The position numbers and the translations under genes were made by a program. Below, piece after piece: positions 1 through 64,000 of a stretch of 64,000 bases of DNA; the first letter of the stretch is position 1, and the number at the start of each line of letters is the position of its first letter. The notes beneath the pieces are model-generated. The model did no database searches. It saw nothing but the letters and a program-made list of their open reading frames with translations, and was not told the DNA's origin. The stretch comes from Halapricum salinum (GTDB taxonomy: Archaea > Halobacteriota > Halobacteria > Halobacteriales > Haloarculaceae), in NCBI RefSeq assembly GCF_004799665.1, contig NZ_CP031310.1:3092887-3156886 (forward strand), in the 5' to 3' direction.

Positions 1-25
1 ACAAAAGCCGCTCGACGCAGAGAGA

Positions 26-454
26 GTGAGTATGGAGCAGGTGGTTTCACTGTTCGATCGACGGCTCGACCCGTCGCCGCTGACGGCGCTGGTCGCAGTC
101 GGTGACGTCGTCTTGATCGGATTGTTCGTCGCGGTGGGGGAGATCAATCACGGCACGCCCCCGTGGGAGTACCCTCTCTGGGCGCTGGAGACGTTCGCGA
201 CATTCCTGATCGGGTGGGTCCTCGTCGCGTTCGTCGGCGGCCTCTACACGCGGGACGCCTGGCAGTTCCCGCTCAGAGCGATCTCCTGGACGACGCCAGC
301 GTGGATCACTGCCGTCCTGATTGCCATGGCAATTCGAGCGACGCCGCTGGTCCACGGGGGCGTCCAGTTGACGTTCGTCGTCGTCTCTATGGCGGTCGGA
401 CTGGTGCTGTTGCTCCCCTGGCGGAGCGCCGTCGCGTACTACGACAGCCGCTAG
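26..454 (+). CDS. DUF3054-type small membrane protein
   Basis: A 142-residue protein with about four hydrophobic segments and short loops. It resembles the haloarchaeal and actinobacterial DUF3054 membrane family, whose function is unknown. A GTG at 26 and an ATG at 32 are in the same frame and either could be the start. The promoter would lie outside the window or in its first bases. It stands alone, with the next gene on the opposite strand. Family assignment rests on overall pattern and is moderately sure; no catalytic residues are apparent. Confidence 0.75.
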   Translation: MSMEQVVSLFDRRLDPSPLTALVAVGDVVLIGLFVAVGEINHGTPPWEYPLWALETFATFLIGWVLVAFVGGLYTRDAWQFPLRAISWTTPAWITAVLIAMAIRATPLVHGGVQLTFVVVSMAVGLVLLLPWRSAVAYYDSR

Positions 455-580
455 AAGTCACCGAGGCTGGATACTACCGACTCGTCAAGATATTCGAACG
501 ACACTGAAGAAGTGGGTGTTCACACCACTGGCAGGAGCCCAATGGAGGAACGCCACCTGTCGGCGTTCTCGCGTCCCGTC

Positions 581-751
581 CTACCGGTACTCGTCGATCG
601 TCACCGCCACGGTCGACTGAATCCAGGCCTGGTGGTTCTCCCGATCGTAGATTACGAACTCGTCGTCACCGATTGTGAGTTCGGCGTACCGTTGCGCCTG
701 GTTGTCATCAGTGGCCTGCTCGTTCGTGTTGTCCGTGGCGTTCGTACTCAT
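581..751 (-). CDS. small conserved haloarchaeal protein (DUF7331-like)
   Basis: A 56-residue acidic protein. The N-terminus is Thr/Asn/Asp-rich and probably disordered, followed by a compact core with RYAEL, VIYD-EN and AWIQS motifs. I chose the ATG at 751 because the conserved core follows it and the upstream extension is basic and unlike haloarchaeal protein. The same core recurs in a second gene at 61422-61568 on the minus strand, so the two are paralogues and real genes. It looks like the haloarchaeal DUF7331 family; the role is unknown. Confidence 0.7.
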   Translation of the reverse strand: MSTNATDNTNEQATDDNQAQRYAELTIGDDEFVIYDRENHQAWIQSTVAVTIDEYR

Positions 752-1072
752 GTTCGACGTGGACGGGTGAACCCGTCTCACTGTCCCTCCAAGTGAGACT
801 GAGAGGCACACCTGTATAAGTCCTCCCACCCGATTATCATTCGATAAAACGACTCGTTCGGGCCGGCACGTCGGTCGATTTTCACCTGATTCCCAATATG
901 ATTGACAGACTGGAAGTTTGTTCCGGGAGAACATACTATATTTTTATTTCTAATCGGTTCATTTACCGACACCGCCTCAGCAGACATTCGACCCTATTAT
1001 CAGGATAGATAATATCTGGGGAGGCAGCAACAGAGCCACCAGACAGAAGCCTCCGACGGACGAACGGCCGGT
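752..1072. promoter_or_regulatory. divergent intergenic region with two probable promoters
   Basis: No gene is seen in these 321 bases. The stretch is markedly AT-richer than its surroundings between about 895 and 1015. A TATA-like element at about 811-820 could serve the minus-strand small gene. AT-rich blocks at about 985-1015 could serve the plus-strand cyclodeaminase-like gene. Open frames here lack haloarchaeal codon bias. Confidence 0.4.
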
Positions 1073-2065
1073 ATGGTCGACGTTCCATACTATCGGAGTC
1101 ACGAGATCCAGGGATTCGCCCCGCCCGAGGCCTACGTTGCTGCGGTACGTGAGGGGTATCGCGAGCGAGGCCACGGCGCGCCCGCCGAACCGCGGACGCT
1201 CCTGACGAACGCCGACCCGCCAGGACTGTTGACGGGCTACATGGCCATCCTTCCGGAGCGGGGCGTGATGGGTGGGTACACCTACGCCGCCGGATTCGGA
1301 GACCGAGACGCCCACTTCGTCCTCCCACTGTTCGACAGCGAGAGTGGTCGGCCGCTGGCGGTCTTCGACGGCGCGAGTCTCAACCCGTTCAAGACCGGCG
1401 CGGCGGGGGCTGTCGGCGTCGATACACTCGCACGCGACGACGTCACCACTGTGGGCCTATTCGGCAGCGGGGCGCAGGCTCGCGGGCAGCTCCGGGCGAT
1501 CTCGACGGTCAGGGATGTCGAGCGCGTGAACGTCTACTCGCCGACGAGCGACCACCGCGAGACCTTCGCCGCCCGGATGAACGACGAACTCGACGCGACC
1601 GTCGCCGCCGTCGCCTCGCCCGCAGCCGCCGTCGAGGGTTCGGACGTCGTGATCACCGCGACGGACGCGAGCGAGCCGGTCTTCGACGGCGACTTGCTCG
1701 AACCCGGCACCCACGTCACCGCGATGGGCCAGTACCACCCCGAAAAGCGTGAGGTCGACGCCACGACGGTCGAGCGCGCGACGTACGTCCCCGACCTTCG
1801 GGCGCGCATTCACCAGGACGCCGGCGCGTTCATGCTCGCTCGCGAGGAGGGTGTGATCGACGACGAGCACGTCCACGCCGAACTGGGCGAGGTCGTCGCC
1901 GGTACTGTCGAGGGCCGGACCAGCGAGGACGAGATCACGCTGTTCGACAGCGGTGGGACGGCGATAGAGACCGTCGCCGCTGCACACATGCTCTACGAGC
2001 GGGCGAGTGAGCGGGATCTCGGCCGGACGATCTCCTTTGCACCCGCGAGCGAGGCGATGGAGTAA
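1073..2065 (+). CDS. ornithine cyclodeaminase / alanine dehydrogenase family protein
   Basis: A 330-residue soluble protein of the OCD/mu-crystallin family, NAD(P)-dependent enzymes acting on amino or imino acids. The Rossmann motif GLFGSGAQARGQ lies at about 128-139, and the family TGA-GAVG segment at about 108-115. Two normally conserved substrate-binding positions look altered. The strand that usually carries Lys before FPGN reads GGYTYAAGF, and the usual RTGA reads KTGA. The exact substrate is therefore open; ornithine cyclisation, alanine dehydrogenation or ketimine reduction cannot be told apart. Length is normal for the family. It is monocistronic, facing the end of the protease gene. 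Confidence 0.85.
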   Translation: MVDVPYYRSHEIQGFAPPEAYVAAVREGYRERGHGAPAEPRTLLTNADPPGLLTGYMAILPERGVMGGYTYAAGFGDRDAHFVLPLFDSESGRPLAVFDGASLNPFKTGAAGAVGVDTLARDDVTTVGLFGSGAQARGQLRAISTVRDVERVNVYSPTSDHRETFAARMNDELDATVAAVASPAAAVEGSDVVITATDASEPVFDGDLLEPGTHVTAMGQYHPEKREVDATTVERATYVPDLRARIHQDAGAFMLAREEGVIDDEHVHAELGEVVAGTVEGRTSEDEITLFDSGGTAIETVAAAHMLYERASERDLGRTISFAPASEAME

Positions 2066-2072
2066 CCGCAGC

Positions 2073-3092
2073 TCACAGACCGACTGCTTGCATCAGCGTG
2101 AGTCCGCTGGCGAGCGCACCGACGAGATACCCGCCGATCGCCCCGCCGTTGAGTAGCGGCAGGCCAGCGTGCGCCCGCCCTTTGAGAACCATCCGGAGCA
2201 AGATGGCCAGTCCGAGAAACGTCCCGACCATCGACGCCGCGGCCGTCAGCGGGAGAGCGATCCCCGGAACGTCCAGCGAAGGCACCGACTCCGGTGCGAA
2301 GAAGGCCGCGCTCGCGATCAGCACCGTCGGGATCACCGCGTCACCCAGGCCGATGAACAGCGCCTCGCGATCGAGCGGATCGGGGTCGTCTCCTGCATCC
2401 GCCTCGTTCGACTCGGCTTCGGTCGACTCGTCTGGTTCTTCGCCGTCGGTCTCGCCGTCCTCGGCGACGCTCGCCGGTGTTCCGGCGTCGAGAAACGAGT
2501 ACGACAGCGTGAGTGGGACGACCAGCACCACTGGGACGCGCAGATCCATCACGCCTTCGGCGAGGGTGAGCATGTGTTCGGTGCCGTAGACGCTGATCGC
2601 GTCGTAGACCGCGAGTACCGAGAGCAGCACGAGCGCGGGTAAGACGCCGAAAGAGATCCCGAACAGCCCGGCCGCACCGGCCCCCATCACGATTCCGGCG
2701 GCGTCGATGACGTACCACTCGGGATGGACGACCAGCCCGACGACGATAGCGGCAGCGGCTGCCCACGCGAGAGCGCTCGCACCCGCGACCGGAACGACTG
2801 TCGAGGGAACGATCGCCGAAAGCACGATGAAGCCGATGTACCCGCCGGTAAGGACGATGAATCCTCGGATGACGACATCCAGATCGTACTTGAACGCCAG
2901 CAGCATGAACCCGGTCATCACCAGGAGTGCAGCGACGTAGAGGACGCTGTTGCCGGCATTCTGTGGATTCTCGGTCGCCTGCAGTCCGGCGTCTTTGAAC
3001 GGCTCGACCAGCGCGAGAGCCCCGAGCTGGACGAGCAGGAAGATCACGCCGATTGCGAGCGCCGCGACCGCCGCGCGCGTCCGTTGTTGCAT
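2073..3092 (-). CDS. presenilin-family intramembrane aspartyl protease (PSH)
   Basis: A 339-residue polytopic membrane protein with about nine hydrophobic helices. The two catalytic aspartates of the presenilin/signal-peptide-peptidase clan are present: Asp164 in the YD motif (VYDAISVYG) and Asp251 in the GLGD motif. They are separated by a hydrophilic acidic loop at about 205-242, typical of haloarchaeal PSH. Archaeal PSH enzymes cleave transmembrane helices within the bilayer; the substrates in haloarchaea are unknown. It is monocistronic, and upstream is the convergently oriented end of the Gar1/SRP19 pair in the same direction. Confidence 0.9.
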   Translation of the reverse strand: MQQRTRAAVAALAIGVIFLLVQLGALALVEPFKDAGLQATENPQNAGNSVLYVAALLVMTGFMLLAFKYDLDVVIRGFIVLTGGYIGFIVLSAIVPSTVVPVAGASALAWAAAAAIVVGLVVHPEWYVIDAAGIVMGAGAAGLFGISFGVLPALVLLSVLAVYDAISVYGTEHMLTLAEGVMDLRVPVVLVVPLTLSYSFLDAGTPASVAEDGETDGEEPDESTEAESNEADAGDDPDPLDREALFIGLGDAVIPTVLIASAAFFAPESVPSLDVPGIALPLTAAASMVGTFLGLAILLRMVLKGRAHAGLPLLNGGAIGGYLVGALASGLTLMQAVGL

Positions 3093-3128
3093 ATACGCTA
3101 GCTGCAGTCGGCACCCGAATAAACGTGT

Positions 3129-3359
3129 TCAGTCACGGTAATACAACACTGCCCCGAGCAGCGAGGCCAGTGCGACGCTGTCGGGCGGCGACACTGCCAG
3201 ATACGGCTGGTCGGTCGGCCCGAACACGTCCACGACCCGGCCCGCCACGTCGAGGTTCTCGTCGAGGAGGGTCGCCCCGAGGTCGGGATGGTCGGCGTCG
3301 GGACTGCGGACGACGGCGACCCCCTGTGCGACTTCTTGGACCTCGCCAGCGCGCTGCAT
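3129..3359 (-). CDS. gar1: H/ACA RNA-protein component Gar1
   Basis: A 76-residue protein with the small beta-barrel pattern of archaeal Gar1, including the G-VVDVFGP-D-PY segment. Gar1 is part of the H/ACA RNP that guides pseudouridylation of rRNA. Its start (ATG at 3359) overlaps the SRP19 stop by one base (TGATG), so the two are translationally coupled. This srp19-gar1 pairing is common in Euryarchaeota. Confidence 0.88.
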   Translation of the reverse strand: MQRAGEVQEVAQGVAVVRSPDADHPDLGATLLDENLDVAGRVVDVFGPTDQPYLAVSPPDSVALASLLGAVLYYRD

Positions 3360-3637
3360 CACTCGCGCATGACCCCGAGGTAGGCCGCGACGGCACCCAG
3401 GAGATCGCTCTTGGTCGCGTCGTCGGCGTTCTTGACGAGGACGCGCCCGCGCTGTTCGTACTCGCGGGGATAGGTCTTCTCGCGCTCGATCTTGGCGTCG
3501 TATCCGACCTGCTGGACGGCTTTGGCGATCTCGTCGACCGTTGGCTCGGCGACGGCGAGATCCTTCGCGACCCGGCGTCCCTCGGCGCGAGTCAGATTCG
3601 CGTCCAGGGCCGCGGGCCAGATGACGTTCTCGACCAT
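3359..3637 (-). CDS. srp19: signal recognition particle 19 kDa protein
   Basis: A 92-residue protein matching archaeal SRP19, which binds 7S RNA and promotes SRP54 assembly for membrane targeting. It opens with [12 protein letters not shown] and carries the YPREY and GRVLVK segments typical of the family. I chose the ATG at 3637 rather than the upstream in-frame start, whose extra 27 residues are Arg-rich and unlike the family. It is the first gene of a two-gene unit with gar1. Confidence 0.9.
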
Positions 3638-3714
3638 GTTCCAGGGTGTGCGGGCCGCACGTAAACGCCTTACTGGTCGGCAAGATCGCAGTCGAGACGG
3701 CTGTCTCGCACCAC

Positions 3715-4815
3715 TCACCGTTGCCGCGAGGCCAGCCCTGCCATCGCCAGCGCGAGCAGTGCCCCGACGACGCCGAAGCCGGGACCGAAGCCACTCCCCG
3801 TGTCTGAGCTATCGGTCGTCTCTTCCGTGTCGTTCGGGTTCGTCGGCGTCTCCGGTGTCGCGGTCGCCTCGGACGAGTTGTCAGGATTGAACACCGCCGA
3901 CAGTCGCTGGAGTGGTCGGGTGATCCGCGGCCCGGGTTGGCTCATGTAGTTGCCGTTCAGCGTAACGATCTGGTCTTCTTGAACTGCGGTCGTGCTGTTG
4001 AGGACCTCGCCCCAGCGGACGCGGCTGGGACTCGTCGTCACGATCCAGTCGGGGTTCTCCGCGGCGACGACCTCCAGGTTGATCTCCCCGTACGTCCGAA
4101 TATCCGCCGCGGTCGCGATGTTCTCGCCACCGGCAGTCTCGACGACGTCGCCGACGAACGTGTCCGGACCGGCCGTGTATCCACCGCCCATCGCGTAGTA
4201 GACGGACGGATCGTCGCCACCACTGGCCTCGGCGCGGACCTGTTCGATGGTCTCGTTCATCTCGGCGTTGGTCTGGGCGGCCTGCTCACAGTTCCCCACG
4301 AGTTGTCCCGTGAGCCGTGTCTTCGCGATCACGTCCGCCAGTGACGACGCGGAATCGAACTTGACGACCGTCAGATCGGCGTCTCTGAGGCTCTGGATGC
4401 TGTCGTTGAAGTTGACGTTCCCTGCGAGTACGATGTCGGGCTCCAGATCGACGACCGTCTCCGTGACTGGCTGCAGTTCGCTGTTGAGCACGTTCGTCTT
4501 GTTCTCGGTCCCGTTGAGATAGGCCGTCGTATAGCCTACAGGCATCCCGACGACCCGATCCTGTGCACCGACAGCCCAGGCGGTCTGGGCAGCGCTCGGT
4601 GCGATCGCGACGATCCGCTCGGGCCTCTCGTCGATAGTCACTGTCTCGCCCGTCGCATCCGTCACCTCGACCGGATACGAACAGTCCGCTGTCTGTTGTG
4701 TCTGAACAGCTATCTTCCCCGTTGACGACGCGTCTGTCGGGTGGACTCCGGCCACGACGCCCCCGGAGGACAGCACCACGACCAATACCACTACTGTGAG
4801 TCCTGCACGTCTCAT
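3715..4815 (-). CDS. btuF: PGF-CTERM-anchored periplasmic-type substrate-binding protein (BtuF/FepB class)
   Basis: A 366-residue secreted protein. It has a Sec-type signal peptide at about 1-22, then a class III (helical backbone) binding fold with [14 protein letters not shown] and LEPDIVLAG segments typical of vitamin B12/Fe3+-siderophore receptors. A Thr/Pro/Glu-rich linker and a C-terminal PGF-CTERM module ([18 protein letters not shown], then RQR) follow, predicted to be processed by archaeosortase and attached to the membrane lipid. It is divergent from the permease gene at 4878, and with permease and ATPase forms a complete importer. Cobalamin versus haem or siderophore cannot be decided from sequence. 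Confidence 0.85.
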
Positions 4816-4877
4816 TGTGGATCCCCCTTGCGAGCTATCCAATAAATATTTATCTAAAGCAAATCGACTTGGGTTAG

Positions 4878-5978
4878 ATGCGGACTCGCTATCGAACCAC
4901 AATCTGGTCGAGCGGGTTAGCGGCGGCACTGGTAGCTGTGATTCTCGTCAGCGCCAGTATCGGCCCCGTCCCCATCGATCTGCCGGTGGTCGCGATGGCG
5001 TCGCTCAACGCGATTGGAATCCCGACGGCCGCGTCGGTGTCGATCGAGACGGCGCCCCTTGCGGGGTTAGCCGTCCCGGTCCCCGACCTGGCGATCGGCT
5101 ACACGTATCCGTTCTCGTTTTCAGTCCCGGCCACGAGCGAACTCATCGTTCGGGAGATCCGCCTCCCGCGGATCGTCCTCGGCGCGGTCGTCGGCTTCGC
5201 GCTCGGGACGGCGGGCGCGGTCATGCAGGGGTTCTTCCGGAATCCGATGGCCGATCCGTCGATCATCGGCGTCTCGACCGGTGCGGCAGTCGGTGCGGTC
5301 GCCACAATCGCGCTCCCCCTGACGATCCCGTTCGGCCTCCAGACGGCCGCGTTCGTCGGCGCGGTCGTGACGGCGTTCGCCGTCTATCTGATCGCGACCA
5401 GCGACGGCCGGACCCCCGTCGCCACGCTCCTGTTGGCAGGGGTCGCCGTCCAGACGTTCCTCGGCGCAGTCGTCTCCTTCCTGCTGCTCCAGAGCGGTGA
5501 GAGCCTCAGAGAGGCCGTCTACTGGCTGATGGGGCACCTCTCTGCCACCGGCTGGGACGAAGTCGAGGTGACACTTCCGGTGGTCGCAGTGTTGTTCGTG
5601 GCACTCGTCCCGTTCGCGCGCGATCTCAACGTCCTCATGCTCGGCGAAGAAGACGCCCAGACCCTCGGAATCCCGGTCGAGTGGACCAAGCGGGTCCTGC
5701 TCGCGGTTTCAAGCGTGATGACCGCCGCGGCGGTCGCCGTCGCGGGCGTCATCGGCTTCGTCGGCCTGATCGTCCCGCACGTCATGCGGTTGCTCGTCGG
5801 GCCCGACCATCGAATTCTCCTGCCGACCAGCGCGTTGGCCGGCGCGACTTTCCTCGTCGCGACCGACACGCTCGCTCGATCCGGCGGTCAGGAGTTGCCC
5901 GTCGGGATCATCACGGCCGCGCTCGGCGCACCGTTCTTCCTCTTTCTGCTCGTCCGCCGGGAGGTGCACGAGCTGTGA
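4878..5978 (+). CDS. btuC: BtuC/FecCD-family ABC transporter permease
   Basis: A 366-residue integral membrane protein with about ten helices. Family signatures are [33 protein letters not shown] near the N-terminus and [14 protein letters not shown] near the C-terminus. It forms the translocation channel of a metal-chelate or corrinoid importer. Its TGA overlaps the GTG start of the ATPase (GTGA), so the two are co-translated. The promoter lies in the 60-bp AT-rich gap shared with the divergent binding-protein gene. Confidence 0.9.
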
Positions 5979-7228
5979 GCGATCTGCTGTCTGTCGAGGA
6001 GATCACCGTCGGCTTCGGCGAGGCCGGCGTTCTCGACGGCGTCTCCCTGTCGGTCGACGCGGAAGAGTTCGTCGGCCTGGTCGGCCCGAACGGCGCGGGC
6101 AAGACGACGCTGTTGCGGGCGATCAACGGCGTCCTCGACCCTGGCGCTGGGACTATCCACGTCGAGGGTCGCGCCCGCGATGCGTGTTCGACACGGCAGT
6201 GGAGCCAGCGCGTCGCGACGGTGCCACAGGACACCAGCGTCTCCTTCGCCTTCCGCGTCGAGGATATCGTCGAGATGGGGCGGACCCCACATCGAAGCCG
6301 CTCACAGTTTGGCACCAGCGAGTCTGACCGCCGCCGGATCGTCGATGCGCTCGATCGGACCGACACGGCACGGTTCCGCGAGCGATCGATCGACGAACTC
6401 TCTGGGGGCGAACGCCAGCGCGTGTTCGTCGCTCGCGCGCTCGCCCAGGACACGCCCCTACTCCTGCTCGACGAACCGACTGCCAGCCTCGACGTCAACC
6501 ACCAAGTCGAGATCCTCGAACTCGTTCGCGACCTCGTCGGTGAGGGCCGCGGCGCGCTCGCGGCGATCCACGACCTCGACCTCGCCGCCCGGTTCTGCGA
6601 CCGACTCGCGCTGCTGTCCGACGGGCGGATACGTGCAGTCGGCCCGCCCGAAGACGTCCTCGATCCTGGCGTACTCGACGAGGCGTTCGCCACGAGCACT
6701 ACCGTAACGACGAACCCTGCGACGGGGACCCCGACGGTGACCGCCCGCACCGACCGCGGCGACAGCGACAGGCGCGTGCACGTCCTCGGCGGCGGCCGCC
6801 TCGGCGCGCGAGCGATCGCGACGCTCGATGCCGCCGGCCACACCGTCAGCGCGGGTGTCTTCCGCGAGGGCGACGTGGCAACCGAGACGGCGTCTACACT
6901 CGGTGCCTCAGCTGTGACGAGCCCACCCACAGGCGAAGTTGGACCGGACGCGATCGCCGCAGCCCACGACCTCGCCAGTGGGGCAGACGTGGTGGTGCTC
7001 GCAGACGTGACGATCGGCTCGCGCCAGTGGGCGCTCGATGTCGCCGAGTCCGTCCCGTCTGTGGTCCTCCTCGAAGAGCAGCCACTCGAAGACCGAGTGC
7101 TCGCTGGTGAGCGCGCTCGCGATCGGTATCAGACGCTACGCGAACGCAGTCGAATCGCCGAGATCGAGTCGCTGCCGCTGGCCGTCGCCGAGGCTCAGAA
7201 CCAACTCCAGCGCCCCGCAGACGACTGA
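5975..7228 (+). CDS. btuD: ABC importer ATPase with extra C-terminal Rossmann-like domain
   Basis: A 417-residue protein starting at the GTG that overlaps the permease stop. Residues 1 to about 250 form a canonical nucleotide-binding domain: Walker [10 protein letters not shown] at 37-45, signature LSGGERQR at 142-149, Walker [13 protein letters not shown] at 162-173, and the H-loop His at 199. Residues from about 267 add a second domain opening with [17 protein letters not shown], a glycine-rich beta-alpha-beta start like NAD or nucleotide binders, then further alternating strands and helices. Most FecE/BtuD proteins end near 260 residues. The extra domain may sense a ligand or regulate the ATPase; no function is established. 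Confidence 0.88.
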
Positions 7229-7241
7229 GAAACGACTGTCG

Positions 7242-7682
7242 CTACTCGCCCTCCCGACGACCGAACAGGACCAGTCCCACCATCGAACAGACGACGTCGC
7301 CGTCGACCAGCGTCTCGATGCGAACGTCGACTTTGCCGTACTCCTCGCCCCACGGCTCTTTTTCGACGATCTCCGTCCGGGCTGTGAGCGTGTCGCCCGG
7401 TCTGACCGGCGCGAGCCACCGCATCTCGTCGACCCCGAGCGCGCCGCGCGTGTCTGCCTCCTGGAGAATGCCGGTGACGAGCAGTCGCATCGTCATCGAC
7501 GCCGTGTGCCACCCGCTGGCGACGAGGCCGCCGAACGGTGAGTCCGCGGCTGCCTCGGGATCGACGTGGAAGGGTTGTGGATCGTACTGCTCGGCGAACT
7601 CGACGATCTCCTCGCGAGTGACGGTGTAGGAGCCGAACGTCTCGGTGTCGCCGACGGTGAGGTCTTCGTAGGTAGTGGGCAT
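7242..7682 (-). CDS. MaoC-family hot-dog dehydratase / enoyl-CoA hydratase
   Basis: A 146-residue single hot-dog domain. The hydratase signature is visible as D-QPFHVDPEAAADSPFGGLVASGWHT, with the catalytic Asp (about 35) and His (about 40) of (R)-specific enoyl-CoA hydratases. Likely substrates are short acyl-CoA esters, for example in beta-oxidation, polyhydroxyalkanoate supply or methylaspartate-type pathways. No neighbour settles which. It runs in the same direction as coxB upstream, with a 59-bp gap. Confidence 0.88.
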   Translation of the reverse strand: MPTTYEDLTVGDTETFGSYTVTREEIVEFAEQYDPQPFHVDPEAAADSPFGGLVASGWHTASMTMRLLVTGILQEADTRGALGVDEMRWLAPVRPGDTLTARTEIVEKEPWGEEYGKVDVRIETLVDGDVVCSMVGLVLFGRREGE

Positions 7683-7701
7683 ACCATTGCTACGGCCGCC
7701 G

Positions 7702-7715
7702 ACTCAAAAAAGCAA
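7702..7715 (-). terminator. T-run after coxB
   Basis: On the minus strand a run of six T residues preceded by GC lies about 30 bases past the coxB stop and 20-25 bases before the MaoC start. Archaeal transcription often ends at U-runs. It could equally act as part of the MaoC promoter. Confidence 0.3.
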
Positions 7716-7741
7716 AGTGATGGCGTGAGTGGTTTCTACCG

Positions 7742-8461
7742 CTATTCGCTTGCGTTCTGCTGGGACTGGATCCAGTCGTCGAACTCCTCAGACGGGAGCA
7801 CGCGAACAGTCTTGGTCATCTGGGAGTGGCCCGACCCGCAGTATTCGGCACAGTACAGCTGGTATGTGCCCGGATTCTGTGGCGTCGTGAGGAGGTAGTT
7901 CGACCCGCCGGGCATGGCGTCGGTCTTCAGCGCCAGTTCCGGGACGTGGAAGGCGTGTATCACGTTCCGTGAGGAGACGTTGAACTTCACGCTCCGGTCG
8001 GCCGGAATCACGAGTTCGTCGTAGGAGGTGACGTTGTACTCGGGGTAGTGGAACTCCCAGTTGAACTGGAAGGCGTTGACTTGCACTTGCTCGTCGGACG
8101 GCGTCGCGGCACTCGCGGCGCTACCCCCGTCGTCGGCTGCCATCACGCCGTAGGAGCCGATGCCGACGAACAGCAGGATGATCGCCGTCGCGACGGTCCA
8201 GGTGATCTCCAGCCGGCGGTTCTCTACGGTCGGTTTGGCCGATTCGACGTTGCCGTCACGGAAGCGCCACACAGTGTACAGGAGGATCGCCTCCACGAGG
8301 ATAGTGATCGGGATGGCGACCGCCAGCAACTCGAAGTTCAGCCCCCAGACGAGTTCCTCTGTCGACGAATCCGACGTCGATTGTGCGAGCGCGGGCTGGG
8401 ACGCCAGGGTGACGAGCACACCCGACAACAGCGCCACCAGTCCGGCGCGATTGCGGTTCAT
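7742..8461 (-). CDS. coxB: cytochrome c oxidase subunit II (CuA subunit)
   Basis: A 239-residue protein with a signal peptide (1-26), two transmembrane helices (about 44-66 and 86-106) and a C-terminal cupredoxin domain outside the membrane. The binuclear CuA ligands are complete: His169, Cys204, Glu206 (backbone), Cys208, His212 and Met215, in CAEYCGSGHSQM. It accepts electrons, probably from halocyanin or another copper donor, for a haem-copper terminal oxidase whose subunit I is not in this window. A TATA element at about 8486-8496 lies 28 bp upstream of the start, implying a leaderless transcript. It is divergent from the haem synthase gene. Confidence 0.93.
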   Translation of the reverse strand: MNRNRAGLVALLSGVLVTLASQPALAQSTSDSSTEELVWGLNFELLAVAIPITILVEAILLYTVWRFRDGNVESAKPTVENRRLEITWTVATAIILLFVGIGSYGVMAADDGGSAASAATPSDEQVQVNAFQFNWEFHYPEYNVTSYDELVIPADRSVKFNVSSRNVIHAFHVPELALKTDAMPGGSNYLLTTPQNPGTYQLYCAEYCGSGHSQMTKTVRVLPSEEFDDWIQSQQNASE

Positions 8462-8623
8462 GTTGGTTCGCCCTTAGGATGACCCGTATAAATAAGCTAT
8501 TGTCTGGCGTCTCCGAACAAGGTCGGACACCCATGATATTGGGGGTGACTATAGGGGTGTCGTGACCGACCACGGACGGAAACGCGACACCTAAGTATCG
8601 CCGGCCGAAGTGTCTCGTATCCC
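8462..8623. promoter_or_regulatory. divergent promoter region coxB / haem synthase
   Basis: A TATA-like element at about 8486-8496 (read on the minus strand) is placed for leaderless coxB transcription. A second, CCTAAGTATC at about 8590-8599, lies about 29 bp before the GTG start of the haem synthase gene at 8624. The arrangement suggests joint control of oxidase and haem genes. Confidence 0.5.
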
Positions 8624-10009
8624 GTGCGCGAGACAACTCCCGACACCCGGTTGACGAGGTTGCTGACCGCGGCAGTCGTCGGTGTCTACGTGCTCATCGT
8701 CGCTGGCGCGACAGCGGCTATCGCCGACGCGGCCCGCGCGTGTTCGTCCTGGCCGATCTGTCACCAGACGCCGACACTTTCCGATCCGGCGCTGCTGGTC
8801 GCCTGGGGCCACCGTCTCGTCGCGCTGACCGTCGGCCTGCTGGTCGTCGTGACGGCCGTCGTCGGCTGGCGACTCGCCAGTCGGCCCCGAGTCAAATACA
8901 CGCTCCTCGCGGCGCTCGCGCTTTTCCCAATCCAGATCGGGATCGGCGCGCTCGTCGCGACCTCAGGTGCAGCTGGAAATCTGCCGACCGCCCATCTCGG
9001 TGTCGCGATGACCATCTTCGGAACGCTCGTCGCGGCGCTCGCCTGGCACCTCGAAACCGGCGTCGAGGACGACGAGCCAGTGACGACCGATCCCGAGCCC
9101 GCGCCCGACCCGGTCGACGGTGACCTGACGGTCACGCGACCCAGCGGCTTGCTCGACACTGCCCGCGCGTATCTCAGCCTGACCAAACCCCGACTGATGT
9201 GGTTGCTCTGTCTGGTCGCTTCGGCGGGCATGGCACTGTCTGCCAGCGGCTCGATCGGCGTCCCGACCATCCTCGCGACTCTCGGCGGCGGCGTTCTGGC
9301 GATCGGCGCGAGCGGGACGTTCAACCACGTCCTCGAACGCGACGTCGACCGGCGGATGAACCGGACTGCGGATCGCCCCGTCACCACCGAGCAGGTCCCG
9401 GTGACGAACGCGCTCGTCTTCGGATTCGCGCTCGCGGCGGCCTCGATCGCGGTGTTCCTGACGGTCAACGTCCTCGCGGCGGTGCTGGGACTCACCGCGA
9501 TCGCCTTCTACAGCGTGATCTACACGCTCCTCCTGAAACCCAACACCGTCCAGAACACGGTCATCGGCGGAGCCGCCGGCGCGCTTCCGGCCCTGATCGG
9601 CTCGGCCGCAGTGACGGGAAAGATCGGTATCCCGGGGCTGGTTCTCGCGGGGCTGGTCTTCCTCTGGACGCCCGCGCATTTCTACAACCTCGCGCTGGCA
9701 TACAAGGACGACTACGCCCGCGGCGGCTTCCCGATGATGCCGGTCGTCCGCGGTGAGGCCACGACCCGCAGGCACATCCTCTGGTATCTCGCCGCGACGC
9801 TGCTGGCTGCCACCGTCCTGACCGCCGTCGCGGACCTCGGCGCACTCTTCGCACTCACGACAGTCGCCCTCGGCGCGGTCTTCCTGTGGATGGTCGTCCG
9901 TCTGCACTACGAGCGGACCGAATCGGCAGCGTTCCGGGCGTTCCACGCCTCGAACGCCTACCTCGGGATGATCCTCGTCGCGATCATCGTCGACGCACTG
10001 GCGATCTAA
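8624..10009 (+). CDS. ctaB: haem O synthase (CtaB) with N-terminal half-length CtaA/COX15 domain
   Basis: A 461-residue polytopic membrane protein with two parts. Residues 1 to about 145 form a four-helix module resembling one half of haem A synthase, with Cys40 and Cys46 (CSSWPICHQTP) and candidate haem-ligand His63 and His124. Residues from about 175 onward are a UbiA-fold protohaem IX farnesyltransferase, with NHVLERDVDRRMNRT, the Asp-rich prenyl-diphosphate motif. CtaB farnesylates haem B to haem O, and CtaA oxidises haem O to haem A. Half-sized CtaA proteins are known from archaea, so this fusion may carry both steps. The GTG start at 8624 is 26-29 bp after a TATA element. It heads a probable operon with 10011-12470. 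Confidence 0.9.
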   Translation: MRETTPDTRLTRLLTAAVVGVYVLIVAGATAAIADAARACSSWPICHQTPTLSDPALLVAWGHRLVALTVGLLVVVTAVVGWRLASRPRVKYTLLAALALFPIQIGIGALVATSGAAGNLPTAHLGVAMTIFGTLVAALAWHLETGVEDDEPVTTDPEPAPDPVDGDLTVTRPSGLLDTARAYLSLTKPRLMWLLCLVASAGMALSASGSIGVPTILATLGGGVLAIGASGTFNHVLERDVDRRMNRTADRPVTTEQVPVTNALVFGFALAAASIAVFLTVNVLAAVLGLTAIAFYSVIYTLLLKPNTVQNTVIGGAAGALPALIGSAAVTGKIGIPGLVLAGLVFLWTPAHFYNLALAYKDDYARGGFPMMPVVRGEATTRRHILWYLAATLLAATVLTAVADLGALFALTTVALGAVFLWMVVRLHYERTESAAFRAFHASNAYLGMILVAIIVDALAI

Positions 10010-10010
10010 G

Positions 10011-10685
10011 ATGGCGTCGAACACCGTCGCCTGGCGCGAGCGCGTCAGTCCGAACGGAGAGACGGCCCTGGCGGCCTTTATCGTCGTCAATCTCGAACTC
10101 GCGATCCTGTGGACGTGGCTGTTGATCACGAACTGGCAGTTCGACTCCCTGTTGGGCATGCGCCAGGTCGTCTATCCGTTCGTCTGGATCAACGTCGGCC
10201 TGTGGGCGCTGTGGCGGACGACGCCCGCGCCGACGACGCGATGGCGACGCCTGCTCGCCGGTGCGCTCGCGGCCGTCTACTTCTTCGTGCTTGCCTACGC
10301 GGGCGGTTTGGTCGGCCCGGCGACGCAGTTCTCGGTCGGTCCGACAGTATCGTTCGGGCCGCCCCCTGGCTTCAGTCCCGCGTTGTTGTACGACGGGGAT
10401 CTGCTCAAGCTCACACTCTTGCCGTACAAGTTCGTCGGCTATCTCGCGCTGGCGTATCTCGTCTACGCAACAATCATCGACGCGGCTGGCTCGGCAATCT
10501 CGGGTGTGCTCGGCCTGCTCTCGTGTGTCTCCTGCACGTGGCCCGTCGCGGCGTCGCTGCTGTCTGGCGTTCTCGGCGGTGGCGCTGCCCTCACATCGGC
10601 AGCGTTCGGCTACTCCTACGACCTCGGCGTGGTCGTGTTCGTCGTCACAGTCGGGCTGTTGTACTGGCGGCCGACAGTCAGGTAG
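10011..10685 (+). CDS. conserved haloarchaeal membrane protein of the haem/cox locus
   Basis: A 224-residue integral membrane protein with about six or seven helices and a CVSC motif (about 173-176) inside a hydrophobic stretch. It starts one base after the haem synthase stop and is followed 40 bp later by an ABC ATPase, so it belongs to the same operon. Function is unknown. The membrane-embedded cysteine pair and the location invite a role in copper or haem handling for the oxidase, but this is only context. Confidence 0.75.
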   Translation: MASNTVAWRERVSPNGETALAAFIVVNLELAILWTWLLITNWQFDSLLGMRQVVYPFVWINVGLWALWRTTPAPTTRWRRLLAGALAAVYFFVLAYAGGLVGPATQFSVGPTVSFGPPPGFSPALLYDGDLLKLTLLPYKFVGYLALAYLVYATIIDAAGSAISGVLGLLSCVSCTWPVAASLLSGVLGGGAALTSAAFGYSYDLGVVVFVVTVGLLYWRPTVR

Positions 10686-10725
10686 AATCGAACCGGCTTT
10701 CCCGCCCCGTGTCCGAGACGGAGAT

Positions 10726-11685
10726 ATGACTGCCGCCATCGTCGCCGAGGACGTCGCCCGGACGTACGGCGACACCGTCGCACTCGACGGCGTCTCTCTC
10801 ACTGTCGAGGAGGGCGAGGTACTCGCGCTGGTGGGACCGAACGGCGCGGGCAAGACGACGCTCGTCCGCGCGCTGACAGGGACGACCGACGCAGAAGGTC
10901 GTGTGGAGCTGTTCGGTCAGTCCCCGCAGTCGGTGGCCCGCTCGCGAGTTGGCCTCCTCCCGCAATCGTTCGATCCACCCGACCGACTCACGGCTCGCGA
11001 ACTGCTCGACTACTACGGTGGACTGTACGACGAATCCCGAGACATTCAAACTGTGCTCGCGGACGTTGGCCTGCAAGACAGCGCCAGCACGGCATACGAG
11101 AACCTCTCCGGTGGCCAGCAACGCCGGGTCTGCGTCGGGTCGGCGCTCGTGAACGATCCCGATCTGCTCGTACTCGACGAACCGACGACCGGGATCGATC
11201 CCGCAGGTCGGCGTGCGCTCTGGCGACTGCTGGAGAGGCTGGCCGACGGCGGAACAACCGTCCTCCTGACGACCCACTACATGGCCGAGGCCGAACGGCT
11301 GGCCGACCGCGTCGGACTGCTCGACGACGGCGAACTAACTGCACTCGATTCCCCGCGGGCGCTGGTCGAAGCCCACGGCGGAGAGACGCGGCTCACCGTC
11401 GACGTCGAGGACGCGATCCCAGAGCCTCTCGATATCGGGTTCGAGACGCTCCGTCGGGATGGACAGCTGGTCGTCAGGGACGTTCCCCCGACGGCGATCG
11501 GGGACGTGGTCGACGGGCTCACTGAAGCTGGCGTCGGCGTCGCCTCACTCTCGTGGCGCGAACCCGACCTCGAAGACGTCTACCTCGACCTCACTGGCAG
11601 AGCGGTCGGCTTCAGTGGTGACGCGGTCGACCCCGAGGAACTGGACGCGGCCGGACCAGTCTCGACGGACGGAGGTAACCGATGA
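10726..11685 (+). CDS. ABC transporter ATP-binding protein (ABC-2 type)
   Basis: A 319-residue nucleotide-binding protein. It has Walker [10 protein letters not shown], signature LSGGQQRR, Walker B LLVLDEPTTGID and an extended C-terminal region typical of CcmA/NosF-type exporters. The ATG at 10726 is chosen because the domain begins directly after it; the longer frame upstream overlaps the preceding gene. Its stop overlaps the start of the permease (ATGA). Given the operon with haem synthase and a cox-locus membrane protein, export of haem or assembly of an oxidase cofactor is possible but unproven. Confidence 0.88.
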   Translation: MTAAIVAEDVARTYGDTVALDGVSLTVEEGEVLALVGPNGAGKTTLVRALTGTTDAEGRVELFGQSPQSVARSRVGLLPQSFDPPDRLTARELLDYYGGLYDESRDIQTVLADVGLQDSASTAYENLSGGQQRRVCVGSALVNDPDLLVLDEPTTGIDPAGRRALWRLLERLADGGTTVLLTTHYMAEAERLADRVGLLDDGELTALDSPRALVEAHGGETRLTVDVEDAIPEPLDIGFETLRRDGQLVVRDVPPTAIGDVVDGLTEAGVGVASLSWREPDLEDVYLDLTGRAVGFSGDAVDPEELDAAGPVSTDGGNR

Positions 11686-12470
11686 GTCGCGTGGGTCGCC
11701 TCAGTGCGTCGGTGCGAGCCGCCGCGCTCTCGTTCCTGCGGCGGCGGACGGCCGTCTTCTTCACCTTTCTGTTTCCGCTGCTGATCGTCCTCATCTTCGG
11801 GGCGCTGGTCCAGACTCAGCCGACCGATGGCGGTCTGTTCACCGAACCCCCGGGCTACTACGTCCCAGGGTATCTCGCCGTCGTCGTCCTGTTTACGCCC
11901 CTCTCGCGCGTCGGGAGCGAGGTGGCACGCCATCGCGAGGGTAACCGCTTCGAGAAACTGGCGACCACGCCGTTGCGGCGCTGGGAGTGGCTGCTGGCGC
12001 AGACGATCGTCAACGTGTTGATCATCGGGCTGGCCGCGCTGCTGTTGCTCGGATTGCTCGTCGTCGTCACCGGTCCTGAGATCTACTTCTCGCCGCTACT
12101 GGTCCCGTTCGTCGCGTTCGGCGTGGCGCTGTTCTGCGGGATCGGCGCACTCCTCGGGTCGTTCGCAGACTCACAGGACGGCGTCATCGCCGCGAGCAAC
12201 GCGCTGGCGCTCCCGCTCCTGTTTCTCTCGGAGACGTTCGTCCCGCCGTCGCTCTTGCCGGAGTGGTTTCGGCCGCTGCTGGATCTGTCGCCGCTGACGT
12301 ACTTCTCGCGCGGCGTCCGAGCGGCGACGTTCGATCACCCCTCACTGGTCGACGGCGTCGTCCTCGCTTCCTACGGCGGGGACGATCCGCTGGTCAACCT
12401 CGCGGTTTTGACTGGACTCGCGATCCTCGCACTTGCGCTCGGCGCGTTCGCGCTGCCGACGACGGACTGA
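11682..12470 (+). CDS. ABC-2 type transporter permease
   Basis: A 262-residue protein with six hydrophobic segments. The ABC-2 permease pattern is seen: an N-terminal amphipathic helix, FTFLFPLLIVLIFG in helix 1, and LFLSETFVP-SLLPEW between the last two helices. It partners the ATPase it overlaps by four bases. It is the last gene of the haem-synthase operon. Confidence 0.85.
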   Translation: MSRVGRLSASVRAAALSFLRRRTAVFFTFLFPLLIVLIFGALVQTQPTDGGLFTEPPGYYVPGYLAVVVLFTPLSRVGSEVARHREGNRFEKLATTPLRRWEWLLAQTIVNVLIIGLAALLLLGLLVVVTGPEIYFSPLLVPFVAFGVALFCGIGALLGSFADSQDGVIAASNALALPLLFLSETFVPPSLLPEWFRPLLDLSPLTYFSRGVRAATFDHPSLVDGVVLASYGGDDPLVNLAVLTGLAILALALGAFALPTTD

Positions 12471-12559
12471 GAGGAACGGACTCACGAAGACCTCTTCCAG
12501 CGTCGGAGACGATTGCAGCCACCGCCGAGGACTTACCCCTCGAACCCCTACGGAGAGCA

Positions 12560-13090
12560 ATGACCGAGACAGCGACGTTCGGCGGCGGGTGCTTCTGGTG
12601 TATCGAGGCGGCGATGAAAGAACTCCGGGGCGTCGAGGCAGTCACCTCTGGCTACGCGGGCGGTAGTACCTCCAGCCCGACCTACGAGGAAGTCTGCTCG
12701 GGCGAAACGGGCCACGCCGAAGTCGTGCAGATCGAGTACGACCCCGCGGAGATCAGCTATCTCGAACTCCTGGAAGTATTCTTCAAGGTCCACGATCCAA
12801 CCACGAAAGATCGACAGGGGCCAGATGTCGGCAGCCAGTACCGCTCGATCGTCCTCTATCACGACGACGACCAGCGCGAGCAGGTCGAGGGATTCATCGA
12901 GCGCCTGAACGAGGACGTCTACGACGGAAATATCGTCACCGAGGTCGAACCCCTCCGCCGGTTCTACGAAGCCGAGCAGTACCACCAGGACTACTACGAG
13001 AAGAATCCCGCGAAGGGGTACTGCCAGATCCAGGTCAAGCCCAAGGTCAAGAAGGTGCGCAAGGAGTTCGCGGCGTTGCTGGCGGAGTAA
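12560..13090 (+). CDS. msrA: peptide-methionine (S)-S-oxide reductase MsrA
   Basis: A 176-residue enzyme that reduces methionine-S-sulfoxide in proteins using thioredoxin. The catalytic motif GGGCFWC has the nucleophile Cys11. Other family segments are GYAGG, GETGHAE, and YEAEQYHQDYYEKNP near the C-terminus. The ATG at 12560 places the motif at its usual position; an earlier in-frame start would run into the permease gene. It is probably transcribed alone. Confidence 0.95.
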   Translation: MTETATFGGGCFWCIEAAMKELRGVEAVTSGYAGGSTSSPTYEEVCSGETGHAEVVQIEYDPAEISYLELLEVFFKVHDPTTKDRQGPDVGSQYRSIVLYHDDDQREQVEGFIERLNEDVYDGNIVTEVEPLRRFYEAEQYHQDYYEKNPAKGYCQIQVKPKVKKVRKEFAALLAE

Positions 13091-13498
<408 letters not shown>

Positions 13499-13590
13499 GC
13501 CGATATCTGTCAGCTTTCCCGTTCCATTTGTGTGATCGCCCCCATCACCGAGAAAGTCCGAGACGTAAGAGCGATCCGTCTTGTTCGTTG

Positions 13591-13610
13591 GTGAAAGATT
13601 ATTAGGCTCC
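13591..13610 (+). promoter_or_regulatory. putative TATA box of the etf operon
   Basis: The AT-rich element AAAGATTATTAGG lies about 40 bases before the etfB ATG in an otherwise GC-rich gap, so the ETF genes may have their own promoter apart from the ferredoxin gene. Confidence 0.4.
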
Positions 13611-13643
13611 CTCCCTGAGACACACTCACGAGGGATAGAGTAT

Positions 13644-14516
13644 ATGCGCACAGTAGTGCTGACGAAAGGCGTCCCCGACTTTCGCGAGGGAGTGGTCAGT
13701 TTCGACGAGGACGGCCACCTCGAACGGGGAGAGACGCCGACGGTGATGAATCCCAACGACAAACACGCGTTGCGGGCGGCACTCCAGACGAAGGTCCGCC
13801 ACGGCGGGGACGTGAGCCTGATGAGTATGGGCCCGCCCGGCTACGAGGAGATCCTCCAGGAGGGCATGGCAGACGTCTACGCGGACGATCTGTACCTGCT
13901 CAGCGATCGCGAGATGGCCGCCGCAGACACCTGGGCGACGGCGATGACGCTCGCGACCGGGATCGAGAAACTCGACGACCAACCCGACCTCGTCATCGCG
14001 GGCTTCAAGACCGCCGACGGGGAGACCGGCCATACTGGCCCCCAGACGATGTGGTGTATGGATCGCCCGTTGATCACCCACGTCATCTCGCTCGACATCG
14101 ACGAGGACGAAGAAGTGGTTCGGGCGAAACGGCTCGTCGAGGGTGACGTCGAGGAGATCGAGACCGTCGAAGCGCCGCTGCCGGCGTTCGTCGTGACCGA
14201 TCCGGAGTTCGAACCAACCTATCGGACGGCCTCCTCGCGACTGAAACACAAAGACCTGCGCGAGCAGACCCAGGAACGCGCAGAGAACTACGAGGAGGTG
14301 CTGACGACGTGGGACCACGAGGATCTGAACCTCGATCCGGACTACATCGGCCTGGATGGCTCGCCGACGATCGTCTCGTCCGTCGATCCGATTCCAAAAG
14401 CACCCTCCGAACGTGAAGCCGAGCTGATCGATGCCGACGACGAGGAGGGGCTGAACGACGTGCTGGACGAACTCGCGCCCTTCGCAGAGGGCACACCGGA
14501 AGCGGCAGGTGACTGA
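13644..14516 (+). CDS. etfB: electron transfer flavoprotein subunit beta (FixA)
   Basis: A 290-residue ETF beta/FixA protein. Family features are the opening V-LTKGVPD, MNPNDKHALRAAL, AGFKTADGETGHTGP and the RLVEGDVEEIE segment. It forms the heterodimer with the EtfA encoded 2 bp downstream and passes electrons from acyl-CoA or other dehydrogenases to the FixC-type quinone oxidoreductase. ATG 13644 is chosen because the family begins there; the upstream extension is not conserved-looking. First gene of etfB-etfA-fixCX-17876. Confidence 0.92.
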   Translation: MRTVVLTKGVPDFREGVVSFDEDGHLERGETPTVMNPNDKHALRAALQTKVRHGGDVSLMSMGPPGYEEILQEGMADVYADDLYLLSDREMAAADTWATAMTLATGIEKLDDQPDLVIAGFKTADGETGHTGPQTMWCMDRPLITHVISLDIDEDEEVVRAKRLVEGDVEEIETVEAPLPAFVVTDPEFEPTYRTASSRLKHKDLREQTQERAENYEEVLTTWDHEDLNLDPDYIGLDGSPTIVSSVDPIPKAPSEREAELIDADDEEGLNDVLDELAPFAEGTPEAAGD

Positions 14517-14518
14517 TC

Positions 14519-16183
14519 ATGCCCGAAATCGACCCTACAGAGTACGAAATCGCGGAACTCGGCCCGAAGATCAAAGACGTCGACGACGCCGACGAGCTTC
14601 GGGAGATGCTCGACCTCGAGGAAGCAGGCGAGGATCGAGCGCCTGTGAAGACGCTCATCGAGAGCCGAATCGAGAAACTCGAAGAAGAGCCCGACGAAAT
14701 CGACCCCGAGTCGGTCGATCTCTCGGAGCTCACCGTTGCGGACATCGCTAATCTGGTCCGGGACGTCGACGACGTCGCCGTCCTGGAGGACATGCTCGAA
14801 CGCGAGAAAGAAGGAGACGAGCGCAAGACTGCCATCTCCCAGATCGAGAACCGAATCGAGTCCGTCTCGGGGACCGACGAAGAAGACAGCGAGGAGTCGA
14901 TCTTCCAGCCGCCCGAGGAGAAGTATCCCGAACTCGACCACCCGACCGCGGACAAGCGTTGGGTGAAGGCCCTGGAGAACGGGACCTACGGGGACATGTG
15001 GGTCTACTGTGAGACCCAGCACGGCGAGCTGATCGACGTCAGCAAGGAGATGCTGGGCAAGGCCCGCGAGCTGATGGACGGGTACAACGACGACTACGAC
15101 GCAGAGGAACGAGTCGTCGCGGTCCTGATCGGCGACGAGATCGAAGACCTGACCGAGGAAGTCATCGCCTACGGCGCTGACGTCGTCGTCTATCAGGAGG
15201 GGCCCGAACTGGCTCGGTTCCGCCACAAACCGTACACCGAGATTTTCGTCGACATGGCGCGTTCGGCGGACAATCCGCACGCCCGCGAAGATCGCGCGGA
15301 AGACGACTGGCGCGACTACCAGGAGCCCCGCTACACGATCTACCCGGCGACCAACAACGGCCGGGACCTCTCGGCGCTGGCCCAGGGAGAACTCGACTCC
15401 GGGCTCGCGTCGGACTGCTCGGACCTGTATATCGAGGACGCGATGATCTCGAATCCCGCGAAGACGGGCAAACCCGGCGAGAAGAAGGAGTTCGAGCGCA
15501 TCCTCCATATGCCGCGGCCGGACTTCTCCGGGTTCGAGTACTCGACGATCCTCTGTATCGACAAGCCAAACCGGGAGTTCCACCCGCAGGGCGGCTCGGT
15601 GATTCCGGGGGCGTTCGACCTTCCCGAACCCGACTTCGACCGGGAGGGCCAGGTCGTCGAACACGAGATGCCCCTCGAGGACGATTGGTTCCAGGTCGAG
15701 GTGACCGATCACGACACGCTCGAATCCGGAATCGATCTCACCGGCCACGAAGTCGTCGTCGCGATGGGGCGTGGCATCGGCCGCAGTCCGACCGAGGGGA
15801 TCGAACTCGGCCTCGATCTGGTCGACGCCTTCCAGGACGCAGCATTCGGCCTTTCACGAGGTGTGATCACCTCGAGCTACGACTTCGAGGGCCACGTCTC
15901 ACAGTACATCTCCGAGGAACGCCAGATCGGCGAGTCAGGCCAGGAGGTCGAACCGGACATCTACATCGCCGCCGGGATCTCGGGTGCGGTCCAGCACAAG
16001 GTCGGGATGGACGAGTCCGACACGATCATCTCGATCAACACCGATCCCGACGCGGATATCCGGGACTTCTCGGATTACTTCATCGAGGGCGACCTCTTCG
16101 AGGTACTGCCGAAGCTGACCGACGCGATCGAATCGGGCGAACTGAAGATCGAAGCAGTGGCGGAGGGACCAGCAGATGACTGA
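14519..16183 (+). CDS. etfA: electron transfer flavoprotein subunit alpha with duplicated N-terminal extension
   Basis: A 554-residue protein, against about 320 for ordinary EtfA. Residues 1 to about 110 are acidic and helical and appear to contain two copies of a 50-residue unit, each with a DVDD-LREML- or DVDD-LEDML-like helix, a charged loop and an I-SRIE or I-NRIE helix. The ETF alpha N-domain follows (about 155-260), then an inserted segment, then the C-terminal FAD domain with SRGVITSSYDFEG, ERQIGESGQEV and AAGISGAVQHKVGM, the signature that binds FAD. Long EtfA proteins of this type are typical of haloarchaea. The extension may bind a partner. Confidence 0.9.
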   Translation: MPEIDPTEYEIAELGPKIKDVDDADELREMLDLEEAGEDRAPVKTLIESRIEKLEEEPDEIDPESVDLSELTVADIANLVRDVDDVAVLEDMLEREKEGDERKTAISQIENRIESVSGTDEEDSEESIFQPPEEKYPELDHPTADKRWVKALENGTYGDMWVYCETQHGELIDVSKEMLGKARELMDGYNDDYDAEERVVAVLIGDEIEDLTEEVIAYGADVVVYQEGPELARFRHKPYTEIFVDMARSADNPHAREDRAEDDWRDYQEPRYTIYPATNNGRDLSALAQGELDSGLASDCSDLYIEDAMISNPAKTGKPGEKKEFERILHMPRPDFSGFEYSTILCIDKPNREFHPQGGSVIPGAFDLPEPDFDREGQVVEHEMPLEDDWFQVEVTDHDTLESGIDLTGHEVVVAMGRGIGRSPTEGIELGLDLVDAFQDAAFGLSRGVITSSYDFEGHVSQYISEERQIGESGQEVEPDIYIAAGISGAVQHKVGMDESDTIISINTDPDADIRDFSDYFIEGDLFEVLPKLTDAIESGELKIEAVAEGPADD

Positions 16184-16204
16184 CTATACAGCGGAGGACT
16201 GTCG

Positions 16205-17869
16205 ATGACAGAGCACGAACACTACGAGGCGCTTGTCGTCGGGTGTGGACCCGGCGGCGCAGCGGCGGCAGCGGCACTGGCGAACAACGGCGTCGAAACC
16301 CTCGTCTTGGAACGCGGGGTCGACGCCGGCTCGAAGAACGTCTCGGGAGGGCTGCTGTACGCCGAGGAGTCCGCTCCGTACACGCTCGACAGTCTCTTTC
16401 CCGGACTCCGGGAGGAGGCGACCGAGCGGCCGGTCACCGACCACTACATCCACAACGTCGCTGGCGAGACGGTCAAGACGTTCGACCTCGGGGGGATCCA
16501 CCACCACGACACGGTCTGGTCGGATTCGGTCCTCCGTCGGACGATGGATTCGTGGATCGCAGAACGCGTCCACGAGAAGACCCGTGAGACCGGCGGCGGA
16601 CTCCTGACAGACGTTCGTGTCAACGGCCTCCTCCGCGAGGCTGGTGAGATCGTCGGCGTCACCTGTGACGAGATCGATCCGATCGAAGCGGATCTGATCG
16701 TCGCCGCGGACGGCGTCAACTCCGAACTGGCTCGTGACGCCGGGTTGATGGACTGGGACGAACCCGAGGAGTGGTTCCAGGGCGTCAAAGCGGTCGTCGA
16801 CATGCCCGAGGGCGCAGTCGAGGAACGGTTCGACATCGACGAAGACGAGGGCGAGGCGCACCTGTTCAGCGGCGACCTCTTCGAGGGCTGTCGCGGCGGC
16901 GGATTCCTCTATACCAACGAGGACACGCTCTCGATTGGGACGGTCTTCCACCTCGACTCGATCGCAGAAGGGCAGTACGAACCGCACGAACTCCTCGATA
17001 ATCTGCTCACGCACCCCCTTCTGGGGCAGTGGCTCGACGAGGAGTACGACGAGATCGAGTACAGCGCCAAACTCGTCCCGGACTCGAAGAAGGTCGCCCA
17101 CCCCTCGCCACATCGAGGGCGACTCTGTCTGGTCGGCGACGCGGCCGGGCAGATGCAGGCCCAGGGACCGATCATCAAGGGGATGAACCACGCCGTCTCC
17201 GCGGGTGGACTCGTCGCCGAGGCGTTCGTCGAAGCCCGCTCGCGCGGCGACCCAACAGCGGCAGGCGATCTCTACGAGCAGAAACTCCGCAGTGAGGGAG
17301 TGATGGACAAGCTTCGACCGACGAGCTACAAGGTCTCCAGTGCGCTTGCGGAGAACGGCCCGATGACGAAACTCGCGGACACGCTCGTGAAGTCACCCAT
17401 CGGGACGACAGCGATCAAGCTCATGGGCGGCACAGTAGAAAAGCTGTTCAACTCACCGCGGATGATGGCGCTCATTCCGGACACGAAAACGCCGTACGTC
17501 ACCGTCCCCACGACTATCGCGAAGGCGCTGGGTGAACCGATCACGGAGACGAATTCCGTCGAGCCGCCGGAACTGGACGATCGGATCGGCGATCTCACCT
17601 ACGACATCGACGAGGGCAACCCCCACATCGAGGTGCTGGACAACTCCTTCGAGGCCTCCGGAACTGCCGTGACGGCCTGCCCCGTCAGCGCGAAGGACTT
17701 CGGCGGGGGCTGCTACCGTGAAGAGACAGTCCAGCGGAACGGCAAGGAGGAGACGGTCGTCAGCCTGGACACCCAGCCCTGCGTCGAGTGTGGGACCTGC
17801 GCGGTCGTCGCCGACACCGACTGGACCCACCCGCGCGGCGGCAAAGGCGTCGAGTACCGACAGGGCTGA
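16205..17869 (+). CDS. fixC: FixC-FixX fusion: flavoprotein-quinone oxidoreductase with ferredoxin-like tail
   Basis: A 554-residue protein. Residues 1 to about 440 are a FAD-dependent oxidoreductase of the FixC/ETF-QO/geranylgeranyl-reductase superfamily: GxGxxG motif VVGCGPGGAAAAAAL at 11-25, and GDAAG near 315. The C-terminal 80 residues match FixX, with Cys ligands in TACPVSAKDF and C-x2-C-x2-C (CVECGTC), forming a [4Fe-4S] centre. In many bacteria FixC and FixX are separate. It takes electrons from EtfAB to menaquinone. It starts 21 bp after etfA and ends 6 bp before the next gene. Confidence 0.9.
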   Translation: MTEHEHYEALVVGCGPGGAAAAAALANNGVETLVLERGVDAGSKNVSGGLLYAEESAPYTLDSLFPGLREEATERPVTDHYIHNVAGETVKTFDLGGIHHHDTVWSDSVLRRTMDSWIAERVHEKTRETGGGLLTDVRVNGLLREAGEIVGVTCDEIDPIEADLIVAADGVNSELARDAGLMDWDEPEEWFQGVKAVVDMPEGAVEERFDIDEDEGEAHLFSGDLFEGCRGGGFLYTNEDTLSIGTVFHLDSIAEGQYEPHELLDNLLTHPLLGQWLDEEYDEIEYSAKLVPDSKKVAHPSPHRGRLCLVGDAAGQMQAQGPIIKGMNHAVSAGGLVAEAFVEARSRGDPTAAGDLYEQKLRSEGVMDKLRPTSYKVSSALAENGPMTKLADTLVKSPIGTTAIKLMGGTVEKLFNSPRMMALIPDTKTPYVTVPTTIAKALGEPITETNSVEPPELDDRIGDLTYDIDEGNPHIEVLDNSFEASGTAVTACPVSAKDFGGGCYREETVQRNGKEETVVSLDTQPCVECGTCAVVADTDWTHPRGGKGVEYRQG

Positions 17870-17875
17870 GGTCCG

Positions 17876-18241
17876 ATGACCTATACCGCGCGAATCGAAT
17901 CGCTCGCCGACCAGGCGGCTCGGGATCGAGAGGCGTTCGAATCGCCAGCGGATCCGCCGGACGAGGATCGAGCGATGGGCTACCTCAGAGGGGGAGTTGG
18001 CCCCGCGGTGATGGTCTACGTCGACGCCCGGAGCGACGACTGGCATCGCTTCGACCCCGCCGACTTCGACCGGCTCGAAGGCGCGATGAACACCTGGCTC
18101 GAACTCTACGCGGCCTGTTACGGTGTCGACATCGAAGCCGAGTTCACGATCCGCAAGGCCGCCGAAGCCCTGCTCGAAACACACAACGTCCACGACGTGG
18201 CGCAGGTGCTGACACACGTCCCAGAGAAAGATGCCCGGTGA
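17876..18241 (+). CDS. uncharacterised protein of the etf operon
   Basis: A 121-residue acidic soluble protein, mostly helical by composition, with no cysteine cluster. The single Cys lies in LYAACYGVDIE. It begins 6 bp after fixC and so is co-transcribed with the ETF genes. I do not recognise a domain. It may be a structural or regulatory accessory of the ETF-QO complex; only the location supports that. Confidence 0.75.
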   Translation: MTYTARIESLADQAARDREAFESPADPPDEDRAMGYLRGGVGPAVMVYVDARSDDWHRFDPADFDRLEGAMNTWLELYAACYGVDIEAEFTIRKAAEALLETHNVHDVAQVLTHVPEKDAR

Positions 18242-18269
18242 GAGGATCACACCGCGGTGAGACAGTCGA

Positions 18270-19307
18270 TCAGGGCGGCTCTTTCGGCGGCAGGTAGAAG
18301 TGGACGACGTTGCCTCGCGGCCGATTTCGAACGATCTTGAGTTCACCGCCCAGCGATTCGATACACCACTTCATCACGAACAGCCCGACACCGGAGCCGT
18401 GAGAGGTCGCCGTGTTCTCGGACAGTTCGTCGATGGCGTCCAGTTCCATCTGCGGAATAGCCGGGCAGGCGTCTTCGATACGGATTTCGAGACGGCCAGT
18501 GTTCGGGGATTCGTCGATGGCGACCCGAACTGACGGCTCGTCCTCGGCGTGGACGATCGCGTTCTCGACGGCGTGACTGACCGCGTGCCCGAGTGCGTCT
18601 TGCGATTCGACCCACATTGCGGTCTCCTCTTCCAGGTCGATCGTCGCCTCGGGATGTGCCGCCGAGATGGGTGCAACCACGTCAGAGACAGCTTCGGAAG
18701 CCCGCCGAATTCGCCCTTTGTCGGACGACTCGATCGTCGCGTGTTCGATCTCCCGAACGGATTCGTTGAGCCCGCCGAGGTCGGTCGCTTTCGAGCGAAT
18801 CGTTCGTGCGTACTCCTCGACGTCGTCGTCGTCGGTCGCTGCTTCGATCGCCTCGGCGTAGCCGTCCAGTACTGTGACGTCGTTGCGGAGGTTGTGTCTG
18901 ATGATTCGCGAGAGCAGGTTTACACGCCGGCTCGTCGCCGTGTACGCCGAGACGTTTCGGACCTCGCCGAGGACCGGTGTCGAGTCGCCGAGTTCGATCT
19001 GCGACAGGTGAATCTTGACCCAGATGAGTTCGCCGTCGCTACGCTTGATCCGCCAGCGGAACGACTGTGGGTGACCGTTCGCAGCCTCGTTGATCCGTGC
19101 GCGCATCTCTTCGTCGGAGTGTGAATAGGTGTTCGCACTGTACGCCTCGACCGAGAGGTTCTGGAGCGTCGATGTCGTGTATCCGTACATCTCTTCGAGG
19201 CGGTGGTTGGCGTCGAGGACGGCCCCCGTCTCGGGGTGGTGCAGGAGCACGCCGACCTCCAGCGAATCGAAATACGGTGGGAGTGTTCGACTGGCGTTGA
19301 AAGTCAT
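18270..19307 (-). CDS. PAS-domain sensor histidine kinase
   Basis: A 345-residue soluble kinase. A PAS domain occupies about 10-120 (HHPETGAVLDANHRLEEMYGY, with the W-I-R-DG-LIWV core). The dimerisation helix carries the phospho-acceptor His in RHNLRND (about 138 from this start). The HATPase domain has the N-box HAVENAIVHA, a degenerate G1 (EDACPAIP) and GSGVGLFV. The RHNLRND box is the usual haloarchaeal HisKA form. An in-frame ATG six residues upstream (19325) is possible. No response regulator is adjacent, and it overlaps nothing. Confidence 0.88.
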   Translation of the reverse strand: MTFNASRTLPPYFDSLEVGVLLHHPETGAVLDANHRLEEMYGYTTSTLQNLSVEAYSANTYSHSDEEMRARINEAANGHPQSFRWRIKRSDGELIWVKIHLSQIELGDSTPVLGEVRNVSAYTATSRRVNLLSRIIRHNLRNDVTVLDGYAEAIEAATDDDDVEEYARTIRSKATDLGGLNESVREIEHATIESSDKGRIRRASEAVSDVVAPISAAHPEATIDLEEETAMWVESQDALGHAVSHAVENAIVHAEDEPSVRVAIDESPNTGRLEIRIEDACPAIPQMELDAIDELSENTATSHGSGVGLFVMKWCIESLGGELKIVRNRPRGNVVHFYLPPKEPP

Positions 19308-19450
19308 AGGAAGACGGAACACCACACCGTTCGCGTCCTCAGGGTGAGTACGTTCCTATGACGGCTCTGGAGCGAAACTGTGGGAACTATTGACGTTCCG
19401 GTCGGTGGCGTTGAAGAACCGTTAAGTATCGGGGTGTGATACCTACCCGC

Positions 19451-20185
19451 ATGGAACTCACCGACGACTTCGAATTCGGCCACAGGGATCGCGAGGACAT
19501 CTACAGGTACGTCGAGCGGGCAGGGACAGCCGACCCGGAAGACCTCAGACAATCGTTGCACATGGACCCACGAGCGTTCGGCCATCACGTCGCGATCCTC
19601 AAACGCGACGGTATTCTCGAAGAGGGCGGGCAGGGAGATCTGCGCGTGGCCTACGAGGCCGACGTCGAGGAGGAGTTCAGCGAGGACGACGTCGAGTTCA
19701 CGATCCGCCAGGCTCGACAGGAGGACCTGACGGGGCTCGTCGGTGCGATTCGCCAGGCCGTCGAATCGAAGACCTACGTCGACGCCGAGACCGTCGCGGA
19801 CATTCTCGACAGCGAGGGCGTCCTCTTGCGGCACAACGAGGTCGAATCGCGGATGTTCTTCGTCGCGACCGTCAGCGACGAGGTCGTGGGTTGGGTCCAC
19901 ATCAAACACCCAGAAACCGACAAACTCAGTCACACCGCCGAGTTGACCGTCGGCGTCCTCGATGAGTACCGCGGCCACGGTATCGGCAGCCACCTCCTCG
20001 AACGCGGTATCGAGTGGGGCGCGACACAGGGCTACGAGAAAATTTATCAGAGCGTCCCAGCGACCAATCAAGACGCCATCGAATTTCTGGAAACCCACGA
20101 CTGGGAAATCGAGGCTGTCCGGGAGGACCACTACAAGATCGAGGAGGCCTACGTCGACGAAGTGATGCTCGCGCGAAACCTCTGA
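19451..20185 (+). CDS. winged-helix plus GNAT acetyltransferase fusion
   Basis: A 244-residue protein. The first about 65 residues look like a winged helix-turn-helix (DIYRYVERAG, DLRQSLHMDPRAFGHHVAILKRDGILEE). From about 80 comes a GNAT N-acetyltransferase with acetyl-CoA loop V-DEYRGHGIGSHLL and a downstream N-DAIEFLETHDWE segment. This architecture is found in haloarchaeal Pat-type protein acetyltransferases. The ATG at 19451 is favoured because a TATA-like GTTAAGTATC (19423-19432) sits about 24-28 bases upstream, giving a leaderless mRNA. Target protein or small molecule unknown. Confidence 0.85.
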   Translation: MELTDDFEFGHRDREDIYRYVERAGTADPEDLRQSLHMDPRAFGHHVAILKRDGILEEGGQGDLRVAYEADVEEEFSEDDVEFTIRQARQEDLTGLVGAIRQAVESKTYVDAETVADILDSEGVLLRHNEVESRMFFVATVSDEVVGWVHIKHPETDKLSHTAELTVGVLDEYRGHGIGSHLLERGIEWGATQGYEKIYQSVPATNQDAIEFLETHDWEIEAVREDHYKIEEAYVDEVMLARNL

Positions 20186-20316
20186 GACCTTCCGACCTCC
20201 AGACACCCATTGCAAACCAGCCATATCGAACTAGTCAGCACAGGAGATTGTATTCGACACTAACAGGAATGCAAACATGCAATGGATTTACTATTGATTG
20301 ATAGTACTGTACTGGC

Positions 20317-20679
20317 ATGGTAAGTGCGACAAGCCATGCCATAGCGTATTACTTCAAGGCAGTCCTCGTCGGCGTGATCCTGTTTTTGATCACAGCGACG
20401 ATGATCGACGGCGGCGCGGAGGGGGGCGGACTTCTGTTCGGTGCGTTAGTCGTCCTGGGTTGGCCGTTCATCATGACAGTCCTGTTGTTCCATCAGGTCG
20501 GGAGCGTCGTCGACGATAAGTTACAGGAGCAGCGTGCGGCCAGGGCACAGGCCAATCGCCATCCGAGACAGAAGCGCCAGTCCAACTCCGGCAAGCGCCA
20601 GTCGAACCTCGGCAAGCGCCGGACGGCATCGGATATCGATTCGGGTGGCCAACGGGGTTCCAACAGCGGTCGGCGGTGA
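20317..20679 (+). CDS. small two-helix membrane protein with basic repeat tail
   Basis: A 120-residue protein with two hydrophobic helices (about 12-32 and 40-62) and then a strongly basic, Ser/Asn/Gln-rich tail. The tail repeats an RQSN-GK unit twice and ends in Arg-Arg. A basic tail is unusual in an acidic haloarchaeal proteome and suggests binding to nucleic acid or acidic membrane lipid or protein. The ATG at 20317 follows an AT-rich stretch with TTTACTATTG about 28 bp upstream, consistent with leaderless transcription. No family was recognised; codon use is somewhat less GC-biased than its neighbours. Confidence 0.7.
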   Translation: MVSATSHAIAYYFKAVLVGVILFLITATMIDGGAEGGGLLFGALVVLGWPFIMTVLLFHQVGSVVDDKLQEQRAARAQANRHPRQKRQSNSGKRQSNLGKRRTASDIDSGGQRGSNSGRR

Positions 20680-20700
20680 TACGTTGCGACCGGCACGGCG

Positions 20701-21234
20701 CTAGCCCAATGGAAGTTCCATCTCGTGTTCGATCCCGGCCGCACTCGATGTCTCGAACCCGACGGATCGATAGAGGTTCATGGCCACGTGGTTCGAGCGC
20801 TCCACGGTGAGCCACACCCGCTCGACACCCCGGGCCTGCCCCTCGCCGAGCAGTCCGCGGATGAGCCGTGAGCCGATCCCCGCGAGCTGGTAGTCGTGGT
20901 GGACGAAGATCGTCAGTTCGGACGTTCCGTCGCCACAGTCGAGCAGACAGGCGTGGCCGACGGCGACGGGATCGCCGTCGGCCCTGTTCTCGTGGAAAGC
21001 AACGACGTTCACACCGTCTTCGAGGACGTCGAGCCACTCGCCGATCCGCCGCTCACCCATCGGGGGGAGACCCTGCGCACGGCTATCAGGTGCGAAATCA
21101 GCGTACATATCCCCGAGCGCCTCGGGTGTGAAACCCGCTCGAATCGCTATCTCGCGATCGTCGTAGTCAGTGAACGTCAGTGGTGGACGATCGAAGTGAG
21201 GCGCTGACGTGGGGTCGTCGTCGTTCTGGCTCAT
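20701..21234 (-). CDS. GNAT-family N-acetyltransferase
   Basis: A 177-residue acetyltransferase with the GNAT motif A (LTIFVHHDYQLAGIGSRLIRGLL) for acetyl-CoA binding and the motif B region NHVAMNLYRSVGFE. The N-terminal 30 residues are an acidic leader. The substrate is unknown; the shape resembles small-molecule or RimI-like acetyltransferases. It is monocistronic and convergent with the small membrane protein gene. Confidence 0.87.
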   Translation of the reverse strand: MSQNDDDPTSAPHFDRPPLTFTDYDDREIAIRAGFTPEALGDMYADFAPDSRAQGLPPMGERRIGEWLDVLEDGVNVVAFHENRADGDPVAVGHACLLDCGDGTSELTIFVHHDYQLAGIGSRLIRGLLGEGQARGVERVWLTVERSNHVAMNLYRSVGFETSSAAGIEHEMELPLG

Positions 21235-21342
21235 CGAAGCGAGATCACCTCACGCCCCGGCCGGACGAGACGTCCATACACATCCATTGTGGTGTCGAGA
21301 GTAAATACCTCGCCGTGATTATCAGCGAGTGAGGACGCTCGA

Positions 21343-22131
21343 TCACTCGATGTCTCGCCTGCGGAAGTACACCGCGCTGGCGGCGACGAGTGCGATTGCT
21401 CCGACCAACAGGACCACACCACCGAGCAGGTCGTAGCTGCTCTCGACGAGTACGTCTGTGGGGTTGAAATATCGCATCGGCGCGATCGATCCCAGCCAGT
21501 CGTAGCCGGCGACGACCGTCAGCGACTCGAACAAAAAGAGTCCGAACAACAGTACCAGCGAACCGCGCTGGGCGATCGTCGCCCGATCGACCAACACTGA
21601 CAGGACGATCCCGATTCCCCCGCACGCCAGTAGATACGGGATCGAGAGTGCGTGGACGATGGCCAGATTCACCGGATCGATCGGGTAGCCGATAGCCGCA
21701 GTCCCCGCGAAGACGACGACCGGTACGACGACGTTTACGACGACGATCGGGACGCCTAATGCGAGGAACTTCTCGCCGAGCAGTCGGGCGCGCGAGATCG
21801 GTAGCGACAGCAGGATGTCCATCCGCTCTCGGTCGACGTCCTCGGCGATCAGCGACGCCGCGCTGTAGGCGACGTACAGTCCCAGCAGCAGGGTCCAGCC
21901 GATCGAGTACAGCTCCGCAGCGAGAAAGCCCTCGATCGTGTTCATCGTCGCGAGGTTGAACAGTTCCTTGAAGATCTCCGGCATCTGCTCGATGAACTCG
22001 TCGAGGTCGATGTCGGTCGCGATCGACGGGAACGTCCCGATGTACATCCCCGCCAACAGTGATAATCCGACGCTGAGATACAGTGCCCCTCGAAGCCGTC
22101 GGCGCGCCTCGTAGCGGGCGAGTTCAAACAT
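21343..22131 (-). CDS. ABC-2 type transporter permease
   Basis: A 262-residue membrane protein starting MFELARYEARRRLRGAL, with six hydrophobic segments, a large first extracytoplasmic loop (about 40-85) and an E-D--R--MDILLSLPISRARLL cytoplasmic coupling segment typical of haloarchaeal ABC-2 exporters. The ATG at 22131 is chosen to fit the family and overlaps the ATPase gene end by 8 bases. Cargo unknown. Confidence 0.85.
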   Translation of the reverse strand: MFELARYEARRRLRGALYLSVGLSLLAGMYIGTFPSIATDIDLDEFIEQMPEIFKELFNLATMNTIEGFLAAELYSIGWTLLLGLYVAYSAASLIAEDVDRERMDILLSLPISRARLLGEKFLALGVPIVVVNVVVPVVVFAGTAAIGYPIDPVNLAIVHALSIPYLLACGGIGIVLSVLVDRATIAQRGSLVLLFGLFLFESLTVVAGYDWLGSIAPMRYFNPTDVLVESSYDLLGGVVLLVGAIALVAASAVYFRRRDIE

Positions 22132-23107
22132 CGGCGTCACCTCTCTCTTCCGCAGTCGATCCATCCTCTGCCCCGTAAAAACGCATGAAGACCTCTTCGA
22201 GCGGCGCTTCCTCGATGTCGAGATCCAGCAGGTCGTGATTCGCCAGTGACGTCAGGAGGTCGTTGACGTCGCCGGTGTAGGTGAATCGGACTTCGGTCAC
22301 GGTCGCCAACTCACCGCCGTCCGCCCCGTCGATCGCATCTCTGTCACCATCCTCATCGTCGACGACCACTCGTTCGAGGTCGTGGACTGCGCTGCCATCG
22401 AAGGCGTCGGCACCGACCCGGCCCCGGATCCGGGCGTGGACGAACTTCCCGCTGCGATCGAGCAGTGATTCGATTTTCTCCGTCGTGACGAGTTTCCCGT
22501 TCCGGAGTATCGCGACCCTGTCACAGACCCGGCGGACCTCGCTGAGGACGTGCGAGGAAAAAAAGACCGTCGTCCCTCGATCACGCTCTTCGCGGACGAA
22601 CTCGTTGAACCGCTGTTGCATCAGCGGATCGAGTCCACTCGTGGGTTCGTCCATCACGACCAGTTCGGGGTCGTGCATGAACGACTGGATGATCCCGAGC
22701 TTCTGTTTGTTTCCCGAAGAGTACTCCCGAACACGGCGATCCAGCGGTGGATCGAACAGTTCGAGTAACTCCGCACGCCGAGACTCGCCTTTGATCGATC
22801 CATGGAGGTCCAGAATCTCCCGGCCGGTCGCGCTCTCCTCGAACGCGGGATTGGCTGGCAAGTATCCGATCGACCGTTTGGCCTCGATCATCGCCGGCTC
22901 GTCCGTACAATCCGAGCCCAGAACCGTCCCAGATCCGTCCGTCGGTTCCAGAAAACCGAGCAGTGTTCGGATAGTCGTCGTCTTGCCCGCACCGTTGGGG
23001 CCCAGAAAGCCGAATACCTCGCCCGCGTCGACGGTGAAACTGACCCCATCCACTGCGCGCACGTCGCCGTAGTGTTTCGAGAGGTCCGAGACTTCGATGA
23101 CGCCCAT
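22124..23107 (-). CDS. ABC transporter ATP-binding protein (ABC-2 type)
   Basis: A 327-residue ATPase with Walker [10 protein letters not shown], an atypical signature YSSGNKQKLG (replacing LSGGQ), Walker B LVVMDEPTSGLD, and a C-terminal accessory domain containing an acidic Asp-rich insertion (about 245-270). The ATG at 23107 starts the domain; an upstream in-frame ATG would add four residues. It pairs with the overlapping permease downstream. YSSGNKQK-type signatures occur in bacitracin-type and other exporter ATPases. Confidence 0.88.
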   Translation of the reverse strand: MGVIEVSDLSKHYGDVRAVDGVSFTVDAGEVFGFLGPNGAGKTTTIRTLLGFLEPTDGSGTVLGSDCTDEPAMIEAKRSIGYLPANPAFEESATGREILDLHGSIKGESRRAELLELFDPPLDRRVREYSSGNKQKLGIIQSFMHDPELVVMDEPTSGLDPLMQQRFNEFVREERDRGTTVFFSSHVLSEVRRVCDRVAILRNGKLVTTEKIESLLDRSGKFVHARIRGRVGADAFDGSAVHDLERVVVDDEDGDRDAIDGADGGELATVTEVRFTYTGDVNDLLTSLANHDLLDLDIEEAPLEEVFMRFYGAEDGSTAEERGDADV

Positions 23108-23148
23108 TGCCGGGAACACTCCCGGAGAGAAAATACGTGTTTCGCCGT

Positions 23149-24896
23149 CTAGAGTCGCTGCGCGCCGACGGCGTCGCGATAGAGGACGCCTCGCTCGGCG
23201 TCCAGCGTCACGACGGCGCCGTCTTCGACAGCATCCGGGAGCGTCGCGTTCGAGATCATCGGAAGGTCGAATTCGCGCGCGAGAACGGCCGCGTGGCTTT
23301 TCGTTCCGCTGTGGCCGTCGACGATTCCTCTGATTCCGTCGGCGTCGCCGACGAGTTCGCCGTCGTAGTCGGCCGGCACGGCGACGATCGACCCCTCAGG
23401 TGCTTCCGAGAGATCGCCGTCTTCGAGTCGGTGAAGGTCGCCAGTGACGAGCCCCTCGACCACTGTCGTCCCGGAGACGATGGTCTCGGCGGCGACGTGG
23501 ACCTTGAGCATATTCGAGGTCCCGATCCCGTCGAGTTCGGTCATCATCCCGGAGACGACGACGAGCGTGTCGCCGTTGCGGGCGATGTTCGTATCCAGCG
23601 CCGACTGGACGGAATTCTGGATGATCGCGTCAGCGCCGCCGGTCGTGTACGGTGCAGAAGTCGGGTGAATCCCCCACGAGAGCGCGAGCTGTCGTCGAAC
23701 GCGGTCGTTCGGCGTCGAGGCGATGATGGGGATGCCGGGTCGGAACTTCGCGGCTTTCAGCGCCGAGTAGCCGGATTCGCTGGCGGCGACGATAGCTTTC
23801 GCGCCGATGTCCTCGGCGAGGAACCGCGCGGCGTGGGCCAGCGCGTCCGCCTGCGTGTCGTCGGCTTCCGGGATCCGCTGTTCGCGCAACTCTTCGTACT
23901 CCTCGCTTTTTTCGACTTCCTCGACGATCCGGGCCATCGTCGAGACGACTCTCGGGGGATGGTCACCGATGGCCGTCTCCGCCGAGAGCATGACCGCGTC
24001 GGTCCCGTCGAGGACGGCGTTGGCGACGTCCGAGGCCTCCGCGCGGGTCGGCCGCCGAGCCTCGACCATCGAATCGAGCATCTCGGTGGCCGTGATGACC
24101 GGCACGCCGGCCTGGTTGCACTTGCGAATGATCTGCTTCTGGATGATCGGCACCCGTTCGAGCGGAAGCTCCACACCGAGGTCCCCGCGCGCTACCATGA
24201 TCCCGTAGGCCGCGTCCATGATGTCTTCAAGGTTTTCGACAGCCCCCGCGCGCTCGATCTTCGCGACGATCGGGATGTCCGCGCCCAGTTCGGTGAGTGC
24301 GTCGTCGATCTCGCGGATGTCCGAGCCGTCCCGACGAACGACGCCGCGACGAAGTCGACGTCTTTCTCGGCGGCGACCTCGATCTCGCGCTGGTCACGGG
24401 CCGGAATCACCGGCAGATCCAGCTCGACGCCGGGGACGTTGACGCCTTTTCGGGCCGACAGCGTTCCGCCGTTTTCGACGCGGGCGTACACGTCGCTTCC
24501 GTCGACTTCCTCGACTGTGGTCTCGATCCGTCCGTCGTCCAGCAACACCTTGTCGCCGGGTTCCACCGCCGAGATGTCGAGCGAGAGGCCGACCGCTTCC
24601 GGGCTCGCGTCGTCGCCTTTGTAATAGCGGATCCGCGACTCAGCCGCGAGCTCGATCGGTTCCTCGATATCCGCGGTCCGAACTTCCGGACCGGGGAGGT
24701 CGTGCAGGACTGCAACTGGCTCGTCGTGTGATTCGTCGACTGCCCTGATCCGGTCGATCACGTCGCGTCGGTGCTCGGGCGTTCCGTGACTGGCGTTGAG
24801 TCGCGCGACGGACATGCCTGCCTCGGCGAGCGCTGCGATGTCCTCGCGGGAATCGGACGCTGGGCCCAGTGTACAGACGATCTTGGCGTTCCGCAT
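23149..24896 (-). pseudogene. pyk: pyruvate kinase, interrupted by a one-base frameshift
   Basis: Two frames together encode a full-length pyruvate kinase of about 582 residues. The N-terminal part begins at 24896 with MRNAKIVCTLGPAS, contains HGTPEHRRDVID, and runs to VDFVAASFV. There it shifts frame near 24332-24333. The other frame resumes with GSDIREIDDA, KIERAGAVENLEDI and VARGDLGVELPLE and continues to the stop at 23149. The expected V-R-D-G codons need one more G on the plus strand. The C-terminus carries the extra PEP-utiliser-like swivelling domain (HSGTKSHAAVLARE) usual in haloarchaea. The enzyme makes pyruvate and ATP from PEP. The gap may be a sequencing error or a true mutation. 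Confidence 0.9.
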
Positions 24897-25082
24897 CTTA
24901 TCGCCCTCCCGCGACCGAAGGTGAGTGTTTGCTGGCGTCGTCTATCATGTCCCGAACTGTGCCCGCCTGGGATATGAAGCTTGTCAGAGCGCGCTGGACC
25001 TGTGGTGGGACACCTATTCACACATTCCGGCAAAATTTACACCGTTCGTGTCCACACCGAGTCCTCCCTCCTCGAACCCACC

Positions 25083-26036
25083 TCATCGAGAGATGTCAGG
25101 TGTGGCCCCATCGATGACTTCCCGCACTTCGTCCGGGGTGATAGTCGCGATGTCGCCCGGAATCGATCGTTTGAGAGCGGCCGCCGCCGCACCCCACGAG
25201 AGCGCCGTGTCGAGGTCGTCTGTCTCGACGAGGGCCGCAAGAAACCCACCGACGAAGGCGTCACCGGTCCCGATCGGCCGCCGATCCGAAGCTGGATAGA
25301 CCGACTGCTCGTAGCACTCTCCCTCGTGGAGTGCAAGCGCTCCGTCACCGCCCATCGTGACGACTACCGTCTCGATTCCGTAAGTCCCGGCGAGGTGGCG
25401 CGCCATCTCCTGGGCCGCGGCGTCGATTCCGAGGATCGACTCGGTGTCGCGCCGCGGCGCGAACAACAGATCGACGTCCGCGAGTAGTGGTTCGAGCGTG
25501 TCGCGGGCTTCCGCGTGCGACCAGAGTTTCGAGCGATAGTTCAGGTCGAAACTCACCGTGGTTCCCGACTGAGAAGCGATCGATAACAGCTGGGCCGTCG
25601 TCTGCGCGGTCGCGTCCGACAGGGCAGGCGTGATCCCCGAGGTGTGAAAGACCTCGGCCGATTCGACAGTCTCGGTGTCGAGGTCGCCGGGCTGGACGGT
25701 GGTCACTGCCGAGCCGGCCCGGTCGTAGACGACGTCTGTCCCCCTCGGTGGATCGCCCGATTCGAGGTAGTACGTCCCGACGCGACCCTCGTCGCTCCAG
25801 CAGACTACTGGCTCGACACCGTCACGACGAAGTTGACCCGCGACGCGTCGCCCGAGAGGATCGTCGGGAAGTTTCGACAACCAGATCGCGTCCCGACCCA
25901 GTCGACTTGCAAGGGCTGCGACGTTGCTCTCCGAGCCCCCGACGGTGACGTCGAACTGTGGCGTCGTCTCCAGCCGACCGTCGGCCGGTGGTGAGAGCCT
26001 GAGCATCGCCTCGCCGAACGTGACTACCTCGACCAT
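25083..26036 (-). CDS. kdgK: 2-keto-3-deoxygluconate kinase (PfkB family)
   Basis: A 317-residue ribokinase-family sugar kinase. The N-terminal motif GG-ESNVAALASRLG binds the sugar, and the C-terminal signature RPIGTGDAFVGGF supplies the catalytic Asp and anion hole. Overall order and YRSKLWS resemble archaeal KDG/KDGal kinases of the semi-phosphorylative Entner-Doudoroff pathway. A gluconate dehydratase gene at 60086-61327 would supply its substrate. The TATA element TTTATAT (26061-26067 on the minus strand) is 28 bp before the start, implying leaderless transcription. Substrate assignment is by family pattern. Confidence 0.87.
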   Translation of the reverse strand: MVEVVTFGEAMLRLSPPADGRLETTPQFDVTVGGSESNVAALASRLGRDAIWLSKLPDDPLGRRVAGQLRRDGVEPVVCWSDEGRVGTYYLESGDPPRGTDVVYDRAGSAVTTVQPGDLDTETVESAEVFHTSGITPALSDATAQTTAQLLSIASQSGTTVSFDLNYRSKLWSHAEARDTLEPLLADVDLLFAPRRDTESILGIDAAAQEMARHLAGTYGIETVVVTMGGDGALALHEGECYEQSVYPASDRRPIGTGDAFVGGFLAALVETDDLDTALSWGAAAAALKRSIPGDIATITPDEVREVIDGATPDISR

Positions 26037-26364
26037 GTCTCCGGGTCACACGCCGCGAGTATATAAACGACGGCGCTCCGGACGGGTGCCGATTCACAGA
26101 AGCGATACTCTGCCGCAAACCTTTATAAGTCGACCGAGTAAATCGACGGGCAATGGTGCGTTCGTGGAGGAACTTCTTTCGGGCCTGTATCGGGGCAAGA
26201 AGAAACCCCCTCCGAGCCCGATCGGCTCTACGGACTCACAACACTTATGTAACGATACGTAACACAACTGCATGTAAAACCGTGGCAATGTTCGGACGAA
26301 CCGTGAGCGAAAACATCGGGCGTGGGCGCACAGACGGGAAGCGAGACAGACGGACCACACATAT
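26037..26364. promoter_or_regulatory. divergent intergenic region kdgK / transducer
   Basis: This 328-base stretch has no confident gene. It holds the kdgK TATA box (26061-26067, minus strand) and a clear plus-strand TATA box, TTTATAA, at 26122-26128. The latter would start transcription near 26150, giving the transducer a leader of about 200 bases. A 71-codon plus-strand frame (26153-26368) begins right at that predicted start and its stop overlaps the transducer ATG, but its codon use is not haloarchaeal. Small inverted repeats occur in the leader, for example GAGCC-cgatc-GGCTC near 26215-26230. Confidence 0.4.
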
Positions 26365-28344
26365 ATGAGTACTGACGAATCGAGTGACACAGGAGACGAA
26401 TCGAGAGGCGGCGGGCCGATGGGCGTCGTTCGAAAGATCACGCCCGGCTTCATCCGGCGCAGTTTCGCGATCAAGTTCGGGATTGCGCTGTTGATATTGG
26501 GCCTGGCAGTCGGTGCCGTCGGCTTCGTCGGGTCGGAACTGGTCAAAGACGAGTTCCGGGACGAAGTCAACGAACAGTACGGGAGCATCGCGTTACAGGA
26601 CGCGAACAACGTCAATAGCTGGATCCGGGAGAACAGCCGCGAGGCGACGCAGTTGAGCCGGATGCCGATCATGACCAGTGCGAACGTATCGAGGATAGAC
26701 GGCTATCTCTTCGACGAACGGAACGAAGGGAATACGTGGGGCGGGACCGGTCCCGTCGTCCACTACGCGGACGTGACGAACGGAGAGATCGTCCGGAGTA
26801 GCCGGGACGCCTACGACAACACGTCGTTCAGTGAATTGAACGACTCACTGGCAGTTTCGTTGGATGGCGTCGAGATCGGTCAGGGAGTCGTCCGGTCGGA
26901 AGCGTACGTCGACCAGCGAGGAACGGTTCGGATCGCGTTCATCAGCCCGATTCGAGACGATGACGAAAATCAGCACGCGATCGTGTACACGATCTCGCCG
27001 ACGGACTTCGCCACCCAGAGCCTCAGCCAGACGGGGCAGGACGGCGTCACGATGGTCGTCGACGGCCAGAACCGAATCCTCATGGAACACAGTGGGACGA
27101 CCCAGCTGTTGCTCCAGAACTACTCCGACAGCGTCTGGGGTCAGCCGATCACCGACGCGCGTGGGGCCGGCAACGGCGAATCGGTCGTCCAGCTGGCACC
27201 CAACAAAGGGAGTGGCGTACTGAGTGGCGAAGCGAACAACCGGGTCGGCGAGTACAACCTGCGTGGCGAGAACTACCTCGTCGCGTCCTCGAAGGTGCCG
27301 ACGATCTCCTCCGCCGGAATCGGGCAGTCTGTCGACTGGGTCGTGCTGGTTCACCAGAATCAGAACACTGCCTACGGTCAGGTCGAGTCGGTCGCCAACC
27401 AGCAGTTGATCGCGACGTTCGTCGGGATTCTGTTCATCGGCGTGTTCGGGATCGTCCTCGGACGCAACACGGCCAAAGCGATCGACCGCCTGAAAGGCAA
27501 AGCCGAGGAGATGGAGGAAGGCAACCTCGACGTCGATCTGTACTCGCCGCGTGACGACCAGATCGGCCGGCTGTATCAGGGCTTCGCCAACATGCGCGAC
27601 GCACTGAAACAGCAGATCGAAGAGGCCGAGCAGGCCCGCAAGGAAGCCGAAGTCTCCCGCGCGGAGGCGATGGAGATGTCCAACTATCTCCAGGAGAAGG
27701 CCGACGAGTACGCCGAAATCATGCAGCAGTGTGCCTCCGGAGATCTGACCCAGCGGATGGATCCCGACGGAGAGAACGAGGCGATGGATCGTATCGCCAA
27801 CGAGTTCAACGAGATGATCGACGAACTCGAAAAGACCACCGGCCAGCTCAAGAGCTTCGCCGACGAGGTCGAAACGGCCGGCGAGGTCGTCCAGACCTCC
27901 TCAGAGAGCGTCCGGGACGCCTCCGAGCAGGTCGCCGACTCCATCCAGAAGATCTCCGACGACGCCTACGACCAGAAAGAGCGTCTCCAGGAGATCTCCG
28001 GGACGATGGACGAGATCGCCGACGACCTCGAACAGTTCGCCGCCGAGAACGACGTCGACTTCGGCGAATCCCTCGACCGGATCGAGGAGATTGCGACCAT
28101 GCTGAGCGACCTGACCGAGCTCAGCGAGGAGACCATGGCCGAAGCCGAGAACGTCGCCGGCGCCGCCGAAGAACAGGCCGCCGAACTCAACGAGGTCACC
28201 CAGCGCGCCGAAGACCTCTCGCGGTACGCCCGCCCGCTGCGAGAAGTTCTCGACCGCTTCGAGACCGAGTCCGAACACGAGTTCTACTTCCCGACCGGCC
28301 CCGGCTCCGGCGACGCCACCATGCCGGACACCGACGACGAGTAG
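26365..28344 (+). CDS. HAMP transducer lacking the CheA/CheW-binding tip
   Basis: A 659-residue membrane sensor. TM1 lies at about 34-56, an extracytoplasmic Cache-like domain at about 57-345, TM2 at about 348-366, then HAMP segments (about 367-420 and 445-500) and a coiled coil to about 620. The coiled coil resembles haloarchaeal methyl-accepting transducers (VRDASEQVADSIQKIS, GAAEEQAAELNEV). The strongly conserved hairpin tip (the E-Q-N-LALNA-IEAARAGE region) that binds CheA/CheW is absent, and the two flanks join directly near AAENDVDFGESL. It ends in RPLREVLDRFE and an acidic tail. It may modulate other transducers or signal by another route. The CheC gene lies 2 kb away. Confidence 0.85.
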   Translation: MSTDESSDTGDESRGGGPMGVVRKITPGFIRRSFAIKFGIALLILGLAVGAVGFVGSELVKDEFRDEVNEQYGSIALQDANNVNSWIRENSREATQLSRMPIMTSANVSRIDGYLFDERNEGNTWGGTGPVVHYADVTNGEIVRSSRDAYDNTSFSELNDSLAVSLDGVEIGQGVVRSEAYVDQRGTVRIAFISPIRDDDENQHAIVYTISPTDFATQSLSQTGQDGVTMVVDGQNRILMEHSGTTQLLLQNYSDSVWGQPITDARGAGNGESVVQLAPNKGSGVLSGEANNRVGEYNLRGENYLVASSKVPTISSAGIGQSVDWVVLVHQNQNTAYGQVESVANQQLIATFVGILFIGVFGIVLGRNTAKAIDRLKGKAEEMEEGNLDVDLYSPRDDQIGRLYQGFANMRDALKQQIEEAEQARKEAEVSRAEAMEMSNYLQEKADEYAEIMQQCASGDLTQRMDPDGENEAMDRIANEFNEMIDELEKTTGQLKSFADEVETAGEVVQTSSESVRDASEQVADSIQKISDDAYDQKERLQEISGTMDEIADDLEQFAAENDVDFGESLDRIEEIATMLSDLTELSEETMAEAENVAGAAEEQAAELNEVTQRAEDLSRYARPLREVLDRFETESEHEFYFPTGPGSGDATMPDTDDE

Positions 28345-28380
28345 TCGTCCGGTCGGCCTAACGCTATTTCGCGGACCCAT

Positions 28381-28392
28381 CTTTTATATACT
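28381..28392 (+). promoter_or_regulatory. putative TATA box before the PEBP remnant
   Basis: CTTTTATATACT is a strong archaeal TATA match in GC-rich surroundings. Transcription would start near 28415, leaving a leader of about 100 bases before the ATG at 28516, long for a haloarchaeon. Confidence 0.45.
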
Positions 28393-28515
28393 GGCACTCG
28401 ATGCCGTCGCTACAGCGCGACGCTTGCCGTGACTCGTGACTGTCGAGCCGTGCCAGTGTGGTTGTCACTCGAGGCGAAGGCAGGACGAGCCGCGCGGGGT
28501 CGCGCAGGGAAACCG

Positions 28516-28812
28516 ATGTCACAGCTTACGGTATCCAGTCCGGCGTTCAGGGAATGGGAACCGATACCCGACGAGTACGGCTACACCGAGCGGAACGTGA
28601 ACCCACCGTTCCGGTTTGCAGGCGTCCCGAACGACGCCGAGACGCTCGCGATGATCGTCGACACAGCGGGGAAGGTCTGGGACCACTGGGTCGTCTGGAA
28701 CATCCCCACGGCACAAGCCGAGATTCCCCAGGAGTGGAGCGCTATCGACGCCGAGGAGAGCGTCAACGGCACGTCCTCGCGGAGGCGACACTCGAAGGAA
28801 CGTACCCCCTGA
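28516..28812 (+). pseudogene. YbhB/YbcL (PEBP/Raf kinase inhibitor-like) gene with internal deletion
   Basis: The first about 80 codons read as a normal PEBP-family protein: SPAF-EWEPIPDEYGYTERNVNPPFRF--VP, then LAMIVDTAGKVWDHWVVWNIP. After SVNG near 28770 the frame shifts. The next recognisable piece, HVLAEATLEGTY (about 28770-28805), is the family's C-terminal segment in another frame. About 60 residues between these conserved blocks are missing, including the expected GP-PP-G-HRY-F-LYALD core. The gene is therefore a deletion remnant or misassembled. The family binds small anionic ligands or phospholipid; the role in archaea is unknown. Confidence 0.8.
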
Positions 28813-28884
28813 TCGCGTCGCACTCCACCACTCGTTCTACCCGACAGCGCAAGGTACAAACGACGCGCGGCAGTATCTCGGATC

Positions 28885-29942
28885 ATGAGTGAAGACGCCG
28901 AGCACCACCGACTCGTCATCGCCGGGTCCGGCATCGCCGGCCTGACAGCCGCCATCTACGCTGCCCGAGCGAACAACGAACCACTCGTCCTGGAAGGCGA
29001 CGAACCCGGTGGCCAGCTGACGCTGACGACCGAAGTCGACAACTATCCGGGCTTCCCGGAGGGATCAGCGGTCCCGACCTGATCAACAACATGAAAGCAC
29101 AGGCAGAGAAGTTCGGGGCCGAGATCGAGAACGGCGTCGTCGAAGCCATCGACGACGACGCCGACCCCCTGGAGATCCAGCTCTCGAACGGTTCGACGCT
29201 GACCGCAGACGCCTTCGTCGCGGCCTCGGGGGCGAGCGCGCGGACGCTGGGTATTCCTGGCGAGGACGAGCTGATGGGGTACGGCGTCTCGACGTGTGCG
29301 ACCTGTGACGGTGCGTTCTTCCGCGGCGAGGACATGCTCGTCGTCGGCGGTGGTGACGCTGCCATGGAGGAAGCCAACTTCCTGACGAAGTTCGCAGACA
29401 CCGTCTACATCGCCCACCGCCGCGAGCAGTTCCGCGCCGAGGACTACTGGGTCGACCGCATCATGGAGAAAGTCGACGCTGGCGACGTCGAGATCCTGAA
29501 AAACACGGAAGCCGTCGAGATCAACGGCACCCGGGAGGACGGCATCGAGAGTGCCTCGCTCGTGCGTCATCCCGACGGCCATCCCACCGAGAAACTCGAT
29601 ACCGAGCAGGCAGAAGAGGTCGAGCACTTCGACCTCGACGTCGGTGCAGTCTTCCTCGCGATCGGTCACACGCCCAATACCGAATATCTCGAAGGCACGG
29701 CTGTCGAACTCGACGACGCCGGCTACATCCAGACCGAGGGCGGCAAAGGTGGCGGCCAGACCGAGACCGGCGTCGAGGGAATCTTCGGCGCCGGCGACGT
29801 CGTCGACTTTCACTACCAGCAAGCCGTGACCGCTGGGGGAATGGGCTGTAAGGCCGCCATCGACGCCGACGAGTACCTCGAATCGAGAGAGTCGGCCACG
29901 ACTGAAGCCGACGCCGACGCGGCCGCCGAAGCCGACGACTAA
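28885..29942 (+). pseudogene. trxB: thioredoxin reductase, interrupted by a one-base frameshift
   Basis: Two frames together encode a complete TrxB of about 352 residues. The first (28885-29082) has the FAD motif [17 protein letters not shown] and [19 protein letters not shown]. One G is missing in the G-run at 29061-29063; adding it restores [18 protein letters not shown], which continues to the stop at 29942. The catalytic pair is CATC (in STCATCDGAFF), and the NADPH motif is VVGGGDAAMEEA. The C-terminus has the FAD-closing IFGAGDVVDFHYQQAVTA and an Ala/Asp-rich tail. The enzyme reduces thioredoxin with NAD(P)H. Sequencing error or real mutation cannot be separated here. Confidence 0.9.
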
Positions 29943-30054
29943 CGCGAACCCGCCGTCTCACAACAGGTTGCCGTCAGTAGCGACGTTTCCCTCGCCGACC
30001 GCTCGGGCACACGAACCCGACAGTTGCATATGGGCCCGGCGAAAAGACGTGTGC

Positions 30055-30342
30055 ATGGCAGAGACAGTGACGCTCACGATCGAAGCCGACGACGGCACAG
30101 AAGACGAGCTGACAGTCCCGACCTCGCTGCTCGCGATGCTTCGGGAAGAGGAGGACGAGACGCCGCCGGAGATCGTCGGCGACATCGCCATGTTCGGGCT
30201 GGCCCAGCGTGTTCACGGCGCGATCCACCACGGCCAGGGCGACGCGCCGGAAGAACTCGTCGACGCCGAAGACAAGATCATGGAGCTGTTCGAGGAGCGC
30301 TTCGGCGCGACGTTCGGTGAACTCACCGGCCACAGCCACTGA
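30055..30342 (+). CDS. small acidic conserved haloarchaeal protein
   Basis: A 95-residue acidic protein with VTLTIEADDG near the start, an alpha-helical middle (IVGDIAMFGLAQRVHGAIHHGQG) and a C-terminal FEERFGATFGELTGHSH. It resembles a haloarchaeal family of unknown function (DUF7545-like). ATG 30055 is chosen; the longer frame upstream is non-acidic. The clustered His residues at the C-terminus could bind metal, but nothing shows it. Confidence 0.72.
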   Translation: MAETVTLTIEADDGTEDELTVPTSLLAMLREEEDETPPEIVGDIAMFGLAQRVHGAIHHGQGDAPEELVDAEDKIMELFEERFGATFGELTGHSH

Positions 30343-30365
30343 CTGGCTGGCAACCGACTCGCTTC

Positions 30366-31751
30366 TCAGAAGACGTCTTCCGGGTCGGCCTCGACCTGGT
30401 CGGCTCGCGCGACGAGTAGATCGTCCAGCGCCGCGCTCAGCTGGGCTTCGTTGGGGAGGGCGTGAATCTCACAGTCGAACGCGACCGAGTCGGTTGTGAT
30501 CCGCGACTCGATCGTGTAGGCGTGGGTCTGGAACGGCCCGAGCTGGTCGGTGACGACCTCTAATAGCGTGAGTTCCATGTCGTCGGAAAATTCGGGTGGC
30601 GTGTGATCGACGCTCGTCTGGAGGACGTTCGCCCAGCCGTCGATGAACCCCGAGGTCATGATGTTGCCCAACTCTTCGAGCGCGCTCTCGTGCATCGGCG
30701 TCAGCCCCTCGCCGTCGGGGATCGAAGGCATCATGGCCTCGGCGATCCGTTTCGCGCCGTCTTCGGGGAACATGATCACGAGGTGGCCGCTGGGCGTTCC
30801 CTCGAACTCTGTGGTCGTCCCGACGTAGGTCTTCCCGCCGAGATCCGCCGAGATGTCGTCGATCGGCGTGAAGCTGATCCCGGCGATCTCCGTCTCGGTC
30901 TCGATCCCGGTCATCATCGTGACGCGCTCGGCTGCGGCGTGCGTCCCGGCGCGCGTTAGGTCGCTGAACACCGAGAGCTTGTCGAGTGGGAGCGGTGGTG
31001 TCTCCTCTTCGGCGTCGTCGAACAGCCCGCCATCCCCGTTGCTGTCGCCCATCCCGAATGCTCCCTCCGGCTCGGAATCGTCGAGCGTTCCAGCGAAGCC
31101 ATCGTCTTGGCTGGCCCCGGCATTCTCGTCAGCGTCGAAGTCGTCGGTGACATCCAAACTGTCACCGTCGCTCTCGTCGACGCTCAACAGTGTCTCCAGT
31201 GACGTGGCATCCGGCAGGAGATGTAGTTTGACCCGACCATCACCGCCGACGGCCTCGATCCGGCCCTGGAACAGCGGCGCGCTCTCGGTTTCGTCGCTAA
31301 TCGTCTCGAAACCAAAGTCGTGTGTAGCGGGATCCGGGATATAGGTCGCCGCTTCGACCGAGAGTGTCCCGCCGACGTGGGCCTCCCACTCGTCGACAAA
31401 GGCGTCGAGCAACTCCGCGGCCAGGCTTTCGAGCCCGCCGCGTTCGGCCATCGCCTCCCCGATCAACGCTTGCGCTGGCTCGTCGAACGCCAGGATCGCC
31501 GTCCCCGACAGTGGACCCCGGAGTTCGAACTCAAGACACTCCTCGCCGGCCGTTATGAGCTCCGCGACCAGATCACCCTGGCTGGCGATGGTGATCTTCG
31601 TCGCGCCAATTTGCGTCTCCGTATCGACGGCCTCGGCCAGCGCGCGCCCGGCTCGTTCAGCCCCGTCCCGGGTACGGAGGTTCAACTGTTCGAGCGAATC
31701 AGCGTCAACGTGCACGGCTTTCACCCCGATTGTGAAGCCCGAATACCCCAT
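30366..31751 (-). CDS. cheC: two-domain CheC-type chemotaxis phosphatase
   Basis: A 461-residue protein with two CheC/CheX-like domains joined by an acidic Asp/Gly-rich linker (about 190-250). The C-terminal domain carries the complete active-site pattern S-x3-E-x2-N-x22-P (SALEELGN then Pro 23 residues on). The N-terminal domain keeps S-x3-E-x2 but has Asp in place of the Asn (SLAAELLD), so it is probably inactive. CheC dephosphorylates CheY-P and works with CheD. No other che gene is adjacent, but the unusual transducer at 26365 is 2 kb away. Function by family and motif. Confidence 0.87.
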   Translation of the reverse strand: MGYSGFTIGVKAVHVDADSLEQLNLRTRDGAERAGRALAEAVDTETQIGATKITIASQGDLVAELITAGEECLEFELRGPLSGTAILAFDEPAQALIGEAMAERGGLESLAAELLDAFVDEWEAHVGGTLSVEAATYIPDPATHDFGFETISDETESAPLFQGRIEAVGGDGRVKLHLLPDATSLETLLSVDESDGDSLDVTDDFDADENAGASQDDGFAGTLDDSEPEGAFGMGDSNGDGGLFDDAEEETPPLPLDKLSVFSDLTRAGTHAAAERVTMMTGIETETEIAGISFTPIDDISADLGGKTYVGTTTEFEGTPSGHLVIMFPEDGAKRIAEAMMPSIPDGEGLTPMHESALEELGNIMTSGFIDGWANVLQTSVDHTPPEFSDDMELTLLEVVTDQLGPFQTHAYTIESRITTDSVAFDCEIHALPNEAQLSAALDDLLVARADQVEADPEDVF

Positions 31752-31858
31752 CGAAAGACGGTCTGTGATGAGCCAAACCTCTTGCCATCATTACCATCAA
31801 TCTATAATGCGCTATGTAGAGTGTTTGGGTCCCATTCTCACGAATAGAAATGGATCGA

Positions 31859-32821
31859 TCAGTCGCGCCGGCCAGTCTTCTCACGGACGCCAGCGCCGAA
31901 GAGGCCGAAGATCGCACCAGTGAGACCGACCCCGCCGCCGATCGCGAGCAGTCGGCCGGAGCCCCGACGCGTCTGCCCGTCTCCGCCGCCGACGACGACC
32001 GCACCGCGCATCCCCATCTCCGTGTGCGGAGTGCAGGCGTACTTGTACGTCCCCGACTCTGCGGTGAACTCGAAGGTGTGACCAGCTTCGCCGGTGAGTT
32101 CGCTCTCGAAGGAGCCGTCTTCAGCGACGACGTTGTGAGTCCCACCTGCGCCAGTCCACTCCCAGACGATCGTCGTCCCGGGGTCGACCCGGACCGCTGC
32201 CGGGCCGAACGCGTAGGGGCCCTTGTTCCCGCCAGCGCCGACCTCGATTGTCACCTCGTCCTGACCAGTCTGGTCGACGGTCCGCTCGAAGTTGCCCGTC
32301 TTCGCGAACCAGTCGCCGTAATCGGGACCACTCGTCTGCCGGTCGGATTCGTCGCCACCGCCGCCGCCGACGCCGGGTTCGCCGACCACGACGACGCCTT
32401 TCATCCCCATCACCTTGTGTGGGTTGCAGTAGTACTTGACGACCCCTTCAGACTCGACGGTCTGCTCGAAAGTGTGTCCGGCTTCGCTGGCGTACTCGCT
32501 CTCGAAGGAGCCGTCTTCGGCGACGACGTTGTGTGTGCCGTCGCCGGTCCACTCCCAGACGACAGTGGTTCCGGGATCGACCCGGACCGCCGCGGGACCG
32601 AAGCCGTTCGGGCCGTTGTTAGCCGAGACGCCGACCTCGATTGTCACCTCGTTCTGGCCAGTCTTGTCGACGAGATCGTCGTAGTTGCCGGCGTTGTCCA
32701 GATAACCGTCGAAGCTCGGTTTGGCCGCGGCCGTGGGAACGCCGGCCAGTGCCGCCGCACCAGCGGCACCTGCGACGCCGCTGAGAACCGTTCGCCGACT
32801 CACCCCTCTGTTCTGACCCAT
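31859..32821 (-). CDS. didomain halocyanin (Tat-exported blue copper protein)
   Basis: A 320-residue protein with a Tat signal (SRRTVLSG at 8-15), two cupredoxin domains and a C-terminal membrane helix (about 290-312) followed by basic residues. Type-1 copper ligands are complete in both domains: His97, Cys132, His135, Met140 in the first and His229, Cys263, His266, Met271 in the second. The two domains are close copies, indicating internal duplication. A Gly-rich linker separates them. It starts 3 bp after the multicopper oxidase gene and is its likely electron partner at the outer face of the membrane. Confidence 0.92.
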   Translation of the reverse strand: MGQNRGVSRRTVLSGVAGAAGAAALAGVPTAAAKPSFDGYLDNAGNYDDLVDKTGQNEVTIEVGVSANNGPNGFGPAAVRVDPGTTVVWEWTGDGTHNVVAEDGSFESEYASEAGHTFEQTVESEGVVKYYCNPHKVMGMKGVVVVGEPGVGGGGGDESDRQTSGPDYGDWFAKTGNFERTVDQTGQDEVTIEVGAGGNKGPYAFGPAAVRVDPGTTIVWEWTGAGGTHNVVAEDGSFESELTGEAGHTFEFTAESGTYKYACTPHTEMGMRGAVVVGGGDGQTRRGSGRLLAIGGGVGLTGAIFGLFGAGVREKTGRRD

Positions 32822-32824
32822 GTC

Positions 32825-33973
32825 TCACACCTCGTATCCCGCGTATTCCATCAGGTTCGCGAAGATGTCGGTGTCCATGACTTCCTTGTAGACGACGCCG
32901 GTCAGCATCCCGCCAGGGTAGAAATTGCCGTTCATGACGTGGTTGACCTTGTGGCAGTGCATGAGGTAGATCCCGGGGTCGGCGTCGGCCTCGAACTCGA
33001 TGGTGTGGCGTTCGGCGGGCGCGACGTTGGTCACGTCCATCTCGTGGCGTGCCGCCTCCGGAATCACGCCGCCGTCTTTCTCGACACGCTCGAAGCGGTG
33101 GTTGTGAATGTGCAGCGGGTGACTCATGTACCCGCCGTTGACGAAGTGCACCCGGACGGTATCGCCCTGTTCGACGATCAACGGTGATCCATCCTCGGGG
33201 TGGAGCGTCCGTGGTGCGACCTTTCCGTTGACGGTGAAGACGTCGGGCTGGCGGTCGCGCGGCGAGTAGCTGGCGTCCTGGCCGGCCATCATCTTGTTGA
33301 GCCGGGAGTCCCACTCCTTGACCGTCATGAAGTACTCCTTGTCGGCCGGCTCGTAGTCCTTGGGATCGACTCGGAAGATGCCGTACATACCCATGTCGAT
33401 GTGACGATGGGTTTGGAAGTGGCAGTGATAGAGGTGGGTTCCGGGGACGTTCGCCGGGATTTCGTAGGTGTGTTTCTCGCCAGGTTCGACGGTGATTCCC
33501 GTCGTCGTCGGGACGCCGTCGTCTTTCCACTGCTTGGTGACGCCGTGGAAGTGAACGGTGTGTGGCCGCTGGCCGTTGGTGTTGTCCAGCGTCACTTCCA
33601 TGTCTTCGCCCTCGGTCGTCCGCAGGATCGGTGCCGGGACGCTGAGGGGGCCGTCGTCGGCCTGGAAGGCCCACACTCGTGGGAGTTCGACCGGCCCGCC
33701 CATCGTCTCTAGCGGATGGGCCTGGTGGACGGCCGGCTGCGTCCCGAGCGTCACCTGGTTGCCTTGCTCGTCGACCTGCACGACTTCGGGCGGACTCGTC
33801 GTCGGGAGATCGCTTTGCTGGGCAGCGCTGAGATTCTCGGTCCTACCGGTGTCGTCGACGCTGCTGGCCGGTGCTGCACAGCCTGCGGCAGCGAGTGCTC
33901 CGGTGGTCCCAGTCGCTGCGATAAATTCTCGTCGAGACAGTCCCGTTCCGGGCGCGCCGATGCGATCGGTCAT
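32825..33973 (-). CDS. two-domain multicopper oxidase (Tat lipoprotein)
   Basis: A 382-residue exported enzyme with Tat motif SRREF at 13-17 and lipobox Cys32. It has two cupredoxin domains. Domain 1 has H138-x2-H-x-H (PHTVHFH) and H183-C184-H185-x3-H189-x4-M194, a full set of type-1 ligands plus type-2/3 histidines. Domain 2 has H285-x2-H-x-H (HPLHIH) and H339-C340-H341-x3-H345, again a type-1-like set, although the axial position is not a clear Met. Two-domain oxidases are related to both laccases and copper nitrite reductases. Substrate is unknown. It is the first gene of an operon with halocyanin. Confidence 0.87.
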   Translation of the reverse strand: MTDRIGAPGTGLSRREFIAATGTTGALAAAGCAAPASSVDDTGRTENLSAAQQSDLPTTSPPEVVQVDEQGNQVTLGTQPAVHQAHPLETMGGPVELPRVWAFQADDGPLSVPAPILRTTEGEDMEVTLDNTNGQRPHTVHFHGVTKQWKDDGVPTTTGITVEPGEKHTYEIPANVPGTHLYHCHFQTHRHIDMGMYGIFRVDPKDYEPADKEYFMTVKEWDSRLNKMMAGQDASYSPRDRQPDVFTVNGKVAPRTLHPEDGSPLIVEQGDTVRVHFVNGGYMSHPLHIHNHRFERVEKDGGVIPEAARHEMDVTNVAPAERHTIEFEADADPGIYLMHCHKVNHVMNGNFYPGGMLTGVVYKEVMDTDIFANLMEYAGYEV

Positions 33974-33992
33974 TACACCCGAGCATTTGAAG

Positions 33993-34009
33993 CCCCCTCA
34001 TATAGGGGG
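33993..34009 (-). promoter_or_regulatory. palindrome overlapping the multicopper oxidase TATA box
   Basis: Arms CCCCCT (33993-33998) and AGGGGG (34004-34009) enclose CATAT. The minus-strand TATA-like CTATATGAG lies inside, about 29 bp before the start codon, so transcription is probably leaderless. A protein bound here would block TBP, making this a candidate operator for a copper- or redox-responsive repressor. Confidence 0.5.
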
Positions 34010-34080
34010 TCCAGCACATTCCAGCGGATCGGGAATCGGGTGAACATGTTCGTCACCCATTTATAAATGAGTGGCCGAAC

Positions 34081-34629
34081 TCAGGATTCGATCTCCGAGC
34101 GGAGTGACTCGATGCGTTCCAGCAGCTGTTCGATCTGTTCGTCGACCTGGGCCTGACTCTGTTCGCGGAGCTGTTCGAGCTGTGACTCGGTCTGGTCGAG
34201 AAATTGTCCGGTCTGGGCCTCCAGATCTGCGTGGGCGTCCAGCAGTGCCGACAGCTGCTCGTCGAGCGAATCGACGTAGGCCTCGGTGGCCTCTTCGGCG
34301 TTCTCGATCCCCTCTTCGGTCATCTCCAGGGCCTGTTCGCCGGCCTGTTCGACGGCGTCGAACTGCTCGTCGATCGCCTCTCTGACCTGCTCGATGCCCG
34401 CGACCGACCCGGGAACCGTGGATTCGATCATATCCAGTTGGGAGTGCATCGCGTCGCGGGTCATCTCGGCGCTGCGTTGCTGGGCCTCGGCACCGCTTTC
34501 GAGGCCGCCAACGAGTGACTCCGAAAGCTGTTTCTGGAACTGGAGACTGCGCTTGAAAGCCTCGTTGCTCTGTTCGATCGCCCGGCGCTGTACCTCGAAG
34601 GCCATGCTGAGGGGGTTGTCCTCGGGCAT
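34081..34629 (-). CDS. phasin-like coiled-coil protein (PhaP-like)
   Basis: A 182-residue, Glu/Gln/Ala-rich, almost entirely helical protein. The N-terminus (NPLSMAFEVQRRAIEQSNEAFKRS) and the long amphipathic helices resemble haloarchaeal PhaP-type phasins that coat polyhydroxyalkanoate granules. A generic coiled coil is the alternative. The ATG at 34629 is chosen. No PHA synthase gene is visible in this window; the MaoC hydratase at 7242 could supply PHA monomers but is distant. Confidence 0.65.
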   Translation of the reverse strand: MPEDNPLSMAFEVQRRAIEQSNEAFKRSLQFQKQLSESLVGGLESGAEAQQRSAEMTRDAMHSQLDMIESTVPGSVAGIEQVREAIDEQFDAVEQAGEQALEMTEEGIENAEEATEAYVDSLDEQLSALLDAHADLEAQTGQFLDQTESQLEQLREQSQAQVDEQIEQLLERIESLRSEIES

Positions 34630-34696
34630 ACGCGTGTGCTCGGCGGCCTCACATATCAAACCAGCCCCCGGTTCACGACGTCGCCCAGACGAAACT

Positions 34697-34910
34697 GCTC
34701 GCGAGACGGCCGTCGACAGGTCACGTCTCCCGGCTGGACTACTCGCGCATAAAATCGCTCGCGGGCCGCCGTTGACAGGTCACGTCTCCCGGCTGGACTA
34801 CTCGCACGTGAACGTGCTCGCGGGCCGCCGTCGACAGGTCACGTCTCCCGGCCGGACTGGCTGCGCATACACGCGCAGCCGTGCCACCGTCGACAGGTCT
34901 CTTCACGTGG
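34697..34910. repeat. tandem repeat array, period 59-60 bp
   Basis: About 3.5 imperfect copies begin at 34697, 34757, 34816 and 34875. The shared core reads GTCGACAGGTCACGTCTCCC, followed by GGCTGGACT. The boundaries between copies differ but tend to be self-complementary, for example GGCTGCGC-atacac-GCGCAGCC at 34859-34880 and GCACGT-ga-ACGTGC just before 34820. The array ends immediately before the predicted promoter of the kinase at 34954. No open frame here looks coding. Confidence 0.85.
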
Positions 34911-34916
34911 ACCTGT

Positions 34917-34925
34917 GTCTTTATT
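34917..34925 (+). promoter_or_regulatory. putative TATA box of the membrane histidine kinase
   Basis: TCTTTATTG directly follows the repeat array. It lies about 30 bases before ATG 34954 and 18 before the in-frame ATG 34939, which favours the downstream start for a leaderless mRNA. Confidence 0.4.
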
Positions 34926-34953
34926 GTCCAATACACCAATGTATGGACGACTG

Positions 34954-36516
34954 ATGGGGTCCCGGATCAACTACAGCGGTCTCGTGATCGCTGGCGTGGG
35001 ATTCTTTCTGACGCGATTCACTGTCACGCTCGCGATCTACGAGGACCCATTCCGGTTCTACCTCGCCGGAGTCGTCCCGCTGTTGCTCGGACTCGGTCTC
35101 GCCGCGTTCGGCGTCGCGCTGACAGTCGCAGATGTCGACGCGGCGCTAGTGCGGACCACGGCACTATGGTGTGTCGTCGGGGCCGGGACGATGCTCGTGT
35201 TAGTCACGCTCACGCTCGTCGGCTCGGCCGTCGACGGAATGTCGAATCTGGCAGCCGCACGAGAGCGAGCATACATGTCGAACTTCCTCATCGGTGGCAG
35301 TATCGGCGGCACCCTGACGGGGTTGTACGCGGCACGAAACCGACAGCAACGCACCGAACTCGCCCGGCAGGCCGACCGACTCGAAGTACTGAACCGATTC
35401 CTCCGTCACGAGGTACTCAACGCCGTCGCCGCGATCCGTGGCTACACGGCAATCAAAGACGAGGATCCACGGGACGCGGACGCGCTGGTCGATCGCCACT
35501 CCGACTCGATCGCCGAGACGATCGAAGAGGTGAAGTATCTCACTAGAACTGCACGAACGAACGAGCACCAGCTTAGCGCGACCGACGTGCGTAGCTGTCT
35601 CGACCGCAGCGTCACGGCCGTCCGCGAGCAGAATCCCGGTGCGGAGATCAGTGTCGAGGCAGACAAAGGGGTGTCAGTGCGCGCCACCGACCGCCTCGAA
35701 CGAGTCTTCACCCATCTGCTGGAGAACGCGGCAGCCCACGCGGGGACTGCCTCGGCGTCGATCGACGTCTCGGTCGTCGAGACGGCCTCGACCGTGCGCG
35801 TCAGTATCGCCGACGACGGCCCCGGACTCCCCGACGACCAGCAGCGTTTGCTCGAGACCGGCGACATCGACTCCTTCGACGATCCCGGCACTGGATTCGG
35901 ACTCAACGTCGTCCGCTTCCTCGTCGAGAGTTACCAGGGTTCGATCGAGACGAGCGTCGACGACGCCGGCACGACGGTCACCGTCGTCCTCCCGCGTGCG
36001 ACGACCAGCGAGACGGGCCTGCGGCCGAGCCCGACCGATCTGACCGGCTTGCGGCCCTCGGTCTCCCATCTGATCGTCACGCTGGCCGTCTCGCTGATCG
36101 CCGGGCTCGCGTACGGGCTCGTCTCGGAATCCTTGGGGGGATCGATCAGCGGTATCGGTGTCTTCTACGGTGTCCAGAGCCCCGTCATCGGCTGGATCAC
36201 GCACGAGTTCCACAGCGTCGTCTTCGGCTTCGCGTTCGTCGGATTCGTCTCGATCACACCGGACCGCTACCACGACACCCTCCCCGCGTACGCGACTATC
36301 GGCGTCGGGTGGGGGATCGCACTCTGGGTCTTCGCCGCGAGCATCGTCGCGCCGGCCTGGCTGCAACTGCTTGATTTCCCGGCGACGATTCCGAACTTCT
36401 CCATCGACCTGCTCGCCAATCACGTCGTCTGGGGAGCCGTCCTCGGTGTGTTGACGCTGTACGGATTCAGATACGTGACGCCGTGGCTCGAACGACTCGG
36501 TTCGGGCGAGTCGTAA
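34954..36516 (+). CDS. membrane histidine kinase with C-terminal membrane module
   Basis: A 520-residue protein. Four N-terminal helices (about 7-125) are followed by a HisKA-like helix with phospho-acceptor His152 in LRHEVLN. The HATPase domain follows with N-box HLLENAAAHAG, G1 DDGPGLP and G2 GTGFGLNVV. Unusually, about 150 residues with four further hydrophobic helices come after the kinase domain (from about 360), including a GVFYGVQSPVIGWITHEFHS segment. Most kinases end at the ATPase domain. The C-terminal part may sense or transport. Starts at 34939 or a GTG at 34915 are possible. The 59-60 bp repeats lie directly upstream. No cognate regulator is adjacent. Confidence 0.83.
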   Translation: MGSRINYSGLVIAGVGFFLTRFTVTLAIYEDPFRFYLAGVVPLLLGLGLAAFGVALTVADVDAALVRTTALWCVVGAGTMLVLVTLTLVGSAVDGMSNLAAARERAYMSNFLIGGSIGGTLTGLYAARNRQQRTELARQADRLEVLNRFLRHEVLNAVAAIRGYTAIKDEDPRDADALVDRHSDSIAETIEEVKYLTRTARTNEHQLSATDVRSCLDRSVTAVREQNPGAEISVEADKGVSVRATDRLERVFTHLLENAAAHAGTASASIDVSVVETASTVRVSIADDGPGLPDDQQRLLETGDIDSFDDPGTGFGLNVVRFLVESYQGSIETSVDDAGTTVTVVLPRATTSETGLRPSPTDLTGLRPSVSHLIVTLAVSLIAGLAYGLVSESLGGSISGIGVFYGVQSPVIGWITHEFHSVVFGFAFVGFVSITPDRYHDTLPAYATIGVGWGIALWVFAASIVAPAWLQLLDFPATIPNFSIDLLANHVVWGAVLGVLTLYGFRYVTPWLERLGSGES

Positions 36517-36568
36517 CGGAGGATGGCAGCCCCAACGCGCTTTTCCCGGTGTCGTCCATACCGACAGT

Positions 36569-37459
36569 GTGGAACTGTCGTCCCGTCGCGTGTACGCACT
36601 GTGTGCGATGAGTCGTCCCTCCCAGTTGGCGTTGATCGTACTCGTCTACACGCTGGGTGCCCTGATCGCACTCCGGACAGTCTCGCTTGATCTGCTATCG
36701 CTGCTCGGCGGTCTCACAGCCTTGCTGCCCGTCGCCGTTTCGGTCCACTACGTCAACGAGTACGCCGACTACCAGACTGACAGCCTGACCGAACGGACGC
36801 CGTTCTCGGGCGGCAGCGGAGCACTCCAGCGGACGGGACTTCCCAGACGATTCGCCTGGCGGGCGGCCTGGCCGACACTCGGCATCGGCGTCACGGCAGC
36901 GATTTTCTGTGTGGCTCACGGCTTCACCCTCGTGACACTCGGATTACTCGGGTCGATCGCAGTCCTCGGCTGGCAGTACTCCGTCGGCCCCCTGGCGCTG
37001 GTCTGGCGTGGTTTCGGCGAGGTGACAAACGCCGCCCTTGGTGGTTTACTCTTGCCGCTGTACGGGGCAGCGAGCCAGACTGGCTCACTCTCACCAACGG
37101 TCGCACTCGCGATGATTCCGTTCACCCTGCTCGTCCTGGTCAATCTGCTGGCGACCCACTGGCCAGATCGCGAGGCAGACGCGGCGGTCGGCAAGTCGAC
37201 GCTCCCGACGCGGTGGGGCTCCACGAGATTACGGCAGGCCCACGCAGGCCTGACCGTCCTCGCCGGGGTCGCCCTTCTCGGGCTCACGGGCACTGTCATC
37301 CCGACACTGGTCACAGTCGCAAGTATCCCAGCGTTCGTGGTGGCTATCTGGGCATTTCGGCGGTACACTCGCCAGCGATCTCCGTTTCCGTCAGTCGCTG
37401 CGATGGTCACACTCGCGCTCTGTCAGACGGCTGGCTGGCTGTGGCTCCTCGCTGTCTGA
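36569..37459 (+). CDS. UbiA-family prenyltransferase (MenA-like)
   Basis: A 296-residue integral membrane protein with about eight helices. The first Asp-rich motif is NEYADYQTD (N-x3-D-x3-D) and the second is HWPDREADAAVGK, as in MenA/UbiA enzymes that attach an isoprenoid chain to an aromatic acceptor. Menaquinone synthesis (1,4-dihydroxy-2-naphthoate prenylation) is a plausible role because haloarchaea use menaquinones, but other UbiA roles such as archaeal lipid synthesis exist. The GTG start at 36569 is used; ATG 36608 is an alternative. Monocistronic. Confidence 0.85.
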   Translation: MELSSRRVYALCAMSRPSQLALIVLVYTLGALIALRTVSLDLLSLLGGLTALLPVAVSVHYVNEYADYQTDSLTERTPFSGGSGALQRTGLPRRFAWRAAWPTLGIGVTAAIFCVAHGFTLVTLGLLGSIAVLGWQYSVGPLALVWRGFGEVTNAALGGLLLPLYGAASQTGSLSPTVALAMIPFTLLVLVNLLATHWPDREADAAVGKSTLPTRWGSTRLRQAHAGLTVLAGVALLGLTGTVIPTLVTVASIPAFVVAIWAFRRYTRQRSPFPSVAAMVTLALCQTAGWLWLLAV

Positions 37460-37529
37460 TCGGCTCCTGACTCCGACCCCTAACTGTGTTGGTACTGTCT
37501 CTACCTATTCCGGGATCGTTCGTTGAGAT

Positions 37530-37640
37530 ATGAGCCACGCGATACTCACGATCGAAGGCGACTACGCCGTTCTGGAAGGGGCCGACGAGTCCGAACGGCT
37601 CGAATCGGACGCCGTCGTCTCGCTGGACGAGTGGGCGTAG
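37530..37640 (+). CDS. 36-residue conserved-looking small protein
   Basis: A very short acidic reading frame (ATG 37530, TAG 37638-37640) beginning MSHAILTIEGDYAVLEGADE and ending VSLDEWA. Codons are strongly GC3-biased and acidic, as in the host's real genes, and it has its own upstream AT-richer gap. Haloarchaea encode many such mini-proteins. No function can be given; it ends 40 bp before the convergent galT stop. Confidence 0.5.
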   Translation: MSHAILTIEGDYAVLEGADESERLESDAVVSLDEWA

Positions 37641-37679
37641 CGACGTACTGTACCGGTCGGACCGACGGTCCGGCGGCGA

Positions 37680-38660
37680 TCACGACGAGTCAATACACGA
37701 CCGTAACTCGGCCGCAGCCTCCTCGGCCAGCTTGTTGTTGACGTACGTTCCCGCCCCGCGTTCGCTACCGGCCAGATGTTTGAGTTTCTCAGCCGTCCGG
37801 TGTGGTGGATAGAACTCGATGTGGAAGTGCGCGGCTGCCGCTCCCTCGGCTGTCGTCGGTTCCTGATGCACGGCCATCACGTACGGCAATTCGAAGCCGA
37901 ACAGCCCGTCGTAGCGTACGATCATGTCTTTGAGCATCCGACCGAGATCGTCGAGGTGGCGCTCCTCGAAATCAGCGATCGACGGGAGATGATCGTCGGC
38001 GTAGACGTGCATCTCGTAGGCGTAGCGGGCCTGGAACGGAACAATAGCAGTAAAGTGGTCGGTCTCACTGACGAGGCGGCTTCCGTCCTTGCGCTCGGCG
38101 GCGAGGACGTCACAGAACAGACACGCGCCGTTTTCCTCGTGATGGGCCGCGCTCGCGTCGAGTTCACGTTCGATCTTCGGGGGGACGAACGGGTAGGCGT
38201 AGATCTGGCCGTGTGGATGCTCAAGTGTCACGCCGATCTCCTCGCCGCGGTTCTCGAAGATGTAGACGTATTCGTGGTCGGGATGGTCTCCGAGTGAGAC
38301 GTACCGGTCCTGCCACACACGGGCGAGCTTCTGGAATCGCTCGACATCGAACGCCGAGGCCGCGGCGTCGTGATCGTCGGTGAAGAGGACGACCTCGCAG
38401 GTCCCATTCGCGGGCGCGCTTCGGAACAGGTCCGTACTCTCAACGGCGGGTTCGGGCGGGTCAGGTTGGAGCGAGGGAAACGCGTTCTCGACGACGGCGA
38501 CGTCGTACTCGGGCTCGGGGATGGCCGTCGGGTACTCGTCGTCGGCCTCGGTCGGGCAGAACGGACAGTAGTCTTTGGGAGGTTTGAAGGTCCGATCCTG
38601 GCGATGGGTGGCGGTGACGACCCACTCGCGCTGGAACGGGTCCCAGCGGCGTTCAGTCAT
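37680..38660 (-). CDS. galT: galactose-1-phosphate uridylyltransferase
   Basis: A 326-residue HIT-superfamily enzyme that exchanges UMP between UDP-glucose and galactose-1-phosphate. The active-site motif HPHGQ lies at 148-152, with His150 as nucleophile, and the Zn-binding pair is Cys32/Cys35 (CPFC). Further family marks are FENRGEEIG-TLEHPHGQ and AAAAHFHIEFYPP near the C-terminus. It is part of the galactose cluster, facing away from galK. Together they convert galactose to UDP-galactose; no GalE epimerase is in the window. Confidence 0.93.
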   Translation of the reverse strand: MTERRWDPFQREWVVTATHRQDRTFKPPKDYCPFCPTEADDEYPTAIPEPEYDVAVVENAFPSLQPDPPEPAVESTDLFRSAPANGTCEVVLFTDDHDAAASAFDVERFQKLARVWQDRYVSLGDHPDHEYVYIFENRGEEIGVTLEHPHGQIYAYPFVPPKIERELDASAAHHEENGACLFCDVLAAERKDGSRLVSETDHFTAIVPFQARYAYEMHVYADDHLPSIADFEERHLDDLGRMLKDMIVRYDGLFGFELPYVMAVHQEPTTAEGAAAAHFHIEFYPPHRTAEKLKHLAGSERGAGTYVNNKLAEEAAAELRSCIDSS

Positions 38661-38677
38661 GGTGGCAATGGGGGTAG

Positions 38678-38824
38678 TCAGTCATCGTCGCCCGGATCGC
38701 TCGGACCGTCGAACTCGTAGAGGTGGACGTAGCGGCCGTGATCGTTCTCGATGCTGCGGCGGTTCACGACCCGATACTCGGGTTCCCGGGCCGATAATTC
38801 TAGCGACTCCTTCGCAACACTCAC
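38678..38824 (-). CDS. possible 48-residue protein upstream of galT
   Basis: A short frame from GTG 38824 with a plausible acidic C-terminal half (SIENDHGRYVHLYEFDGPSD, then PGDDD), ending 17 bp before the galT start in the same direction, so it would be the first gene of the galT unit. It leaves only 27 bp to the divergent galK start, which makes promoter placement tight. Coding status is uncertain; no family is recognised. Confidence 0.4.
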   Translation of the reverse strand: MSVAKESLELSAREPEYRVVNRRSIENDHGRYVHLYEFDGPSDPGDDD

Positions 38825-38851
38825 CACGCGTGCAGTCCACTCACCCGTACG

Positions 38852-39916
38852 ATGTACCACGTGCGATCGCCGGGCCGCGTGAATCTGATCGGCGAGCATA
38901 CCGACTACAGCGGCGGCTACGCCATGCCGATCGCGACCGATCTCGCGACCACGCTCGACGCCGAGCCAGCAGAGTCGGTCACGATCACCTCGCGAGCGAT
39001 GGGCGAGACGCGGACGTTCGAACTGGACGATCCCGAACCGGTCGGGGACTGGACCGACTACGTTCGCGGCTGTTACGCTGTCCTCGACGAGTCGGGCTAC
39101 GATCCCGGCGGTTTCGAGGGAGAGATCGACGGCGACCTGCCGATCGGCGCGGGACTGAGTTCCTCTGCGAGCCTGGAACTCGCGGTGCTGGCGTTTCTGG
39201 GGGCGGCCTACGATCTCGACCTCTCACGGGAAGAACTCGCCCGCCTCGGCCAGCGAGTCGAGAACGACTTCGTCGGCGTCGACTGCGGGCTGATGGACCA
39301 GTTCTCCGTCGCGCTCTCGAAATCGAATCACGCGCTGTTCGTCGATTTGGGCGAGGAGTCGTTCGCCCGGATCCCGATCCCGGCCGATCTGGAGTTCGTC
39401 GTCGTCGACTCCGGTGTCGAACGATCGCTGTCGAGCACGCCGTACAACGATCGCCGTGCGACGATCGAGTCCGCACTGGCAGCGCTCGGCGTCGAGCACT
39501 CCCCAGCCGTGGACCTGGCCGCGCTGAGCCAACTAGACGACCAACTCGCCAAGCGTCTCGGCTACGTCGTACGCGAGAACGCCCGCGTCCGGCAGGCGGC
39601 GACGGCACTCGAAGACGGAGAGAGCGAGCGATTCGGCGACATCCTCGTCGAGGCCCACGAGGATCTGGCGGCGAACTTCGACGCAAGCACGCCCGAACTG
39701 GATTGCATCGTCGAGACAGCCGTCGAACACGGGGCCTACGGCGCGCGCCTCAGTGGCGCTGGCTGGGGCGGGGCCGTCGTCCTCGCAGTCGACGGCCAGA
39801 ACGCCCAGGAGATTGCAGAAACAGTCGAACACGACTACAGGGAGACGTTCCCCGAACGCGAGCCACGAACGTATCAGATCACACCGGCCGACGGCGTGAC
39901 CGTCGAGCAGCGGTAG
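38852..39916 (+). CDS. galK: galactokinase
   Basis: A 354-residue GHMP kinase that phosphorylates galactose at C1. It has the galactokinase signature GRVNLIGEHTDYSGGYAMP at 8-26, the ATP loop PIGAGLSSSASLE at about 95-107, DCGLMDQF with the catalytic-base region, and the third motif RLSGAGWGGAVV near the C-terminus. It is convergent with the ABC ATPase gene (2-bp gap) and divergent from the galT unit. The complete set of motifs makes galactokinase more likely than mevalonate kinase or another GHMP member. Confidence 0.93.
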   Translation: MYHVRSPGRVNLIGEHTDYSGGYAMPIATDLATTLDAEPAESVTITSRAMGETRTFELDDPEPVGDWTDYVRGCYAVLDESGYDPGGFEGEIDGDLPIGAGLSSSASLELAVLAFLGAAYDLDLSREELARLGQRVENDFVGVDCGLMDQFSVALSKSNHALFVDLGEESFARIPIPADLEFVVVDSGVERSLSSTPYNDRRATIESALAALGVEHSPAVDLAALSQLDDQLAKRLGYVVRENARVRQAATALEDGESERFGDILVEAHEDLAANFDASTPELDCIVETAVEHGAYGARLSGAGWGGAVVLAVDGQNAQEIAETVEHDYRETFPEREPRTYQITPADGVTVEQR

Positions 39917-39918
39917 CG

Positions 39919-41079
39919 CTACTGGAGGTGTGGATCCCGTTCGTCGAGGTCTTCGAGGTCCCGATTTTTCAGCGCCGTTCCATCGTCCGTATCGAAGAGG
40001 TGGATCGCCGACTCGGGGATGTGAGCGACCACCGACTGGCCGCTTTCGAGTCGTTGCATCCCGCCGACCGTCGCGACGAACGTCTCGACACTGTCACCGC
40101 GCTCGTCGCCGAACGCGAGATAGACGTTCTCCTCGTCGCCCATCGGCTCGACGACGTCGACGACCGTCGCGAAGTCGTGATCGTCGGCCGGCATCGCACC
40201 GACCTCCACCGAGATCGCACTCGGTCGGATCCCGAGCATGACGCGTTCGTGGCCGTCGACTTCCGACCGGACCGACTCAGAGATCGGGTAGGTGAACTGT
40301 TCGGTGACGAGCTGGTCGTCCTCGACGGCCATCTCGAAGAAGTTCATCGACGGCTCGCCGATGAAGCCGGCCACGAACTCGTTGTTCGGCTCGTGATAAC
40401 ACTCCAGGGGCGTCCCGACCTGCTGGAGGACGCCGTCGTTGAGGATGGCGATCCGATCGCTCATCGTCATCGCCTCGGTCTGGTCGTGAGTCACGTAGAC
40501 GGTCGTCACGCCCAGGTCTTCCTGAAGACGCTGGAGTTCGGTCCGCATCGTCGACCGGAGTTTGGCGTCGAGATTCGAGAGTGGCTCGTCCATCAGGAAG
40601 ACTTCGGGGTCGCGGACGATTGCCCGCCCGAGCGCGACGCGTTGTTGCTGGCCGCCTGAGAGTTCGCTGGGTTTGCGATCGAGGAGGTCCTCGATGCCCA
40701 TCATCGTAGCCGTCTCGGTGACGACTTCGCTGATCTTCTCGTCGGGCATCTCCGTCGATTCCTCCAGCCCGAAGCTCATGTTCTGCTTGACGGTCATGTG
40801 CGGATAGAGCGCGTAGCTCTGGAACACCATCGCGATGTCTCGATCCGCGGGTGGCTGTTCGTTGATCCGTTCGCCGCCCAGTCGGATCTCGCCTTCTGTG
40901 ATAGTTTCCAGACCTGCGATCATCCGCAGGGTCGTCGATTTGCCACAGCCCGAAGGGCCGACCAGTACGAGGAACTCGCCGTCCGGGATGTCGACGTTGA
41001 CGTCGTCGACGGCGACGATGTCGCTCCCGTCGTCGTCAGTGAATATCTTCGTTATCGAGTCGAGTGTGAGTTCTGCCAT
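39919..41079 (-). CDS. sugar ABC transporter ATPase (MalK/UgpC/MsmK type)
   Basis: A 386-residue CUT1-family ATPase. Walker A is GPSGCGKST, signature LSGGQQQRVALGRA, Walker B VFLMDEPLSNLDAKLR, and a C-terminal TOBE/regulatory domain (about 240-380) is present. It ends the operon 43163-41113-39919. It energises the two permeases upstream, and the cluster with galK/galT suggests uptake of galactose or galactosides. Confidence 0.92.
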   Translation of the reverse strand: MAELTLDSITKIFTDDDGSDIVAVDDVNVDIPDGEFLVLVGPSGCGKSTTLRMIAGLETITEGEIRLGGERINEQPPADRDIAMVFQSYALYPHMTVKQNMSFGLEESTEMPDEKISEVVTETATMMGIEDLLDRKPSELSGGQQQRVALGRAIVRDPEVFLMDEPLSNLDAKLRSTMRTELQRLQEDLGVTTVYVTHDQTEAMTMSDRIAILNDGVLQQVGTPLECYHEPNNEFVAGFIGEPSMNFFEMAVEDDQLVTEQFTYPISESVRSEVDGHERVMLGIRPSAISVEVGAMPADDHDFATVVDVVEPMGDEENVYLAFGDERGDSVETFVATVGGMQRLESGQSVVAHIPESAIHLFDTDDGTALKNRDLEDLDERDPHLQ

Positions 41080-41112
41080 TAGTGATCACCTGAATTGAGA
41101 GGGGTATTCATC

Positions 41113-42078
41113 TTACGCTGCCACTCCTTTCGCGAACTTGTCACCGAAGACGACGTACACCAGCAGCGTCGGAAGCGCCGCGATGAACGCGCCGGCCATT
41201 CGTAGCGGGTAGTCGACCCCTTCTTGTGATGCGCCGAGATCCACGAGCTGCTGGGTGACGACCGCCGCTTCGTTGTTCTGGACGAGGATCAGCGCGAACA
41301 GCAGATCGTTCCAGATCTGCGTGAACTGGTAGATGAACACGACGGCGAACATCGGCACCGACAGCGGCAGGATGATCCGACGGTAGATCCGGCGGATCGA
41401 CGCACCGTCCAGCCGCGCGGCTTCGACCATCTCGTCGGGGAGTTTCTTGTAGTGTGCCCGGAACAACAGCGCACAGATCGGTATCCCGTAGGCCGTGTGG
41501 GTGATGATCAACGAGATCAACTGCCAGTGATACGGCTGGAACCCAAGCTCCCAGCCGAGGAGCATGAACGTACTCGGAATCTCGAAGAGACCGAAGACAC
41601 TGATCCCGTTCGCGACGGATTCGAGCCACCAGTCCTGAATCGGGACGATGTTGTACCAGAACACCGTCAGCGGGACGAGCACTGCCTGGTACGGGATGAA
41701 GATTCCAGCGACGAACAGCGAGTAGATACCGACCTGTCCGCGCCAGCTGATGGTCGTCAGCCCGTAGGCAGCCATACTACCCAGCAGTCCCGACAGGATC
41801 GTCGCCGGGACGACGAGGACGAGACTGTTGATGAGACCATCGAGGAGGCTGAAGAAGCCTTCACTCCAGGAGGCAAGGGTCGCATCCCAGGGTAACGGCG
41901 GGAGATACGGATTTCGGCCCGTGAAGTCACCTGCCCTTTTGATAGAGGTGGCGAGTCCCGTCTCGATCGGAATGAGATAGAACACCACCATCCCGAGGAG
42001 GAACGCGTAGAGTCCGATACGACTCCACGACCGTCCGAGGATACCGCTATCGGACTGTCCAGGTCTGTCTGAGCTCAT
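41113..42078 (-). CDS. sugar ABC transporter permease (MalG type)
   Basis: A 321-residue membrane protein with six helices and the cytoplasmic EAA loop EAARLDGASIRRIYRRIILP that contacts the ATPase. N-terminal about 25 residues are polar. Its start overlaps the stop of the MalF-type permease by four bases, so they are co-translated. Confidence 0.92.
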   Translation of the reverse strand: MSSDRPGQSDSGILGRSWSRIGLYAFLLGMVVFYLIPIETGLATSIKRAGDFTGRNPYLPPLPWDATLASWSEGFFSLLDGLINSLVLVVPATILSGLLGSMAAYGLTTISWRGQVGIYSLFVAGIFIPYQAVLVPLTVFWYNIVPIQDWWLESVANGISVFGLFEIPSTFMLLGWELGFQPYHWQLISLIITHTAYGIPICALLFRAHYKKLPDEMVEAARLDGASIRRIYRRIILPLSVPMFAVVFIYQFTQIWNDLLFALILVQNNEAAVVTQQLVDLGASQEGVDYPLRMAGAFIAALPTLLVYVVFGDKFAKGVAA

Positions 42079-43142
42079 AGGTCACCTCGTCTGTATTGGG
42101 TGTAGAGATACGGCGCGACGATTGACAGTGCCATCACGAACAGGACGATCGCGATCGCCGAGGCGAAGGCGAATCGGCTGTTCTGATAGGCTTCTCTGAC
42201 CATCCGGGTCGCGAGAATGTCCGCGGCCGATCCCGGGTTGTACGACCCGTACAGCGAGTAGATGAAGTCGAAGGCCTTCAGCGAGAAGACCATCAACACG
42301 ACCAGCGCGCTGACGGTCGCCGTCCGAAGCTGTGGGATGATGACTCGCCAGTACATTCGAATCGTGCTCGCGCCGTCGACACGTGCGGCTTCGAAGTGAC
42401 TGTCCGGGATCGCACGGAGTCCTGCGAGGTAGACGACCATGGCGTAGCCGCTGTACTGCCAGATCAATGCAAATACGATCGCTGCCAGCTTCACCGGGAT
42501 GCCGATGCTCCCGATCGCGATCGGCCCGAGTGCGATCGACTCCACTCCCAGTAGCGTCGAGTTCTGGATAATCTCGACCGAGCCGGCACCAACGGCCTCG
42601 AAAAGAGCGTTGACGAGCCCGTACTCCCTGTTGTACATGAACGCCCAGAACTTCGCGGTCACGACGAACGAGAGGCTCATGGGCAGCAGATAGATGGTGC
42701 GGAACGTGTTCTCGAAGCGGATGTCCCGATCGACCAGAATCGCGAGCCAGAGACCGAGTGCGAGACAGACGACCGCGAACGCGACCATCAGGACGATCGT
42801 ATTCTGGGCCGCGTTCCAGATCGGACTGATATACGATCCGACGTCGAATCTAGCCCACGAGGGCGTCCCGCCGTCGAAGGCGATCGCGTAGTTCTCGAAG
42901 TCGAGGTTCGAGTAATCGATCGTCGAGAGGTTGTTACTGACGTTCGTCAACGAGATGACGAAGTTCCAGATAATCGCGCCGTAGACGAACAGGAACACCA
43001 GCAGAAACGGTGGCAACCAGAACGGGGCCGAACGCACCGAATCGCGGTTCAGGAACTTCGTCCGCTGGTCTGTCGTGCCACCGTCGCTTCTGAGTTGACG
43101 GCGATGTATGCGTCGCTTGACCGCTCTGAGTATCTTGCGCAT
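42075..43142 (-). CDS. sugar ABC transporter permease (MalF type)
   Basis: A 355-residue membrane protein with a basic N-terminus (MRKILRAVKRRIHRRQ), six to seven helices, and an EAA loop EAARVDGASTIRMYWRVIIP. It pairs with the MalG-type permease to form the channel and lies 20 bp after the binding-protein gene. Confidence 0.92.
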   Translation of the reverse strand: MRKILRAVKRRIHRRQLRSDGGTTDQRTKFLNRDSVRSAPFWLPPFLLVFLFVYGAIIWNFVISLTNVSNNLSTIDYSNLDFENYAIAFDGGTPSWARFDVGSYISPIWNAAQNTIVLMVAFAVVCLALGLWLAILVDRDIRFENTFRTIYLLPMSLSFVVTAKFWAFMYNREYGLVNALFEAVGAGSVEIIQNSTLLGVESIALGPIAIGSIGIPVKLAAIVFALIWQYSGYAMVVYLAGLRAIPDSHFEAARVDGASTIRMYWRVIIPQLRTATVSALVVLMVFSLKAFDFIYSLYGSYNPGSAADILATRMVREAYQNSRFAFASAIAIVLFVMALSIVAPYLYTQYRRGDL

Positions 43143-43162
43143 AAAAAATCAGGTGTGGGCGA

Positions 43163-44476
43163 TCAGTTGAACGCGTTCATTAGCGCGTCAGTCGTGCTCC
43201 CGACGTCGCGGTTGGAGATAAAGTCACTGAACGCGTCGCCGAAGTTCGACAGTACCGGCGGCACGACGGCCAGCCCGTGCTGGATCGATGGCGGCTGGGC
43301 GTCGGAGTTGGTGAAGTTGTCGTACTGGTCCTGCTGGAACTCGTTCAACTGAGAGACGTCCGCGTCGGAGCGGGGCGGAATCGACCCCTTCTCGCGGTTG
43401 AACGCGATCTGGGCTTCGGTGCCGCCACAGTACTTCAGGAATACCTTCGTCGCCTCTGGGTTCGGTGCTTCCGCCGGGAACGGGAACGAGTCCATGTTCA
43501 GCGCGTAGTGACCCTCCGAGCCGGGGAACGGCACGTGGTCCCAGTCTTCGCCGTAGACGAAGTCTTCGCCGAAGCCACCGGCGGCCCAGTCGCCCTGATG
43601 CATGAACGCCGCTTCGCCGTTCTGCATACGAGTGCTCGCTTCCGGGAATCCGATCGAGGACGCGTCGTCGAACGTGTAATCGATCATCGTGTCGACTGCT
43701 TCGAGTGCCGACTCGACAGCCGATCGACTTCCTTCACCGTTGATGTAATCGTTGTACCCACTCTGACCAGCCTGGGCGAGAAGCACAGTCTCCCAGAGCT
43801 GTCCCGCCGTCCAAGCGGCGTTGGCGTGGGCGTGCGGCGTCGCGTCAGTTTCGCTTGCGACAGTCTCCATCGCATCGAGGACATCCGATGGCGTCGAGAA
43901 CGACGACGGATCGACACCTGCTTCCTCGACGACAGACGTGTTGTAGAACAGGTTGTTGATCCGGTGGATGTTCAACGGCACGGCGACGTACTTACCGTCG
44001 ACCTGTGCTTGCTGTTTCGGGCCTTCGAGGTAGTTGTCTTTGAGGTCGCTGTCCCAGACGTCTCCTTCGAGGTCGCCGTACTGGTCGGCGGTGAATCGCA
44101 GGAGGTTCTTGCCCGGCCATGCCTGCCAGGTACTCGGAGGGTTGCCCGAACTCATCCGCGTCTGGATCGACGAGACGAGGTTCGACCGTGCTGCACCCTG
44201 GACGACAGAGTCCGTGATGTTGACGTCCTCGTTCTCGAACCCGTCTTTCAGCGCCTGGAGGGCGTTTGCACCGTCACCGCTCCCCCACGCGTGGAGAATC
44301 GAGACTTCACCGCTCGCGTTGCCCATTCCGTTGCCGTTGCCACCGTTCCCGTTTCCGTTACCGCCGTTCCCATTCCCGTTGCCACCGCCACCACAGCCGG
44401 CGAGGGCCCCAGCTGTCGCAACGCCTGTCGCTCGAAGAACGTTCCGCCGTGAAATGTATTGATTTTCGTCTGACAT
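43163..44476 (-). CDS. sugar-binding lipoprotein of the ABC importer
   Basis: A 437-residue extracytoplasmic solute-binding protein. A Tat motif (SRRNVLR at 9-15) and lipobox LAGC are followed by a low-complexity Gly/Asn linker with three GNGNGG-type repeats that tethers it to the membrane lipid. The mature part shows a CUT1 binding fold (VSILHAWGSGDGANALQAL, EAAFMHQGDWA). It is first in its operon, and its promoter region carries a 10-bp inverted repeat at 44535-44600. The ligand is inferred from galK/galT nearby, not proven. Confidence 0.9.
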   Translation of the reverse strand: MSDENQYISRRNVLRATGVATAGALAGCGGGGNGNGNGGNGNGNGGNGNGMGNASGEVSILHAWGSGDGANALQALKDGFENEDVNITDSVVQGAARSNLVSSIQTRMSSGNPPSTWQAWPGKNLLRFTADQYGDLEGDVWDSDLKDNYLEGPKQQAQVDGKYVAVPLNIHRINNLFYNTSVVEEAGVDPSSFSTPSDVLDAMETVASETDATPHAHANAAWTAGQLWETVLLAQAGQSGYNDYINGEGSRSAVESALEAVDTMIDYTFDDASSIGFPEASTRMQNGEAAFMHQGDWAAGGFGEDFVYGEDWDHVPFPGSEGHYALNMDSFPFPAEAPNPEATKVFLKYCGGTEAQIAFNREKGSIPPRSDADVSQLNEFQQDQYDNFTNSDAQPPSIQHGLAVVPPVLSNFGDAFSDFISNRDVGSTTDALMNAFN

Positions 44477-44534
44477 GGTGTGACTCCGTTTGTCTAACCG
44501 TGACTATTGTGGCGCTGTATTGCCATCCATTTAA

Positions 44535-44600
44535 TTCTACCCCATTATCCACCATCCTTTATTATTTTTACTAATACAGGACCCTCAAACTGGGGTAGAA
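44535..44600 (-). promoter_or_regulatory. inverted repeat spanning the sugar-importer promoter
   Basis: TTCTACCCCA (44535-44544) and TGGGGTAGAA (44591-44600) are perfect 10-bp inverted halves 46 bases apart. The spacer is the most AT-rich stretch of the locus, with several TATA-like elements. It lies 60-125 bp before the binding-protein start. Candidate operator for a dimeric sugar-responsive regulator bound at both ends. Confidence 0.55.
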
Positions 44601-44609
44601 AATAAACGA

Positions 44610-45593
44610 TTAATTCATATAGTCTAGAGTCACTGGCTCACTCTGTTCTGCGCTCTCGTAGACGGCGTCGATGACGGCCATGTTCGCGACGGTTTCCTCG
44701 CGGTCGATCCGGGGCTGGCGACCAGACTGGACGCTCTCCGCAAAGTGTTCGACCTCTCGCTGGTACTGATCGACGGGATCGAATCGTTCAGTCACGCGCC
44801 GTCCATCGAGTTCGTACTCGATCGTCGCCTCGCGGTCGGTCCCGACGTCGAAGGCGTCCTCGACTTCGAGCCAGCCGTTCTCGGCTTCGACGCGGTAGGT
44901 CTGGACGGCCGGCGTGTCGAACCCCGAGGCGATCCGTGCAGTGGCATCGTCGTACTCCAGCAGTCCCGCCATGTCGGTTTCGACCCCACAGTTGCGACTG
45001 TCCCGCGTTCGCGCGTACACGCGGTCGGGTTCGCCCAGGAACAACCGCGCGGCGCTGATCGCGTAACAGCCGACATCCATCACGCTGCCACCGGCCAGGT
45101 CGGGATCGAGACGTATGTCTCCCGGTCGGTCCCGTAACGCGAACTTGAACGTCGCGTCAACGGCGTGGACGCCCTCGAATTTCTCGTGGACGATTTCGGC
45201 TGCTCGTTCCGTTCGGGGGTGAAAGCGGTACATGAACGCCTCCATCAGCGTCACGCCGCGGTCGGCACAGTAGTCGTGTAGTTGGGCCGCGGACTCTGCG
45301 TCGGCGGTCAGTGGTTTCTCACAGAGGATGTGCAGGCCTGCGTCGGCGGCCTTCCGTGTCCACTCAGCGTGGAGGGCGTTGGGCAGTGGGACGTAGACGG
45401 CGTCGAGATCCTCGTCCCCCAGGAGCGCTTCGTAACTGCCGTAACTCCGAGGGACGTCGAGGTCAGCGGCCACGCTCGCCGCACGATCGGCGTCGCGGGA
45501 GGCGATCGCCAGCACTTCGTGCTCACTCTGTTGGATTCCGGGAATCACGTCTTCGCGTCCGATTTTCGCTGTGGAGAGGATACCAAAACGCAT
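44610..45593 (-). CDS. Gfo/Idh/MocA-family NAD(P)-dependent sugar oxidoreductase
   Basis: A 327-residue two-domain enzyme. The Rossmann part starts MRFGILSTAKIG and contains SRD--RA--VA, DAVYVPLPNALH and the family motif CEKPLT, whose Lys is catalytic. The C-terminal alpha/beta domain includes GGSVMDVGCYAISAARL. Members oxidise sugars or sugar derivatives such as glucose, xylose, galactose or inositol. It runs in the direction of the sugar ABC operon, 133 bp upstream of it. Together with galK/galT it suggests two fates for the imported sugar. ATG 45593 starts the fold. Confidence 0.88.
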   Translation of the reverse strand: MRFGILSTAKIGREDVIPGIQQSEHEVLAIASRDADRAASVAADLDVPRSYGSYEALLGDEDLDAVYVPLPNALHAEWTRKAADAGLHILCEKPLTADAESAAQLHDYCADRGVTLMEAFMYRFHPRTERAAEIVHEKFEGVHAVDATFKFALRDRPGDIRLDPDLAGGSVMDVGCYAISAARLFLGEPDRVYARTRDSRNCGVETDMAGLLEYDDATARIASGFDTPAVQTYRVEAENGWLEVEDAFDVGTDREATIEYELDGRRVTERFDPVDQYQREVEHFAESVQSGRQPRIDREETVANMAVIDAVYESAEQSEPVTLDYMN

Positions 45594-45671
45594 ACAGGCC
45601 GTTGTGCGGGCCGCGGGATAAGTCTTCGACGCACCAGAGTCGTTTAGTCGGGGCCGTTCGAACCCCCGTCT

Positions 45672-47081
45672 ATGGCAGACGACGATTACCGAACGGAGGC
45701 GGACAGTCTCGGAGAGATGCAGGTTCCGGCCGATGCCTACTGGGGCGCACAGACCCAGCGCGCGGTCGAGAACTTCCCGATCAGTGGGATCACCTTCGGC
45801 CGGCGGTTCGTGCGCGCGCTCGGAATCGTCAAGAAATCCGCCGCGAAGGCCAATCGCGACCTCGGCACGATCCCCGAAGACAAAGCCGACTGTATCATCG
45901 AAGCCGCCGACGAGGTCATCGCGGGCGAGCACGACGAGCAGTTCCCCGTCGACGTCTTTCAGACCGGGAGCGGAACCTCGACGAACATGAACGCCAACGA
46001 GGTCATCGCCAACCGCGCGACCGAGCTCTACGGCGGCGAGATCGGAACTCGGGAGATCCATCCCAACGACCACGTCAACTTCGGCCAGTCGAGCAACGAC
46101 GTGATCCCCACGGCGATGCACGTCGCCTCGGGCGAGGCCGTCGTCAACGACGTCCTGCCCGCGCTCGCGACACTCAAAGATGCGCTCGAAGCCAAAGAGG
46201 AGGAGTTTGAAGACGTCGTCAAGACGGGCCGCACCCATCTGCAGGACGCGACGCCAGTCACCCTGGGCCAGGAGTTCGGGGGCTACCGCACCCAGATCGA
46301 GAAGGGGATCGAGCGCGTCGAGAGCGTCCGCCCCCGACTCGAAGAACTCGCGCTCGGTGGAACTGCCGTCGGTACAGGCCTGAACACCCATCCTGAGTTC
46401 CCAGAACGGGCCGCGCGGTACATCGGCGAGGAGACGGGGATTCCGTTCCGAGAGGCCGACGATCACTTCGAGGCCCAGGCCGCCCACGACGCCATGAGCG
46501 AGGCCCACGGCGCGCTCCGGACCGTCGCCGGATCGCTGAACAAGATCGCCAACGATCTCCGGTTGCTCGCTTCCGGACCGCGAAACGGCCTCGGCGAGAT
46601 TGACCAGCCCGAGAACCAGCCGGGATCGTCGATCATGCCCGGCAAGATCAATCCCGTCGTCGCCGAAGCCGTGAATCAGGTCCACAAGCAGGTCGTGGGC
46701 AACGACGCGGCCGTCTCCGCCGGTGCGGCGGAGGGGCAGATCGACCTCAACCTCTACAAGCCCTTGCTCGCGCACAACTTCCTCCAGAGCGCCGAGTTGA
46801 TCACGAACGGTAGCGAGGTCTTCGCCGAGAAGTTCGTCGCCAAACTGGAGGCCGACCGCGAACACTGCGAGGAGCGCGTCCAGCAGAGCATGGCGCTGGC
46901 GACAGCGCTGAATCCGGCTATCGGCTACGACAAAGCCAGTAAGGTCGCGAAGAAGGCCCTGGCCGAGAACAAGACGATCCGCGAGGTCGTGCTCGAAGAG
47001 GGATATCTCGACGAGGACGAGGTCGACGAGGTGCTGGATCCGCGGAAGATGACCGAGCGGGGGATCCTGGGAGAAGAGTAG
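45672..47081 (+). CDS. fumC: class II fumarate hydratase
   Basis: A 469-residue enzyme of the aspartase/fumarase superfamily that interconverts fumarate and malate in the TCA cycle. Motifs: GSGTSTNMNANEVIANRA, NDHVNFGQSSND, THLQDATPVTLGQEF and the superfamily signature GSSIMPGKINPV. Length is normal. It is divergent from the oxidoreductase gene and monocistronic. The last codons and stop are echoed 62 bp downstream as a 20-bp near-copy. Confidence 0.94.
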   Translation: MADDDYRTEADSLGEMQVPADAYWGAQTQRAVENFPISGITFGRRFVRALGIVKKSAAKANRDLGTIPEDKADCIIEAADEVIAGEHDEQFPVDVFQTGSGTSTNMNANEVIANRATELYGGEIGTREIHPNDHVNFGQSSNDVIPTAMHVASGEAVVNDVLPALATLKDALEAKEEEFEDVVKTGRTHLQDATPVTLGQEFGGYRTQIEKGIERVESVRPRLEELALGGTAVGTGLNTHPEFPERAARYIGEETGIPFREADDHFEAQAAHDAMSEAHGALRTVAGSLNKIANDLRLLASGPRNGLGEIDQPENQPGSSIMPGKINPVVAEAVNQVHKQVVGNDAAVSAGAAEGQIDLNLYKPLLAHNFLQSAELITNGSEVFAEKFVAKLEADREHCEERVQQSMALATALNPAIGYDKASKVAKKALAENKTIREVVLEEGYLDEDEVDEVLDPRKMTERGILGEE

Positions 47082-47151
47082 GCAGTGAGGAGCGCGTCAG
47101 CGTCTCCGAACAGTAGTCTTCTCAGAGGGGAGGAGAAGAGTAGACAGTGAG
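47070..47151. repeat. short duplication across the fumC stop codon
   Basis: GGAGAAGAGTAGGCAGTGAG at 47070-47089, covering the last fumC codons and stop, recurs at 47132-47151 with one mismatch. The period is 62 bp. The second copy is non-coding. Confidence 0.75.
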
Positions 47152-47177
47152 CGGGGACAGTCGCAATCCCGGGCGGA

Positions 47178-48065
47178 CTACCCCCGAGTCTGATTCAGTG
47201 CTTCGGTGAGCCACGGTGGCTCGTCGAGCCGATTTCGATCGATCGGATCGATCGTGATCGTGAACTCGACAGTCCGGTCACGGCCGATCGGTGACTCGGT
47301 GTAGTTCACGGACAACCGCCGGACGAGTCCGTCTTCGCGGACGATCGCACTGACGCGATAGTCGGCCGAAAACGCGTAGAGACCGCCTGCGGCGTTTCGA
47401 CCGTCGAGCCGGTAGTGCGGTTCGCCCCGCCAGGTCGTCCGTTCGACGGAGATATTCTCGACCCAGAGTGCTTGCTGGACGACGATGGGTGTGTTGCGAA
47501 GTCTGACGTTCGGTCGGGACAACCCCAGCCGCGCGTAGGTCACGTTCGAATCTCGCACCGAGCGTTCCACCGCGAGCGTCCTGTTTCTGAACACGCTCTG
47601 GTTGATCGTCGTCGCGGTGTCGCGTTCGAGGTAGACGATTCGCTTCGACTCGTCGTATCGATAGGTCCGATCGGGGAGCAACGCGACAGTCCGGTTGACC
47701 TTCGCCCGCCGGTCGTCTACTTCGACGCCGACCGTCTGCCAGGTCCGGCGCTCGTGGATCCTGACGGCCTGCTGCTGGAGCACGGCTCGATGAGCGCGCG
47801 CCAGGTCGCCCGATCCGATCGTCGACTCGTTGGTGATCCCGTCGATCGGTATCTCACTGACTTCGGGGGGATCGTCCCTGAGTTCAGGCACCGGAATTTC
47901 GGCTGGCGGCTGTGGCGTCGGAACCGGTGTTCGGTCGTCCTCGACGTCCGGCACGGGTGCGGGTGTGACCGACTCTGCCGGCCCCGATTGCTCGGTATCG
48001 CTCGGCAGCGAACACCCCGAGAGGACGAGGAGAAGGGCAACCCCGATCGACACGGACCAGCGCAT
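47178..48065 (-). CDS. haloarchaeal lipoprotein of unknown function
   Basis: A 295-residue secreted protein. A signal peptide with lipobox VLSGC (Cys20) precedes a Pro/Thr/Val-rich linker (about 25-65) and a beta-rich domain with many charged residues. The domain resembles the LolA/LppX-like haloarchaeal outer-face lipoproteins (YRYDESKRIVYLERD, a repeated strand pattern), but I do not recognise it firmly. ATG 48065 is chosen because the signal peptide starts there. The upstream gap holds a hairpin-bearing tandem repeat. Confidence 0.75.
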   Translation of the reverse strand: MRWSVSIGVALLLVLSGCSLPSDTEQSGPAESVTPAPVPDVEDDRTPVPTPQPPAEIPVPELRDDPPEVSEIPIDGITNESTIGSGDLARAHRAVLQQQAVRIHERRTWQTVGVEVDDRRAKVNRTVALLPDRTYRYDESKRIVYLERDTATTINQSVFRNRTLAVERSVRDSNVTYARLGLSRPNVRLRNTPIVVQQALWVENISVERTTWRGEPHYRLDGRNAAGGLYAFSADYRVSAIVREDGLVRRLSVNYTESPIGRDRTVEFTITIDPIDRNRLDEPPWLTEALNQTRG

Positions 48066-48150
48066 ATATCGACTGTGTTCGTCCCGGATCGGTAAAAGGA
48101 GCGTGCAGGAACAGTTCGGGCGCTGCCTTCTCGCCGTCTCGCTGAGCGAC

Positions 48151-48288
48151 CATTGGATCGGCTCGCACAAGCGCGAACAAGTGGGGTCCCGGCAGGACGG
48201 TATCGTCCCGACGAGAGAGCATTGGATAGGCTCGCATGAACGCGAGCCAGTGGGGGTCCCGGCAGGACGATACCGTCCTGCCGAGACA
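48151..48288. repeat. two-copy tandem repeat with hairpins, period 69 bp
   Basis: Copies start at 48151 and 48220 with CATTGGAT-GGCTCGCA, then GCGA-C-AGTGGG, then GGTCCCGGCAGGACG. Each copy can fold at its end: in copy 2 CGGCAGGACG-atac-CGTCCTGCCG (48260-48283) is a perfect 10-bp stem, and copy 1 has the same stem with two mismatches. The repeat lies in the gap between the divergent lipoprotein and gatE genes. Confidence 0.85.
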
Positions 48289-48294
48289 GTGTGC

Positions 48295-48299
48295 TTTTT
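48295..48299 (+). promoter_or_regulatory. T-run before gatE: TATA-like or terminator-like
   Basis: A TTTTT run lies about 28 bp before the gatE ATG, where a TATA box is expected for a leaderless mRNA. It also follows the perfect hairpin 48260-48283 by 11 bases, giving a terminator-like look. Either reading is possible. Confidence 0.3.
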
Positions 48300-48324
48300 G
48301 TCCACGCCCTCGCAGTCTCTGGCA

Positions 48325-50196
48325 ATGACCGAGGACTTCGACTACGAGGATCTGGGGCTGATCGCCGGCCTCGAGATCCACCAGCAACTCGATACAGAAG
48401 CCAAGCTCTTCTGTAACTGTCCGACGCGCCTGCGCGAACCAGAGGAGTCGACCCGCCGACTGACTCGGTATCTCCATCCGACCAAGAGCGAACTCGGCGA
48501 ACTCGACGAGGCTGCGCTCGAAGAGAGTCAGGTCGAACGCGAGTTCGAATATCTGGCTTACGACTCGACCTGCCTAGTCGAGGAAGACGACGAACCGCCA
48601 CACCGAATCGACGACGAAGCGCTCACGGTCGCTCTCGAGATTGCCCAGCTACTCGAGATGGAGCCGGTCGATCAGGTCCACCCGATGCGCAAGCTCGTCA
48701 TCGACGGCTCGAACACGTCGGGATTCCAGCGTACCATGTTGATCGCCGACGACGGTGAGATCCAGACCGACGACGGCCCCGTAGGCGTCGAAGACCTCAT
48801 GCTCGAAGAGGAGAGCGCCCAGCGCGTCGAAGAAACTGATTCGGGCGTGCGCTACTCGCTCGATCGACTCGGAATCCCACTCGTCGAGATCGGCACGAAG
48901 CCGGACATCCGCTCGCCCGAACAGGCTCGCGAGGCCGCCGAACAGATCGGCATGCTCCTGCGCTCGACCGGCCACGTCAAGCGCGGCCTGGGAACCATCC
49001 GCCAGGACGTCAACGTCTCGATCGCCGAGGGCTCGCGGATCGAGCTCAAGGGAGTCCAGAGCCTCGACGACATCGACGACATCGTCCGCAACGAGGTCCG
49101 CCGCCAGGTCGAACTGGTCGAGATCGCCGACGAACTCGACGCACGCGACGCCAGCGTCGGCACGCCCGAAGATGTCTCCAAGGTGTTCGAGGACACCGAT
49201 TCCGGCGTCATCCGGGGCGCACTCGATAGTGGCGGCGTAGTCAAAGCCGTCCGACTCGAAGGATTCGACGGGATCGTGGGTCGGGAGATTCAGCCCGACC
49301 GCCGTCTCGGGACCGAGTTCTCCGACCACGCAAAGCGCCACGGCGCGGGCGGGATCTTCCACACCGACGAACTCCCCGCCTACGGCGTAACCGACGCGGA
49401 AGTCGACGCGCTCCGCGAGGCCGTCGACGCCGGGCCCGAGGATGCGGTCGCAATCGTCGCCGACGACCCAGAGACGGCCGAACTGGCGATCGAGGCGGTC
49501 GCCAACCGGGCCGAGACCGCACTCGAAGGCGTCCCCGAGGAGACTCGCGACGCCAACGAGGACGCCACCTCACGATACCTGCGGCCACTCCCCGGTGCGG
49601 CGCGGATGTACCCCGAAACGGACGTCCCGCCGGTCGAACCGGACGTCAGTTCGGTCGAGACGCCCGAACTCCTCACCGAGAAGGTCGAGCGCTACCAGGC
49701 CGAATACGACCTGGACGCCGGACTCGCCGAGCAGGCCGCCTACGGCGAGCACATGCCGCTGTTTGAGGATGTCGTCGCACAGGGGGTCGATCCCACGCTC
49801 GCAGCTGGCACGCTCGAATCCACGCTGACCGCGCTCCGTCGTGACGACGTCTCCGTCGAGAATCTCACCGACGAGCACCTCCGAGACACGCTCGTCCTCG
49901 TCGACGAGGGCGACGTCCCCAACGAGGGACTGGAAGACCTCCTGACGGCACTCGCGGAGAACCCCGAGTTGACGGCCGAGGAGGCCGTCGAGCAGGAAGA
50001 CCTCGGTGGCGTCGCCGAAGACGAAGTCCGCGAGGCGGTCGTCGAGGTCGTCGAACGAAACGCCGAGCAGGTCGAGAGCGAGGGGATGGGCGCGTTCTCC
50101 GGGCTGATGGGCGAGTGCATGGGCGCGCTCCGCGGGAAAGCAGACGGCGACCTCGTCAGTAGCGTCCTGCGCGAGGAGATCCAGAAGCGATCCTGA
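48325..50196 (+). CDS. gatE: Glu-tRNA(Gln) amidotransferase subunit E
   Basis: A 623-residue archaeal GatE, which with GatD converts Glu-tRNA(Gln) to Gln-tRNA(Gln). The GatB-like cradle opens with GLIAGLEIHQQLDTEAKLFCNCPT and includes MRKLVIDGSNTSGFQRT and IGTKPDI. A GAD (AspRS-like) insertion follows at about 270-400, and the C-terminal helical/YqeY-type tail ends in GMGAFSGLMGECMGALRGKADG. Length distinguishes it from bacterial GatB (about 480). ATG 48325 is chosen because the family starts there. GatD is not in this window. Confidence 0.95.
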   Translation: MTEDFDYEDLGLIAGLEIHQQLDTEAKLFCNCPTRLREPEESTRRLTRYLHPTKSELGELDEAALEESQVEREFEYLAYDSTCLVEEDDEPPHRIDDEALTVALEIAQLLEMEPVDQVHPMRKLVIDGSNTSGFQRTMLIADDGEIQTDDGPVGVEDLMLEEESAQRVEETDSGVRYSLDRLGIPLVEIGTKPDIRSPEQAREAAEQIGMLLRSTGHVKRGLGTIRQDVNVSIAEGSRIELKGVQSLDDIDDIVRNEVRRQVELVEIADELDARDASVGTPEDVSKVFEDTDSGVIRGALDSGGVVKAVRLEGFDGIVGREIQPDRRLGTEFSDHAKRHGAGGIFHTDELPAYGVTDAEVDALREAVDAGPEDAVAIVADDPETAELAIEAVANRAETALEGVPEETRDANEDATSRYLRPLPGAARMYPETDVPPVEPDVSSVETPELLTEKVERYQAEYDLDAGLAEQAAYGEHMPLFEDVVAQGVDPTLAAGTLESTLTALRRDDVSVENLTDEHLRDTLVLVDEGDVPNEGLEDLLTALAENPELTAEEAVEQEDLGGVAEDEVREAVVEVVERNAEQVESEGMGAFSGLMGECMGALRGKADGDLVSSVLREEIQKRS

Positions 50197-50222
50197 CCAC
50201 ACCCCGACCGGAGCCACTCACC

Positions 50223-50648
50223 ATGTACTCCCGCGCGCACGGTGCGATCTCGCTCGCGACCGGCGTCGGTCTCGTCGCGACCGGCGTGGAGTGGCTCCAC
50301 CCGCTGGTGGTCGTCGGCTACGCCGTGGCGATCGGCGTCGGGATCGACTTAGATCACTTTCTGATCGCCCGCTACAACACGGGGAGTTGGCGGGCGCTTC
50401 GGTACGTCTTCTCGAAGCCCCGCCGCGCGCTGGGCGATCAGTCGACGATCTTCCGTGAGGACGATCTCGGCCCGTTCGAGCGACTCCTGAGCCACGTCGT
50501 CATCATCGGACTCGCGGTTCTGGCGACGTGGCTGGTCGCCCCTTCGCTTGGGGTGATCACGGCGGTCACGCTGTACGGCCACGTACTCTCGGATCTGGTG
50601 GCCGACGTCCGAATGTTCGAGGTACACGTGCGCGGCAATTCACTGTAG
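50223..50648 (+). CDS. small membrane protein, YdjM-like
   Basis: A 141-residue membrane protein with about three or four helices. It has IDLDHFLIAR after helix 2 and GHVLSDLVADV near the end, a spaced His/Asp pattern reminiscent of membrane-bound YdjM-type predicted metal-dependent hydrolases, though shorter. It begins 26 bp after gatE and could be co-transcribed. Function is unknown. Confidence 0.75.
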   Translation: MYSRAHGAISLATGVGLVATGVEWLHPLVVVGYAVAIGVGIDLDHFLIARYNTGSWRALRYVFSKPRRALGDQSTIFREDDLGPFERLLSHVVIIGLAVLATWLVAPSLGVITAVTLYGHVLSDLVADVRMFEVHVRGNSL

Positions 50649-50707
50649 GCAGTCATCCTGTGACGGCGGTCGGTAGATTGTCGGTTCTGCGGGCCGTTGT
50701 CGTCGCC

Positions 50708-51226
50708 ATGGCTACGGCACTGTCACAGTGGATACGGCCGACGGTCGATCTCGACCGGACAGACGCCATGCTGGCCCTGCTGGTCGTCGTCGCGGTCAAC
50801 GCCGTCGGTGCAGCACCGGCGATCCTCGGCGGCCCGAACTCCGAGTGGTTCGCGAACCTGGAGAAGCCGGCACTGTACCCGCCGACGTGGGCCTTCGGCG
50901 TCGTCTGGACGCTGCTGTTCTCGCTGATGGGGATCGCCGTGTATCTCGTCGCCAGGAACGGCCTGGATCGTGGACCCGTCAAACTGGCCCTCGGGCTGTT
51001 CGTCCTGCAGTTCGCGTTCAACGTCGCGTGGACGCCGGTCTTCTTCGCGCTCGAACGGCCGCTGGCCGCCCTCGGCGTGATCGTCGTCCTCGACGTCCTC
51101 GTGGCGGTCACCATCGTCGCGTTCGCCCGGATCGAACGCGTGGCGGCGACGCTGCTGGTCCCGTATCTGCTCTGGACGCTCTTTGCGACGCTTCTGAACT
51201 ACCAATTCTGGGCACTGAATGCCTGA
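50708..51226 (+). CDS. tspO: TspO/MBR family protein
   Basis: A 172-residue five-helix membrane protein. Family marks: ANLEKPALYPPTWAFGVVWTLLF in the first loop and helix 2, NVAWTPVFFAL in helix 3, and the LLVPYLLWTLFATLLNY C-terminal helix with its Trp/Asn. TspO binds tetrapyrroles and other ligands and is linked to porphyrin and stress responses in microbes. ATG 50708 follows the family; about 20 N-terminal residues are polar. Convergent with the glucoamylase gene. Confidence 0.92.
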   Translation: MATALSQWIRPTVDLDRTDAMLALLVVVAVNAVGAAPAILGGPNSEWFANLEKPALYPPTWAFGVVWTLLFSLMGIAVYLVARNGLDRGPVKLALGLFVLQFAFNVAWTPVFFALERPLAALGVIVVLDVLVAVTIVAFARIERVAATLLVPYLLWTLFATLLNYQFWALNA

Positions 51227-51232
51227 AGTCCC

Positions 51233-53290
51233 CTATTCTCCGGGAGCCATCCCGTAAGGTTCGCCGCGTCTGAGACTCTCGACGAGCAAAATGTAGGTCG
51301 CCTGTGTCCACTGCAGATTGGAGTTCCAGCTCACGTTGCCGTCGCCGTCGACGCGCTCGGGGAGCAAGTCCGCGCTGGTCGTCCACCGCTTGACGTGATC
51401 GTGAACGTGGTCCTCGACGGCGTCGGAGTCGAGGCCGTTCTGCCAGCGTACCACGTCGGCGTAGGCCTCACAGAGGGGCCACCCGCCGTCCTCGGCGGTC
51501 CCGGAGGGCGTGTAGACGTCGCCGGGGTAGCGCCCGACACACGCCACCTCGTCGGCCGCCCAGAAGTCCTCGTCGGCGAGTTCGGCAGTCGACCGCATGG
51601 CGGGCGCGTCGGCATCGACGACGTTCCAGGGCCAGTAGGCCATGAACGCCGCGGCGTCGGGACGCTCGTCGGGCGCGGGATGCGGACGGTACTCTGGGTT
51701 GTCCGCGGTCACGAAGTGATCGCCGTAGGGCGTGTCGGTCTTGAAGCAGTACGTCTCCATGTTCGAGGCCCAGACCGACGCCCGCTCGCGACACTGCTCG
51801 GCGAAGTCGGTCTCGCCACGTGAGTCGGCCAGTTCGGCCATGCATCGCAGCCCCGCGATCGCAGACGCGACGCCCTCGGTCGAGTACCCCCAGATCTCCT
51901 CCCAGGGGTCCTGATGGGCCTCGGGGAAGCCCCAGCCGTTGTCCCATCCCAGCAGGAACTCGGCGGCACGCCTGGACATCTCGTAATGCTCGTCGACGAG
52001 GCTGTCGTCGCCCGTCTCCTGCCAGCAGAGCCAGTGGGCGTAGATGGGTCCGCCGACCTGATCGAGCTGGAGGGCTCGCCAGTGGGGCGTCCCGTCAGTG
52101 TAGTAGTTCTGCCACCAGGTGCCGTGGCGCTCGATCCCGCGCTCGTCGACGACGTCGCCCGTGATCTGAACGCGGTCGAGCCAGTTGACGGCGTCGCGAG
52201 CCTCCGATTCAGCGCCTGCGGCCAGCAACGCCTGGATCATGATGACCTGATCGCGCGGCCAGACGAACTTGTAGGTCATGTTCTCGGGCTTGAACGCGCC
52301 CGCGACCATCGCCTCGGCTTCGCTGTCGCGGGCAGCCCGGAGTGCCGTCAGCGACCGTTCGTAGAGCCTGTCGACGTACTGATCGCCTGTTGGCGAGGTC
52401 GTGACGCCCTCGTGCCAGGATTCCCAGGCGTCGGCGAAGGCCTCGCGGTCGGCTTCGTAGCCCGCGTCCAGGGCTTCGCGGGCGTGATCGATCGCCGATT
52501 CGGCGTCCGTCGCGAAGCCGATCGCAGTCGTCCACTCGACCGTCTCCGCCTCGGGGGCGTACAGGCCGAACCCGGAGTCCAGATCGCCGCCGCCGGCGGT
52601 GGAGTTGGTTATCCAGCCGTCGTTCTCCTGATAGATGTCGGCCCAGGCACTGCGCTCGCGTCCGTAGCGCTGGCCGGTGTTGCCGATCCGATACCCGTCG
52701 AATCGCCGGCGACCATCGCGGTCTTGCATGATCGCCAGAAATCGGTGATCGTCGTCGGCGACGACGACGTCGTGCTCACGAGTGCAGCGGACCTGTGCCT
52801 CGTGAACCGCATTTGGATCCTCGTGGTCGTGGCCGTTGATCCCGAGATTGACGATCGTGTAGAGCGTGCGCTCGCCAGGTTTGTCGAAGGTCGCGCGATT
52901 GCTGATCGTCATCGAGCAACGGTCGACGCTCTCGACGACGCGCTGCTCGAGGGTCGCACCCGTCCCGTCGACGAATTCGAACTCGTTTTGCAAGACGATC
53001 TCGGGCACCCGGTCGTCGGTCCAGTCGACGTCGGCGTCGACGGCGTCTTCGCGCACGTCGAGGGTCTGCTGGTGTTCGGGGTCCCACAGCAGCGTGTGGA
53101 GGTTGTAGAACAACTCGACGTCCGACCGGAATGCCGAGGTCTCTTCGAGGAGTGCGCCGTCACCGGCGACTCGTTCGTTGGCGGCGTAGCAGTTGGCCGA
53201 GACGAGGATGTGCTGGCCGTCGCCAGCGGGCGTGCTGGCGATGGCGTCCTTGTCGCTGGGGATCTGAAAGTCGATCGGCGGTTCGAACAT
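51233..53290 (-). CDS. glycoside hydrolase family 15 glucoamylase-like enzyme
   Basis: A 685-residue protein with an N-terminal beta-sandwich domain (about 1-270) and a C-terminal (alpha/alpha)6 barrel. The barrel has FKPENMTYKFVWPRDQVIM, the region DPWEEIWGYSTEG with a candidate catalytic-acid Glu, and LLPERVDGDGNVSW with a candidate catalytic-base Glu, as in archaeal and bacterial GH15. It releases glucose from alpha-glucans or trehalose. No signal peptide is visible, so it acts in the cytoplasm, probably on glycogen-like or imported oligosaccharides. Monocistronic. Confidence 0.9.
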   Translation of the reverse strand: MFEPPIDFQIPSDKDAIASTPAGDGQHILVSANCYAANERVAGDGALLEETSAFRSDVELFYNLHTLLWDPEHQQTLDVREDAVDADVDWTDDRVPEIVLQNEFEFVDGTGATLEQRVVESVDRCSMTISNRATFDKPGERTLYTIVNLGINGHDHEDPNAVHEAQVRCTREHDVVVADDDHRFLAIMQDRDGRRRFDGYRIGNTGQRYGRERSAWADIYQENDGWITNSTAGGGDLDSGFGLYAPEAETVEWTTAIGFATDAESAIDHAREALDAGYEADREAFADAWESWHEGVTTSPTGDQYVDRLYERSLTALRAARDSEAEAMVAGAFKPENMTYKFVWPRDQVIMIQALLAAGAESEARDAVNWLDRVQITGDVVDERGIERHGTWWQNYYTDGTPHWRALQLDQVGGPIYAHWLCWQETGDDSLVDEHYEMSRRAAEFLLGWDNGWGFPEAHQDPWEEIWGYSTEGVASAIAGLRCMAELADSRGETDFAEQCRERASVWASNMETYCFKTDTPYGDHFVTADNPEYRPHPAPDERPDAAAFMAYWPWNVVDADAPAMRSTAELADEDFWAADEVACVGRYPGDVYTPSGTAEDGGWPLCEAYADVVRWQNGLDSDAVEDHVHDHVKRWTTSADLLPERVDGDGNVSWNSNLQWTQATYILLVESLRRGEPYGMAPGE

Positions 53291-53357
53291 GGCTCACGAA
53301 TCGAACCCCGGTTCAATAAGTTTCGCCCCGGTTCGCGTCGAATCCCCCTCTCGACCC

Positions 53358-53702
53358 TCACTCGATTTCGAGTGTCTCTTCGAGGTCGCCGCGTTCTGCG
53401 AGTTCGACGATGATGTCGCTGCCGCCGACGAACTCGCCGTCGACGTACAACTGCGGGATGGTCTGCCAGTTGCTGTGTGATTCCAGCGCTTCGCGGTACT
53501 CCGCGAGCGCATCGAGGACGTTCACCGTCTCGAAGTCGACGTCGTAGCGAGCCAGCGTCCCCACGGCACGCTGGGAAAACCCACACTGGGGCCGCTGTGG
53601 CGTCCCTTTGATGAACAGGACGCGATCGTTCGATCCGATGTACTCGTCTACTGCCTCGTGAATCGACTCGGATTCAGTCGCGGAGGGCGTTTCGGTGGCC
53701 AT
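53358..53702 (-). CDS. monothiol glutaredoxin (CGFS type)
   Basis: A 114-residue protein of the Grx4/GrxD class. It has the monothiol active site CGFS with Cys40, K in FIKGTPQRP, and WQTIPQLYVDGEFVGGSDI with the cis-Pro and glutathione-binding GG. Such proteins bind a [2Fe-2S] cluster with BolA and act in iron-sulfur trafficking. The BolA gene lies 50 bp upstream in the same direction, as in many organisms. ATG 53702 is chosen; an in-frame start nine residues earlier exists. Haloarchaea use gamma-glutamylcysteine rather than glutathione, so the bound thiol may differ. Confidence 0.92.
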   Translation of the reverse strand: MATETPSATESESIHEAVDEYIGSNDRVLFIKGTPQRPQCGFSQRAVGTLARYDVDFETVNVLDALAEYREALESHSNWQTIPQLYVDGEFVGGSDIIVELAERGDLEETLEIE

Positions 53703-53752
53703 GGCTGCTAGACGACTCTCGCCGGACAAATGAATTACGTAACCCCGAATCG

Positions 53753-54019
53753 TTACGCCCCGGACTGATCCGGCGCGTCGGGTGGGGCTTTCTCGGGCGT
53801 ATAGGTCGTCACCTTCAGGGCGTGGATGTCGGTCGTCAGGTGTTCGTCGACGGCGTCGTAGACGAGGCTGTGCTGGTCGACCAGCGACTTGCCCTCGAAG
53901 GCGGGCGAGACGACCTCGGCAGCGAGGTGGTCAGTGTCGTTCGGTCGCGGCGTCGTCACGCGGGCATGAGCGTCCGGGAGCGCGTCCTCGATGACGCGCT
54001 CGACGTCTTCGGGGTTCAT
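53753..54019 (-). CDS. bolA: BolA family protein
   Basis: An 88-residue protein with the BolA fold pattern: DVERVIEDALPDAHARV, then VVSPAFEGKSLVDQHSLVYDAV, with the conserved F-G-s-l--RH variant here reading F-GKSLVDQH, and the C-terminal IHALKVTTYTPEKAP. The His in the loop is the usual cluster ligand shared with monothiol Grx. It is the first gene of a bolA-grx unit. Confidence 0.9.
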   Translation of the reverse strand: MNPEDVERVIEDALPDAHARVTTPRPNDTDHLAAEVVSPAFEGKSLVDQHSLVYDAVDEHLTTDIHALKVTTYTPEKAPPDAPDQSGA

Positions 54020-54095
54020 ACCACGAAAGAGGAGCGCGAACGGGAAAACGCTTGCCAGCCGTTGGCTTTTCGTCGGAGCGTGCGAACGCAGGTGT

Positions 54096-55094
54096 ATGGA
54101 TCGGCCACTCGTCGCGGTCGTGCTCGCTGGCGGGACCGGAACCCGACTCTACCCCGCGACCCGAAGCGACCGCCCCAAACAGTTTCAACCGTTCGGTGGC
54201 GAGCGGTCGATGCTCGCCGAGACGGTCCGCCGGGCCAATTTCGCCGACGAAGTGTACGTGCTGACTCGACCAGCCTTCGCCGAGTCAGTCCGCGAGCACG
54301 CGCCCTCGGCGGCCGTCCTGACCGAGCCGGCACCGAGAGACACGGGTCCAGCGCTCGTCTACGCCGCCCACCGAATCCGCGAGCAGGTCGGCGAGTGTGT
54401 GCTGTGCTGTCTGCCCAGCGACCACCGCGTCGACGGCGACTTCCAGGCCACGGTCGAGACGGCGTGTGCGGTCGCCGCCCGAACTGGATCGCTCGTCACT
54501 ATCGGAATCGAACCCACCCGAGCGGAGACGGGCTACGGCTACGTCGAACCCGGGGCCGACCACGGCGAGTACTACGAAGTAGAGTCGTTCACCGAGAAAC
54601 CGGACGCCGAGACCGCCCAACGATACGTCGAATCGGGCTACCTCTGGAACAGCGGGACGTTCGCCTGGACGCCCACGGACTTCCTCGCGGCCGCCAGCGA
54701 GACGGAACTCAGATCGCTGGTGGAGGCGCTCGAGGCTGGCAACCCCGAGCGAGGATTCGAGGATTGTCCATCGATCAGCGTCGACTACGCGGTGCTGGAG
54801 TCGGCCGAGAACGTCGCGGTCGTTCCCGCGAGTTACGAGTGGGACGACCTGGGCTCGTGGGACGCCTTCGAGCGTCTGCTGGACGCCGACGGCGAGGGAA
54901 ACGTCGCGCTCGGCGAGGCGCTGGCGATCGACGCCAGCGACAACGTCTTCGCCAGTGACGGCCACGTCGCTGCGGTGGGGGTCGAGGATCTGGTGATCGC
55001 GAGTTTCGACGATCGAACACTGGTCCTCCCGAAATCGGAGAGTCAACGCGTTCGCGAGGTCGTCGAGCGACTCCGGAAAGAGGGACAGTTCTGA
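54096..55094 (+). CDS. manC: mannose-1-phosphate guanylyltransferase
   Basis: A 332-residue nucleotidyltransferase, close to the GMP domain of ManC/ManB (about 340 residues). The signature VLAGGTGTRLYPATRSDRPKQF lies at 9-30. Further motifs are LPSDHRVDG, ETGYGYVEPG, FTEKPD, YLWNSGTFAW and PASYEWDDLGSWDAF. It makes GDP-mannose for glycoprotein glycans or mannosylglycerate-like solutes. ATG 54096 is chosen. No C-terminal isomerase domain is present. Confidence 0.92.
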   Translation: MDRPLVAVVLAGGTGTRLYPATRSDRPKQFQPFGGERSMLAETVRRANFADEVYVLTRPAFAESVREHAPSAAVLTEPAPRDTGPALVYAAHRIREQVGECVLCCLPSDHRVDGDFQATVETACAVAARTGSLVTIGIEPTRAETGYGYVEPGADHGEYYEVESFTEKPDAETAQRYVESGYLWNSGTFAWTPTDFLAAASETELRSLVEALEAGNPERGFEDCPSISVDYAVLESAENVAVVPASYEWDDLGSWDAFERLLDADGEGNVALGEALAIDASDNVFASDGHVAAVGVEDLVIASFDDRTLVLPKSESQRVREVVERLRKEGQF

Positions 55095-55159
55095 AAGGTT
55101 CTCTCCAGATCCTGTCACGTGGGAAGGCTTAATACCGGTGCGCGAGAAGGAGCAGTTGG

Positions 55160-55468
55160 ATGGGGACTGTTACCACACACCTCGCGTCCCAAGCGCGTAC
55201 GATTTTCGACGACCTCGGTTACACCGTCTCGGACGACGGTGAGGAGATCAGAGCCGAACGGAAGTGGCGCGTCGTTCAGGTGACGCCGATGCCCGAGCCG
55301 ACCGACGCTCCGACGAATGGAGAGTTCCGTTGTTTCGTCACCCGCGCAGGCCAGTGTACCGCCCTCAAACAGCGTCTCGCCAGTCAGAACGTCCGCTACG
55401 AGTGGGCGATCATCAGTGTCGAGGACGACGGCTCCTACGAAGTCTGTGACGCGACGACCTTCGCATAG
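55160..55468 (+). CDS. conserved haloarchaeal protein (DUF7116-like)
   Basis: A 102-residue soluble alpha/beta protein (RTIFDDLGYTVSDDGEE, ERKWRVVQVTP, RCFVTRAG, YEWAIISVEDDG) that resembles a haloarchaeal family of unknown function. A TATA-like TTAATACC at about 55129-55136 lies about 28 bp upstream, fitting a leaderless transcript. The two Cys residues sit in different strands and show no metal motif. Confidence 0.75.
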   Translation: MGTVTTHLASQARTIFDDLGYTVSDDGEEIRAERKWRVVQVTPMPEPTDAPTNGEFRCFVTRAGQCTALKQRLASQNVRYEWAIISVEDDGSYEVCDATTFA

Positions 55469-55514
55469 GCACGCGCCGATACTGTTTCCTCGCAGGCCCC
55501 TGTATCGATCAGTC

Positions 55515-56126
55515 ATGGGTCCGGCTCGAACCGACCTCGCCGCCGTCCTGACTACCACCCGGACGAACGCCACGCTGAGCTGGCTCCTCCTCGGTTTCGT
55601 CGTCGCGACTGCGGTCGGGAACTCGTTCTTCGGCGATCCGCTCTGGGCCGGCTTCGCGCTCGTCGTCGCCTGTGTGCTCGCGTTGCCGCCGATCGCGCTC
55701 GCCACCCGCCGCGCGATGATCCCGTGGGAGGTCGCCCTGGTCGCGACGCTGCCGGTCTTCGCTCACTCACTGCCAATTCACCCACTGATCGGCCAGCTCA
55801 CGACGTACCTCTCCGTCGCGGCCCTCGCGCTCGTCGTCGCGGTCGAACTACACCTGTTCACACCGATCCAGATGAGCGTCGGGTTCGCTATCGTCTTCGT
55901 CGTCGTCGCGACGCTCGCAGCGGCCGGTTTCTGGGCGATCGCTCGCTGGAGCTCCGACGTTCTGCTAGGCACCACGCTCGTTCTCGATCCGGCACAGACG
56001 ACCCTCGAACAGGAACGCGAACTGATGGTCGAGTTCGTCGCCTCGGCGCTCGCGGGCCTGCTCGCTGGCTTGCTCTTCGAGTTCTACGTCCGCCGCAACG
56101 TCCGTCCGGGTAAACGACTGCCGTAA
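55515..56126 (+). CDS. uncharacterised six-helix membrane protein
   Basis: A 203-residue protein with about five or six hydrophobic helices and short loops, ending in a basic tail (RRNVRPGKRLP). No motif is recognised. It starts 46 bp after the small gene upstream on the same strand and may share its transcript. Helix content suggests a haloarchaeal membrane family without assigned role. Confidence 0.75.
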   Translation: MGPARTDLAAVLTTTRTNATLSWLLLGFVVATAVGNSFFGDPLWAGFALVVACVLALPPIALATRRAMIPWEVALVATLPVFAHSLPIHPLIGQLTTYLSVAALALVVAVELHLFTPIQMSVGFAIVFVVVATLAAAGFWAIARWSSDVLLGTTLVLDPAQTTLEQERELMVEFVASALAGLLAGLLFEFYVRRNVRPGKRLP

Positions 56127-56218
56127 GGATTCGTCCCTGAAGACCAGGGTAGCCCGAGTAGTTTCGCGTGGTTTCGGCGGTGCGCTTTTAGGAGTGCCGC
56201 GTGATGTTAAGATGTATC

Positions 56219-56419
56219 ATGGTCTTCAAGAAGATCACATTGATCGGCTCCAGCACAGAGAGTTTCGACGACGCCGTCGACGACGCCGTCGACCGCGCAG
56301 AGGCGACGCTCGAAAACGTCCACTGGGTCGAAGTCGAGGAGATGGGGGTCGAGATCGCGACCGCCGACGAACGCGAGTACCAGGCTGAAGTCGAGGTCGC
56401 TTTCCAACTCGAAGACTGA
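56219..56419 (+). CDS. dodecin
   Basis: A 66-residue flavin-storage protein that forms a hollow dodecamer. It matches Halobacterium dodecin closely: MVFKK start, flavin-stacking Trp36, Gln55, and Glu45 at the same positions. It binds riboflavin or lumichrome dimers. ATG 56219 gives the exact homologue start; a TATA-like CTTTTAGG lies about 30 bp upstream. Confidence 0.95.
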
Positions 56420-56527
56420 CAACCCGTCCCCCAGTCCTCTCGACTGCTATTCCGCCCTTCTGCCACCGAATCCCTTACGAGTTTGGCTCCATCTGTTTAT
56501 TTGTTCCTCCCATAGCGAGTAGTAACG

Positions 56528-57154
56528 ATGGCAACAGAAGCAAATCAGTACGCGGGGCCAACGGTAGACGGCCGAATCGTGAAGGCGTTCGTCGACGGCG
56601 TCGCCGAGACGTGCGGCTACTTCGAGGAGCGTGCGCGGCGAATCCTGGCGAGGCACGGAATCGAGGAGCTTCAGCCGGGCGAGTCCTACCCGCTCGGGGC
56701 GTACATCGACGCCATCCACGAGGTCCAGCGGACGACGGGCCCGAACACGCTCAATCGGATCGGTCGAGCGACGCCCGCGGCGCTACCGTGGTCTCATCGC
56801 GTTCAGACGATCGAAGACGCGTTCGTCGATCTCGGTCGGGTGTTCGACCGCGCCCACGACGGCGCAGACGTCGGGTCGTTCGAGTTCCAGCCCGACGATC
56901 ACGGTGGGACGCTGGTCGCCGACACGCCATATCCTGACGCGTTCGAACAGGGACTCATCAAGGGTATCGGGAAGCACTTCGGAACGAACACCGGGTTCAT
57001 CGCGATCCACGAGAGCGGGCGCTACCGGGCCGACGGTGGCGACGTCCGCGAGTTCGACCTGACGTGGTGGGAAACGCGCGACGACGTCAAGAAGATCAGC
57101 CCGCCACAAGAGCACGCACGCACTGGATCCCCTCAGTCAGCGCGCGCCGACTAG
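56528..57154 (+). CDS. uncharacterised haloarchaeal protein
   Basis: A 208-residue soluble protein. An N-terminal helical segment (VKAFVDGVAETCGYFEERA) and a segment with ALPWSHRVQTIEDAFVDLG, then a mixed alpha/beta half with GLIKGIGKHFGTNTGFIAIHESG. The layout (helices then an open alpha/beta half with a conserved-looking C-W-H) is reminiscent of V4R or haem-NO-binding-like ligand sensors, but I cannot assign it. Codon use is typical of the host. Confidence 0.7.
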   Translation: MATEANQYAGPTVDGRIVKAFVDGVAETCGYFEERARRILARHGIEELQPGESYPLGAYIDAIHEVQRTTGPNTLNRIGRATPAALPWSHRVQTIEDAFVDLGRVFDRAHDGADVGSFEFQPDDHGGTLVADTPYPDAFEQGLIKGIGKHFGTNTGFIAIHESGRYRADGGDVREFDLTWWETRDDVKKISPPQEHARTGSPQSARAD

Positions 57155-57169
57155 TCCTCGAGTCGACCC

Positions 57170-58441
57170 TTAGTCTTCGAACCGCACGTCGACGCTGTGT
57201 GCGTGGGCTTCCAGTCCTTCTTCTGTTGCGAGCGTCGTGATCGTCTCGCGAAGACCTGACAGTCCGTCTCTGGAGAGTCGCTGGACCGTCGCCGACCGGA
57301 CGAACGTATCGACCGAAAGCCCACTGGCGAGTCGGGCCTGGCCATCGGTCGGAAGGACGTGGTTAGTGCCGCTGGCGTAGTCGCCGGCCGCGACTGGCGA
57401 ATATTCGCCGAGGAAGGCGCTTCCGTAGTTCTCGATCCGATCGAGCAGGGCGTCCTCGTCGTCGGCCAGCACGTAGAGGTGCTCGGCCGCGAACTCGTCG
57501 GCGAACAGCGTCGCCTCGCTGAGCGACCGCGCGAGGAAGACGCCGCTGGCTTCGTTGGCCAGTGCCTCCCGAACGATTTCCTCGCGCTCGCGCTCGCTCG
57601 CCTGCTCGTCGACCGACTTCACGACAGCTTCGGCGAGGTCCGCGTCGTCGGTGACGGTCACGACAGCCGCGTTGGGATCGTGCTCGGCCTGCGTGAGCAT
57701 CTCGGCCGCAAGGATATCGGGGTCTGCAGTCTCGTCGGCGAGTACCAGCACTTCGCTCGGGCCGGCGAGCATGTCGATTTTCACGTCACCCCGGACCTCG
57801 GCTTTCGCGGCCGTCACCCAGCGGTTTCCGGGGCCGACGATCACGTCGACGCCAGTGATCGACTCAGTGCCGTAGGCCATCGCTGCGATCGCCTGCGCAC
57901 CTCCGACCTGATAGACTGCGTCCGCGCCGGCCGCGTGGATCGCGGCCAGTGTGACTGGGTTGATTTCTTCGGCCGGTGGGGTCGCCACCACGACGTGTTC
58001 GACGCCGGCGACCTTCGCGGGGATGACGCCCATCAGCGCGCTCGACGGATAGGCCGCGGTCCCGCCGGGCACGTAGACGCCCGCGCTGTCCAGCGGATAG
58101 AAGCGCCGACCGAGCCGCCGTCCCGCTGTCTCTGTGTCCCAGTCCTCGGGGACCTGTCGCTCGTGGAACTCTCGGATGTTAGTCGCGGCGGTCTCGATGG
58201 CCTCGCGAACGTCGTCGTCGATCTGCTCGTAGGCCCGTTCGGCCGCATCTGTGACCTCGAAGTTGCCGACCTCGACGTCGTCGAACTCCCGGCAGAACTC
58301 CCGGAGCGCCACGTCGCCTTCCTCGTGGACGCGGTCGACGATCTCTCTGACGTCCTCGCGGATGGCTTCGAGCCCCGCGTCGCGTTCGAACAGCGCACGG
58401 CGCTGGTCCGGATCGAGGTCTGCGATAGCCTGTACGTCCAT
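57170..58441 (-). CDS. hisD: histidinol dehydrogenase
   Basis: A 423-residue enzyme that oxidises L-histidinol to histidine with two NAD+, the last step of histidine synthesis. Family motifs are YVPGGTAAYPSSALMGVIPAKVAGV, DVIVGPGNRWVTAAKAEVRGDVKIDMLAGPSE, and LPTDGQARLASGLSV. The Glu/His catalytic pair and the Zn ligands lie in these blocks. ATG 58441 is chosen. Convergent with the uncharacterised gene 56528; no other his gene is near. Confidence 0.95.
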   Translation of the reverse strand: MDVQAIADLDPDQRRALFERDAGLEAIREDVREIVDRVHEEGDVALREFCREFDDVEVGNFEVTDAAERAYEQIDDDVREAIETAATNIREFHERQVPEDWDTETAGRRLGRRFYPLDSAGVYVPGGTAAYPSSALMGVIPAKVAGVEHVVVATPPAEEINPVTLAAIHAAGADAVYQVGGAQAIAAMAYGTESITGVDVIVGPGNRWVTAAKAEVRGDVKIDMLAGPSEVLVLADETADPDILAAEMLTQAEHDPNAAVVTVTDDADLAEAVVKSVDEQASEREREEIVREALANEASGVFLARSLSEATLFADEFAAEHLYVLADDEDALLDRIENYGSAFLGEYSPVAAGDYASGTNHVLPTDGQARLASGLSVDTFVRSATVQRLSRDGLSGLRETITTLATEEGLEAHAHSVDVRFED

Positions 58442-58475
58442 ACCTGCAAATCCGGACCGAGCGGGAAACGGTTTG

Positions 58476-59096
58476 CTATCCGTCGGCGCGATAGCGCCGG
58501 ACGGCCATCCAGCTGCCGGCGACCGCCAGCACGAATGCGCCACCCAGGAAGAAGGCCAGAGCGGGGTCGATAGCGTTGACGACTTCGGTCGCGGGACCCG
58601 TCTGTTCGGTCTGGATAATGGGTTCAGATTGGGGCTGGCTCGGCTCGGGGGCAAGCCACTGCTGGACGGCAGCCCCGAACGCGAGACTCGCGGCCGCCAG
58701 GACCCCGACACCGCCGACGACTCTGGCGAGTGCTCGTTGGAGTCGCGAGCGACTCTCGTTGTCGCCGGCCATGAACACGACCGCATCGCTGGCGGGGGCG
58801 AAGACGGACATCTCGTTTCCTTTTTCTGAATAGCGGGTCCCGACCTGCCGGATCAGGCCCGCGGATTCGAGGTTGTCCAGATGGTAGTGGACGTTTTGGA
58901 GGGAAGTCCCGACCTGTTCCTGGAGCTCGGCCGGCGCGGCCGGCTGGTCGTACAGTTCGGTGAGAATCGTTCGTGCCGTCTCGGCCGAGAGTGCGCTGAG
59001 TGCGTCCTGTGTCTGCTCCTCTTCGAGCCCATATACTTTCGGGTCGTCGCGGGGCCGTGGATCGACCCGCGAGGGCAACAGCCGTTCCATCGACAT
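58476..59096 (-). CDS. membrane-anchored ArsR-type HTH regulator
   Basis: A 206-residue protein with a winged helix (about 30-105; LSAETARTILTELYDQPAAPAELQEQVGTSLQNVHYHLDNLESAGLI) and two C-terminal hydrophobic helices (about 125-145 and 178-200). DNA-binding and membrane parts in one chain suggest direct membrane-signal control. The predicted TATA box, read on the minus strand, lies within the CTTATATC stretch at about 59118-59126. A start at Met3 is possible. Targets unknown; the neighbouring J-protein gene is 88 bp upstream. Confidence 0.85.
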   Translation of the reverse strand: MSMERLLPSRVDPRPRDDPKVYGLEEEQTQDALSALSAETARTILTELYDQPAAPAELQEQVGTSLQNVHYHLDNLESAGLIRQVGTRYSEKGNEMSVFAPASDAVVFMAGDNESRSRLQRALARVVGGVGVLAAASLAFGAAVQQWLAPEPSQPQSEPIIQTEQTGPATEVVNAIDPALAFFLGGAFVLAVAGSWMAVRRYRADG

Positions 59097-59184
59097 ACCA
59101 ATTCCTTACAGGCTAACTTATATCTCGGTTTCCGTAGCTCAAATAGCTCTTTGACCGATCCAGAACCGCCCGAGTGAGGTCTTC

Positions 59185-59880
59185 TCACGTGTAGACGAGC
59201 GAAACCAGATGGAACGTCGACGCGGCGACTGCGGCGACGACCACGACGAATCCGAAGACGATTGCCGGAGCTACCAGTGCCGGGCCGACACTGGTGTAGA
59301 GGAAGATCGCCGTCGCGACGGCCGAACACACCAGCAAAACGTGCAGGACCAGCCAGATGCCGGCCGCGCTGACGAACTCGACGACACCGTGTGTTGACGA
59401 GTCAGTGTCGGCCGGTTCGGAGGGTCGGGACCGCGCCCAGGCGGCCGAGTTTCTGCTCCGGGACTGTGTCTCCGGACGAGTCGAGCCACCCGCAGGTTTC
59501 GGATCGGGGCCGGCTCGCGATCGCCACCAGTCCTCACTGCCGCCGTAGCCGTCGGCGACGGTTCTGGCCGCCGAGACTGTGTCCGCCGACACTCCCTGTG
59601 AGTGGTCGCCCCGCATGGGTTCGAGCGTGACGTCGAAGAGGTCAGTCCGATCGTGTTGGCGGACGTAGGCGTCGTGCCCGAGTTCGTCGTAGCGAGCGCG
59701 CTCGTCCTCGTCGAGAAGTGTATCGCGCGCGACGGTGAGCCGCTTGAATTGTCGGGTCGCATCGTCGGCGTCGCTCACGTCGGGGTGTGCGTCCTTCGCG
59801 CGATCCCGATAGGCGTCTTTGATCGCCTCGCGGTCGGCGTCCTCCGCGACGCCGAGGATAGCGTACAGCGACTCACCCAT
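59185..59880 (-). CDS. membrane-anchored J-domain protein
   Basis: A 231-residue protein. The N-terminal J domain (about 4-66) has the HPD motif at 32-34 that stimulates DnaK. A polar Ser/Arg/Pro-rich linker follows, then two hydrophobic helices (about 170-190 and 200-225). It lacks the zinc fingers of classical DnaJ. It could recruit Hsp70 to the membrane. The 5-prime flank carries the hairpin array 59957-60098. Confidence 0.9.
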   Translation of the reverse strand: MGESLYAILGVAEDADREAIKDAYRDRAKDAHPDVSDADDATRQFKRLTVARDTLLDEDERARYDELGHDAYVRQHDRTDLFDVTLEPMRGDHSQGVSADTVSAARTVADGYGGSEDWWRSRAGPDPKPAGGSTRPETQSRSRNSAAWARSRPSEPADTDSSTHGVVEFVSAAGIWLVLHVLLVCSAVATAIFLYTSVGPALVAPAIVFGFVVVVAAVAASTFHLVSLVYT

Positions 59881-59956
59881 ACCCTATCACCCGATAGAAC
59901 CTCCCACCCCTTCAGTGTACCCGATAGTTTCTCAATGTGAGAAGACTCGACCCCCG

Positions 59957-60098
59957 GTTCGACGAGGCGTCAACCCGCTACGCCTCGTCGAACGTCTCGA
60001 ATCGGAGATTCACGGGTTCGACCCGGCGCGCGCCGGGTCGAACGTCGCCGAGCGAGCTCAGCGTGCTCGACGAGGCGTCAACCTGCTACGCCTCGTCG
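59957..60098. repeat. array of three strong hairpins with shared GTTCGAC/GTCGAAC ends
   Basis: Hairpin 1: GTTCGACGAGGCGT (59957-59970) pairs with ACGCCTCGTCGAAC (59980-59993), 14 bp. Hairpin 2: a perfect 28-bp palindrome GTTCGACCCGGCGC + GCGCCGGGTCGAAC (60016-60043). Hairpin 3: CGACGAGGCGT (60068-60078) pairs with ACGCCTCGTCG (60088-60098), 11 bp, overlapping the last codons and stop of the dehydratase gene. Hairpins 1 and 3 are near-copies. It may act as a tandem terminator for the dehydratase transcript, or as a mobile/regulatory repeat. Confidence 0.85.
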
Positions 60099-61327
60099 AA
60101 CAACGTCTCACCGTCGACCATATGTGCCTCGACGGCGTCCATATCGAGCGTCACACCCAGCCCCGGTTCTTCGGGAATCGTGACGTATCCGTTCTCGATG
60201 ACGTCTTCTTCGACCAGATCGGCCCACCAGTCGAGTTCGTAGCTATGGTACTCGACGGCCAGCGCGTTGGGAATCGCGGCACCCACGTGCGCACTGGCCA
60301 TCGTCCCGACCGGCGAGGAGACGTTGTGCATCGCCACCGGCACGTAGTATTGGTTCGCGACGTCGGCGATCTTTCTGGTCTCGCGCATCCCGCCGATCTT
60401 GGGCATATCCGGCGCGACGATGTCGACAGCGCCGTCTTCGATCAGCCGCCGGTGTTCGGTCACGCGATAGCGGTTCTCTCCCGCGGCGACCGGCGTCACC
60501 GTCGATTGGGTCACGCGCTGCTGAACGTCGAGGTTCTCCGGGGGGACCGGATCTTCGAGCCACCACACGTCGTACTCCTCGATGGCGTCAGTGAGCCGCT
60601 CCGCGGAGCCGCCGGAGAACGACCAGTGGCAGTCGAAGGCCACGTCCGCCCGGTCTTTCACCCGTTCGGTGACTTGCTCGACGATGTCGACCTTGTGGCG
60701 GATCTGCCCCGGTCGAAGGTGGCGGTTCGCGCGGTCTTTCTCGTGGCCCGTCGGCACGTCCAGGTCGAACTTCAGGGCGTCGTAGCCCAGTTCTTCGACG
60801 ACGCGTTCGGCCTCGTCGGCACACGCCACGGGATCGGCCTCTTCCTCGGTGTGACAGTCACAGTAGACCCGTACCTGATCGCGGTATTTGCCGCCGAGCA
60901 ACTGATAGGCCGGGATATCGAGGATCTTCCCGGCCAGGTCGTGCAGTGCGACCTCGATCCCCGAAATCGCCGTCACAGTGACGCCCTCGACGCTCCCCTC
61001 GCCGGACATCTTCTGGATCAGGTGTTCGTAGAGCCGATCGATATCCAGGGGATTCTCGCCGACGACGAACGGTTTCATCCGCTCGATGAGTTCCGGGACG
61101 CCCGCACCCCAGTAGGCTTCACCAGTGCCGACGATTCCGGCGTCGGTGTAGACTCGCACGAGCGTCCAGGGGAAGTTGCCGTCGACCATCGTGGTCTGGA
61201 CGTCGGTGATCTCGACGTCACGACCGCCACCACGCTCACGGGAGTCGTCGAGCATCGTCTCCGCGGAGAGATTTCGCATCGTATATTCAGCGTTCGGATC
61301 GTGCAGACTCTCGTAGTTCGGGGCCAT
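60086..61327 (-). CDS. gad: D-gluconate dehydratase (enolase superfamily)
   Basis: A 413-residue mandelate-racemase/muconate-cycloisomerase-type enzyme. It closely resembles haloarchaeal gluconate dehydratase (start MAPNYE-LHDPNAEYTM, end VDGETLFDEA). Metal ligands are expected in FDCHWSFSG (Asp), WLEDPVPPEN (Glu) and GENRYR (Glu); the catalytic His lies in AMHNVSSPVGT. It dehydrates gluconate to 2-keto-3-deoxygluconate, which the KDG kinase at 25083 would phosphorylate. Dual activity on galactonate cannot be excluded, and the galactose cluster makes it worth testing. Confidence 0.9.
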   Translation of the reverse strand: MAPNYESLHDPNAEYTMRNLSAETMLDDSRERGGGRDVEITDVQTTMVDGNFPWTLVRVYTDAGIVGTGEAYWGAGVPELIERMKPFVVGENPLDIDRLYEHLIQKMSGEGSVEGVTVTAISGIEVALHDLAGKILDIPAYQLLGGKYRDQVRVYCDCHTEEEADPVACADEAERVVEELGYDALKFDLDVPTGHEKDRANRHLRPGQIRHKVDIVEQVTERVKDRADVAFDCHWSFSGGSAERLTDAIEEYDVWWLEDPVPPENLDVQQRVTQSTVTPVAAGENRYRVTEHRRLIEDGAVDIVAPDMPKIGGMRETRKIADVANQYYVPVAMHNVSSPVGTMASAHVGAAIPNALAVEYHSYELDWWADLVEEDVIENGYVTIPEEPGLGVTLDMDAVEAHMVDGETLFDEA

Positions 61328-61421
61328 GTGCTCCCGTTCTGCCGGACCTGCCAAAAGTATGGAGGGGAGCGAGCGGTGGTCGATACCAGACGAGAAAATT
61401 CGTCCAGGAAGACGGGGACCA

Positions 61422-61568
61422 CTACGCGATCGACGCGGCAGCGACTGTAGCGTCCGACTGGATCCACGCCGACGAGTTCTCGGCATCGTAGATCACGATA
61501 CTGCCGTCTTCCAGGGAGAGTTCGGCGTATCGTTGCTCGTCGCGGGCGGGCGTTTCTGAGGCTGGCAT
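61422..61568 (-). CDS. second small conserved protein of the DUF7331-like family
   Basis: A 48-residue protein (ATG 61568, TAG at 61422-61424) with the core RYAELSLEDGSIVIYD, ENS and AWIQSDAT, matching the 56-residue protein at 581-751. Being shorter and with a different N-terminus, it is a paralogue, not a recent copy. It sits between the dehydratase and the divergent UspA gene. Function is unknown; the shared motif suggests a small folded domain. Confidence 0.7.
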   Translation of the reverse strand: MPASETPARDEQRYAELSLEDGSIVIYDAENSSAWIQSDATVAAASIA

Positions 61569-61693
61569 GGGTGGACGGGAGGTGGTTACTCCCTGATTGC
61601 CCCTTCGCCTCGCTTCGTGTTAAGTGTTACCACACCACAAGAAAAATAGTCCTCGGTAACTCGCAAGCAACTATTTCGTCTTGGCCATCCTCT

Positions 61694-62125
61694 ATGCAAC
61701 CCATGGAAGTGGACTTCTCCCGGATACTGGTTCCAACAGACGGTAGCGACGCAGCAGACAGTGCGGTCGAGTATGCGCTCCACCTCGCAGCGGACAGTGA
61801 CGCGACACTCCACGCGCTGTACGTGGTCGATACGCGTCTGTACGGTGATTCCGGATTTTCGAGTCTCGATGTGATGGTCACAGATATCGAAGACCGTGGC
61901 ATCGAGATCCTCGACGAGGTGGCCAGCCGGGCCGAAGAACACGGAATCCCCATCGAAACGAAGTCCTGCCATGGCGTTCCCGACGAGGAAATCGCAACTT
62001 ACGCCCGCGAGATCGACGCCGACATCGTCGTGATGGGCTTTCAGGGCGAAACCCACACCAAGAAGATCGGGTCGACGGCCGATCACGTCCTCCGGGAACT
62101 CGATCGCCCCGTCCTGACGGTCTGA
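61694..62125 (+). CDS. universal stress protein (UspA family)
   Basis: A 143-residue single Usp domain. The ATP-binding motif is present near the C-terminus as VVMGFQGETHTKKIGSTADHVLRELDRPVLTV, the family G-x2-G-x9-G-S/T with the first Gly pair altered, so nucleotide binding is uncertain. The opening FSRILVPTDGSDAADSAVEYAL is standard. Likely general stress or starvation role. ATG 61694 or 61703 fits. Confidence 0.88.
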   Translation: MQPMEVDFSRILVPTDGSDAADSAVEYALHLAADSDATLHALYVVDTRLYGDSGFSSLDVMVTDIEDRGIEILDEVASRAEEHGIPIETKSCHGVPDEEIATYAREIDADIVVMGFQGETHTKKIGSTADHVLRELDRPVLTV

Positions 62126-62176
62126 GCCGGTGGGGACAAGCGCAACGGTTAGGACGACCCGCCCGATAGCGACTAC

Positions 62177-64000
62177 GTGGACGAGACGATCGCCTGGCTT
62201 CGGGACCGACCGTACTACGAGGGACAGATCGCCGCCGAGCGCACCCTCGACGGCCGCGACGCCTCATTCGCCGATCTGGATCTCGATTCGCGCGTCGCAA
62301 GCGTCCTCGAATCCGAAGGGATCGACTCGCTGTACGACCACCAGGCGGCGGCCGTCGAAGCCGTCCGTGACGGCGACCACGTCGTCCTGGCGACCCCGAC
62401 CGCCAGCGGCAAGAGCCTCGCCTACACGATCCCGGCCTTCGAGCGGGCGCTGGACGGCCGCCGAACGACCCTCTACATCGCCCCACAGGTCGCGCTGATC
62501 AACGATCAGGCCGAGACGCTCTCGGATCTCGCTCAGGGGCTGGGTTTCGCCTCGGGCGTCAACGTCGACCGCTACACGGGTCGGCTCTCGAAGACCGAGA
62601 AAGAACAGGTGCGCGAGCGCCAGCCCACCGTCTTGCTGACGACGCCCGACATGCTCCACTACGGAATCTTGCCCCACGCCCACCGCCTCTGGCAGTGGTT
62701 CTTCCAGCGACTCGACACCGTCGTCGTCGACGAAGTACACGAGTATCGCGGTGTCTTCGGCAGTCAGATTTCGCTCGTCCTGCGACGACTCAACCGGGTC
62801 GCCGACCGATTCGAGAGCGACCCGCAGTACGTCTGTTGCTCGGCGACGATCGGCAACCCCATCGAGCACGCCGCGACCGTCACTGGCCAGCCCGAATCCG
62901 ACGTCACACTCGTCGACGAATCCACTGCGGCAACGGGACCGAAACACTGGCTGCTGTGGAATCCCCCCGAGTACGAGGGGGGCGGGTGGGGCAGTGGCCG
63001 CCGCAAGTCCAGCCATCCCGAGGCCAAGCGGCTGTTCGTCGACCTGCTCCAGCGCGGTCTCCAGACTGTAGTTTTCACCTCCTCGCGGCAAATTGCGGAG
63101 CGCTACGCGACCGAGAGCGCCGACACACTCAGGGATCGCGGCGAGTACGACCTCGCCTCGGGCGTCGCAGCGTATCAGGCCGCGCTCAAAAGCGACCGTC
63201 GGCGCGAACTCGAAGCCGGACTGGGAGACGGCTCCATCAGGGGCGTCTGGAGTACGAACGCGCTGGAACTCGGTGTCGACATCGGCGGCCTGGACGCGGT
63301 CATTCTCGACGGCTATCCCGGAACCAGAATGAACGCCTTCCAGCAGGCGGGCCGCGCAGGCCGGGGGACCGATCCCGCGCTCGTTGCCCTCGTCGCTGGC
63401 GAGGACCAGCTCGATCAGTACGTCGTCGCCAGTCCCGAGGCGCTGTTCGATCGCGACCCCGAACAGGCCATCGCTAATCCCGAGAACGACCACCTCCTGC
63501 CGGGCCACGTCCGCGCTGCCGCCCGGGAAAACTGGCTCAAACCCGACGACGACCGCCACTTCGGTGAGACGTTTCCGAAAGTAGTTGCCGACCTCGAATC
63601 GGCGGGTGACCTCGACCGACGCGACACTCGCGACGGCGTCCGCTGGACCTACGGGGGTGAAGGCAGCCCCCAGCACGAGATGAACCTTCGAACTGCGGAG
63701 GACCGCGAGGTCAAACTCTCGGTCCGAGGCACCAGTGACGCGATCGCGACGCTACCCTTCGGAGACGCCCTCCGGGACGCTCACCCGGGTGCGATCTACC
63801 ATCACCAGGGGACCAGCTACGAAGTGACCGATCTCGACCGCCGACACGACGTCGCCACGCTCCAGCGAACCTACGCCGACTACTACACTCGGGTGCTGCA
63901 CGACAAGGAAATCACCGTCGAGCGCGACCGAGAAGAGAAGCCCTTCCCCACGAGAGATGACGTCACGGTCCGCTTCGCCGACGTCACGATGCGCAAGCAG
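62177..64000 (+). CDS. DEAD/DEAH-box helicase, YprA/MrfA-like (partial at window end)
   Basis: A superfamily 2 helicase that runs off the window end after 608 codons. GTG 62177 starts it. Motifs in order: Q-like YDHQ, Walker A ATPTASGKS, Ia IAPQVALINDQ, II VVVDEVHEY (DEVH), III SATIGNP, then RecA2 with VFTSSRQ, IV-V ALELGVDIGGLD and VI QQAGRAGRG. This order and the long C-terminal part match the Hrq1/YprA (MrfA) group of repair-associated 3-prime to 5-prime DNA helicases, which often end in a DUF1998 zinc domain, probably beyond the window. Confidence 0.9.
   Translation, partial: MDETIAWLRDRPYYEGQIAAERTLDGRDASFADLDLDSRVASVLESEGIDSLYDHQAAAVEAVRDGDHVVLATPTASGKSLAYTIPAFERALDGRRTTLYIAPQVALINDQAETLSDLAQGLGFASGVNVDRYTGRLSKTEKEQVRERQPTVLLTTPDMLHYGILPHAHRLWQWFFQRLDTVVVDEVHEYRGVFGSQISLVLRRLNRVADRFESDPQYVCCSATIGNPIEHAATVTGQPESDVTLVDESTAATGPKHWLLWNPPEYEGGGWGSGRRKSSHPEAKRLFVDLLQRGLQTVVFTSSRQIAERYATESADTLRDRGEYDLASGVAAYQAALKSDRRRELEAGLGDGSIRGVWSTNALELGVDIGGLDAVILDGYPGTRMNAFQQAGRAGRGTDPALVALVAGEDQLDQYVVASPEALFDRDPEQAIANPENDHLLPGHVRAAARENWLKPDDDRHFGETFPKVVADLESAGDLDRRDTRDGVRWTYGGEGSPQHEMNLRTAEDREVKLSVRGTSDAIATLPFGDALRDAHPGAIYHHQGTSYEVTDLDRRHDVATLQRTYADYYTRVLHDKEITVERDREEKPFPTRDDVTVRFADVTMRKQ

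Follow-up and report, generated by a model that had tools for sequence, protein, structure and literature searches.

The window analysed here is a 64,000-nucleotide stretch of the Halapricum salinum genome (3.45 Mb, one contig). Its minus strand carries a gene for a two-domain multicopper oxidase (32825..33973) with an open reading frame of 382 amino acids and the signals of a Tat lipoprotein (SRREF, lipobox ..AAGC32). Pfam matches to Cu-oxidase_2 (E=7e-31) and Cu-oxidase_3 (E=6e-21), together with 79 haloarchaeal homologues of 57-79% identity, exclude chance as the source of this reading frame, which is real. The twin arginines (R14 and R15) and C32 are invariant in a 50-sequence alignment of the oxidase, and C32 is kept in 80/80 sequences of the larger alignment used below. 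Both Pfam and an AF2 model searched with Foldseek give two cupredoxin domains. The model has a mean pLDDT of 83.4, with 223 residues at 90 or above and a confident core; among PDB structures it comes closest in fold to 3g5w and 2zwn, both type C two-domain oxidases. The interval originally delimited for this gene ended at 34009, 36 bp upstream of the ATG, because it took in a palindrome at 33993-34009, although the start codon is at 33973.

Only 3 bp after the oxidase stop codon lies a gene on the same strand for a didomain halocyanin (31859..32821, minus strand; 320 amino acids) with a Tat signal and a C-terminal hydrophobic anchor. Upstream of the oxidase, a gene at 34081-34659 (minus strand) encodes a Glu/Gln-rich protein, probably a coiled coil, with no Pfam match. 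A tandem repeat at 34697-34899 (59-bp unit, 3.4 copies, 82% matches) precedes a histidine-kinase-type gene at 34915. In another genome of the window's family (G043, contig 5) the oxidase gene carries an in-frame TGA and is broken into two parts, 70448-71011 and 72230-72853, separated by about 1.2 kb.

Copper ligands were assessed in 80 aligned sequences, the window protein and its 79 haloarchaeal homologues. As in type A enzymes, all eight histidines of the trinuclear cluster are present in 80/80: H141 and H143 (HFH), H183 and H185 (HCH), H288 and H290 (HIH), and H339 and H341 (a second HCH). These motifs, and C340 and H345 of domain 2, are in the reading frame as the initial annotation had placed them. 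For the type-1 site of domain 1 it had named H138, C184, H189 and M194. H138 (33560..33562, minus strand) and C184 (33422..33424, minus strand; within H183-C-H185) are each found in 80/80 and stand, but H189 (Cys+5) and the Met at Cys+10 are ruled out as ligands by conservation. Residue 189 is His in 54/80 sequences, Pro in 13, Gln in 12 and X in 1, and it is Asn in the Deinococcus relatives, 2zwn and 3g5w; M194 is found in 76/80. In place of this pair, H191 (Cys+7; 33401..33403, minus strand) and M196 (Cys+12; 33386..33388, minus strand) are each conserved in 80/80. H191 aligns with a His of 2zwn, 3g5w and the Deinococcus relatives, and M196 with a Met of 2zwn and 3g5w; the Deinococcus relatives, with Asn at 189, keep both. 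The domain-1 type-1 set is thus H138/C184/H191/M196.

In domain 2, H285 (HPLHIH; 33119..33121, minus strand), C340 (within H339-C-H341; 32954..32956, minus strand) and H345 (Cys+5; 32939..32941, minus strand) are each found in 80/80, and C340 is replaced by Asp or Ala in solved relatives. The domain had been thought to lack a clear axial Met, and its site therefore to be perhaps weak. This did not hold, as M356 (Cys+16, in YPGGM; 32906..32908, minus strand) is also invariant (80/80); it is Pro or Ile in the type C enzymes 2zwn and 3g5w. The loop ahead of M356 differs in length between homologues (L061, L066, L082) while YPGGM stays constant, which marks M356 as the candidate axial Met of domain 2. 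With both H138/C184/H191/M196 and H285/C340/H345/M356 invariant, a type-1 site in each domain is well supported at the level of sequence, and the claim of two predicted sites emerges stronger than it was made, through the domain-2 Met.

The eight trinuclear histidines and two type-1 sets fit a type A two-domain multicopper oxidase, judged from the alignment. Type C enzymes have a type-1 site in domain 1 only, whereas domain 2 of the window protein keeps Cys, both His and Met. The best PDB matches by sequence as well as fold are type C, namely the blue copper oxidase of N. europaea (3g5w) and the metagenomic mgLAC (2zwn). They share with the window protein the domain order, the positions of the domain-1 type-1 His and Met, the trinuclear His motifs and the domain-2 loop length; unlike it, they have Asp for the domain-2 Cys and Pro or Ile for the Met, with both domain-2 His kept. 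We infer that domain 2 of 2zwn and 3g5w may be a decayed type-1 site. None of the nearest two-domain oxidases of solved structure has the domain-2 Cys: the motif reads HDH in 2zwn and 3g5w and HAH in 7rab and 3gdc. Copper nitrite reductase (NirK, TIGR02376) resembles the oxidase in having two cupredoxin domains, a domain-1 type-1 copper and an interfacial catalytic copper, but it has no domain-2 type-1 site and one catalytic copper. We rejected NirK as the identity of the window oxidase, which scores 68.6 bits against a TIGR02376 cut-off of 296.3. The one further PF07732 protein of the genome is a separate, true NirK (L002; HCAVPNMDYHISTGM), above that cut-off.

The type A class was already known. 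In the searches of Ausec 2011, type A two-domain laccase genes were solely archaeal, from Halogeometricum, Haloterrigena, Haloarcula marismortui and Halobacterium NRC-1 (PMC3192119), the NRC-1 assignment being that of Nakamura 2003 as cited there. The initial annotation's description of the form as rarely described therefore holds for its biochemistry but not for its recognition, since sequence-based assignments of type A enzymes to haloarchaea were made both by Nakamura 2003, which Ausec 2011 cites, and by Ausec 2011 itself (PMC3192119). Haloarchaeal type A enzymes have two cupredoxin domains with type-1 ligands in both, as here, and the window protein is another orthologue with no essential difference from them. 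The one full-length family member that H. salinarum has shares 75% identity with the window protein, which makes the published NRC-1 gene very probably an orthologue of the window oxidase; the copy on pNG600 of Haloarcula marismortui is 73.8% identical. No characterised type A enzyme was found in the open literature searched, and no solved type A structure is among the PDB matches of the window oxidase. Type A outside haloarchaea was looked for among plasmids and in a 295-genome survey of the phylum. Among plasmids no further type A form appeared in the Deinococcus relatives (about 36% identity), which have HDH in domain 2, and in the survey full-length matches occurred only inside the window's own order.

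The halocyanin had been described as carrying two full type-1 sites, and this is correct. TIGR03102 matches in two stretches (E=1.2e-78), each with a complete His/Cys/His/Met set (H97 with C132-NPHKVMGM; H229 with C263-TPHTEMGM). By an ORF heuristic, a halocyanin gene is immediately downstream of the oxidase in about one quarter of homologous loci, and Deinococcus relatives of the oxidase bear a C-terminal cupredoxin-like extension. Conservation and gene order thus lend support to the likely oxidase-halocyanin electron chain that had been proposed.

Upstream of the oxidase, at -79 from its ATG, is CGAACATGTTCA (34041..34052, minus strand), one mismatch from CGAAYATDKTYG, the motif of the nir, nor and nos promoters of H. 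mediterranei (PMC10062603, PMC11218638). In the nirK promoter of that species CGAAYATDKTYG is likewise at -79 (PMC10062603, PMC11218638), and CGAACATGTTCA is identical to the MUT12 variant of nosp, the mutation in that promoter that caused no significant loss (PMC10062603). The motif is exact in 22/79 homologous oxidase promoters compared to 0.1 expected, within one mismatch in 37/79 (1.3 expected) and within two in 63/79 (12.5 expected), mostly at -77 to -86. Expectations are from first-order shuffles, and related sequences inflate the counts, though matches span several genera. The motif gives 11 strand-hits in the window's own genome, and its reversed control gives 0. The oxidase promoter thus carries the element of the denitrification regulon near -79 with one mismatch.

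A second element, TTCYC-N7-RRGAAY, lies about 62 bp before the start codon, with the -79 motif on its upstream side and a TATA-like box downstream. In the window this half-palindrome is TTCCCGATCCGCTGGAAT (34018..34035, minus strand), and 39/80 promoters match it within one mismatch compared to 0.57 expected, a post hoc figure as the motif was derived from the same sequences in which it was counted. The palindrome said to overlap the promoter is present (CCCCCT-ATATG-AGGGGG; 33993..34009, minus strand), with 6-bp arms that surround the TATA-like TATATG some 26-31 bases before the ATG. Its inverted repeat, however, is not obviously kept in homologues, and we rejected it as a regulator site; the conserved promoter elements are instead those at about -79 and -62.

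We surveyed 146 genomes of the order for the joint presence of the oxidase and nirK and for the distance between them. The oxidase is found in 79, NirK in 71 and both in 58 (Fisher OR 11.5, p 4e-11, phylogeny ignored). By hand-tabulated genus, in eight (g1, g4, g10, g19, g20, g34, g40 and g48) one genome or more carries both genes and another carries neither; g4, g10, g28, g29 and g33 also show the oxidase or nirK alone. The two genes are 5-12 kb apart in six Halobacterium genomes (g29), in Haloferax marisrubri (G126) and in one more genus (G116, two copies). In Haloferax marisrubri (L093) the genes run in the order MCO, Bat/HTH_10, halocyanin, CGCGG-like protein, qNor, halocyanin and nirK, where qNor and nirK were named from sequence and coordinates. 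In Halapricum salinum, nirK is 278 kb from the oxidase, and NosZ was not found in the genome. Among oxidase-positive genomes, 21/79, Halobacterium salinarum included, are without NirK, and 13/79 are without both NirK and NosZ. Therefore, the oxidase is not strictly a part of denitrification.

Other genes recur at these loci. A CGCGG-family putative rSAM-modified RiPP (TIGR03995) and a TIGR04053 radical SAM/SPASM gene adjoin nirK and the oxidase in Halobacterium (L092:1990-2298 and 6340-7422; L095 is similar). Beside nirK there is also a conserved protein of about 185-220 amino acids (L092:3736-4305, L093:17034-17693, L102:905-1462), of which two copies scanned gave no Pfam or NCBIfam match. 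In the Halapricum salinum genome an exact CGAATATGTTCG precedes the gene for this protein by about 39 bp.

H. mediterranei offers a close published comparison for this arrangement. An MCO of its nir-nor cluster, E6P09_RS00725, carries CGAAYATDKTYG (PMC10062603), and a protein of that cluster annotated as 'nitrite reductase-copper containing' co-enriches with NirK, to which it is 23.3% identical (PMC7754194). The MCO is like the window oxidase in annotated family, in its place by a Bat regulator and halocyanin as judged from gene numbers, and in having CGAAYATDKTYG (PMC10062603, PMC7754194, PMC11218638). That E6P09_RS00725 is the annotated 'nitrite reductase', and that it is orthologous to the window oxidase, are read from annotation and from a gene order matching Haloferax marisrubri, whose MCO-nirK arrangement resembles the H. 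mediterranei cluster. Under denitrifying conditions two MCO-cupredoxin operons of H. mediterranei, which may or may not belong to the window oxidase family, are upregulated, with MCO genes up by 3.2 and 7.7 log2 units (PMC11218638).

A second, mobile form of the oxidase shares its island with DsbB, a CAAX protease and a DsbA-like protein that has a thioredoxin domain (L016-L018, L020, L025, L028-L034, L037, L057, L067, L079, and L104 on Haloarcula marismortui pNG600). The pNG600 copy is also accompanied by CtaA, a plastocyanin-type protein and a P-type ATPase. Halorussus, Haloarcula and Halosegnis (L030, L031, L057, L067) share identical mature proteins of this form, which suggests that the gene was recently transferred horizontally.

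We consider it probable that the oxidase is a halocyanin-fed type A enzyme of the low-oxygen/denitrification regulon that includes nirK and nor. The basis for this reading is the open reading frame, ligand conservation, gene order, the promoter motif and, in relatives, the proximity and joint occurrence of oxidase and nirK. The protein would be a cupredoxin didomain exported by the Tat route, anchored through a lipid and, by homology, assembled as a trimer. Each domain would hold one type-1 copper, and a type-2/type-3 trinuclear cluster would lie between domain 1 of a given subunit and domain 2 of its neighbour. The halocyanin, probably made from the same transcript, would most likely bring membrane electrons to the type-1 coppers of the oxidase, from which they would cross two His-Cys-His bridges to the trinuclear cluster. 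There O2, or less likely a nitrogen oxide, would be reduced. Made in low-oxygen or denitrifying conditions as a member of the nirK/nor regulon, the enzyme would probably clear residual O2, or otherwise protect or support the periplasmic nitrite and NO steps. Against this reading stand the oxidase-positive genomes that lack NirK, and, in the window's own genome, the 278 kb to nirK and the failure to find NosZ. In addition, the induction of an O2-reducing enzyme under anoxia needs explaining, and the neighbours of the mobile variant (CtaA, DsbA/DsbB, the plastocyanin-type protein and the P-type ATPase) look more like copper or redox homeostasis.

Those neighbours, P-type ATPase, CtaA and Dsb proteins, are also what an oxidase of copper homeostasis might keep. 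Such an enzyme, CueO/CopA-like, would oxidize Cu(I) or help to load copper enzymes (NirK, NosZ) outside the membrane and be induced as copper demand rises in denitrification; this role was suggested by the H. mediterranei authors for the induced MCO operons (PMC11218638), and the best sub-threshold NCBIfam match of the window oxidase is copper_res_A. However, the oxidase sequence has no apparent Met-rich copper-binding segment, its gene in the window is paired with a halocyanin and not with copper transporters, and its promoter motif is of the nir/nor/nos type. We regard copper homeostasis as rather unlikely; with the nirK-less genomes and the mobile island weighed, it ranks second to the halocyanin-fed, low-oxygen oxidase.

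Alternatively, the interfacial copper could act on nitrite or NO rather than O2, making the protein a second nitrite reductase or some other enzyme of nitrogen-oxide turnover. The 'nitrite reductase' label in H. mediterranei (PMC7754194) and the linkage and co-regulation with nirK in relatives are consistent with this, as is the nirK-cluster ncgABC of N. europaea, which is tied to nitrite tolerance, putatively via NO removal (PMC10781756). Yet only 23.3% identity to NirK was reported for the H. mediterranei protein (PMC7754194), the window oxidase falls below the TIGR02376 cut-off (68.6 bits vs 296.3), and all eight trinuclear histidines are kept whereas NirK has a single type-2 copper, leaving this a slim prospect. 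It is also improbable, if less so, that the enzyme is functionally type C, with the domain-2 ligands present but the second type-1 site unloaded or off the electron path. Two points favour this: domain 2 has an unusual Cys-to-Met spacing (+16), and in the closest solved relatives only domain 1 carries a site. Yet the Cys, the Met and the two His of domain 2 do not vary across the 80 sequences, which reach down to 57% identity, and relatives without the domain-2 Cys also lack the Met or the second His.

Type A two-domain oxidases have been proposed as a missing link in multicopper oxidase evolution. An ancestral type A, as the initial annotation had it, is compatible with our data, in that type C relatives keep an apparent decayed domain-2 site, but is not demonstrated by them. 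Tentatively, the haloarchaeal type A proteins may be working enzymes whose trimers hold six type-1 coppers, with electrons entering every trinuclear cluster from two sides. They would serve the nitrite/NO branch of denitrification, and the bacterial type C form would have arisen from such a form once the domain-2 Cys and Met were lost and both His left. What is new here is the context: the -79 denitrification motif, the nirK linkage seen in Halobacterium and Haloferax, and the joint occurrence of the two genes. With a conserved family, corrected ligands, and a partner and an induction condition that are both likely, the missing-link proposal can be tested directly, and the oxidase becomes a candidate added component of haloarchaeal denitrification.
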